Part shown: positions 1 through 32,620 of the stretch, piece by piece
How the letters are laid out: each line of letters opens with the position of its first letter
Numbering within the stretch: the first letter of the stretch is position 1
Assembly (NCBI GenBank): GCA_021286895.1
Contig: JAJTBN010000010.1
Span: 1-32,620 of the forward strand
Source of the DNA: Bacteroidota bacterium
Lineage (GTDB): Bacteria; Bacteroidota; Ignavibacteria; Tepidaquicellales; Tepidaquicellaceae
Reading direction: 5' to 3'
DNA length: 32,620 nt
Program-made: the position numbers and the translations under genes
Notes under the pieces: model-generated
Database searches by the model: none
Seen by the model: the letters and a program-made list of their open reading frames with translations, nothing else
Told to the model about the DNA's origin: nothing

Positions 1-226
1 GCTAAGATATATTTTATATAAAAAAACTCTTCGGACTTTGCGGTTAATTTTTTTATTAAAATTCTCTTTCATATTTATATTTTTTCGCCGCGGCGGAAAG
101 GGATGACAAAAGAGATTTCACGGTTCCGCGAATATTTTTTAAGAACTTTTACCGCAAAGAGCACAAAGGACGCTAAGATATATTTTATATAAAAAAACTC
201 TTCGGACTTTGCGGTTAATTTTTTTA
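1..226. repeat. Direct repeat of an ACCGCAAAG-type intergenic element
   Basis: Bases 1-55 are repeated exactly at 172-226, a spacing of 171 bp. The sequence after each copy is also similar (an AT-rich stretch, then GCCG). The second copy belongs to a fuller unit at 151-215, which starts ACCGCAAAG and ends CTTTGCGGT, so its ends are inverted repeats. The left copy is cut by the window edge. Related units lie at 4266-4329 and 20857-21042. No ORF is convincing here. This looks like a dispersed non-autonomous element or one arm of it. Confidence 0.8.
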
Positions 227-347
227 AAATTCCCGAATACATTTATATTTTTGCCGGGCACCGATTCACGGGCGGTTTATGTCCGTATAACCGTTCAATT
301 AACTTTTATATTTATACAGGCTTTTATACTTTAAAGAAAATTATTTT

Positions 348-806
348 ATGGAAAACAATCAGACTGTTCCCACAAGCGATGAAAGGCTTCTCGCGCTGCT
401 TGTTCACCTGTCCGTGCTTTTCGGCGGCATACTTCTTCCCATAATAATATGGGCAGTTCAGAAAGACAAATCGCAGTTCGTGAGGTTCCATTCACTTCAG
501 GCGATATTTTTTCACATTGCTTACATTGCTTTTCTTGTAATATTCATAGTTGCGCTTGTATTTTTCATGCTCATATTCGGCGTCGGTATAGGGGCGATAA
601 CTTCGAGACATCACAACGACCCGGGAGCGTTTCCCGTAGTTGTAATAGCCCTGACGGCATTGTTGTACATCGGCATATTCGTTGTAATTTTCGCGGCGAT
701 AGGATACGCGATATACATAGGAGTTAAGGCATTCGGCGGAGAATATAAAATGATACCGTTTATAGGAAAGAGGGTCTGGGAACACATCTCTCAAAAGCAA
801 TTGTAA
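348..806 (+). CDS. DUF4870 (Tic20-like) membrane protein
   Basis: This is a small integral membrane protein of 152 residues. An N-terminal hydrophobic segment (about 14-36) is followed by a short polar link containing the FVRFHSLQA motif, typical of DUF4870/Tic20-like proteins where a helix follows 'R-x-H-x-x-Q'. Two long hydrophobic segments follow (about 50-80 and 100-130), and a cytosolic tail ends in KRVWEHISQKQL. Length fits the family, whose function is not established. The ATG at 348 is the only sensible start; no clear Shine-Dalgarno site precedes it. The gene stands alone between two repeat-rich gaps. Confidence 0.8.
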   Translation: MENNQTVPTSDERLLALLVHLSVLFGGILLPIIIWAVQKDKSQFVRFHSLQAIFFHIAYIAFLVIFIVALVFFMLIFGVGIGAITSRHHNDPGAFPVVVIALTALLYIGIFVVIFAAIGYAIYIGVKAFGGEYKMIPFIGKRVWEHISQKQL

Positions 807-1281
807 ATTTTAAATTTCAGATTTTAAATTTTCAAGAGCAAATTCAATATTTTATATCCAGCGGTTTGAACAAAAGGATATAAATACGGATATTAGATTG
901 AACCGTTTGAATGGTTGTATGCGAACCTGCAAAAACCGTTAAAACGGTTTTGTTTTTATTGTTAACTCTTCTTATCCCACGGTTGAAACCGTGGGCTACA
1001 ATTTTTATCCCACGGTTCTCTTCCACAACGGACGTGGGCTATAATTATAAAAAATGCTATGAAAATTGTTTCTTTTAAATTTTCAAGAGCGATGTAAGCG
1101 TTTTCCGAAGCCCATGTCCGCCGCGGAAGTTAAAGGTGTGCCAAATAAATATTTTCAGATGTGAACATATATTCACATTTATAATTTGAAATTTTAAATT
1201 TGAAATTAAATGAAAATGGTTACGGATAAAATCCGTAACCATTTTTCCAAACTAAAACTTTTATTATATCTATTCTGTACC
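807..1281. repeat. Gene-free REP-like hairpin cluster with flanking direct repeat
   Basis: This gap holds several short hairpins. AAAACCGTT/AACGGTTTT (932-951) is followed by T-rich sequence. CCCACGGTTGAAACCGTGGG (976-995) is a perfect hairpin, and a degenerate second copy lies at 1009-1038. The 18-base word TTTTAAATTTTCAAGAGC occurs at both 822-839 and 1073-1090 and brackets the hairpins. AT-rich words made of AAATTT, TTTCAAA and similar strings fill the edges. The CCCACGG hairpin resembles REP sequences seen in many bacteria. A 60-codon minus-strand ORF here is repeat-derived and was not called. Confidence 0.75.
1213..1245 (-). terminator. Terminator-like hairpin after the Omp28-like gene
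   Basis: The 15-base arms AAAATGGTTACGGAT and ATCCGTAACCATTTT pair perfectly around a 3-base loop. The hairpin sits about 36 bp downstream of the stop of the minus-strand gene that ends at 1282. The tail on that strand is T-rich but interrupted (CATTTAATTT), so termination is likely but not ideal. Confidence 0.65.
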
Positions 1282-2382
1282 TTACTTCACCAGAATCATT
1301 CTCTTCGTATCAGTAAAGTTGCCCGCAGTGAGTTTATAGAAATAAACTCCGCTGCCGAGGCTGTTGCCGTCAACCGTAACGTTGTACGCGCCGGCTTTAA
1401 GGAAACCATCGAGATATGTCGCGACTTCCTGACCCTTTATATTATAGACTTTGAACACAACGTTTCCGTCTTTCGGAACTGTGAAACGAATGTTCGTTGT
1501 CGGGTTGAAGGGGTTCGGATAGTTCTGACCAAGGTTATACTTATCGGGTATAGACTGGAGGTTGCCAACGCCCGTTATAGTATAAGCCGTCGCGGGAGTT
1601 TTCAGACCATTCTGTACAGTTGCGCCCGTCGTATAAGGTGAACCGTTGAAGAAAACAAAATAGTTCACATCCATGTTATTAAGGTCGACACCTGCTGGTA
1701 CGGTATAATTGACATCATATGTATAAGAAGAATCCTGATGCCAGGGGCCGGCTGTCAGTTGTATTCCTGTGTTCGGTGTAATAGAGCCTTTAAACACATG
1801 GTCATGAACATAAGAATAATTTATTCCTGCGGTTCCGCAGCCTGTATATATTGTCTGCTGGTATACAATATTATTTTCCGTAATACCTGCATACAAACTG
1901 TAAGCTCCTGTAAGTTCGGTTAGCGCGGTGGCCGTTATTCGTCCGGTGACAACCCTTGTCGTCGGATTAATAGTAGCGTTGCTGAGTTGAATCCTTACCC
2001 CCGGAGCATAAGAGGCATAAGCCGAAACGGAACCGAACCATGCAGAACGGTTGATAATTCCCGACGCTCTGTTTACAACGCCTGTCGGATATGAAGTCAT
2101 TCCAAAAAGATTAATCATCGGCTGCCCAATAGTATACCATGGATCACTTGTACTTCCGCCGTGATAACACATAACAACGGTGTTCGGATAGACCGATAAT
2201 ATTGTGACAAGATACTGGTGTCCGCACGGGCAGTATCCGCACCATGTACCGGTGCAAGTTTCAATAACCGCGTTCGAACTGTCTACCGTGGAGAAAACCG
2301 GGCTGTCGGATGCCTTCAGACTCGAGAAAGAGAGTAAAAGTCCGATTACCAGTATTCCAATTTGTAAAAATGTTTTTTTCAT
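1282..2382 (-). CDS. Secreted thioredoxin-like (Omp28-related) protein with T9SS sorting domain
   Basis: This exported protein has 366 residues. Residues 1-24 form a Sec signal peptide. The region 40-60 reads ETCTGTWCGYCPCGHQ, a thioredoxin-like C48-x-x-C51 motif with extra cysteines at 43 and 53; Omp28-related proteins have such a fold. The middle is beta-rich. From about residue 284 there is a textbook type IX secretion C-terminal domain (NYPNPFNPTTNIRF, then SGVYFYKL, ending KRMILVK). The protein is therefore expected to cross the outer membrane and be anchored or released at the surface. A redox or disulfide role is an inference from CxxC. It lies 39 bp after another T9SS cargo gene on the same strand, and a hairpin follows it. 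Confidence 0.85.
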   Translation of the reverse strand: MKKTFLQIGILVIGLLLSFSSLKASDSPVFSTVDSSNAVIETCTGTWCGYCPCGHQYLVTILSVYPNTVVMCYHGGSTSDPWYTIGQPMINLFGMTSYPTGVVNRASGIINRSAWFGSVSAYASYAPGVRIQLSNATINPTTRVVTGRITATALTELTGAYSLYAGITENNIVYQQTIYTGCGTAGINYSYVHDHVFKGSITPNTGIQLTAGPWHQDSSYTYDVNYTVPAGVDLNNMDVNYFVFFNGSPYTTGATVQNGLKTPATAYTITGVGNLQSIPDKYNLGQNYPNPFNPTTNIRFTVPKDGNVVFKVYNIKGQEVATYLDGFLKAGAYNVTVDGNSLGSGVYFYKLTAGNFTDTKRMILVK

Positions 2383-2421
2383 AATTGTAAATAAATTATC
2401 CGGATAAACCGGGGAAACAAG

Positions 2422-4110
2422 TTATTTAATAAAAAGCATCTTTTTTGTTTCTTTAAACTTTCCTGATGTAAGCATATAAAAGTAAACCCCGCTTGTTAGT
2501 TGAGACGCATCGAATCCTGTTTCATAGACGCCCGCAGTCCTGTAGTCATGGAATACTGTAAAAATATATTTACCTGTTAAGTCATAAATTCTTATGTCAG
2601 TTTCGCCCCCCTGCGTCAGTTCAAACCTGATTTTTGTGTACGGGTTGAACGGATTGGGATAATTCTGATGCAGCATAAATTCCCGGGGCGTTTCAGAAGA
2701 AATAGTTTTAACGCCGACAGACAAATCAACCACTGCCGAATATATTTCCATATTATTGCCGCCCGACCTTAAATCGGTCCAGACGGGAACAATCTTCGTT
2801 CCGCGGTAATCGACATTTATATAGTCGCCGAAACGCACGTCTGTATTCGGCCAGGACGCGATAAAACCGGTAGAGCTCAGTTTTTCGTTTATGAATACAG
2901 AGCCGCCGTCGGTTGAGCGCGCGAGCCACGCCTCGATGTTGTTTGCGCTTGTACCGTTTCTTGAATCATAATACAGTATGGCGATTTTTCCCTGCTCGTT
3001 GAGGGAAATCCACGGCCAGCACTGAAGAGCGCCGTTTCCGATAAGGTCATTGTTGACTCTTACGGGCGCGGTCCAGTTCGTGCCGCCGTTTGTAGAACTT
3101 ATCAGAAAAATATCAGGGTCGCCGTTCCTGGCATCACACCATGTAACGTAAACCGTACCGTTACGCGGACCGCCTGATACGTCAACCGCTATAGACGGAA
3201 ACGTAACAGCGCTGCTTGAGATTGTTATATTAGGCGACAACCCCTGCGCTATTACCTTTTCGGCGCCGAAAGCCGAACCGCCGTTCGATGATTTATTGAA
3301 ATAAATTATATCGTTTGTAGAATTTCCTCCTACCCAGACGACGTAAACTTCGCCGTTGGGTCCGATTGCAAGATTAGAGCCCTGCACACCGCCTCCGCTG
3401 CTTACCTGCACGGGCGAGAGCCAGCTTTGGCCGCCGTCCATCGACTTTGTGAGCAGAATTCCCGCGGGCGTGCCGAATCTTGTCCAACTGATATAAAGAT
3501 TGTTCTTGTACGGACTGCTTCCTGTCGTAAGGTCGCACACCATCCATTCTTTATCTTCGTCGTTGTTGTTCCCTCCTTGTACAAAGTTATACGTCTGGAA
3601 TGTCTGGCCGTAATCGGTTGATTTGAAAACAAGTATGTCAAGTTCGCCGGACGCGGTGAGGGAGATTGTAGCAACGTAGAAATTTCCCGAGGTATCCGAA
3701 CAAACCACCGGGTCGCTTGCAAGCGGATGGTTCGGGTCGAGAGCCGGAATCAACTGCGAAGGCGACCATGTATTCCCTCCGTCCGTAGAGCGGCTGTATC
3801 CGATTCTTCTCAGCGCAGGCAAAACACCGGTCCTGAAATCTCTCCACGCGGCAAGGACGTAATTCGGGTATTTCGCGTTGAATTTCACTGACGGCTCGTT
3901 TTGCGGAAATGAATCGTTGCTTAAATCGAGATTTGTATAAGGATAAGGAAGAATAGCGTAATTGCCCGAAGGCGCTACAGGGGGATTAACAATTTTACTG
4001 TTTTCGGGATAAAAATCATGCGGAGAAGTGAATCTCCTGTTATTCTGCCCGAAAGCAAAAAAGGGAATCAATAATATAATAACGAAAGCAAAATGCCCCT
4101 GAGTTTTCAT
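2422..4110 (-). CDS. Secreted Asp-box (sialidase-like) beta-propeller protein with T9SS sorting domain
   Basis: This cell-surface protein has about 562 residues. The longer TTG start at 4116 is possible, but the ATG at 4110 gives a clean signal peptide (MKTQGHFAFVIILLIPFFAFGQ). At least six Asp-box repeats (S-x-D/N-x-G-x-x-W/F type, for example STDGGNTW, SMDGGQSW and STNGGTNW) mark a BNR/sialidase-type beta-propeller. I do not see the arginine triad of true sialidases, so glycosidase activity is not claimed; a binding or structural propeller is equally likely. The last 85 or so residues are a T9SS sorting domain (NYPNPFNPYTKIRF, TSGVYFYML, KKMLFIK). It is the first gene of a probable two-gene unit with the Omp28-like gene. 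Confidence 0.85.
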   Translation of the reverse strand: MKTQGHFAFVIILLIPFFAFGQNNRRFTSPHDFYPENSKIVNPPVAPSGNYAILPYPYTNLDLSNDSFPQNEPSVKFNAKYPNYVLAAWRDFRTGVLPALRRIGYSRSTDGGNTWSPSQLIPALDPNHPLASDPVVCSDTSGNFYVATISLTASGELDILVFKSTDYGQTFQTYNFVQGGNNNDEDKEWMVCDLTTGSSPYKNNLYISWTRFGTPAGILLTKSMDGGQSWLSPVQVSSGGGVQGSNLAIGPNGEVYVVWVGGNSTNDIIYFNKSSNGGSAFGAEKVIAQGLSPNITISSSAVTFPSIAVDVSGGPRNGTVYVTWCDARNGDPDIFLISSTNGGTNWTAPVRVNNDLIGNGALQCWPWISLNEQGKIAILYYDSRNGTSANNIEAWLARSTDGGSVFINEKLSSTGFIASWPNTDVRFGDYINVDYRGTKIVPVWTDLRSGGNNMEIYSAVVDLSVGVKTISSETPREFMLHQNYPNPFNPYTKIRFELTQGGETDIRIYDLTGKYIFTVFHDYRTAGVYETGFDASQLTSGVYFYMLTSGKFKETKKMLFIK

Positions 4111-4463
4111 GCCCAAATTTTCAGTAATGTATATAATATAAAGGAAAGTTTAAAGATTTAATTGCGGACGGTCACTAATTTGAGACTTTGAAAAAGAGAC
4201 TTAAACGGGCGTCTCCCCGCTCTTTCGGGTATTCCCGGATTGGTTTTCATACATAAGGCAATTTTACCGCGAAGGAAGGAAAGGACGCTAAGAAATATTT
4301 TGTTTTAAATGCTTTGCGGGCTTCGCGGTTTATTTTTTATAACCCTTTTTCTCATTTTAATTTATATTTGTTATTTGATTATGGATATTCTATTCGCTTT
4401 CTGTGAGGGTTTTTCTGTAAAACGGGAAAACTTCCCGATACGAATAATTCGGAGTCAAAAGAA
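4111..4463. repeat. Gene-free gap with two dispersed repeat units
   Basis: No gene is visible. At 4206-4238 lies a GC-rich segment whose core GTCTCCCCGCTCTTTCGGG recurs, inverted, at 20925-20958. At 4266-4329 lies an ACCGCGAAG...CTTCGCGGT unit of 64 bp with perfect 9-base inverted ends. It is related to the unit at 151-215, with GGACGCTAAGA shared near the left end. The two repeat types occur together again at 20857-21042. The rest is AT-rich. Confidence 0.75.
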
Positions 4464-5078
4464 TTAAATTGCTTTCAAAAGTTCATTTATTGTGTCGAAA
4501 TCGAAGCCTTTTGAAACGAGGTACCTGTAGCATTTTTGTCTCTTTTCCTGTTCGGACTTAGCGCGCACCTTTTTCTCGTATTTTTTCAGAAGTTCGGCAG
4601 CCTTTTGGGCTTCCGTTTCAGGTGGATACTGTTCTGATATGATGTTATCTGCTACATCTTTTGGTATGCCTTTTTCGGTAAGTTTTATTTTCAAAACACG
4701 TTTGCCTTCGGGCTTTCTCTGTATTTTCGACTGAAGGTAAAGTTTAGCGTAGTATTCGTCGTTGAGGTAGTTAAGGTCTTTCAAAGAAGAGATTACGAGT
4801 TCAATAGCCTTCTCGGAAATTTTCTTTTCCTTGAGTTTCTTCCGTACTTCCTTCTCGCTTCTCTGCTTATAATTCAGGAACCTGTACGCTACGCGTTTGG
4901 CAAAACCGATTTCGTCGCGGGTTTTTATTTCTTCCGCTTTCTTCGCGTCGAGTTCGTCGTTTACTCTCAGCCCGAACTCGTAAATAGTTTCCTTGTATAG
5001 TCCGAATGCAAACTCGCCGTCGAGGAAGATATTGAACCTTCCTTCCTTCTTTTGTTTTTCTATTGAAGTGATTTTCAT
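4464..5078 (-). CDS. recX: RecX regulatory protein
   Basis: RecX binds RecA filaments and modulates, usually inhibits, recombinase activity in the cytoplasm. This 204-residue protein is highly charged. It has the RecX pattern: a basic N-terminal segment (SIEKQKKEGRFNIFLDGEF), then helical repeats including RFLNYKQRSEKEVRKKL and DLNYLNDEYYAKLYLQSKI, and a C-terminal YRYLVSKGFDFDTINELL repeat. Length is typical. It lies 49 bp downstream of recA on the same strand, the classical arrangement. A terminator-like hairpin fills that gap and ends only a few bases before the start codon, so recX is probably expressed by partial read-through. No Shine-Dalgarno site is visible. Confidence 0.92.
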   Translation of the reverse strand: MKITSIEKQKKEGRFNIFLDGEFAFGLYKETIYEFGLRVNDELDAKKAEEIKTRDEIGFAKRVAYRFLNYKQRSEKEVRKKLKEKKISEKAIELVISSLKDLNYLNDEYYAKLYLQSKIQRKPEGKRVLKIKLTEKGIPKDVADNIISEQYPPETEAQKAAELLKKYEKKVRAKSEQEKRQKCYRYLVSKGFDFDTINELLKAI

Positions 5079-5083
5079 AAATC

Positions 5084-5109
5084 AAAAAGCCGGTACCAGG
5101 TACCGGCTT
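5084..5109 (-). terminator. Intrinsic terminator between recA and recX
   Basis: On the minus strand AAGCCGGTA and TACCGGCTT pair perfectly around a short loop, followed by TTTTTGAT. It lies 18 bp after the recA stop and ends 5 bp before the recX ATG. It would end most recA transcripts and let some read through into recX. Confidence 0.85.
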
Positions 5110-5127
5110 AATTTATCTACTGAAAAT

Positions 5128-6189
5128 TTATTTCTTCTTTTCCTTTACCGGTTCTTCCTTAACCGCCGCGGGCTGTTCGGCAGGAGCGCCGTTTCCGTTG
5201 AATCCGAGAGCGGCTTTGACTTCGCCGAGAAGTTTATCGAATATCGCGGGTTCTTCCATGAGAAGTTTCTTGAGTCCGTCCCTTCCCTGTACTCTGTTTT
5301 CGCCGTAAGTGAACCACGCTCCGCCCTTCTTTATAATTTCCTTGTTCACCGCGAGGTCGATTACGTCTCCCACTTTCGAAATGCCTTCGTTGTAGAGAAT
5401 GTCGAATTCAACTTCCTTGAACGGAGGCGCTACCTTGTTCTTTACGATTTTTACTTTTGTTCTGTTGCCCATAACGTCGGTGCCTTCCTTGATAGCGGCG
5501 ATTCTTCTTATGTCCATTCTTATTGAAGCATAGAATTTAAGAGCCTTTCCGCCTGTTGTCGTCTCGGGGCTTCCGAACATTACGCCGATTTTGTCTCTCA
5601 ACTGGTTCGTGAAAATAAGAACCACGTTCGATTTCGAGACGGCGGCTGTAAGTTTCCTGAGCGCCTGCGACATGAGTCTTGCCTGCATGCCCATCACCGA
5701 GTCTCCCATTTCGCCTTCGATTTCCGCGCGGGGAGTAAGAGCCGCGACAGAGTCGACGACGATAACGTCGAGGGCGTTGCTTCGCACAAGCGTTTCGCAT
5801 ATTTCGAGCGCCTGTTCGCCGTATTCCGGCTGCGAGATAAGCAGATTGCTTATGTCAACGCCGAGTTTCGCGGCGTAGTTTGTATCGAGCGCGTGCTCGG
5901 TATCTATAAAAGCCGCCAGTCCTCCGTTTTTCTGGGCTTCAGCAATAATGTGGAGACATACCGTTGTTTTTCCCGAAGATTCAGGACCGTAGATTTCAAC
6001 TATTCTTCCGCGGGGAACACCTCCTATGCCCAGCGCGGCGTCGAGCGATATCGAACCTGTCGATATTGCTTCCAGTTTGGCGGCGGGTTTATCCCCGAGT
6101 TTCATTATCGAACCCTTGCCGTGGTCCTTCTCTATTTGGTCAATCGCCATTTCAAGCGATTTCATCTTCATTGTTCTGTCGTCAGCCAT
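5128..6189 (-). CDS. recA: Recombinase A
   Basis: RecA is the ATP-dependent strand-exchange protein and SOS co-protease. The 353-residue length matches the family. The Walker A motif GPESSGKT lies at 68-75, a Walker B-like [10 protein letters not shown] near 140, and the L2 loop region [19 protein letters not shown] is intact, followed by IRMDIRR. The C-terminus is an acidic/lysine-rich tail (about 331-353), common in RecA. The ATG at 6189 is in the expected place; no Shine-Dalgarno site is evident, as often in Bacteroidota. I found no convincing LexA box upstream, so SOS control cannot be shown. recX follows. Confidence 0.98.
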
Positions 6190-6706
6190 TAGTATATGTT
6201 TAAGTTTAGAGTTTCTGTATTAAAGTTTGGAATTTCAATTTCTAATTACCATTTTCCGTTTTCCATTCCACCATTTTCCGTTCTTTTACAAATAAACTAA
6301 TTTTATCTATTATTTTATTATCAGTAAATGATAATTTTTTTGCTTTGTTTTGGGAAAGCTTCTTTTATGGGGTCAGGTATATACCTGACCCGCAGGCCGG
6401 AGGCCTGCTATTTCCTTGTATTAATCAATTGCCCCTGCCTTCAGGCAGGTGTAATATTAATTATATAAAACCGGCTTTAGCCGAAATATCATATTTCTCT
6501 CATGACTACGCTCCAGCGTAGTCACGAGTTTTGGGTTGCCACGCCGGAGCGTGGTAACCAGCAGAGACATCTGATATCATTCTTGAATATGTCGCCCGCT
6601 TCGCAGGCTTTTCTGATTATGTTCTATACTGTCTACCAATATTTCGCCCGCTTCGCGGGCTTTTTCTGTTACATAGCGTAAGGTAAACACCTGACGCCGC
6701 AACATT
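6190..6706. repeat. Array of at least eight different short hairpins between recA and purE
   Basis: There is no gene here. From 6371 to 6660 hairpins follow one another: 6371-6390 (GGTCAGG...), 6392-6408 (GCAGGCC...), 6434-6449 (CCTGCCTTCAGGCAGG), 6472-6483 (CGGCTTTAGCCG), 6503-6524 (TGACTACGCTCCAGCG...), 6534-6559 (GGTTGCCACGCC...), 6594-6608 and 6646-6660 (GCCCGCTTCGCGGGC). The stems differ in sequence but most are centred on a GC-rich core with a 3-4 base loop. The last two are a direct duplication 52 bp apart, each followed by TTTT or TTTTT. The first 130 bp, next to recA, is AT-rich and should hold its promoter. Confidence 0.8.
6646..6665 (+). terminator. Terminator-like hairpin in the array
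   Basis: GCCCGCTTCGCGGGC is followed by TTTTT on the plus strand. No plus-strand gene precedes it, so it may be just a member of the hairpin array. It lies about 47 bp beyond the purE stop but has its T-run on the wrong side for purE. Confidence 0.4.
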
Positions 6707-7195
6707 TCACCCCTTCAGTTTCCTGTTCTTCCCCAGCGACTCTTTCTTTATCTCGTCCATGAACTTCAGCATTTTCGCGAGAAGTTTTTTATCCGACGCG
6801 GCGAGAATTTTCACCGCGAGCAGTGCCGCGTTTTTCGCGTTGTTTATTGCGACGGTCGCTACGGGCACTCCGTACGGCATCTGAACTATTGACAGGAGCG
6901 AATCCAGCCCTTTCAGCGCTTTCGATTCAACGGGCACGCCGATAACCGGCACGGGCGAATAAGCCGCGCTCATTCCCGGCAGGTGCGCGGAGCCTCCCGC
7001 TCCCGCGATAATCGCCTTTATGCCTCTTTTATACGCGTTCCTCGCGTAGGAAGCCATAAGGCCGGGAGTTCTGTGAGCAGACGTTATTTTAATCTCGTAA
7101 GGCACCCCGAATTTTTTCAGTATTTCCGCAGCCTGATTCATTACGGGCATATCGGAGTCGGAGCCCATTATTATTCCAACTTTTGGTTTTGCCAT
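6707..7195 (-). CDS. purE: N5-carboxyaminoimidazole ribonucleotide mutase
   Basis: PurE class I interconverts N5-CAIR and CAIR in de novo purine synthesis. The 162-residue protein has the family landmarks in order: [12 protein letters not shown] near the N-terminus, the catalytic SAHRTPGLM region around 40-48, [12 protein letters not shown], and PVPVIGVPV. Length is typical of bacterial PurE. PurK is not adjacent. It lies 18 bp after the SpoIIE-type phosphatase gene on the same strand and is probably the last gene of that transcript. Confidence 0.97.
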
Positions 7196-7213
7196 TTTAA
7201 TATGAAATAAAAT

Positions 7214-8656
7214 TTATCTTGTCAGGACCATAATGCTTATGTCGTCAATCTGCTCGGCGCCGTCCATGAATTTATTCACGTCCTTAATGATATCACCGAG
7301 AAGTACGGAGGGGGATTTCTGCGCATTGGCATATAGAAAACTTTCCAGTCTTTCGAATCCGTATTCCTCCCTTACGGAATTCATCGCCTCGATAATGCCG
7401 TCGGTATAAAGGAGCAGCATGTCGCCTTTTTTGAAATCGAACGATACAAGGTCGTTGCCGTCTACGTTATTGCTGAACCTGTCGACAGCGCCCAGCGTTA
7501 TTCCGTGTCTTTTAATCTTAAACAGTTCATGCGATTCACCCGAAATCCTGTACGGAGGCAGATGCCCGGCGTTGAAAAGCGTGCATTTTTCCTCTTTTTC
7601 GTTAATGAGTGCGAACACGGCAGTTACGAACATCTTGCGGTTTTGGGTTCTCCGCACCATCCTGTTGAGTTTCTCGAACACTTCCTTCGGATTTGTGGTA
7701 TCTTCGAGTATAAGGTGCATGCAGCTTCTAAGCCCCGACAGCAGCAGCGCGCTCGCCACGCCGTGCCCCGAAACATCGCAGATGAATATTCCCGTAATGC
7801 CGTCGGAGATTCTGAAATAATCGTAATAGTCTCCTCCTACTTCGCTTGCAGGAATTGAAGTAGCCGCTATATTGAGGCTTCCGATAACCTTGTTGTTTTC
7901 CGGAAGCATCGACAATTGAATCTCGCGCGCGTAATCGAGTTCTTTCTTCATCCTCACGGTATCCGAATGCCGTTTGAAATATTCGGCATACTGCCTGAAA
8001 AACTTTCTGTGTCTTTTTCTTTCCGAAGAATACGCAATTATAAAGCACAGCACGGCCGTAATCGTCATCGGTATTTTATCCGCCACGCCAAAGTCTCTGA
8101 AAAATATCAGGTCTGTGAGGACGGGCAGTCCCAGCACGAGCGCGTACAACTGTACTATATCGCTCTTCGGGAAACGGAAGAACAAAAGCGAAAGCGAGAA
8201 GAAAATCACAATCGGAACCGAGTCGGTCGATTTTTTCTCGTCAACACTTACGGTAATTCCTTTTTCGTTAAGGACTTTTTCCTTCTTCTCGACTTTTGCT
8301 TCCTTTTCCGCCTGAGTTTCGGGCTGTATGAACGACTGGAGTATACCCGACAGCAGAAAAGCGAGAAGCGAGGTGATTATCAGAAGAAAAATCCGTCTTC
8401 TTATATTGCCGGGACCGAAGATTCTGTCGTAAAAAATCCTTATAAGCAGTGAAATCAGAAACGCGGAGAAATACGAATATGAATCATAGTCTATGCTTCC
8501 GTCAAAAAGCGTCGTGATGGTTATGAATCCCGTAATAATCGAGAAAATCAGCACGAACGTCCTTAGCGATGACAGGTTCTTCTCGTCCTGATGAAACCTG
8601 TAAGCGTCTTCCTTTGAATGTTCGATGTATTTGTCAAACTCAAACGGAGTAGCCAT
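7214..8656 (-). CDS. Membrane protein with SpoIIE-type PP2C phosphatase domain
   Basis: This predicted serine/threonine phosphatase of the RsbU/SpoIIE type has 480 residues. The N-terminal half has about six membrane segments (roughly 31-50, 60-80, 88-108, 147-160, 168-187, 195-211), with a charged soluble loop between the third and fourth. A linker (LDYAREIQLSMLPE) leads to the catalytic domain, about 245-480. It shows GGDYYDYF, ICDVSGHGVASALLL, LLLYTDGIIEAMN and the terminal QIDDISIMVL. These supply the metal-binding aspartates. Such proteins usually act on anti-sigma-factor antagonists. No antagonist or anti-sigma gene is nearby, so the target is unknown. It is 9 bp after yggX and 18 bp before purE. 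Confidence 0.92.
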   Translation of the reverse strand: MATPFEFDKYIEHSKEDAYRFHQDEKNLSSLRTFVLIFSIITGFITITTLFDGSIDYDSYSYFSAFLISLLIRIFYDRIFGPGNIRRRIFLLIITSLLAFLLSGILQSFIQPETQAEKEAKVEKKEKVLNEKGITVSVDEKKSTDSVPIVIFFSLSLLFFRFPKSDIVQLYALVLGLPVLTDLIFFRDFGVADKIPMTITAVLCFIIAYSSERKRHRKFFRQYAEYFKRHSDTVRMKKELDYAREIQLSMLPENNKVIGSLNIAATSIPASEVGGDYYDYFRISDGITGIFICDVSGHGVASALLLSGLRSCMHLILEDTTNPKEVFEKLNRMVRRTQNRKMFVTAVFALINEKEEKCTLFNAGHLPPYRISGESHELFKIKRHGITLGAVDRFSNNVDGNDLVSFDFKKGDMLLLYTDGIIEAMNSVREEYGFERLESFLYANAQKSPSVLLGDIIKDVNKFMDGAEQIDDISIMVLTR

Positions 8657-8665
8657 TATAATAAA

Positions 8666-8941
8666 TTATTTTTCAGGTACGTATTCATCGGGAAGGTGTC
8701 CGCCTTCGCCGAAAAAGTATTCCTTCAACTGTTCTTCGAAAATCTTATCGGTATTCGGAGAACTCAGGTCGAGATGGTACTCGTTCATAATCATCCTGAA
8801 ATAATCAAGGAACTGTGTAAACGCCTGTTTCGAAACGTTATCGTATATTTTCTGTCCGAGTTCGCCGGGTAAAGGCGGTTTCGCAAGACCCGGCAGGTCT
8901 TTGCCGAGTTTAATGCAATGTACAATTCTTGGTTCTGCCAT
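8666..8941 (-). CDS. yggX: YggX-type Fe(2+)-trafficking / oxidative damage protection protein
   Basis: YggX-family proteins protect iron-sulfur clusters against oxidants and may carry ferrous iron. This 91-residue protein matches the E. coli pattern along its length: an early conserved cysteine (C9, in IVHCIKLGKD), then PLPGELGQKIYDNVSKQAFTQF, then IMNEYHLDL and FFGEG near the end. The length is the same as E. coli YggX within a few residues. It is 10 bp after the 5'-nucleotidase gene and 9 bp before the phosphatase gene, so probably co-transcribed with both. YggX is best known from proteobacteria, so its presence here is of mild interest. Confidence 0.88.
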   Translation of the reverse strand: MAEPRIVHCIKLGKDLPGLAKPPLPGELGQKIYDNVSKQAFTQFLDYFRMIMNEYHLDLSSPNTDKIFEEQLKEYFFGEGGHLPDEYVPEK

Positions 8942-8951
8942 TTATAATAAT

Positions 8952-10475
8952 TTATTTTTCGTCAACAACTCTTTTTTCGTAAACGCTGTTTATTACCTTC
9001 TGCTCTTTAACCGCGTCCATAAGCGCGTCGCGGTCTATCACGTTGGTATCTGTAACGTCAAGTTCAACTCCGAAATTTCCGAAATATTTCTTCGCCTGCG
9101 AGGCTGTATAACTGTTCGTGCAGACGGTATATGTTTTGTCCGGGTCCAGGTTTTTCCCGTCAAGTTTGATGCTGACGATAATATCCTCGGGGTTTTTCGG
9201 ATTCTTCTGCGAGCCGTCAATCTTAATTTTCATTCCGGAAATGATAATCATATCGTAATCATTTAGCGTTTCGTCTTTCATTGCTTTCGTGATGTTATTC
9301 GCCATCATCTTCTTTAATGTACTGCCTTTAATCTTAAATGTTACAATCGAATTGCCGAACGGGTTTATTTCCCAGATATCGCCGACTGTGATATCGCCTT
9401 TAGGAAGGTCCTTTCTGATGCTTCCCGCGTTCATGAATGCAACGTCGGTCTTGAACATGGAGCGCAGGGCGTCGGCAGTCCACTGTCCGCAGTTGTCCTT
9501 TTTCCACGGTGTTTCGAGCGTGCCGATTACCTTTTTCATTTCGGGTTCTATTGCGGCAATCATGCCGTCGACCTTCTCGCCCGCCTTTTTATCGAAAATA
9601 TTAGAATCGAGAACCGTCTCTTTCAGGAATCCGAAATAACTCACGACTGTATCCTTGTCAATATCGACTTTCATGTCAATTTTTCCTATGTATTTTCCGT
9701 ATGAGCCGGCCTGGCAGATAAGGACGCCGTCGACTATCTGAGGCTTGAAAATTGGGGTGTGCGAATGTCCGCCGATGATTACGTCAATATCCCTGTGGAA
9801 TGTTTCAGCGAAATATTTATCTTCGTCATTACCACAGTGGGAAAGCAGCACTATGAGGTTGCACTTTTGCGATTTGAGTTCTTTAATGCATGCCGCGATA
9901 ACAGAATCGGTGTTCAGCACTTCGAGCCCTTCTACGTTTTTAGGAAGCGTAAGCGTTTTCAGGTCAATCGGCGAAACGCCGATAATACCGACCTTTACGC
10001 CGTTCTTTTCCTTTATCACATAACTTTTTCCGAATGTCTTCTGGTCCTTTACCCTGTAAACGTTTCCGCTGAGTATGTCGAAGTTCGCCATGCCGAGAGC
10101 CGAATCGAGCGCCTGATAGCCGTAATCGAATTCATGATTGCCGACAACAAACGCGTCAATGCCGTAAAGGTTCATCAGTTCGACCTGCGATTTTCCTTTT
10201 GTGATGGAGGAAATCGGGCTGCCCTGAAAATCATCGCCGCCGTGCATAACGAGCGAATTTTTGTTTCTGTATTTGTTGAGGTAGCCGAGCATCGAGCCCG
10301 TGCCGCCGATATAATAGTTAATGACTTCGCCTTCTTTCTTCTTCGAGGTTTTATATGGTTCGTTCCTCGCGTGGAAATCGTTCCAGTGAACAATGTTTAT
10401 TTCCCTTATGTTCTCCTGAGCATAGGAATAAACGAAGGAAAACAAAACCAGCAGTATTACAATGTATCTTTTCAT
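8952..10475 (-). CDS. Secreted 5'-nucleotidase / UDP-sugar hydrolase family metallophosphoesterase
   Basis: This periplasmic enzyme of 507 residues is predicted to strip phosphate from extracellular nucleotides. A Sec signal peptide occupies 1-20 (ending SYAQ). The calcineurin-like metallophosphoesterase domain shows HWNDFHARNEP (30-40), HGGDDFQGSP, the GNHEFDYG box, LLSHCGNDED and GGHSHT, giving a complete two-metal site. The C-terminal half is the 5'-nucleotidase substrate-binding domain (DVAFMNAGSIRKDLPKG, then INPFGNSIVTF). Length fits UshA/YfkN-type single-unit enzymes. It is the first gene of the tight run with yggX, the phosphatase gene and purE. The link to purE suggests purine salvage and supply, an inference only. 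Confidence 0.93.
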   Translation of the reverse strand: MKRYIVILLVLFSFVYSYAQENIREINIVHWNDFHARNEPYKTSKKKEGEVINYYIGGTGSMLGYLNKYRNKNSLVMHGGDDFQGSPISSITKGKSQVELMNLYGIDAFVVGNHEFDYGYQALDSALGMANFDILSGNVYRVKDQKTFGKSYVIKEKNGVKVGIIGVSPIDLKTLTLPKNVEGLEVLNTDSVIAACIKELKSQKCNLIVLLSHCGNDEDKYFAETFHRDIDVIIGGHSHTPIFKPQIVDGVLICQAGSYGKYIGKIDMKVDIDKDTVVSYFGFLKETVLDSNIFDKKAGEKVDGMIAAIEPEMKKVIGTLETPWKKDNCGQWTADALRSMFKTDVAFMNAGSIRKDLPKGDITVGDIWEINPFGNSIVTFKIKGSTLKKMMANNITKAMKDETLNDYDMIIISGMKIKIDGSQKNPKNPEDIIVSIKLDGKNLDPDKTYTVCTNSYTASQAKKYFGNFGVELDVTDTNVIDRDALMDAVKEQKVINSVYEKRVVDEK

Positions 10476-10640
10476 TATTTTAATTGAATTTTCTTAAAAT
10501 ACCGAATATTTAAAAGATTTGGAATGGAGAAAGAGCAGAAGTTAGGAGAGCAGAATCTAGATTCTATTTAAAAGAGCAAACTTCTTTCATTTATTCCTGC
10601 AAAATGTCTTTAAATTGAAAAGGGGGTTTCCAATATTAAG

Positions 10641-12236
10641 GTGTTGGGTAAGAAGATTAAATATTATTTTGTTCTGCCGCTGCTGATAATTTCGGCGCTT
10701 GTGCTTACGGTTCTTGTGGCATATAATTTCTACAATATTTATTCGTTCAAGGTTTATCTTATCTCTCCTCAGGCGCGGATTCTGGTCTCGACAGAGTTTC
10801 CTGCGACGATTTTGATAAAAGGAAAGAGGATGCCTAAGGAAATTGAGGTTTATATAGACGATAAAGTGACGCAGAAAATCAACGCGAACAGTTTTGATTA
10901 CACTGACCTCGGAATTCTTAAAATAGCGAATCTGAAAATCGACCCGCTTTATCTTCAGAGCGGCGTGCATTCCATGACAATAGTTCTGAAAGGCGGCGTA
11001 TTCATTAAGGACAGCAGGATTACAAAGGAGTTCATATACGAAAGGATGAGTCCCGTTCCGGAAAAGCCTTCCGAAGAGCAGATAAAAATGATGAAGGATT
11101 TTTTCACTGACGACGTGTCGTCGCTGACGGCGAGACTTAACAACGCGCGCGATTACTATGTTAACAGCGACTGGAAGAATTCCGACAAATACACGGAACA
11201 GAAGGAAAAAGTAAAGAACGCCGGAGTTGACACCGCCGTAAAAGAAAAACTTTTCGGTTTAATAAAGAAGATTGAAGACAAGGGCGACGTCGATGAAATT
11301 GACAACGCAACAAACTCTCTCAACCTTGAACTTTACAATAAGGGTTATCCGTTCGCGAACCTGATGTTCGAGTACAGGTATAATAACGGCACTACGGCAT
11401 CATACCTTCTTTCATACGAAATTACAGGCTCGGTCACGCCTCTGCCCGAAAACACTGACAGAAAGGTTTACATTTTAAAAAGGATTGACAACCTGAACAT
11501 AACGGAACAGTTTCTCGGCATTAAACTTCCCAATTCGCCGTTTTCCTTCATACTCGATGAAAGCCTTGCTCTGGCGCTTAAACGCTGTACCGCCGCGGCT
11601 TCCGGCGACAACGGCGAGTCAATCCGTGAAATAAAGCGGATGACGCGAAGTTACAAAATCGGCGACGACGACGCGAAATTCCTGTCCGATAAAATACGCG
11701 AGGAAACCGGCGCCGCCGCAAGAAACGGAAAACTCGCGTCTCTTGTAACGAACGAAAACGCATTTCACGAAATAAGGCATCTTAACGATTACAGGGACGC
11801 CAAGAGAATCGGCAACAGCGTGCCTGAAGTCCTAAAGTATTTTTATTCTGATTTTCAGGACCAAAGTATATTTAATCTCGACAGTTCCTTCGCGCATGAG
11901 AAAGAAATATGCGAGACGCTTCTTAAAGTCAACCCCGAATTTTCGGCGTACCTTTTCGAACTCGCGAAGTCGGACGGACTGAGGAGATATGTTCTGCTTT
12001 CTCTTTTTGAAAGAATTATAAATCCCGACAAGGAAGACACATCTCACCACTGGGCGGCGAAACTCATAATATACCTGCTCGCGAAGAGCAACAATTTCAC
12101 GGATAAGAATCTCATAGTACTGCCCGTAAACGGGAACGAGGACGCCTGGTTCGCTCTGACGAAGAAACTCATCGGACTGCCGTATGATAAGATTGAACGT
12201 GACGCGTCTTTTTTGATGCTGAATGAGTACCGGTGA
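10641..12236 (+). CDS. Membrane-anchored protein with HExRH motif, putative zinc metallopeptidase
   Basis: I do not recognise this 531-residue protein as a named family. It has one N-terminal membrane anchor (about 7-31) with the rest probably periplasmic. A beta-rich region (about 35-130, Ig-like in feel) precedes a charged helical part. Residues 376-380 read HEIRH, followed by LNDYRD; this fits a zincin HExxH helix. E433, in EFSAYLFELAKS, sits 53 residues after the second histidine and could be the third ligand, as in gluzincin-like HE-x-RH...E-x-x-A proteins. This functional call is inference. The start is GTG at 10641 with AGGGGG about 14 bases upstream; a TTG follows directly. Standing alone, it is convergent with ferritin. 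Confidence 0.7.
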   Translation: MLGKKIKYYFVLPLLIISALVLTVLVAYNFYNIYSFKVYLISPQARILVSTEFPATILIKGKRMPKEIEVYIDDKVTQKINANSFDYTDLGILKIANLKIDPLYLQSGVHSMTIVLKGGVFIKDSRITKEFIYERMSPVPEKPSEEQIKMMKDFFTDDVSSLTARLNNARDYYVNSDWKNSDKYTEQKEKVKNAGVDTAVKEKLFGLIKKIEDKGDVDEIDNATNSLNLELYNKGYPFANLMFEYRYNNGTTASYLLSYEITGSVTPLPENTDRKVYILKRIDNLNITEQFLGIKLPNSPFSFILDESLALALKRCTAAASGDNGESIREIKRMTRSYKIGDDDAKFLSDKIREETGAAARNGKLASLVTNENAFHEIRHLNDYRDAKRIGNSVPEVLKYFYSDFQDQSIFNLDSSFAHEKEICETLLKVNPEFSAYLFELAKSDGLRRYVLLSLFERIINPDKEDTSHHWAAKLIIYLLAKSNNFTDKNLIVLPVNGNEDAWFALTKKLIGLPYDKIERDASFLMLNEYR

Positions 12237-12332
12237 TAAGAGCAGAAGTTTGTAGTTATCCCGATAAATCGGGATAACTTTTATCTACTGCTCTAAATTA
12301 TTAATTATTAATTACTAATTACTAATTTAAAA

Positions 12333-12359
12333 AAAGGCTTCCGAGGGAAGCCTTTTTTT
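12333..12359. terminator. Bidirectional terminator between convergent genes
   Basis: AAAGGCTTCC and GGAAGCCTTT pair around GAG, with a T-run on the plus strand (12353-12359) and an A-run before the stem (12329-12335), so it can end transcripts from both sides: the HExRH gene (+) and ferritin (-). It is a classical intrinsic terminator. Confidence 0.9.
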
Positions 12360-12367
12360 AAAATGGT

Positions 12368-12416
12368 GCCTTCCCGGGATTTAGATTCGTCTTCGCGAAT
12401 CGCGGCCCGGGAAGGG
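12368..12416. repeat. Long GC-rich hairpin next to the terminator
   Basis: Outer arms GCCTTCCCGGG and CCCGGGAAGGGC enclose an inner hairpin GATTCG/CGAATC with loop TCTTCG. It lies between the bidirectional terminator and the ferritin stop. It resembles the other compound hairpins of the window in design (GC-rich stem, short inner stem-loop) but has no T-run of its own. Confidence 0.7.
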
Positions 12417-12438
12417 CTTGAAAAAAACCGGGGGCTAT

Positions 12439-12951
12439 TTATTCGCCTTTCGCGGGAGGATTAAAGACCCTCGCTTTCAGTTCGTTATCGATTATGAATA
12501 GTCCGCCCACGTTATCGCCGATGAGTTTAAGTTTATTCACGAGTTTTGTTACAGTCGCTTCCTCTTCAACCTGTTCGTCAACGTACCATTTCAGAAAACT
12601 TGCCGTCGCGTGGTCGTTTTCCTTTATGGCAAGGTCGAGCACGTTGTTTATTGACGCTGTTACAAACTGCTCGTGTTCAAGTGTTTTCACGAACACATCG
12701 AGCGGGGATTTGAAATCCGCGGGAGGGGTGTCTATTTTCGCGAGAACGACATTGCCGCCTCTTTCGAGAAGGAAATTATAAAACTTCATCGCGTGAAAAG
12801 TTTCCTCCTGATACTGTACGTGGAAAAAATTCGCGAAACCGTCGAGGTCGAGCGAAGTGCAGTAAGCCGACATTCCGAGATAAAAATACGCGGAATAGAA
12901 TTCTTTGTTAATCTGTGAATTTATCGCATCTTCAAGTTTCTTCGAAATCAT
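12439..12951 (-). CDS. ftnA: Bacterial non-heme ferritin
   Basis: Ferritin oxidises and stores iron in a 24-subunit shell. The 170-residue protein carries all the ferroxidase residues at the same numbers as E. coli FtnA: E17, E50, H53, E94 and Q127. The helices are recognisable (NKEFYSAYFYLGMSAYC, FHVQYQEETFHAMKFYNFL, TLEHEQFVTASINNVLDLA, WYVDEQVEEEATVTKLV). The start at 12951 has a good Shine-Dalgarno site (AGGAG, about 6 bases before ATG), unlike most genes here. It is a single gene; I saw no Fur box I would trust. Confidence 0.96.
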   Translation of the reverse strand: MISKKLEDAINSQINKEFYSAYFYLGMSAYCTSLDLDGFANFFHVQYQEETFHAMKFYNFLLERGGNVVLAKIDTPPADFKSPLDVFVKTLEHEQFVTASINNVLDLAIKENDHATASFLKWYVDEQVEEEATVTKLVNKLKLIGDNVGGLFIIDNELKARVFNPPAKGE

Positions 12952-13126
12952 TTTATGCTCCTGTGTTTAAATTGTAGTTACAATATTAAAAACGTTTATA
13001 AATGTTGTGTAGTTTCATTAAAATAATTATTTCGTCATGCAGAATCAGTGCAAAACCGTTTTTTTTCTGTAAAAGCCCCTGAAAACGGCTGTTTTTTCCG
13101 TGTTTTATTTATCAATGTTATCTTTT

Positions 13127-15232
13127 TTAGTTTTCCTTAATCTCTATGCTCTGAACATAATCGTCCAAATATATTTTATCGACGATGTCCATACCGCTGA
13201 CCACCTCGCCGAAAACCGTATATGAATTGTCGAGATGATAATACGGCGAATGCATAATGAAGAACTGGCTGCCTTCTGTATCCTTGCCGTCGGACGCCAT
13301 TCCCAGCGCGCCTCTTTCAAAACTCAGCGGAATAAATTCCGAGCGTATCGTGTACTCCGGTCCGCCCCATCCGCTGTTCAGCGGGTCGCCTCCCTGAATC
13401 ACGAATCCGGGCACCACGCGGTGAAATGTTGTGTTGTTGTAAAATCCTTTTTCCGCGAGCGCGATGAAGTTCAAAACGGTGAAAGGGGCATAATAGGGAT
13501 AGAATTTTATTTTTATGTCGCCGCGGCTCGTGTGCATTACGGCATACTGCTTCTTCGCGAGTCCGTTAAGTTTTTCCGCGTCGAAGAAACTCACCGGTTT
13601 TGCCGTGTACGTGTAGTTTTTCCCAGTAATTGCCTTAAGCGCTTCGGCGGATTCTCTGCAGATTTCATAATCGTTTATCTTCAGGTTCGCTTCGAGAAGC
13701 GGAACGGTGTTTTCCGCTTTGAGAAAGGAGAACTCGCGTATGAACAGTTTCATCGTCTCCTTGTCTTTCGGATACACGAGTTCCTGATAATCTATGCCGA
13801 GCGAGATTTTCAGTTCGTTTCTTTTCGCCGAATATATATCCGAGTTCAGTGAGGTGAAGCATAAATCGACAATAGAAGGGTCTTTCGAGCCGGAAAATTC
13901 GCAGAAGATAAGACGCATAGTTTCTTTGTCTTCGGGATTCGCTTTATCCATAAGCCCGCTCAGTGTTTCAACGAAAGCCCTGTATATCGGCGTCAGTTCT
14001 TTGCCGGCAATCATGTCGCCTTCCGTGATTTTTCTCTTGTTGACGTACTCCTGAACGTCGTCTGTAATCAACTTCCTGAGTTCTTTATAAACCCCCGCGT
14101 TATCCATATACTTAAACGCGCTTATAATATACGGTTTAAGATAATAGCCTTCCGAATTTTTGTATCTGGAAATCAATTCGTCCGTTTCGGAATCCTTATA
14201 AATCATTCCTATCGCATTCACAGCCTCTCCGATAGACGCGAGTTCAACCGCTTTGCCTTTTATAAGAAACCATTGCAGGCGGGGAAGCAGTTCCGCTTTA
14301 AGACCGGGGTCATTTGTTTTACTGAACACATTTCCCAGAGTTCTGAGCGCCGCCGTGGAAAGATAAACGTCTTCCCCTTCGCCCTTATCGGCAAGGAAAA
14401 AAGCAAGTTCTTTATTTTCCTGTATCGATTTATCGAACCTTGTTATTATATCAAACGCGGTGATTATACTGTTCTTCACCTGCCATACGTTTTCTTTATC
14501 GTATGATTCCATGAGATACGGAACGGCTGTGCTGCCTGATACATAACCGTAAGCCGTAAAGGCGCGCATTCTTGTGTCAGCGTCCTGAGATTTTGTCAGG
14601 TTATAAATTTCCTGTTCCGCTTCTGAAAGCAAACCCCTGTCCCGCGTGTAAAGGAACGCGTGCGCGCACATGCGTTTCACTTCATCGTTTCCGTCTGAAA
14701 TGAGCGCCTTAATTTTCGCCACCGATTCGGAATTCTTAATGTTCCTTCTCGCGAATCTCGCAATCGAATACGCCTGAGCCGTTCTAAGATTGTCCGTCCC
14801 CGCGTTGTAAGTGCAGACTTCCGACAGTTGATCGGTATTGCCGACGGAGCCGAGCGATTTGATAATCCAATCAAGAACCGATTCGTCTTTCTCGTTCTTC
14901 AGCGCTTCTGTCAGAGCCGCAGCGGATACAGGCGACGGGATAAGTCCGAGCGCGAAAGCCGCGGCTGTTCTGATATCAGGGTTGTTAGACGAATTTAATT
15001 TTTCAACTATCTGCGGTATGTACGCGGAATCGCCGATATTCCCGAGTGCGTAAAGAGTCCGGATAACTACGGCATTATTGAAAGAGCCGAGGTAATTCAG
15101 AAGTTCGCCGTTCGGTCCTGCCGTCCTTGAATCCTGATATTTCAGGACTTCAAGTTCTTCCGGCGTAAACAACTGAGCGTTAGCCGCGACAGCGAAAAAG
15201 AGAACGAAAAGAAGAGCGGATATTTTTTTCAT
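13127..15232 (-). CDS. Exported HEAT-repeat protein fused to cyclophilin peptidyl-prolyl isomerase
   Basis: This 701-residue periplasmic protein joins two modules. A signal peptide (1-19, ending ANA) is followed by a long helical-repeat region, with HEAT/PBS-like units clearest at 60-260 (RTLYALGNIGDSAYIPQIVEKL, RTAAAFALGLIPSPVSAAAL). From about residue 563 to the end is a full cyclophilin domain of about 139 residues. It has FHRVVPGFVIQGGD (catalytic R605), SQFFIMHS and HLDNSYTVFGEV. The isomerase site looks intact. The HEAT scaffold presumably binds client proteins. It lies 16 bp after pgi on the same strand and may be co-transcribed with it, though the functions seem unrelated. Confidence 0.9.
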   Translation of the reverse strand: MKKISALLFVLFFAVAANAQLFTPEELEVLKYQDSRTAGPNGELLNYLGSFNNAVVIRTLYALGNIGDSAYIPQIVEKLNSSNNPDIRTAAAFALGLIPSPVSAAALTEALKNEKDESVLDWIIKSLGSVGNTDQLSEVCTYNAGTDNLRTAQAYSIARFARRNIKNSESVAKIKALISDGNDEVKRMCAHAFLYTRDRGLLSEAEQEIYNLTKSQDADTRMRAFTAYGYVSGSTAVPYLMESYDKENVWQVKNSIITAFDIITRFDKSIQENKELAFFLADKGEGEDVYLSTAALRTLGNVFSKTNDPGLKAELLPRLQWFLIKGKAVELASIGEAVNAIGMIYKDSETDELISRYKNSEGYYLKPYIISAFKYMDNAGVYKELRKLITDDVQEYVNKRKITEGDMIAGKELTPIYRAFVETLSGLMDKANPEDKETMRLIFCEFSGSKDPSIVDLCFTSLNSDIYSAKRNELKISLGIDYQELVYPKDKETMKLFIREFSFLKAENTVPLLEANLKINDYEICRESAEALKAITGKNYTYTAKPVSFFDAEKLNGLAKKQYAVMHTSRGDIKIKFYPYYAPFTVLNFIALAEKGFYNNTTFHRVVPGFVIQGGDPLNSGWGGPEYTIRSEFIPLSFERGALGMASDGKDTEGSQFFIMHSPYYHLDNSYTVFGEVVSGMDIVDKIYLDDYVQSIEIKEN

Positions 15233-15248
15233 ACGAATATATTACGGT

Positions 15249-16565
15249 TTATTTTCCAAGCAGTTCAAACATGTTTTTCTTGTATGCCTCCACGCCCGGC
15301 TGGTTGAACGGGTTAACGCCGAGCATGTAAGCGCTGACGGCGCAGGCAAACTCGAAGAAATACACGAGGGCGCCGAGATTTTTCTCGTTCAGTTCCGGTA
15401 CGGTGATTTTCGCGCACGGAACACCGCCTTCGGTGTGGGCTTTGAGCGTACCGAGCATTGCTTTTTCATTAACGTAATTCAGGCTTTTGCCGGCGATATA
15501 ATTAAGTTCGTCGTCGTTGTCGCCGTCTGTTGGTATAACAATTTTCTTCTTCGGATTTTCGACCCACAGAAATGTCTCGAAAAGATTCCTTGTTCCTTCC
15601 TGCACGAACTGTCCGAGAGAATGAAGGTCGGTCGAATAGACCGCGCCTGCGGGAAATATTCCCTTTCCTTCTTTGCCTTCGCTCTCGCCGAACAACTGTT
15701 TCCACCATTCAATAAAATAAAAAAGCGACGGATGAAAACTCGCGAGCATTTCGACGGATTTTCCTTTTGCGTAAAGCAGGTTTCTTACAGCGGCGTAAAG
15801 TACAGCGGGGTTATCGTCAAGACCCCCGTGTCCCTTCAAAGCGGTTTCCATTTCTTCGGTGCCTTTAACGAGTTTCCTGATGTCGAAACCCGCGCAGGCA
15901 ATGGGGAGAAGGCCTACAGGCGAAAGTACCGAGAATCTTCCGCCTACATCGCCGGGAATCACAAAAGTCTTATAGCCTTCCCTGTCGGCGAGTTTTTTCA
16001 GCGCGCCTTTGGAACTGTCCGTAATCGCTACGATTCTCGACGCGACAACTCCTTTGCCAACCTTGTTTTCGAGATGAGCACGAAGCAGGCGGAACGCTAT
16101 CGCAGGCTCGGTTGTAGTGCCGGATTTAGAAATAACGATTACAGAGTATTTAAGTTTATCGAGCGCGGCGAGGAGTTCGGCGTGATAGTCTTCGCCGATA
16201 TTCTGTCCCGCAAAAATCACCTGCGGAAATCTGCGTTTTTTCTTGTGAAGAAATTTGAAACTGTCCTGCAGGGCTTCGATTACGGCGCGGGCTCCGAGAT
16301 AGGAGCCGCCGATACCGACGACTATAATCACGTCAGAGCGGCGTCTGAGTTTGCCGGCTGTTTCGGCAATCTCCTCAATCTGTTTTTTCGAAACGTCAGA
16401 CGGAAGGTCGAGCCATCCGAGAAACTCGCTGCCGGCGCCGGCAACGTTCATCAGTTCGTTGTACGCCTTAACGGCCGGACCTTTGACGGTTTCCAGTTCG
16501 TCATTTGAAACGAACGGAAGAACACCGCCTACATCCAGCCTGATATTATTTAGTGTGATTTCCAT
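15249..16565 (-). CDS. pgi: Glucose-6-phosphate isomerase
   Basis: GPI interconverts glucose-6-phosphate and fructose-6-phosphate. At 438 residues it is the short bacterial form, seen in firmicutes and others, rather than the 550-residue E. coli form. Landmarks are GIGGSYLGARA (phosphate-binding loop region), VISKSGTTTEPA, DVGGRFSVLSPVGLLP, YSTDLHSLGQFVQEG (with the catalytic glutamate) and the C-terminal NPFNQPGVEAYKK. All are intact. The ATG at 16565 is preceded by GGAG, about 9 bases upstream. Divergent from the symporter gene. Confidence 0.96.
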   Translation of the reverse strand: MEITLNNIRLDVGGVLPFVSNDELETVKGPAVKAYNELMNVAGAGSEFLGWLDLPSDVSKKQIEEIAETAGKLRRRSDVIIVVGIGGSYLGARAVIEALQDSFKFLHKKKRRFPQVIFAGQNIGEDYHAELLAALDKLKYSVIVISKSGTTTEPAIAFRLLRAHLENKVGKGVVASRIVAITDSSKGALKKLADREGYKTFVIPGDVGGRFSVLSPVGLLPIACAGFDIRKLVKGTEEMETALKGHGGLDDNPAVLYAAVRNLLYAKGKSVEMLASFHPSLFYFIEWWKQLFGESEGKEGKGIFPAGAVYSTDLHSLGQFVQEGTRNLFETFLWVENPKKKIVIPTDGDNDDELNYIAGKSLNYVNEKAMLGTLKAHTEGGVPCAKITVPELNEKNLGALVYFFEFACAVSAYMLGVNPFNQPGVEAYKKNMFELLGK

Positions 16566-16745
16566 ATTTGGTACTCCGGTAGTTGTTCAAATCATTATAA
16601 TTATTAATAACGTTTTTTGTAATACAATAAATTCAACCGCCGGGTCCGGGTCTGTCATCTAAAATTTTCAATTTACAATCGCTCTCAAAACTGCCTTTAA
16701 TAATAACTTCCTCCTTAATATCTTAACCACAATCAAACACAATCT
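16566..16745. promoter_or_regulatory. Divergent promoter region for pgi and the symporter gene
   Basis: This 180 bp AT-rich gap separates two divergent genes and should hold both promoters. I cannot assign -33/-7 boxes with confidence. It contains a GC patch (GCCGGGTCCGGG, near 16639) and the AT-rich AATTTTCAATTTACAATCGCTCTC word that recalls the repeats near 1073-1090. Confidence 0.35.
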
Positions 16746-18524
16746 ATGCACATTATTGACTGGTCAATCGTCGTAATATATTTCATCATTAATCTTCTCA
16801 TCGGATTTTACTATTACAAGAAAGCGGGCGGCAACACGGAAAATTTCTTTCTTTCGGGAAGGAAGATGACATGGTGGCTCGCGGGGCTTTCGATGGTGGC
16901 GACAACTTTCGCGGCCGACACTCCGCTTGCTGTCACCGAACTCGTAGGACAGAGCGGTATCGCGGGCAACTGGCTGTGGTGGAATATGATGTTCGGAGGC
17001 ATGCTGACGGTTTTCTTCTTCGCGAGAATGTGGAGGCGAGCGAACATACTGACCGACGTCGAGTTCATAGAACTCAGGTATTCCGGAAAGGCCGCGTCCT
17101 TTCTGCGCGGATTTAAAGCGATATATCTCGGAATTTTCATGAACGTGATTATTATGGGATGGGTTAATCTTGCGCTGGGAAAAATACTGAAAGGTATGTT
17201 TCCCTCTCAGGTCAACGACGGCAATGTAATGTTTTTCATACTGGCAATAATGATTGTAACCGCCGTGATTTCGGCGATGGCGGGATTGTGGGGGGTCGCG
17301 GTAACGGACGCGTTTCAGTTTGTGATTAAAATGACGGGATGCATAATACTCGCTGTTATAGTCGTCAACTCGCCGCAGGTCGGAGGCATCTCGGGTTTAC
17401 AGGCAAAACTTCCTGACTGGGCGCTGAGGTTTACGCCTCAGATAGGCGAAAACGCTTCCGGCTCGGCAGGGACAGGCGGAATACTCATGATGACAGTGTC
17501 AACATTCCTTGCGTACATCGGCGTTCAGTGGTGGGCCAGTTGGTATCCCGGCGCGGAACCGGGCGGAGGCGGTTACGTCGCGCAGAGAATGATGTCGGCA
17601 AAGAACGAAAAGCATTCACTGCTCGCTACATTGTTCTTTCAGGTGGCGCATTACACTCTTCGTCCGTGGCCGTGGATAATCGTCGCGCTTTCGGCAATAA
17701 TTCTATACCCCGACCTTCCGGCAGCGGATAAAGGACTTGGTTACGTAAAAGCCATGAATGATTTTCTCCCGGTAGGACTTAAGGGTTTGCTGATCGCGAC
17801 GTTCTTCGCGGCTTCAATGTCAACGATAGCGACACACCTGAACTGGGGCACTTCATATTTTATAAATGATTTTTATAAAAGGTTCATAAAGCCAAACGAA
17901 TCGGACAAGCATTACGTGACAGCATCGAGACTGATGACTGTCGTGTTTATGATTTTCGCCGTTCTGATTACAAATTTCATGTCTACAATTTCCGGCGTCT
18001 GGTCGTTTGTTCTCGAATGCGGAGCGGGACTCGGACTTGTGCTTATATTAAGATGGTTCTGGTGGCGTGTAAACGCAATCAGCGAAATCGTCGCGACGAT
18101 TACTCCGTTTGTAGTTTACGGCGTTCTGCATTTCGGCAATTTCGGAATTACTTTTCCGCAAACGCTTTATGTTATCGTTCCCATAACTACGCTCGCCTGG
18201 ATAATAACTTCGTTCATTACAAAACCGACTAACGAAGAGAGATTAATTGAGTTTTACAGGCGCGTTCATCCGGGAGGGGCAGGATGGAAAAGAATCGCCG
18301 CAAAACTGCCGGACGTTAAGCCCGATAAGGGATACGCCGTTTTGTTTCTTGACTGGTTTCTCGGAGTTGTACTGCTTTACACATTCCTTTTCGGCATAGG
18401 AAAAATCATACTTCAGGATTATCTGACGGGAATAATTTATATAACAATAGGAGTCATCGCGGGTTCAATCATACTTAAACACGTGAATTATCTCGGCTGG
18501 GGAGAAATCAAGAAAGAAGGCTGA
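16746..18524 (+). CDS. Sodium:solute symporter (SSS family)
   Basis: This is an integral membrane transporter of 592 residues, with about 13-14 hydrophobic segments, as is usual for the family. It starts IDWSIVVIYFIINLLIGFYYYKKAGG and then shows the SSS signature area FFLSGRKMTWWLAGLSMVATTFAADTP near 35-60. A central AKNEKHSLLATLFFQVAHYTLRPWPW region and FFAASMSTIATHLNWGTSYFINDFYKRF (around 357-384) are also typical. The solute cannot be told from sequence; sugars, amino acids and vitamins are all transported by this family. Divergent from pgi; convergent with tatA, with only 3 bp between the stops. Confidence 0.9.
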   Translation: MHIIDWSIVVIYFIINLLIGFYYYKKAGGNTENFFLSGRKMTWWLAGLSMVATTFAADTPLAVTELVGQSGIAGNWLWWNMMFGGMLTVFFFARMWRRANILTDVEFIELRYSGKAASFLRGFKAIYLGIFMNVIIMGWVNLALGKILKGMFPSQVNDGNVMFFILAIMIVTAVISAMAGLWGVAVTDAFQFVIKMTGCIILAVIVVNSPQVGGISGLQAKLPDWALRFTPQIGENASGSAGTGGILMMTVSTFLAYIGVQWWASWYPGAEPGGGGYVAQRMMSAKNEKHSLLATLFFQVAHYTLRPWPWIIVALSAIILYPDLPAADKGLGYVKAMNDFLPVGLKGLLIATFFAASMSTIATHLNWGTSYFINDFYKRFIKPNESDKHYVTASRLMTVVFMIFAVLITNFMSTISGVWSFVLECGAGLGLVLILRWFWWRVNAISEIVATITPFVVYGVLHFGNFGITFPQTLYVIVPITTLAWIITSFITKPTNEERLIEFYRRVHPGGAGWKRIAAKLPDVKPDKGYAVLFLDWFLGVVLLYTFLFGIGKIILQDYLTGIIYITIGVIAGSIILKHVNYLGWGEIKKEG

Positions 18525-18527
18525 TTG

Positions 18528-18710
18528 TTATTTCTTTTTTTCCTCAGTCTGGTTTATCGAGTCGGTTATATCGCTCGCGGCTTTCTTGAATTCGCGTATG
18601 CCTTTACCGAGCCCCTGCATGAACTCGGGCACTTTCTTCGAGCCGAAGAGTACTATTATAGCGAATATGACTATTAGAAGGTGCGGACCTTCAAAGAGAT
18701 TTCCGAACAT
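18528..18710 (-). CDS. tatA: Twin-arginine translocase subunit TatA/E
   Basis: TatA forms the channel-forming part of the Tat system for folded proteins. The 60-residue protein has the expected N-terminal membrane helix (LLIVIFAIIVLFG), the FGSKKVPE hinge, the amphipathic helix (FMQGLGKGIREFKKAASDI) and a short charged tail. AAAGG lies about 8 bases before the ATG. tatC and tatB are not in the window. A likely Tat substrate is encoded at 23794. Confidence 0.93.
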   Translation of the reverse strand: MFGNLFEGPHLLIVIFAIIVLFGSKKVPEFMQGLGKGIREFKKAASDITDSINQTEEKKK

Positions 18711-18782
18711 TTTTCTGCCTTTGATTATTATTACTTTTGCTTACTTTAACCGAATCGGGACCTAAATAATTCTCTGCCGTAA

Positions 18783-20744
18783 TTATTTTTTAGTCCGCGT
18801 AGTGTCGGTCAGCGACTTCAGCATATCCTGCGCGGGCTTGTTCTGCGGTTCAAGTTCGAGCAGCCTGTCAAGATGCTTTACAGCCTCGTCGTTCTTGCCT
18901 GTCGATTTTTCGAATGCCGCCAGCTGAAGCAGCGCCTCCTTGAAATCGGGAAATATTTCCAGCGCCTTTTTAATGTTCCTCACGAAGTTCACGTTATCCT
19001 TCATCAACATGTACGCGTAAGAAATTACATAGTATGCGTACGAGCAGTTCGGCTCTTCCTTAATCGCCTGCTGCAGGTATTGAATCGCCTGCTGATAATT
19101 TTTCCTGCCGAGCAGGTCCTGAGCCATCAATATAATGCTGTTCGCTTCTTTGCTTATTATATACGTCTTTCCCGGTTCGTACTTAAATACGTCCATGTAT
19201 TCAACCGGAGTTTTGTTCGTGCTTGTGTAAAGCGGGTTCTGGTTTACCACTCTGTACCATTCCCTAAGGAACGCGAGATACGTAACGCCGCTTTTGTTCA
19301 GATACTCCATCAGGAATTTTGTATAATCCCTGTCGTTTATTCTTGTAATAAGTTCGGGGGTGATAAGACCCGCTACATCGACGATTTTCCTTTCGCTGTA
19401 GAATCCGATAGCCCCGACGTCATGAGTCGCGATAATATCTTCGGGTTTTGTGTTGTCCTTAATCCACAAAGCCGTAACAACCTGCCTGTCGTGAATGTAG
19501 GCGCACTGCTCGGCGTAAACTTTTTTGTTATCATTATAGTTGACGAATGAATACGCGAGTATCAGCGCGGACGCGATTATCATAAATCCGTTCGCGATAT
19601 TTTTGCTTTTCATAAAACCGCCTAATAATTTAGACAGTTCTCTGAATCCGAGACCCGAAGACAGTATTATAAACGGTATAGCCGGCATAAGGTATCTTCC
19701 GAACCTGTGCGCGTAAGGCAGTTTGAACCAGTAAACAAAAATCAGCGCGAAAACAAACGCGGCATAGAGAATGTTCGGATTGTATTTCTTCTTCGTTAAA
19801 TCGAACAGCATTTTCAGAACCGAGAAAATAAACCCTACTGCAAGCAGACCGTATGCGCCGGAAGTAAAGTAATCCCAGACCTCGTATTTAAGAAAATCGC
19901 TTCTGCTTTTAAATTCAGGCGCGTAGTAAGTGAGTTTCGCGGAATATGTGTTCGGAAGCAGCGAGCCGGAGAGCATAAGGTTCATCGCAAAGTAAACAAC
20001 GATTATCGCGCCCGCGATAATTCCGATTTTGACAAAATCATTCTTAGAAAAAAGTTTTATTTCCTTATTGTTCTTCGAGAATAAATGAGCAAAGAAATAA
20101 TCGACGGCTATCGCGCCCATAAACGTAACGCCGTCGGGGCGTCCCCAGAGAATCAGCCCGAAGAAGACGGCGAACGGAATGGCGCAGCGTTTCTTATAGA
20201 AATACGCGGCCGCGAGAATTATGAAGATGAACATTGTTGTTTCCATCCCCGAAACGGATATGAACGACATCCATTTGTCGGCAAGGAATACGGCGGTAAA
20301 CACAATCGCGAAGAAATTTTCTTTCGCGAATTCAAAGCCGGATAATTTGTAGAAGAATATTCCCGAAACAGCGAAGAAAAGAATACCGAAGAAATAACTG
20401 ATAATCATTTCGTTGTTCGACACAAGAAAACCTATCGCCACAAATATTGTATATACCGGCGATGTTGAACCGGCAGTAGCCATTTCGTTCTTAAAGTAAG
20501 AGAAACTGAAGTATCTGGCGAGATTCTTCGCGAACGTCAAGTGAATCCACGGGTCATCGAGCGGAAACGAGTAGTAGCCGTTTGCCGCTTTTGCAATCAT
20601 AAGATAATAGTAGGCCAGCGCGAACGCTATTACGGCGGCGGCCGAATATATGATGTTTTTGTATTTCCTGTCGGGTTCGAAAACGACACTAAAATCTATT
20701 GTTTCCGCTTGTTTTTTGTGTTCCTGCGCGCGTTTTTTGCTCAT
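18783..20744 (-). CDS. GT-C type glycosyltransferase-like membrane protein with C-terminal TPRs
   Basis: This 653-residue membrane protein resembles lipid-linked sugar transferases. After the first membrane helix (about 31-52), the first periplasmic loop reads FPLDDPWIHLTFAKNL. D63-D64 are the 'DD' catalytic-type motif of GT39/GT-C enzymes. About ten further hydrophobic segments follow. The region around 440-480 (ALWIKDNTKPEDIIATHDVGAIGFYSERKIVDVAGLITPE) is the conserved soluble part common in bacterial family members. Residues about 545-645 contain TPR units (NYQQAIQYLQQAIKEEPNCSYAYYVISYAY, and others). The sugar and acceptor are unknown. It lies 72 bp upstream of tatA. Confidence 0.78.
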   Translation of the reverse strand: MSKKRAQEHKKQAETIDFSVVFEPDRKYKNIIYSAAAVIAFALAYYYLMIAKAANGYYSFPLDDPWIHLTFAKNLARYFSFSYFKNEMATAGSTSPVYTIFVAIGFLVSNNEMIISYFFGILFFAVSGIFFYKLSGFEFAKENFFAIVFTAVFLADKWMSFISVSGMETTMFIFIILAAAYFYKKRCAIPFAVFFGLILWGRPDGVTFMGAIAVDYFFAHLFSKNNKEIKLFSKNDFVKIGIIAGAIIVVYFAMNLMLSGSLLPNTYSAKLTYYAPEFKSRSDFLKYEVWDYFTSGAYGLLAVGFIFSVLKMLFDLTKKKYNPNILYAAFVFALIFVYWFKLPYAHRFGRYLMPAIPFIILSSGLGFRELSKLLGGFMKSKNIANGFMIIASALILAYSFVNYNDNKKVYAEQCAYIHDRQVVTALWIKDNTKPEDIIATHDVGAIGFYSERKIVDVAGLITPELITRINDRDYTKFLMEYLNKSGVTYLAFLREWYRVVNQNPLYTSTNKTPVEYMDVFKYEPGKTYIISKEANSIILMAQDLLGRKNYQQAIQYLQQAIKEEPNCSYAYYVISYAYMLMKDNVNFVRNIKKALEIFPDFKEALLQLAAFEKSTGKNDEAVKHLDRLLELEPQNKPAQDMLKSLTDTTRTKK

Positions 20745-21144
20745 CTGAAAATATTTAATAAATATTAACTTTCAAAATAATTATTTAATCAAGCAATTTC
20801 AATTTCGTTTGAAAAGCGGATTTTCGGGCGGCGAACTGATTATTAATTTCTTTTTCACCGCAAAGGCGCAAAGAACGCGAAGGTTTTATGAAAACGTTTT
20901 ACGCATGATTTGAATTGACCCTTTCCGAGAGTCCCCCAAAGAACGGGGAGACCCTCGGTTACTGAAGAAGAACGCAATGTGTCATTTTAATAATTTACAT
21001 TAGTAATCTTCGCGGACTTTGCGTTCTTTATATCTTTGCGGTTAGAATAATTCCACGGCTCCGTTAATTTAAAATGCAGGTAAAATTGCATGCAATAATT
21101 AATTCCGTATTTATATTTTACGCAGGTTAATCAAAGAATCGAAA
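20745..21144. repeat. Gene-free gap holding a 186-bp MITE-like element
   Basis: At 20857-21042 sits an element with imperfect inverted ends. The left arm (20857-20882) is ACCGCAAAG-NNNN-AAAGAACGC-GAAG. The right arm (21008-21042), read on the minus strand, is ACCGCAAAG-NNNN-AAAGAACGC, then 9 extra bases, then GAAG. Between them, 20925-20958 folds into a compound hairpin (CCGAG...CTCGG) whose core also occurs inverted at 4206-4238. There is no transposase inside. The gap ends directly at the ABC ATPase gene. Confidence 0.8.
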
Positions 21145-21783
21145 ATTCCGGACATAAAATTAAAAAATATTTCGGTAAGCATAGGCGAGCCTAAACGCGT
21201 TCTGTTCAGAATAAAGAATCTTGTAATCAAGACCGGTGAACGCGTGCTTATCAAGGGACCGAGCGGTATCGGCAAGACCACGCTGCTTCATCTGATAGCG
21301 GGGCTGTTTCTTCCCGACGAGGGCGAAGTGATTATCGGCGGCAAGGCTCTCGGTAAACTCTCTGACAATGAAAGAAGCGAATTGCGAAGAAGTTCCGTCG
21401 GAATAATTTTCCAGAAACTGAATCTCATAGAGCATCTGACTGTGCTCGAAAACGCGGAACTGCAGGCGCGAGGCGGCAAGGACCTTACCGGCAAGAGCAT
21501 GAACGCGCTCGAGAAAGTCGGCATGTCGGCGTTGTCGGGACAGTTGTCGGCAAGCCTTAGTCTGGGCGAACAGCAGCGCGTCGCGGTAGCGAGAGTTCTA
21601 AGTTTTTCGCCTGATATCGTTCTGGCAGACGAGCCGACATCGAGCCTCGATGAAAACAACTCAAACATCATCATGGATTCTCTTATAAACCTCCCTGAAG
21701 AAACGACGCTTATAACAGTCAGCCATGACCACAGGATAGAAAAAAGATTCTCGAGAATAATTAATTTCAGCGAACTTTCATGA
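21145..21783 (+). CDS. ABC transporter ATP-binding protein (LolD/MacB type)
   Basis: This is the ATPase of an ABC transporter of the lipoprotein/peptide exporter type. It has Walker A GPSGIGKTT, the Q-loop in FQKLNLIEHLTVLEN, signature LSLGEQQRVAVARVL, Walker B DIVLADEPTS and the H-loop in TVSHDH. The reading frame is open back to a stop at 21100-21102. No ATG, GTG or TTG lies in frame upstream of GTG 21244, which would remove the first beta-strands and start just before Walker A. The residues before it (IKLKNISVSIGEPKRVLF, and so on) clearly belong to the protein. I place the start at ATT 21145 as a best guess, giving about 212 residues. The gene overlaps the permease by 4 bp. Confidence 0.8.
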   Translation: MPDIKLKNISVSIGEPKRVLFRIKNLVIKTGERVLIKGPSGIGKTTLLHLIAGLFLPDEGEVIIGGKALGKLSDNERSELRRSSVGIIFQKLNLIEHLTVLENAELQARGGKDLTGKSMNALEKVGMSALSGQLSASLSLGEQQRVAVARVLSFSPDIVLADEPTSSLDENNSNIIMDSLINLPEETTLITVSHDHRIEKRFSRIINFSELS

Positions 21784-23012
21784 CACCTCTGCGGCTTGCA
21801 ATATTGAACCTTACGAGACGGAAACTTACGACTTTCTTCGCTGTGCTTTCCATTTCCATTTCCGTCGCGAGCAGCGGACTGCTTCTGCGCTCTTACATAC
21901 TTTCAAACTCCAGATTAGCAACTCTCGGCAAAGGGTGCGACGCGGTTGTGGGAGCGAAAAATTCGGGAATAGAAATTTTGCTCGGCAGTCTTAACGGGGA
22001 GGGCGACTTTCCGGATTTCGTTCCTTACGCGCTGTTCGAATCGCTGAGAAAAGAACAGCACGGAGAGGGCGTTTACGTATCCTCGGGAATTAAATCCGTT
22101 ATACCTTTCCTGTATTTCGGGAAGTTTAAGAATTACCGTGTAATTGGCACGGATGAAAGTTTCTTTAAAAGACCGCAGCCCGCGCCTGACCTGGATTTCG
22201 CGCAGGGCACCTGGGCGGCGAATCCCGACGAGGTCGTTATAGGAAGTTACATTGCAGATAAAGAAAATGTACGAATCGGAGATTATATTACTGTATCGCC
22301 GTGGCTCGGTAAAAGCGAAGAGCGGAAGTTTCCCGAATTTAAACTTAAGGTTACGGGCATACTCGACAGAACAAAAACCGTTTGGGATTATTCTCTGTTC
22401 TCGAACGTAAAACAGGCGCAGGATATTTACAGGCAGAACCTCGATTCGGCAAAAATATCAATCTGGGGATATAACGTCCTGAATTATTTTCTTATCTATA
22501 CGGATTTCGGAAGCAGAAAGCCTCTCACAGACCTCATAAACAAGCGTACCGTCGCGCAGGTAATATACGTCAACGAAGAAATCTCGAAACTCGAAGGGCT
22601 GCTTTCATCCGGAAAAAATCTCGGTCTTTTCATAACGCTTATGATAATCCTTCTCGGCGGGCTTGTCGTATCGGTGCTAATGATAACCCGTTTCGACGCG
22701 ATGAAGATACAACTGGCTGTGCTCCGCGCAATCGGCTATAAGAAAGGTGAGATTGCAAAATGGCTCTTGTGGGAGGGAATACTCCTCGGCGTTACTTCGT
22801 GCCTTGCTGGCGCGCTGTTCGACATGATGCTCTTCCCCGCTTTAAAAGGCGCAATAGGCATGGGACTGCCGGAAACCGTATTCGCGTCAAGCACAATCTT
22901 TCAGAGCATACCTATCTGGATAATAACAATCGCCGCGACATGCATCGCCGCTTATATACCGTTTGTCATTTTCAACACGCTCAACGTACATGACTCGTTA
23001 AGAGGATTATAA
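21780..23012 (+). CDS. ABC transporter permease (FtsX/MacB-like)
   Basis: This membrane component has 410 residues. One N-terminal membrane helix (about 13-33) is followed by a large extracytoplasmic domain (about 40-275) of the MacB periplasmic-core type. Three helices of an FtsX domain come next (LFITLMIILLGGLVVSVLMI, WEGILLGVTSCLAGALFDMML, IPIWIITIAATCIAAYIPFVIF), with the conserved LAVLRAIGYKKGEI between the first two. The start ATGA overlaps the ATPase stop, so the two are translationally coupled. The substrate is unknown; such pairs often handle lipoproteins, peptides or signals. A terminator follows. Confidence 0.88.
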   Translation: MTPLRLAILNLTRRKLTTFFAVLSISISVASSGLLLRSYILSNSRLATLGKGCDAVVGAKNSGIEILLGSLNGEGDFPDFVPYALFESLRKEQHGEGVYVSSGIKSVIPFLYFGKFKNYRVIGTDESFFKRPQPAPDLDFAQGTWAANPDEVVIGSYIADKENVRIGDYITVSPWLGKSEERKFPEFKLKVTGILDRTKTVWDYSLFSNVKQAQDIYRQNLDSAKISIWGYNVLNYFLIYTDFGSRKPLTDLINKRTVAQVIYVNEEISKLEGLLSSGKNLGLFITLMIILLGGLVVSVLMITRFDAMKIQLAVLRAIGYKKGEIAKWLLWEGILLGVTSCLAGALFDMMLFPALKGAIGMGLPETVFASSTIFQSIPIWIITIAATCIAAYIPFVIFNTLNVHDSLRGL

Positions 23013-23024
23013 AATTTCAGGAAT

Positions 23025-23212
23025 AAAAAAAGCGCCGGAATAAATCCCGGCGCTTTTAATTAAGTAAAGGGTAATTTGGGGACTCTTTATAAATTATATA
23101 TAGAAATAATTTATTGTCATTTTAAAAGAACTTTCAGAAAAATTTTAAAGAACCTTGTTGCGAAATGTCATCTTGCCTGTTTATCGATACCCTTACCTCT
23201 CAATTGCCACCA
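23025..23212 (-). ncRNA. Predicted orphan sigma-54-dependent RNA, about 188 nt
   Basis: A transcript from the sigma-54 promoter would start near 23212 and end at the minus-strand T-run of the terminator (about 23025). It contains no credible ORF; the only ATG frames give 8 codons each. It has signs of structure: a long-range stem pairs 23188-23198 (RNA 5' side, AGGTAAGGGTA) with 23062-23073 (TACCCTTTACTT), one bulge and one G-U pair, placed right before the terminator. An inner hairpin is ATAAATTAT/ATAATTTAT (23089-23114). The terminator closes the 3' end. I recognise no known RNA family. Confidence 0.6.
23028..23057. terminator. Strong bidirectional intrinsic terminator
   Basis: AAAAGCGCCGG and CCGGCGCTTTT pair perfectly around an 8-base loop. 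On the minus strand the stem is followed by a run of seven Ts (23025-23031 read in reverse). On the plus strand the tail is TTTTAATT. It ends the ABC permease transcript and, better still, the predicted minus-strand RNA. Confidence 0.93.
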
Positions 23213-23223
23213 CAAATAATGTA

Positions 23224-23237
23224 GCAATTAGCGTGCC
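23224..23237 (-). promoter_or_regulatory. Near-consensus sigma-54 (-24/-12) promoter
   Basis: The minus strand reads CGGCACGCTAATTGCTA. The GG is at 23237-23236, then exactly ten bases, then GC at 23225-23224. The consensus is TGGCAC-N5-TTGCW; the match is CGGCACG and TTGCT, one mismatch in the flanking T. Expected start is near 23212. Two enhancer-like sites lie upstream at 23346-23377. Confidence 0.72.
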
Positions 23238-23345
23238 GAGCCTCAAGAATTTTGTGTTTAATAAAATACTTTCTTAAAATGTTGAAAAAGCAGCAAAATA
23301 TGAGATACAAATGTCATTACAGTGTTTTTTGAATGTATCTTTTTT

Positions 23346-23377
23346 TCTCAATATGAGACGGTTTTCTCAATATGAGA
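23346..23377. promoter_or_regulatory. Twin palindromic enhancer-like sites
   Basis: TCTCAATATGAGA occurs at 23346-23358 and again, identical, at 23365-23377, 19 bp apart. Each is a dyad with arms TCTCA and TGAGA and a 3-base centre. The identity extends to a 16-base word TTTTCTCAATATGAGA. A half site ATATGAGA lies at 23299-23306. They sit about 110-140 bp upstream of the sigma-54 -24 box, the usual place for enhancer-binding protein dimers. Confidence 0.7.
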
Positions 23378-23614
23378 TTCTAAAACACAAAAAAATAGTA
23401 ATGGGATAACAGTTATATAGTGTTGATACTACAAAAATCTTTAATATATTTATTCGGAAGAGCGCAGAAACTTACTTGAACATTCGTGGGGGTTTTTCAA
23501 TAATGAAAGAAAAATCTTATTAATTTTTATCGAAATACTTTTTTTGTTATATGGAATTTCTGAAAGACTTATAGTCAAAAAGAATAAAAATAGATAGTTG
23601 GCGTTTTACAATGG

Positions 23615-23655
23615 TTCCCGCTTTTAAAAGCGGTCCGCTTCGCGGGCCCGCGGGA
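23615..23655. repeat. Compound GC-rich hairpin
   Basis: TTCCCGC at the left pairs with GCGGGAA at the right. Two inner stem-loops are CCGCTTTTAAAAGCGG and CCCGCTTCGCGGG-like. It has the same style as the hairpins at 6594-6660 (GCCCGCTTCGCGGGC). Confidence 0.65.
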
Positions 23656-23793
23656 ATGAAAAACTCAGACAAAATCGTTTTCCGGAAGTTTCAGTTTTGT
23701 GTTTTTTAATGACGGCAGACGAGTTACTCAGAACGCCTAACAGACTTTAATTTTTTTTAAATATTGAGTAAATATAGAAATAATAACAAAATT

Positions 23794-24768
23794 ATGACAA
23801 CCAGACGGGGTTTTCTAAGAAGCACGGTTTTCGCGGCGGGCGCTCTGCCGTTTATAAACAGATTAAGGCTGCCGGGTTTCAGAAGCGGCTCTGTTACGAA
23901 ACCTCTTGTACTTTCAACGTGGAATTTCGGCATGCCGGCAAACAAAGAGGCTTGGAAAATTCTCGATGCAGGGGGAAAGGCGCTTGACGCTGTAGAAGCG
24001 GGAGTAAAAATTCCCGAAGGCGACCCGAAGGTAACGTCCGTCGGTTACGGCGGGCTTCCCGACAGGGACGGACACGTTACTCTTGACGCGTGCATTATGG
24101 ACGAAGATTTCAACTGCGGGTCGGTAGCGTTTCTCGAAGGAATAATGCATCCAATTTCCGTGGCAAGGCTCGTAATGGAAAAGACCCCGCATATAATGCT
24201 TGCGGGCGACGGCGCGCTTCAGTTCGCGCTTCAGAACGGCTTTAAAAAAGAAAATCTCCTCACGCCGGAAGCAGAGAAAAAATGGAAAGAGTGGACTGAG
24301 AAAAACAATTACATACCGTATGAAAAGACGAACCACGATACAATAGGAATGATAGCGATTGACAAAGCGGGCAATCTTTCGGGAGCGGTTACCACAAGCG
24401 GCTTAAAATATAAGTATCACGGCAGAGTCGGGGATTCACCGATAATAGGCGCCGCGCTTTACGTTAACAACGACGCGGGCGCCGCTACAGCGACGGGAGT
24501 AGGCGAAGAGGTTATAAGAATCTGCGGCGCGCATACGATAGTCGAACTGATGGCTAACGGCTACAGCCCCGCGGACGCGTGCAAGGCCGCGGTTGAAAGA
24601 ATTATCAAAATTAAAAAAGATAACATTAAAGACATACAGGTGGGGTTCCTCGCCCTGAATAAGTACGGGGAATACGGAGCATACGCCATACAGAACGATT
24701 TCGAATACGCCGTATACTCGGAAACAGAAAACAATATTTTAAAAAAATCAGATTACAGTTTCAGATAA
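23794..24768 (+). CDS. Tat-exported N4-(beta-N-acetylglucosaminyl)-L-asparaginase-like Ntn-hydrolase
   Basis: This is a glycosylasparaginase/isoaspartyl peptidase-family enzyme, which cleaves N-acetylglucosaminyl-asparagine or beta-aspartyl bonds after self-cleavage. The ATG at 23794 gives 324 residues and begins MTTRRGFLRSTVFAAGALPF, a Tat signal (RRGFLR). A TTG at 23764 would add ten residues. The autocleavage site is HDTIGMIAID, with the new N-terminal nucleophile Thr183. Downstream substrate-site features are GRVGDSPIIGAALYVNNDAGAATATGVGEE. Length is normal. Its stop is only 1 bp before xdhA, so it leads a four-gene operon with xdhABC. The preproenzyme is expected in the periplasm, whereas XDH proteins are usually cytosolic, so why they are linked is unclear. 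Confidence 0.9.
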   Translation: MTTRRGFLRSTVFAAGALPFINRLRLPGFRSGSVTKPLVLSTWNFGMPANKEAWKILDAGGKALDAVEAGVKIPEGDPKVTSVGYGGLPDRDGHVTLDACIMDEDFNCGSVAFLEGIMHPISVARLVMEKTPHIMLAGDGALQFALQNGFKKENLLTPEAEKKWKEWTEKNNYIPYEKTNHDTIGMIAIDKAGNLSGAVTTSGLKYKYHGRVGDSPIIGAALYVNNDAGAATATGVGEEVIRICGAHTIVELMANGYSPADACKAAVERIIKIKKDNIKDIQVGFLALNKYGEYGAYAIQNDFEYAVYSETENNILKKSDYSFR

Positions 24769-24769
24769 A

Positions 24770-26197
24770 ATGAACGTGAACTTAAAATTCATATGTAACA
24801 ACGAATACGTGGAAACGGATATCAACCCGTCGGTGACGGTGCTCGATTTTCTTCGTATGCACAAGCGGCTGACGGGAACGAAAGAGGGCTGCAGGGAAGG
24901 CGACTGCGGCGCCTGCTCTGTCCTTGTCGGCGAAATGGCGGGCAATTTTGTTCAGTACAAATCGGTCAATTCATGCCTTCTGCCCGTTTCGGAAATTAAC
25001 GGAAAGCATCTCGTATCGGTAGAAGGGCTTAACGTAAACGGGCTTACGCCTTTTCAGGAAGCCCTTGTCAAAGAAAGCGGCACGCAGTGCGGCTTCTGCA
25101 CCCCGGGATTTGTCGTATCATATACGGCGTTTCTTCTCACGACCGAATCGTACGATTCCGAAACCGCGAAGGTTTATCTTACGGGAAACCTTTGCCGGTG
25201 CACCGGGCATTACAGGATAATATCCTCTGCGGAGAAAGTACTCGCTCTTTTTAAAGAAAGAACGGTTACGAATTTCACCGAGCGGATTGACCTGCTTATA
25301 AGCCTCGGCCTCCTTCCCGAATATTTCCGCGATATTCCCTCCCGTCTCGCCGCGATAAAGCGCGAGCACAGGGCGGCGGAAAACCCGCAGGATACTGTCT
25401 TTGTTTCGGGCGGCACAGATTTATTCGTACAGCAGGGACACGAACTTCTCGATAAGAACGTCGTCTTTCTCTCGGGCATTCTTAAAGGCGAAAAAATATG
25501 GATTGAAGGAACAGACCTTTTCCTTAACGCTTCGGCGACTGTCAGCGACCTGGAGAACTCTTCCATTATCAGAAAAATATTTCCCGAATTCAAAAACATC
25601 GCTTCGCTTTTCGGCTCGATGCAGATTCGAAACCGCGCCACGCTTGGGGGAAACATAAACAACGCATCTCCGATAGGCGACATGTCGGTTTTTCTCCTAT
25701 CGCTCAACGCGAAAGTCTTTCTTTCAAACGGCAAGACGACCAGAAGCGTTTTTCTGAAGGATTATTTCAAAGATTATAAAGTTCTCGACAGGAACAGGGA
25801 TGAGTATATGCAGAAAATAGGAATACGCCTGCCGTCGGGAAATTATAAATTCAGTTACGAAAAAGTAAGCAAGCGCACTTATCTCGATATAGCAAGCGTG
25901 AACACCTCGATTCTTCTCGGATACAACGGCAGAGCCATAACCTACGCATATTTATCCGCCGGCGGCGTCGCGCCGGTGCCTTTATATCTGAAAAACTCTT
26001 CCGAATTTCTCAAAGAAAAAGAAGTGACCGCCGCATTAATGAACGGCCTCGCCGAAACAGCCGCGGCGGAAATAAAGCCGATAAGCGACGTGAGAGGTTC
26101 GGCGGAATACAAGACACTATTGCTGAAACAATTAATAAAAGCGCATTTTCTCAGGATGTTCCCCGAAATATTCAAACCGGAGGACGCGCTATGTTAA
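24770..26197 (+). CDS. xdhA: Xanthine dehydrogenase small subunit (2Fe-2S and FAD domains)
   Basis: This subunit passes electrons from the molybdenum site through two 2Fe-2S clusters to FAD. It has 475 residues. The N-terminal ferredoxin domain has C41, C46, C49 and C69, and the second cluster domain C107, C110, C142 and C144 (CGFC...CRC). The FAD domain has VSGGTDLFVQQG (first FAD loop) and NRATLGGNINNASPIGD (second). The C-terminal part is the usual CO-dehydrogenase flavoprotein C-domain. Length equals R. capsulatus XdhA-type subunits. It overlaps the start of xdhB by 7 bp; a GGAGG site for xdhB lies inside its end. Confidence 0.96.
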   Translation: MNVNLKFICNNEYVETDINPSVTVLDFLRMHKRLTGTKEGCREGDCGACSVLVGEMAGNFVQYKSVNSCLLPVSEINGKHLVSVEGLNVNGLTPFQEALVKESGTQCGFCTPGFVVSYTAFLLTTESYDSETAKVYLTGNLCRCTGHYRIISSAEKVLALFKERTVTNFTERIDLLISLGLLPEYFRDIPSRLAAIKREHRAAENPQDTVFVSGGTDLFVQQGHELLDKNVVFLSGILKGEKIWIEGTDLFLNASATVSDLENSSIIRKIFPEFKNIASLFGSMQIRNRATLGGNINNASPIGDMSVFLLSLNAKVFLSNGKTTRSVFLKDYFKDYKVLDRNRDEYMQKIGIRLPSGNYKFSYEKVSKRTYLDIASVNTSILLGYNGRAITYAYLSAGGVAPVPLYLKNSSEFLKEKEVTAALMNGLAETAAAEIKPISDVRGSAEYKTLLLKQLIKAHFLRMFPEIFKPEDALC

Positions 26198-28452
26198 ACT
26201 ACGACTCAATACGACACGTAAGAGGCGAATCGATATTTCTCGACGATTACGGCGCGCCGCAGGGCACGCTGTTCGGAGCGGTTTTTTACTCGCCCTCGGC
26301 GCACGGGAAAATCAAATCGCTGGATATTTCCGGGGCGGTAAAACATCCCGGCGTCCGGGCAGTGCTTACCGCGAATGACATCCCCGGCGAAAACCAGATA
26401 GGCGGAATAATTCAGGACGAAAAACTCCTTGCCGATACGGAAGTAGAATTCATCGGCGAACCCGTCGCTTTTGTTGTAGCCGAAAGTTTTCTCACTGCAA
26501 GAAAAGCGGCGAAGAAAATTAAAATAGAAATTGAAAAACTCGAAGTTATAACAAACCCGAAGACCGCCTGCGAAAAAGGCAGGCTGATTATGGACCCGCG
26601 CACATATTCGTGCGGGAATCCGGAAGAAGCGTGGAGCAAATGCGGCCTCGTTTTCGAGGGCACTGTTGAATCGGGAGGGCAGGAACATCTTTATCTTGAA
26701 ACCCAGTCTTCTCTCGCGATACCTATTGAAGGCGGAAGCATAAAGATAATCTCGTCGACGCAGAATCCGACCGCTATTCAGAGAACAGCGGCAAAAGTTC
26801 TCGGCATGACGGACAATCATTTTGAATGCGAAGCCATGCGGCTTGGCGGCGGTTTCGGAGGCAAAGAGGATCAGGCGACGGCATGGGCTGTACTCGCGGC
26901 GCTCGGATGCAAAGTAACAGGCAAACCCGTCAAAGTCGTACTAAGCAGGCAGGAAGACATGAGGCTTACGGGCAAGCGTCATCCTTACATCTCCGATTAT
27001 AAAATCGGATTCTCAAAAGAAGGCAAGATTCTCGCTTATGAAGTTTCTTTCTACCAGAACGCGGGAGCGGCTGCAGACCTTTCCCCTGCGATACTCGACA
27101 GGACTCTCGCGCACTGTACGGGAAGTTATTTCATACCGAACGTAAAAGCGACAGGTTATTCGTGCAAGACAAACCTGCCCCCGAACACCGCGTTCAGGGG
27201 ATTCGGCGGACCGCAGGGAATGTTCGTGCTCGAAGCGGCTATTCACAAAGCAGCCGAAAAACTTAACGTGCTTCCTTACGAATTGCAGGAAAAAAACCTT
27301 ATCAGGGAAGGAGAGGAATTTCCTTACGGCCAGAAAACCGAATTCTGCAAAGCGGAAGCATGCTGGAACGAAGCGAAGTCAAAATTTAATTTCGAATCCG
27401 TTAAAATCGAAGTCGATAAATTCAACGCGAACAGCAAACTTTTCAAGAAGGGGTTCGCTGTAATGCCTATCTGTTTCGGCATTTCTTTTACCAACACGAT
27501 GCTGAATCAGGCAAGTTCTCTCGTGCATGTTTACGCCGACGGAAGCGTCAGTGTCAGTACGGGCGCGGTGGAGATGGGACAGGGCGTCAACATGAAAATA
27601 CGGCAGGTGGCGGCGGCGATATTCGGAATCAGCACGGACAGAATAAGAAGCGAATTCACAAACACGACAAGAAACGCCAATACATCCGCGACCGCGGCAA
27701 GCAGCGGCGCCGACATGAACGGCAACGCCACAAGAATCGCCTGCGAAGAAATCGCGGAACGACTTAAGAAATTCTACATCAGCGCGAATAAACTTGACGA
27801 AAGAACTGTAATAACTTTTGAAAACGGTTTCGTGTACACAAACGGAAAAAAAACGGATACGTCTTGGGAACAGATTGTAATAAGCGCGTATAAGAGCAGG
27901 ATAGACCTGTCCTCGCACGGTTTTTACGCCACGCCTAAAATTCATTTCGACCCTGCCGCGAATAAAGGCAGGCCTTTCGCTTACCATGTTTACGGAACCG
28001 CGGTTATTACAGCGACGCTCGACTGCATCAGAGGAACGTATGAATTCGACAGCGTGAATATCGTTCACGATTTCGGGAAGAGCATTAACCCGGTAATTGA
28101 CAGGAGCCAGGCGGAAGGCGCGCTAATGCAGGGTATCGGCTGGCTTACTCTGGAAGAAATTATATTCAATGAGCAGGGGCGTCTCACCACCGACACTCTT
28201 TCGGCTTACAAAGTGCCCGATATCGGTTTCACTCCGAAGAAAATAGAAATTGAGTTTCTCGAAAACAAAGACGTCAACGCTGGAGTATTCAACTCAAAGG
28301 CAATCGGCGAACCGCCTTTCATGTACGGAATAGCGGCTTACTTTGCCCTCGTAAACGCCGTCAAAGCCGCGAACGGAAACCGCGAAGTAAGCATAAACGC
28401 TCCGATGACGCCTGAAAAAGCGTTCATGAACATATACGGAGAAAAGAAATGA
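26191..28452 (+). CDS. xdhB: Xanthine dehydrogenase large subunit (molybdopterin-binding)
   Basis: The molybdenum subunit hydroxylates purines, typically hypoxanthine to xanthine to urate. It has 753 residues. Molybdopterin motifs are GGGFGGKE, AFRGFGGPQG, EMGQGVNMKIRQVAAA and QAEGALMQGIGW. The residues that define purine binding in XDH are kept: E226 (bovine E802), R304 (R880), both 78 residues apart as in the bovine enzyme, and the base-catalyst E707 in AIGEPPF (E1261). This supports a purine substrate over an aldehyde. A good GGAGG lies 7 bases before the ATG. The stop overlaps xdhC by 4 bp. Confidence 0.95.
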   Translation: MLNYDSIRHVRGESIFLDDYGAPQGTLFGAVFYSPSAHGKIKSLDISGAVKHPGVRAVLTANDIPGENQIGGIIQDEKLLADTEVEFIGEPVAFVVAESFLTARKAAKKIKIEIEKLEVITNPKTACEKGRLIMDPRTYSCGNPEEAWSKCGLVFEGTVESGGQEHLYLETQSSLAIPIEGGSIKIISSTQNPTAIQRTAAKVLGMTDNHFECEAMRLGGGFGGKEDQATAWAVLAALGCKVTGKPVKVVLSRQEDMRLTGKRHPYISDYKIGFSKEGKILAYEVSFYQNAGAAADLSPAILDRTLAHCTGSYFIPNVKATGYSCKTNLPPNTAFRGFGGPQGMFVLEAAIHKAAEKLNVLPYELQEKNLIREGEEFPYGQKTEFCKAEACWNEAKSKFNFESVKIEVDKFNANSKLFKKGFAVMPICFGISFTNTMLNQASSLVHVYADGSVSVSTGAVEMGQGVNMKIRQVAAAIFGISTDRIRSEFTNTTRNANTSATAASSGADMNGNATRIACEEIAERLKKFYISANKLDERTVITFENGFVYTNGKKTDTSWEQIVISAYKSRIDLSSHGFYATPKIHFDPAANKGRPFAYHVYGTAVITATLDCIRGTYEFDSVNIVHDFGKSINPVIDRSQAEGALMQGIGWLTLEEIIFNEQGRLTTDTLSAYKVPDIGFTPKKIEIEFLENKDVNAGVFNSKAIGEPPFMYGIAAYFALVNAVKAANGNREVSINAPMTPEKAFMNIYGEKK

Positions 28453-29405
28453 CGGAACTCGAACTCTGGAAATACGCGAAGAGCGTGATTGATAATGGCA
28501 GCCCGCTTATGATGACCGTGGTTCTTGACGCGCGTGAGTCCACGCCCGGCAAGCAGGGCTTCAAGATGGTAACAGGACTGAACGGCGAAATAAACGGCAG
28601 TGTGGGCGGCGGGAAGATGGAATACGACGTGATACAGGAATCGGTCGAATCGCTGAAAGCAGGCGCGGGAAAAAATTATTTCAAATACTACAATCATTAC
28701 GGCGACAAGCCGGGCAGCACGGGCATGATATGCAGCGGCTCGCAAATAATAGGCTACCTGCGCCTCGGAAAAGACGACGCTGAAACTGTCGCAAAAGTCG
28801 TTAACGCGATAGAAAAAAATACAGGCGGCATTTTTTCCGCGGACGCGAACGGAATAGGGTTCTCGGAATTAAACGGCAGGACGAAGAAATTCGGGTTTGA
28901 CGAAGAGGAGTGGGCTTATTCCGAAGTTATAGGCATTAAAGAGCGTGTATATATTTTCGGAGGCGGGCACGTAGGTCTTTCGGTATCAGAAATAATGTCG
29001 TTCCTCGATTTTCACGTCATAGTAATAGAAAAACGAAAAGATATTTTCACGCTTATAAACAATTGCCATGCGAATGAAATCATCAACGAGGATTTTGTGG
29101 ATTACTCGGATAAAATCATCGAGGACGATTTCAGTTATGTCATAATCGTTACCCCGAGCCATTTTCACGACGAGGATGTCCTGAGGGCGGTTATCGGCAA
29201 GAAGGTCCGGTACATAGGAATGATGGGAAGCAAGGCGAAGGTAAAATCTATTTTCAGGAATATGAAGAACGACGGCATAACTGAGGAGATGCTTGACGGC
29301 ATACATTCTCCTATCGGCCTGCCAATCGGCAGCAAGACTCCCGACGAAATTGCGGTGAGCATAGCCGCCGAAATAATAAAAATAAAAAACTCTGTGTTTT
29401 TTTAA
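28449..29405 (+). CDS. xdhC: XdhC molybdenum-cofactor chaperone
   Basis: XdhC binds molybdenum cofactor and helps its sulfuration and insertion into XdhB. The 318-residue protein has the XdhC/CoxI N-terminal domain (MTVVLDARESTPGKQGFKMV, GSVGGGKMEYDV, MICSGSQIIGYL) and a C-terminal Rossmann domain (YIFGGGHVGLSVSEIMSFLDFHVIVIEKR, then SPIGLPIGSKTPDEIAVSIAAEI). It overlaps xdhB by 4 bp and GGAG precedes the ATG, so it closes the operon. No urate or allantoin catabolic gene follows. Confidence 0.94.
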   Translation: MTELELWKYAKSVIDNGSPLMMTVVLDARESTPGKQGFKMVTGLNGEINGSVGGGKMEYDVIQESVESLKAGAGKNYFKYYNHYGDKPGSTGMICSGSQIIGYLRLGKDDAETVAKVVNAIEKNTGGIFSADANGIGFSELNGRTKKFGFDEEEWAYSEVIGIKERVYIFGGGHVGLSVSEIMSFLDFHVIVIEKRKDIFTLINNCHANEIINEDFVDYSDKIIEDDFSYVIIVTPSHFHDEDVLRAVIGKKVRYIGMMGSKAKVKSIFRNMKNDGITEEMLDGIHSPIGLPIGSKTPDEIAVSIAAEIIKIKNSVFF

Positions 29406-29443
29406 CCCATAAATAACTATTTTACGAATATAGTTAAAATTTT

Positions 29444-31324
29444 ATGACTATGAAAAAAACATTATTTGTTAACCTAATTTTGTTATTAGTTATGGCTGTC
29501 AGTGTACAGGCTCAGATGAAAAAAATCCCTCTGAAAGATTTTTTCAGAAACCCGGAAAAGACCGGATATCAGATATCGCCCGACGGAAAGCACGTATCGT
29601 ACCTCGCGCCGTGGGAGAACAGGCTGAACATATTCATTCAGAAAATCGGGAGCAAGGAGGCCGTAAGGGTTACTTCGGCCAAAGAAAGGGACATCGCCGG
29701 ATATTTCTGGAAAGGAAACGACCGGATTGTATTCCTTCAGGACAGCGGAGGCGACGAGAACTACAAACTATACTCCGTTGACAGGAACGGCAGTAATTCA
29801 AGGCTGCTCACGCCGGCAGAGAAAGTAAGGGCGGAAATCGTTGACGAACTTGAAGAGAACGAAAACGAAATGCTCATAACCCTCAACCAGCGCGACCCGA
29901 AGGTGTTTGACGTTTACAGGATAAATCTCGCGACGAACGAAATGAAAATGGTCGCGGAAAATCCCGGCAACGTCATGAACTGGGTAACGGACCATGACGG
30001 AAAGCTGCGTCTTGCTGTCGCGAGCGACGGGGTTAACAGCGTGCTGCTTTACAGGGAGAGCGAATCAGACAAGTTTAAAGAAGTGTTTTCAACAAACTTC
30101 AGAGACGAAGTCAGCCCGCTTTTCTTCACCTTCGACAACAAGTATATATACGCGCTTTCAAACCTGAACAGGGACAAACTCGCTGTTGTTAAATTCGACA
30201 TAGCCAACGGGAAGGAAATCGAAACGCTTTACGAAAATTCCGACGTTGACGTTTCCGGCATGAGTTATTCGAAGAAGAGAAAAGTCCTGACTGCGATTAG
30301 TTATGTGAAAGACAAGAGGGAACTGAAATTCCTCGACGAGACTGCCGAAAACCGCTACACAAAACTTAAGGATAAACTCGGCGCCTATGAAATCGTGATA
30401 ACGGGCACGAACAAGAACGAAGACAAGTTTCTTGTAAGGACATACAGCGACCGTTCGCTCGGAGCGTATTATTTCTACGACGAAAAGAGCGGCGACTTCT
30501 ACAAGATTACGGATGTAAGCCCGTGGATTAACGAAGACGACATGTGCGACATGAAGCCGGTTCAGTACACCTCGCGCGACGGACTGACGATACACGGATA
30601 TCTTACGCTTCCAAAAGACATCGACGCGAAGAGTCTGCCCGTCGTCATAAATCCTCACGGCGGTCCCTGGTACAGGGACAGCTGGGGATACAATCCGGAA
30701 GTGCAGTTCCTCGCAAACCGAGGATACGCGGTGCTTCAGATGAACTTCAGAGGCTCGACGGGTTACGGAAAAGTTTTCTGGGAAGCGTCGTTCAAGCAGT
30801 GGGGTTTGAAGATGCAGGATGATATTTCCGACGGCGTTGAATGGCTCGTTAAAAGCGGAATCGCCGACCCGAAGCGCGTAGCGATATACGGCGGCAGTTA
30901 CGGCGGTTACGCCACTCTCGCGGGCGTTACTTTCTCACCCGAACTTTACGCCTGCGCGGTCGACTATGTCGGTGTATCGAACATGTTCACGTTCCTGAAA
31001 ACGTTCCCTCCATACTGGGAGCCTTTCAGAAAAATGATGTATGAAATGGTAGGCGACCCCGAGAAGGACAGCGCGCTGTTTGTGCAGGTTTCACCGGTGT
31101 TTCATACTGATAAAATCAAAGCGCCGCTATTCGTAGCGCAGGGAAAGAACGACCCGCGCGTAAACATAAACGAATCCGATCAGATGGTCGAGGCGATGAG
31201 AAGCCGCGGACTCGAGGTCGAGTACATGGTAAAGGACAACGAAGGCCACGGGTTCAGGAATCAGGAGAACAGGTTTGATTTTTACGAAGCGATGGAAAAA
31301 TTTCTCGAAAAGCATTTGAAATAA
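29444..31324 (+). CDS. Exported S9 family serine peptidase (acylaminoacyl/dipeptidyl peptidase type)
   Basis: This periplasmic peptidase has 626 residues. A signal peptide (1-24, ending VQAQ) is followed by a beta-propeller region (about 40-370) and an alpha/beta-hydrolase domain (about 375-626). The catalytic triad is S485 in YGGSYGGYA, D570 in GKNDPRVNI and H602 in NEGHGF. The GRNP-like region NPHGGPWYRDSWGYNPEVQFL lies near 400. The ATG at 29444 is followed by a second ATG at 29450, and either could start. It lies 38 bp after xdhC, so it may have its own promoter, and it ends at an intrinsic terminator. Confidence 0.93.
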   Translation: MTMKKTLFVNLILLLVMAVSVQAQMKKIPLKDFFRNPEKTGYQISPDGKHVSYLAPWENRLNIFIQKIGSKEAVRVTSAKERDIAGYFWKGNDRIVFLQDSGGDENYKLYSVDRNGSNSRLLTPAEKVRAEIVDELEENENEMLITLNQRDPKVFDVYRINLATNEMKMVAENPGNVMNWVTDHDGKLRLAVASDGVNSVLLYRESESDKFKEVFSTNFRDEVSPLFFTFDNKYIYALSNLNRDKLAVVKFDIANGKEIETLYENSDVDVSGMSYSKKRKVLTAISYVKDKRELKFLDETAENRYTKLKDKLGAYEIVITGTNKNEDKFLVRTYSDRSLGAYYFYDEKSGDFYKITDVSPWINEDDMCDMKPVQYTSRDGLTIHGYLTLPKDIDAKSLPVVINPHGGPWYRDSWGYNPEVQFLANRGYAVLQMNFRGSTGYGKVFWEASFKQWGLKMQDDISDGVEWLVKSGIADPKRVAIYGGSYGGYATLAGVTFSPELYACAVDYVGVSNMFTFLKTFPPYWEPFRKMMYEMVGDPEKDSALFVQVSPVFHTDKIKAPLFVAQGKNDPRVNINESDQMVEAMRSRGLEVEYMVKDNEGHGFRNQENRFDFYEAMEKFLEKHLK

Positions 31325-31330
31325 AAATTC

Positions 31331-31355
31331 AGGGGAGCGCTCGCTCCCCTTTTTC
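31331..31355 (+). terminator. Intrinsic terminator after the S9 peptidase gene
   Basis: AGGGGAG and CTCCCCT pair around CGCTCG, followed by TTTTTC. It lies 7 bp after the stop at 31324. Confidence 0.9.
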
Positions 31356-31371
31356 ATAATAATTTACCAAA

Positions 31372-31977
31372 TTGAAACAGACTGCTATCATCATTCTGCC
31401 TGCGCTTTTTCTCGCGCTTTTATTTTCTTCATGCGCGAAAAAGACCGGCACGTCATCCGACAACAGGACAAAGGCGGCGCGCGACACAGTATGCGCCGTG
31501 ATTAAATACGATCTTTCCGGAATGGGAAGAGGAAGTATTACAATATCGAAATACGGACCTGATACACGCGTGGACCTTGAACGAAACAACGACGGTGAAA
31601 TAAGCAAAGAATCGAGATACATTTCGGACGGCTACGTGCATTTTTACGCGATGTCGCAGAGCGGACCGCGCCCCGTGAAGATGATAATTGTAAAGGACAA
31701 CAATTATCCTAAAGGCTTCGCGGCATTTACCGACGCGGGCGAATTTATACCGCGCATGATTAAAGGCGGCAGCGAGATAATCGCCGGACTCGTCTGCGAC
31801 ATATACACTGACCGGGCGGACGGCTCATCATTCAGCGTATTCGGCGGGCAGTACGTTCTCTCCGCAAGATTCGGCGGCAACGTAATCACGGCGGTATCGG
31901 CGGCAATCAACGCGCCCGTAGATTCAAACTACGTGAAAGTCCCCGCAACGCTGGAGTTTCAGGACATAACACAATAG
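31372..31977 (+). CDS. Hypothetical lipoprotein
   Basis: I do not recognise this 201-residue protein. It begins KQTAIIILPALFLALLFSSCAKK, a lipoprotein signal peptide with a lipobox-like FSSC and modified Cys, so it is predicted to be membrane-anchored by lipid. The rest is a soluble beta-rich domain (DTVCAVIKYDLSGMGRGSITIS, YISDGYVHFYAMSQSG, GGSEIIAGLVCDIYTD), suggestive of a DUF4412-like fold but too weak to assign. The only in-frame start is TTG 31372, after an in-frame stop at 31360. It follows the terminator of the peptidase gene, so it has its own promoter. Confidence 0.72.
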   Translation: MKQTAIIILPALFLALLFSSCAKKTGTSSDNRTKAARDTVCAVIKYDLSGMGRGSITISKYGPDTRVDLERNNDGEISKESRYISDGYVHFYAMSQSGPRPVKMIIVKDNNYPKGFAAFTDAGEFIPRMIKGGSEIIAGLVCDIYTDRADGSSFSVFGGQYVLSARFGGNVITAVSAAINAPVDSNYVKVPATLEFQDITQ

Positions 31978-32238
31978 TGCAAAATTCAAAATGCAAAGTG
32001 CAAAATCGCAATTTAAAATTAAAAGTTGTAGCGCGTGTGGTGTCAGAGCCTGTCCCGAGACCTCGGGATATTTACTGACACGCAGGCCGCAGGACTGCAG
32101 ATATTACGGAATGTACGGTCAGGCATCCTCCTGACCGTGCGTCATGTGGAAACACTTGACGCCACAGATATTACGATATCATTTTACATTTGAAACTGTA
32201 ATTTTACACTTTGCATTTTAAATTTTGAACTAGCGTGT
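31978..32238. mobile_element. MITE-like element with 27-base inverted ends
   Basis: The 27-base sequence at 31980-32006 (core AAAATGCAAAGTG) is matched by 25 of 27 bases in the inverse complement at 32201-32227. The 248 bp between the outer ends holds hairpins at 32040-32081, 32082-32098, 32116-32137 and 32139-32162 (one mismatch). No ORF is inside. The right end abuts a second hairpin cluster and the RHS remnant. No clear target-site duplication is visible, although TAGCGTGTGG-like words occur at 32029 and 32231. Confidence 0.7.
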
Positions 32239-32296
32239 GGCAGGCCGCAGGCCCGCAAAGAACTTGCGGCGCGTTACCAAGCTGGGGCTTGGTAAC
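32239..32296. repeat. Hairpin cluster abutting the RHS remnant
   Basis: Three hairpins lie end to end: GGCAGGCCGCAGGCCCGC (32239-32256), CCGCAA/TTGCGG (32253-32269) and GTTACCAAG/CTTGGTAAC (32273-32296). The last one touches the RHS coding remnant directly. Its design matches GGTTGCCACGCC/...GGTAACC at 6534-6559. Confidence 0.7.
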
Positions 32297-32300
32297 GAGA

Positions 32301-32620
32301 GAAATAGCTGTGTATCATAGTTATAATCTTGATCATTGGAACGTTTGGGGCGCTGATAATGTAGGAAAGATAAACGCGAACGGCGATAAGTTCTTTTACA
32401 TAAAGGACCACCTTTTCAAATTGTAAATTTAAAATTTCAAATTGTAAATTGTTTGAAAGGGGTTATCCCCTTGAAAACCGTACTTATCAGAGCGGTGACA
32501 TAGACTACAAATTCACCGGCAAACAGAGAGACGCTGAAACCGGTTACGACTACTTCGGTGCCAGGTATTATGACGCGAGGATTGGAAGATGGGGAGGCGT
32601 TGAACCGTTGCTTGAGAAGT
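32301..32620 (+). pseudogene. Broken RHS-repeat / RHS core protein remnant
   Basis: Two pieces of an RHS-repeat-associated core are visible. The first (32301-32414) reads EIAVYHSYNLDHWNVWGADN and later FFYIKDHL, typical of the RHS C-terminal core. It stops at TAA 32424. About 20-25 residues that normally follow KDHL (the GSIR... part) are missing. The second piece (32455-32620, cut by the window end), in another frame, reads ERGYPLENRTYQSGD, then YKFTGKQRDAETGYDYFGAR and YYDARIGRWGGVEPL. Between them are two 21-base copies of a TTCAAATTGTAAATT word. The window's end prevents judging the rest of the gene. Confidence 0.75.

Follow-up and report, generated by a model that had tools for sequence, protein, structure and literature searches.

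A stretch without long open reading frames (ORFs) in 32,620 nt of Ignavibacteriota DNA (the window) probably encodes a trans-acting small RNA (sRNA) of approximately 190 nt. Its sigma-54 promoter would be driven by an enhancer-binding protein (EBP), its core would act on Shine-Dalgarno (SD) regions, and it would belong to a larger regulon of the same EBP. In the mechanism that we propose, the EBP partner of a hybrid kinase would bind two TCTCA-N3-TGAGA dyads and activate the sigma-54 (RpoN) promoter through DNA looping, giving rise to a minus-strand sRNA that extends from position 23212 to about 23021. The sRNA would act in trans without Hfq, its core pairing with the SD regions of some secreted-protein mRNAs and probably blocking their translation. 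A second element (RNA2), located 3' of the gene encoding a T9SS peptidase, may be transcribed and serve as sponge or target. Since the same EBP would directly activate a surface regulon, made up of secreted/T9SS proteins together with small membrane peptides, the sRNA would supply the repressing side of a switch at the cell surface. Sequence comparison supports the promoter, the enhancer, the link to the EBP, the regulon, the conservation of the RNA, and the complementarity of its core; from these we infer transcription, EBP binding, pairing in vivo, and the sign of regulation.

Genomic Context

The host genome (G000) is a 3.07-Mb draft assembly of 330 contigs. Comparisons within the genus used five draft genomes, all Ignavibacteriota MAGs (G000 and four relatives, G001-G004); wider sets comprised 44 genomes of the order and, for a covariance model, 247 genomes of the phylum. 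The ORF list of the window holds no ORF of at least 80 amino acids (aa) in positions 23013-23763, where the elements of the unit listed in Table 1 are found. A molybdenum hydroxylase cluster (FAD/2Fe-2S subunit, MoCoBD subunit, and XdhC; window positions 24770-29405) adjoins the asparaginase-family gene.

Table 1. Features of the predicted sRNA unit and of its neighbors in the window
Feature	Position	Strand	Remarks
MacB/FtsX-type permease	21780..23012	+	Convergent neighbor, outside the unit
Predicted small RNA, approximately 190 nt, without conserved ORF	23021..23212	-	Conservation, fold, ORF check
Intrinsic terminator hairpin, 13 bp	23028..23057	-	U tract continues to 23021
Invariant 24-nt core CCCCAAATTACCCTTTACTTAATT, likely base-pairing segment	23058..23081	-	Identical in five genomes
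5' segment GUAAGGGUA, able to close the RNA by pairing with the core	23186..23197	-	MFE structure
Predicted transcription start	23212..23212	-	Inferred from sigma-54 geometry, 12 nt past the -12 C
Sigma-54 -24/-12 element CGGCACGCTAATTGCT	23223..23238	-	Top sigma-54 score of all window positions, both strands
Enhancer dyad 1, minus-strand reading TCTCATATTGAGA	23346..23358	-	Paired, kept in G001-G004
Enhancer dyad 2, identical to dyad 1	23365..23377	-	19 bp from dyad 1
Asparaginase-family protein	23764..24768	+	Divergent neighbor, outside the unit

An asparaginase-family gene lies beside the unit not only in the window but also in G001 and G002; the permease accompanies it in the window and G001 only. 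A T9SS-type gene lies upstream of the unit in G003, and the genes downstream in G002 and G004 differ from those in the window. Because the neighboring genes vary while the dyads, the sigma-54 site, and the RNA are kept, the promoter and RNA appear to behave as an independent transcription unit, and both a promoter and an intrinsic terminator, as expected of such a unit, can be recognized in the sequence.

Promoter and Enhancer Dyads

An earlier, sequence-only reading of this DNA had described two exact dyads 19 bp apart and, on the minus strand, a GG-N10-GC element near the sigma-54 consensus. Both descriptions hold. An exact TCTCAATATGAGA stands at each dyad position, and these are the sole TCTCA-N3-TGAGA matches in the window (two found versus 0.03 expected, with no third). 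The -24/-12 element has the best sigma-54 score in the window and is one letter off TGGCACG-N4-TTGCW, with GG at 23237-23236 and GC at 23225-23224; 107 bp separate the inner edge of the dyad pair from the -24 box. The same reading had counted an additional half-site. A TGAGA is indeed present at 23301-23305, but it is not conserved in the relatives, and for this reason we rejected a third half-site as a functional part. It had also termed the promoter an orphan: no protein gene lies in front of it, as stated, but it faces a conserved RNA. The RNA-like region ending in a terminator, which the reading had likewise noted, corresponds to the predicted transcript of about 190 nt with its strong hairpin. 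With the exception of the third half-site, the interpretation as an EBP-driven sigma-54 promoter is thus largely supported at the sequence level.

Among the checks that had been proposed were the presence of rpoN and conservation in close relatives. The host genome encodes rpoN (PF04552, E 2.5e-52). The sigma-54 site and both dyads are common to all five genus genomes, kept in the four relatives while flanks and neighbors have diverged; the spacing within the pair is 19-20 bp in the relatives. GGCA-N5-AATTG is retained in the five genomes, and the GC of GG-N10-GC reads GA in three of the relatives. In a five-genome alignment (mean identity approximately 54%), invariant positions cluster at both dyads, at GGCA-N5-AATTG, and at the 24-nt core.

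Dyad Pairs and Their Candidate Activator

The search of related genomes for dyad pairs with sigma-54 sites, also among the proposed checks, was positive. The pair set comprises 51 pairs in the loci examined, matching at 18 of 20 letters or better. All 51 have, no more than 170 bp away, a sigma-54 site with a score of 19 or higher; for AT-rich control windows the figure is 10.5%. Because orthologous loci are included, the pairs are not fully independent. The distances from pair to -24 box fall into groups separated by roughly one helical turn (49-53, 60-64, 72, 82, 96, and 106-109 bp), with a best-scoring period near 11 bp. Strict pairs occur in six of the 44 genomes of the order, whereas a reversed control pattern forms a pair in none of the 44.

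It could be argued that the dyads and the GG-N10-GC element are chance matches without function. Single dyads do arise randomly (16 in the host genome versus 6 control matches, both strands counted), and those in loci L002 and L008, which lie inside ORFs, were taken as chance. The five-genome conservation, the link of every pair to a sigma-54 site, and the lack of control pairs in the 44 genomes already contradict this explanation on sequence grounds, and we regard it as exceedingly improbable.

An EBP gene with the same dyads had been suggested as a further check, and such a gene was located through its own dyads on contig C104 of the host genome. Its product of 453 aa combines a receiver, a sigma-54 activation (AAA+), and a Fis-type HTH domain (Pfam), and the gene adjoins one encoding a hybrid kinase (REC-HisKA-HATPase). 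The EBP gene ends directly before a dyad pair and sigma-54 site, followed by a 38-codon ORF with a hydrophobic tail. Orthologs of the EBP are present in 12 of the 44 genomes (the window's own and eleven others at 66-95% identity, one of the 12 being a contig-end fragment), and all six strict-pair genomes are among these 12 (hypergeometric p = 1.3e-4). In nearly all genomes with an ortholog, dyads come after the EBP gene, although further off in G003 and G004; in some genomes they consist of one good and one weak dyad. The recognition helix of the orthologs, [IV]SKAT[ILV]YRKI (SKATIYRKI), tracks the dyads, whereas the best matches in genomes without pairs have another helix, e.g., GIDRKTLYKKI. 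At one locus (L126:4425-7001), genes for a receiver-only protein, a TPR protein, and an IgA-type peptidase M64 are conserved after the EBP gene. Given the linkage of gene and dyads and their co-occurrence, the EBP probably binds the dyads; the activator is likely, to judge from these genomic associations, to be this NtrC-type response regulator, whose gene neighbors that of a hybrid kinase.

Predicted Regulon

Most products of the genes downstream of dyad pairs are secreted proteins, and many of these carry a T9SS sorting domain; other genes encode a receiver-only protein with a TPR protein, and carbamate-kinase-like products. The pairs and their sigma-54 sites are also predicted to drive small single-helix membrane peptides of 32-39 aa (e.g., MKAIKQFTGADFSFMIGIILVVSLLVTGFIVK), which have no Pfam match. 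These are often found beside the EBP gene or in tandem; the loci are L031:21-137 on contig C104 of G000, L099, L101, L105, L115, L125-L127, and L130.

ORF-less transcripts are predicted behind dyad pairs as well: the RNA of the window, one on contig C184 of G000, one common to G003 and G004, and one in G019. On C184 (approximately 12500-12800; L006:1236-1530), a dyad-linked sigma-54 site faces roughly 150 nt of ORF-less sequence that includes a terminator and is a candidate second sRNA of the window's genome. The predicted RNA of G003 and G004 (L103 and L108) is a conserved ORF-less stretch of about 250 nt with an EBP/sigma-54 promoter, a CCTTTACCC/GGGTGAAAGG hairpin, and a terminator.

A TCTCA-N3-TGAGA pair with a phased -24/-12 element offers a rule by which the regulon of an uncharacterized kinase/EBP system can be predicted in environmental genomes.

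Structure and Conservation of the Predicted Small RNA

An RNA of 160-200 nt with the terminator and the 24-nt core is predicted in all five genus genomes; the window copy is 83% identical to that of G002 over positions 23020-23204. Compared with shuffled sequences, the fold of the window copy is only marginally better (z = -1.96), a point against the sRNA interpretation; three relatives score -6.2, -3.6, and -2.8. Pairing of GUAAGGGUA with the core is part of the MFE structure in the window copy, G002, and G003 but does not form in G001. The terminator stem is kept in the relatives while its sequence changes on both sides. Searches of Rfam placed the RNA in no known family, and a tRNA/tmRNA search found none. 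When the 247 phylum genomes were searched with a covariance model of core and terminator, only the window's own copy was strong, and the other matches (41 bits or less) look terminator-driven; the RNA therefore appears to be genus-specific. At about position 22438 of contig C166 in G002 (L029/L037), a core-like sequence in sense orientation forms an inverted repeat where a T9SS gene terminates, a hint that the sRNA may have been derived from a 3' UTR.

Other EBP promoters drive 32-39-aa peptides, and the G001 RNA has a hydrophobic 35-aa frame, so it might be supposed that the transcript encodes a small membrane peptide and that its RNA features are secondary. No ORF, however, is common to the five RNAs, the invariant block sits just upstream of the terminator, and a hairpin in G003/G004 stays paired through changes on both sides. 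We rejected the peptide explanation for lack of a shared ORF and consider it very improbable.

Complementary Element and Candidate Targets of the Core

Pattern searches of the genomes were used to seek targets of the core. A near-exact core complement, RNA2, was found at one orthologous place in four genus genomes: it lies 3' of a Peptidase_S15/T9SS gene, between the terminator of that gene and another one farther on. At the orthologous peptidase of the fifth genome, two copies are present, both degenerate. The complement is absent after the peptidase orthologs of G011, G026, and G028, genomes from which the sRNA core is absent too. Contiguous pairing of RNA2 with the core of its own genome extends over 18 nt in G000, 18 in G002, 17 in G003, and 20 in G004. 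In G001, RNA2 is degenerate, with 11 contiguous pairs, which we count against the sRNA interpretation. The RNA2-core duplex energy surpasses that of all shuffles in G002 and G004 and is unexceptional in G000, G001, and G003.

Outside the sRNA, the five genus genomes contain seven exact copies of the 13-mer AAGTAAAGGGTAA, including one inside an ORF; the 39 other genomes contain seven, and those inspected there lie in or overlap ORFs. In G001 and G003, two of the genus copies cover the SD of secreted-protein genes, as does a related site in G000. These ribosome-binding site (RBS) candidates are different genes in different genomes, and AAAGGGTAA-N-ATG is not enriched over the control genome-wide; these two points and the unexceptional duplex energies likewise count against the sRNA interpretation. 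The ftsZ RBS (GAAAGGGTAAA in five genomes) was also considered as a target but is likely to be an ordinary SD. From these searches, RNA2 is likely to be a sponge or target partner of the core, and repression at the RBS by core pairing is plausible.

That the RBS candidates are not common orthologs and show no overall enrichment, together with the convergence of the window RNA on the permease gene, would agree with a different account, in which the EBP-driven promoter is real but its transcript is a cis element or vestige, for example opposing the convergent permease, without targets in trans. Against it, the 24-nt core is invariant although the neighbors change in G002, G003, and G004, and its complement is found again in all five genomes at an orthologous position; we consider this account unlikely.

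The preferred interpretation, a trans-acting sRNA, admits a more specific form, which we put forward tentatively: a Qrr/QrrX-type circuit of sRNA and sponge that does not depend on Hfq and arose independently in the Ignavibacteriota. The EBP would raise some secreted surface proteins, the sRNA would repress others by covering their SD, and the antisense-core RNA would set the threshold. If true, this would be an independent case of the design combining sigma-54, sRNA, and sponge, which would suggest that this architecture is favored for lifestyle switches. Trans-acting sRNAs are poorly understood in those Bacteroidota/Ignavibacteriota relatives that have no recognizable Hfq, and the present phylum is unstudied in this respect. 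The locus provides an activator that can be named, together with its site and regulon, and an RNA whose pairing segment is invariant and for which there are candidate partners; all are conserved enough for tests.

Comparison with Known Systems

The predicted circuit resembles the LuxO-Qrr system in its NtrC-type response regulator and its tandem 5-N3-5 dyads, which precede a sigma-54 promoter by about 100 bp. The LuxO site is itself a 5-N3-5 dyad, TTGCA-N3-TGCAA (PMC3352281); the TCTCA-N3-TGAGA site described here shares the inner CA-N3-TG with it but differs in the outer bases. Further similarities are a terminator-ended sRNA with a conserved pairing core and helically phased loop lengths, those of the Vibrio qrr enhancers being spaced about 11 bp (PMC4740811). 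The putative RNA2 resembles QrrX, an RNA complementary to the Qrr core (PMC9732341). The regulon, in contrast, consists mainly of secreted proteins, and the phylum is another one. As for membership in the Qrr family itself, neither an Rfam match nor a LuxO-type site was found. Hfq (PF17209) was detected in none of six genomes; among control genomes, 5 of 14 matched, as expected. By these tests the RNA does not belong to the Qrr family.

The CbrB-CrcZ/CrcY system of Pseudomonas is similar in that a two-component EBP and sigma-54 drive regulatory RNAs. CrcZ is a protein-sequestering RNA with repeated CA motifs, whereas such motifs are not seen in the RNA described here. CbrB uses three non-palindromic subsites (PMC6296734). 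Our literature searches returned no account of an sRNA or sigma-54 regulon from the Ignavibacteriota. In a general survey, sigma-54 has been proposed as a controller of the bacterial exterior (PMC3162934), a theme with which the predicted secreted/surface regulon fits.

Follow-up and report, generated by a model that had tools for sequence, protein, structure and literature searches.

An intergenic region that holds a promoter and a terminator, with hardly any ORF between them, raises the question of what is made from it and what the product does. The window analyzed here, a stretch of 32,620 nucleotides from an Ignavibacteria genome, has such a region on its minus strand. An earlier note, written from the window alone, had proposed a structured small RNA there, with a long-range stem as its main feature. 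We compared five genomes of an uncultured Ignavibacteria genus, G000 (the source of the window) to G004. The comparison makes it very probable that the locus is a genuine small-RNA gene. Its product most likely acts in trans by base pairing and is induced together with a sigma-54 regulon of secreted surface proteins.

Layout of the locus

The locus sits between a convergent gene for an FtsX/MacB-type permease (21780-23012, plus strand) and a divergent gene of the asparaginase family, which starts at about 23797 on the plus strand. Along the minus strand come two TCTCATATTGAGA palindromes, a sigma-54 -24/-12 element, about 100 nt of sequence, a hairpin, a C-rich stretch and a terminator:

23365..23377, no strand assigned: distal enhancer-like palindrome TCTCATATTGAGA, a probable sigma-54 activator site
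23346..23358, no strand assigned: proximal enhancer-like palindrome TCTCATATTGAGA, starting 120 bp upstream of the -24 element
23223..23238, minus: sigma-54 -24/-12 promoter CGGCACGCTAATTGCT; the other four genomes have a TGGCA-type element at the corresponding position
23025..23212, minus: predicted small RNA of about 188 nt, delimited by the promoter and terminator positions and found in all five genus genomes
23188..23199, minus: 5′ segment rich in G, able to form the long-range stem with the core; 4/5 genomes, statistically weak
23089..23114, minus: 9-pair hairpin just upstream of the core, from the minimum-energy fold and a pair-by-pair comparison of relatives
23058..23081, minus: invariant 24-nt core CCCCAAATTACCCTTTACTTAATT, the proposed seed, identical in 5/5 genomes and complementary to a hydrolase 3′ UTR
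23025..23057, minus: intrinsic terminator with a U tail; two-sided changes in 6/13 pairs

Promoter, hairpin and terminator are all at the positions and on the strand that the earlier note had given, and CGGCACGCTAATTGCT at 23238-23223 implies a transcription start near 23212. As the note had supposed, this is the layout of a small-RNA gene with a sigma-54 promoter and a terminator of its own, and it is kept throughout the genus, with a predicted RNA of 160 to 200 nt. The neighborhoods differ; the permease gene adjoins the locus in G000 and G001, and other genes do so in G003 and G004. The upper limit of 8 codons claimed for ORFs in the window's RNA holds for ATG starts, while a TTG start gives 11 codons. 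A check for a conserved ORF, which the note had suggested, found none common to the five genomes.

Two other elements in the region may be mentioned. A sigma-70-like site (ATGACA-16-TATAAT, 11/12) lies within the RNA gene at 23120-23093 on the minus strand and could be the start of a shorter RNA with just the core and the terminator. In the AT-rich intergenic region, a GC-rich palindromic stretch at about 23618-23656 is perhaps a repeat element.

A compensated terminator and an invariant core

The terminator, described in the earlier note as perfect and as perhaps serving this RNA, has 13 perfect pairs (23028-23057), and its T tail is on the minus strand. It is the sole terminator-like site in a scan of 22900-23800, for which shuffled sequences lead one to expect 0.4. 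Its pairs are kept in the relatives, with 98.5% of cells paired across the five genomes and two-sided, compensatory changes in the 6 pairs listed above. None of 500 shuffles reached its covariation score, and sliding the partners destroys that score.

The hairpin at 23089-23114, also predicted in the note, belongs to the minimum-energy fold and shows some compensatory change. Two-sided changes occur in 4 of its 9 consensus pairs; it is just partly supported, since in 5 of the 9 at least one sequence is unpaired. Folding energy alone is within chance (z = -1.66; 13 of 200 shuffles fold equally well).

The long-range stem fared less well. It had been put at about 11 pairs; a stem can indeed be folded, with 10 pairs, a run of 7 and one of 3 on either side of a 2-nt internal loop. 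It is formable in G000, G002, G003 and, weakly, G004, and G001 is without it. Against 1,000 shuffles, only G002 stands out (0 equally good); the counts for the other three are 99, 135 and 209, and for G001 924. We therefore rejected it as the defining feature, given that it forms in four of five genomes and beats shuffles in one. The covariance comparison proposed in the earlier note thus bears out the terminator and says nothing for this stem, because its 3′ side lies inside an invariant block, where covariation cannot show. One possibility is that the 5′ G-rich segment lets the RNA mask its own core.

What is conserved instead is the block itself. All 24 positions of CCCCAAATTACCCTTTACTTAATT are identical in all ten genome pairs; the RNA 5′ of the core has 29 to 45% identity in eight of these pairs (72% and 83% in two close pairs), and no further invariant run in the alignment exceeds 4 columns. 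The evidence beyond chance hence comes from the relatives, in the form of the invariant core and the compensatory changes in the terminator, and not from folding. A sequence block as the main element under conservation speaks for pairing in trans and less for a structured RNA.

Distribution of the RNA

In a collection of 84,980 species that perhaps omits the record of the window itself, the sole occurrences of the core 21-mer are the four orthologues. The named records with the core are Ignavibacteria/Ignavibacteriae metagenome assemblies, and neither plasmids nor viral contigs gave a match, the 21-mer being absent from the latter. A covariance model of the 3′ part, used to search 29 genomes of the family, scored 104 to 111 bits in the five genus genomes and at best 40.6 bits in the other 24. 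Within the genus, the runner-up scored 43.4 bits (G002) and is a terminator, with a variant of the core, behind a gene for a secreted protein. None of ten weak matches that were inspected unites enhancer sites, a sigma-54 element and the core. Judged from these genomes, and at the sensitivity of the covariance model used, the RNA occurs in this genus only.

The earlier note recognized no family, and Rfam release 15 agrees, with no match at the gathering score for the window and five further loci; a permissive search gave sub-threshold matches only, the best at 29.9 bits against a cut-off of 47. All five genus genomes encode RpoN. For Hfq, the count was 0 of 5, in a search whose control detects it in 5 of 14 known genomes.

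The enhancer motif and a sigma-54 regulon

Two sites of the enhancer motif TCTCAnnnTGAGA precede the RNA in every genome of the genus, one of them mismatched in G002. From the start of the proximal site to the sigma-54 element is 109 bp in G003 and G004 and 120 to 121 bp in G000 to G002, two spacing classes that differ by about one helical turn. In G000, the sRNA locus has the genome's only perfect TCTCAnnnTGAGA pair.

Across the 59 relatives searched, 6 genomes contain tandem TCTCAnnnTGAGA pairs, with 15 in G003, 11 each in G004 and G009, and 1 each in G000, G001 and G019; reversed-pattern controls gave none. A sigma-54-type element lies within 140 bp of 36 of the 39 non-overlapping pairs read, compared to 121 of 1,900 random positions in the same loci, mostly at distances of 50-53, 60-62, 72 or 96-109 bp. 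The genes behind the pairs, their products named by eye from the sequences and not by family search, encode mostly exported proteins; among the others are response regulators, carbamate-kinase-like proteins and runs of 32-residue peptides. The regulon can be traced by pairs with sigma-54 elements at fixed distances behind them at loci L119-L144 and L265-L274 (G003, G004 and G009); it comprises exported surface proteins and lipoproteins as well as response regulators. On the minus strand at L134 (G003:C46) and L127 (G004:C243), runs of near-identical 32-residue peptides of the MKAIKQFTGADFSFMIGIILVVSLLVTGFIVK type, each with its own start, follow such a promoter. At L275 (G019:C47, minus strand), an enhancer pair and a sigma-54 element stand before a short hairpin-terminated stretch with neither an ORF nor the core, perhaps another RNA.

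A complementary site in the 3′ UTR of a secreted hydrolase gene

If the core acts by pairing, complementary sites should be of interest. In each of the five genomes, the 3′ untranslated region of a particular orthologous gene contains a complement to the core (weak in G001); the product of this gene is a secreted hydrolase that combines S15/PepX domains with a type IX sorting tail. In G000 and G004, this gene comes after genes for a UDP-GlcNAc 2-epimerase and a glycosyltransferase. The core and the UTR can form 18 contiguous bp in G000, 18 in G002, 17 in G003 and 20 in G004; the G001 complement is just 8 + 7 bp (8 contiguous). Equally good sites occurred in 0 (G000), 19 (G001), 1 (G002), 2 (G003) and 0 (G004) of 500 dinucleotide-shuffled UTRs, counts that overstate the weight of the sites, since these were found by searching for the complement.

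The weight rests rather on the common location and on the homologues that lack such a site. Sixteen homologous 3′ regions were read correctly, 12 from outside the genus and 4 from genus paralogues, and have at most 10 contiguous pairs. Three of 23 loci were mis-anchored, with a clipped locus or no stop reached; of these, G002:C180 was verified separately, and G000:C70 and G023:C210 are left out of the 16. With long complements in the hydrolase UTRs of four genus genomes and none in the 16 homologous regions, site and sRNA co-occur.

Other matches to the core

A search for the 21-mer that tolerated 3 mismatches or fewer turned up 7 additional matches in the genus (five genomes), against 3 in 54 other genomes; the reversed-pattern controls gave 1 and 9, respectively. 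For the exact 14-mer TTACCCTTTACTTA, there are 11 matches in the genus genomes and 0 in 34 others. These include the five sRNA genes, two of the hydrolase 3′ UTR complements (G000:C81 and G003:C40) and complements at the ribosome-binding sites of two type IX-secreted proteins (G003:C65, 1065 aa; G001:C8, 549 aa). The remaining two are a second sRNA-like locus (G003:C43) and a site upstream of a gene (G004:C494), for which we have no explanation. A 13-mer with at most 1 mismatch gave 35 matches, below the 57 of its reversed control.

The ribosome-binding sites of secreted adhesin-like proteins in two species are thus further candidate targets, as far as complementarity goes. Broad targeting of ribosome-binding sites was considered and rejected, as the pattern AGTAAAGGG-N2-12-ATG is not enriched (21 in the 5 genus genomes, 74 in 24 others); the low count for the 13-mer speaks against it as well.

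The second sRNA-like locus (L095 in G003:C43; L111 in G004:C308) has the 3′ half of the core in common with the sRNA. There, TTNCCCTTTACTTAATTG stands before a terminator, with further hairpins, and no enhancer or sigma-54 element was seen within 400 nt.

Weighing the explanations

The best explanation, which we hold to be probable given this comparison, is a stand-alone sigma-54-driven sRNA whose core would pair in trans, with the hydrolase 3′ UTR as the best-supported partner. The comparison behind it covers the gene, the promoter layout, the terminator, the conservation of the core, the complementary sites and the co-occurrence of site and sRNA.

The same pairing could run the other way, the UTR stretch serving as a sponge: a fragment from the 3′ end of the hydrolase operon mRNA would bind and remove the sRNA, and the true targets would be elsewhere. 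Precedents exist, as QrrX removes Qrr and CrfA removes SisA. Sponges of sibling sRNAs are known (PMC12559287), and here two hairpins flank the site, which is downstream of the stop codon and in G003 is present in two copies 60 nt apart. The 3′ fragment is, however, without a demonstrated promoter of its own, and few other targets were found, so that we regard this as rather unlikely. The hydrolase 3′ UTR may be either a regulated target or a sponge.

It is less likely still that the RNA titrates a protein, as CrcZ does with Hfq, or that the core is a DNA site, with the complement elsewhere incidental. A long, invariant single-stranded block could well be a protein site, and no Hfq was found to aid pairing. 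Yet chance would have to put the complement into the 3′ region of the same orthologue in each of the five genomes, with 17 to 20 contiguous bp in four, and to leave it out of the 16 other homologous regions read; a DNA site, moreover, would need neither terminator nor covariation.

A 5′ leader or attenuator of the next same-strand gene is very improbable: the terminator is followed, after about 120 to 160 nt, by a codirectional gene in G002 and G004, but the next gene is convergent in G000, G001 and G003, and the neighbors vary between genomes. We give equally little credence to a small-peptide gene; there is a 35-codon ATG ORF in G001 and a 32-codon TTG ORF in G002, but the five genomes have no peptide in common, and the 8-codon ORFs of the window have no counterpart in the other four.

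Comparison with known systems

The trans-pairing sRNA that we favor resembles, in its predicted action, the Qrr sRNAs, which have an activator-dependent sigma-54 promoter (LuxO) and for which Rfam contains a model. Qrr was neither a match at the gathering score nor among the permissive-search matches listed. In Vibrio, Qrr sRNAs destabilize luxR mRNA, as stated in PMC2680268, whose reference list names LuxO and sigma-54. Like Qrr, the predicted small RNA described here has an activator-dependent type of sigma-54 promoter and a conserved sequence that would pair with mRNAs. The two differ in phylum, and the present RNA has no Rfam match, no Hfq found beside it and one clear copy per genome; its best partner site is in a 3′ UTR, whereas that of Qrr is in a 5′ UTR.

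Other systems also invite comparison. The glmY gene is under sigma-54 control. GlmZ of Escherichia coli acts by base pairing and affects the supply of envelope precursors (PMC7073468). Lacking any Rfam match, our RNA has no sequence relation to GlmY/GlmZ, and its candidate partner is a secreted hydrolase operon. CrcZ is under sigma-54/CbrB control. This Pseudomonas RNA is linked to Hfq and catabolite repression (PMC4063720). It works by Hfq binding; here no Hfq was found, and the core has long mRNA complements. The C-rich sRNAs of Gram-positive bacteria (RsaE/RoxS and LhrC) pair with G-rich ribosome-binding sites through unpaired C-rich motifs. Our core is C-rich as well; the differences are the sigma-54 promoter, the lack of enrichment of ribosome-binding-site targets and the lack of an Rfam match, the LhrC model giving 17.9 bits against a cut-off of 110. 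SRNAs such as GibS of Bacteroides are regulatory RNAs of a related phylum, without any sequence or promoter relation found in a comparison made through Rfam; to our knowledge, Hfq is absent there.

Such an RNA is known in kind. As a family, and in Ignavibacteria, we found none in print in the open-licence literature, and no papers there devoted to sRNAs or to a sigma-54 regulon in Ignavibacteria.

Proposed mechanism and implications

We imagine that a putative sigma-54 activator binds the two TCTCAnnnTGAGA sites and switches on the -24/-12 promoter. The RNA would end at the 23057-23025 terminator and display the 24-nt C-rich core between two hairpins, from where the core may pair in trans with mRNAs, the best-supported partner being the 3′ UTR of the type IX-secreted S15/PepX-like hydrolase. 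Transcription, pairing in the cell and the direction of the effect are what we infer; for the last, our guess is repression. Given that the enhancer motif precedes many exported-protein genes in the relatives, the RNA probably adjusts other surface products while the activator raises the set.

One can envision a wider scheme, tentative as it is, in which one sigma-54 activator switches the cell surface. It would turn on type IX-secreted adhesins and lipoproteins directly and act on an envelope-glycan/secreted-hydrolase operon through an Hfq-free sRNA, by long near-perfect 3′ UTR pairing, with the UTR site doubling as a threshold-setting sponge. If this were true, the second sRNA-like locus in G003 and G004 would make for a small network of sibling sRNAs.

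With a partner site named, the pairing model is directly testable with reporters. Should Hfq-free pairing at the 3′ UTR hold, it would usefully illustrate how sRNAs can act on the 3′ ends of mRNAs. Our findings argue, by comparison, for a regulatory RNA in Ignavibacteria and link it to exported surface proteins whose sigma-54 regulon has a clear enhancer motif.
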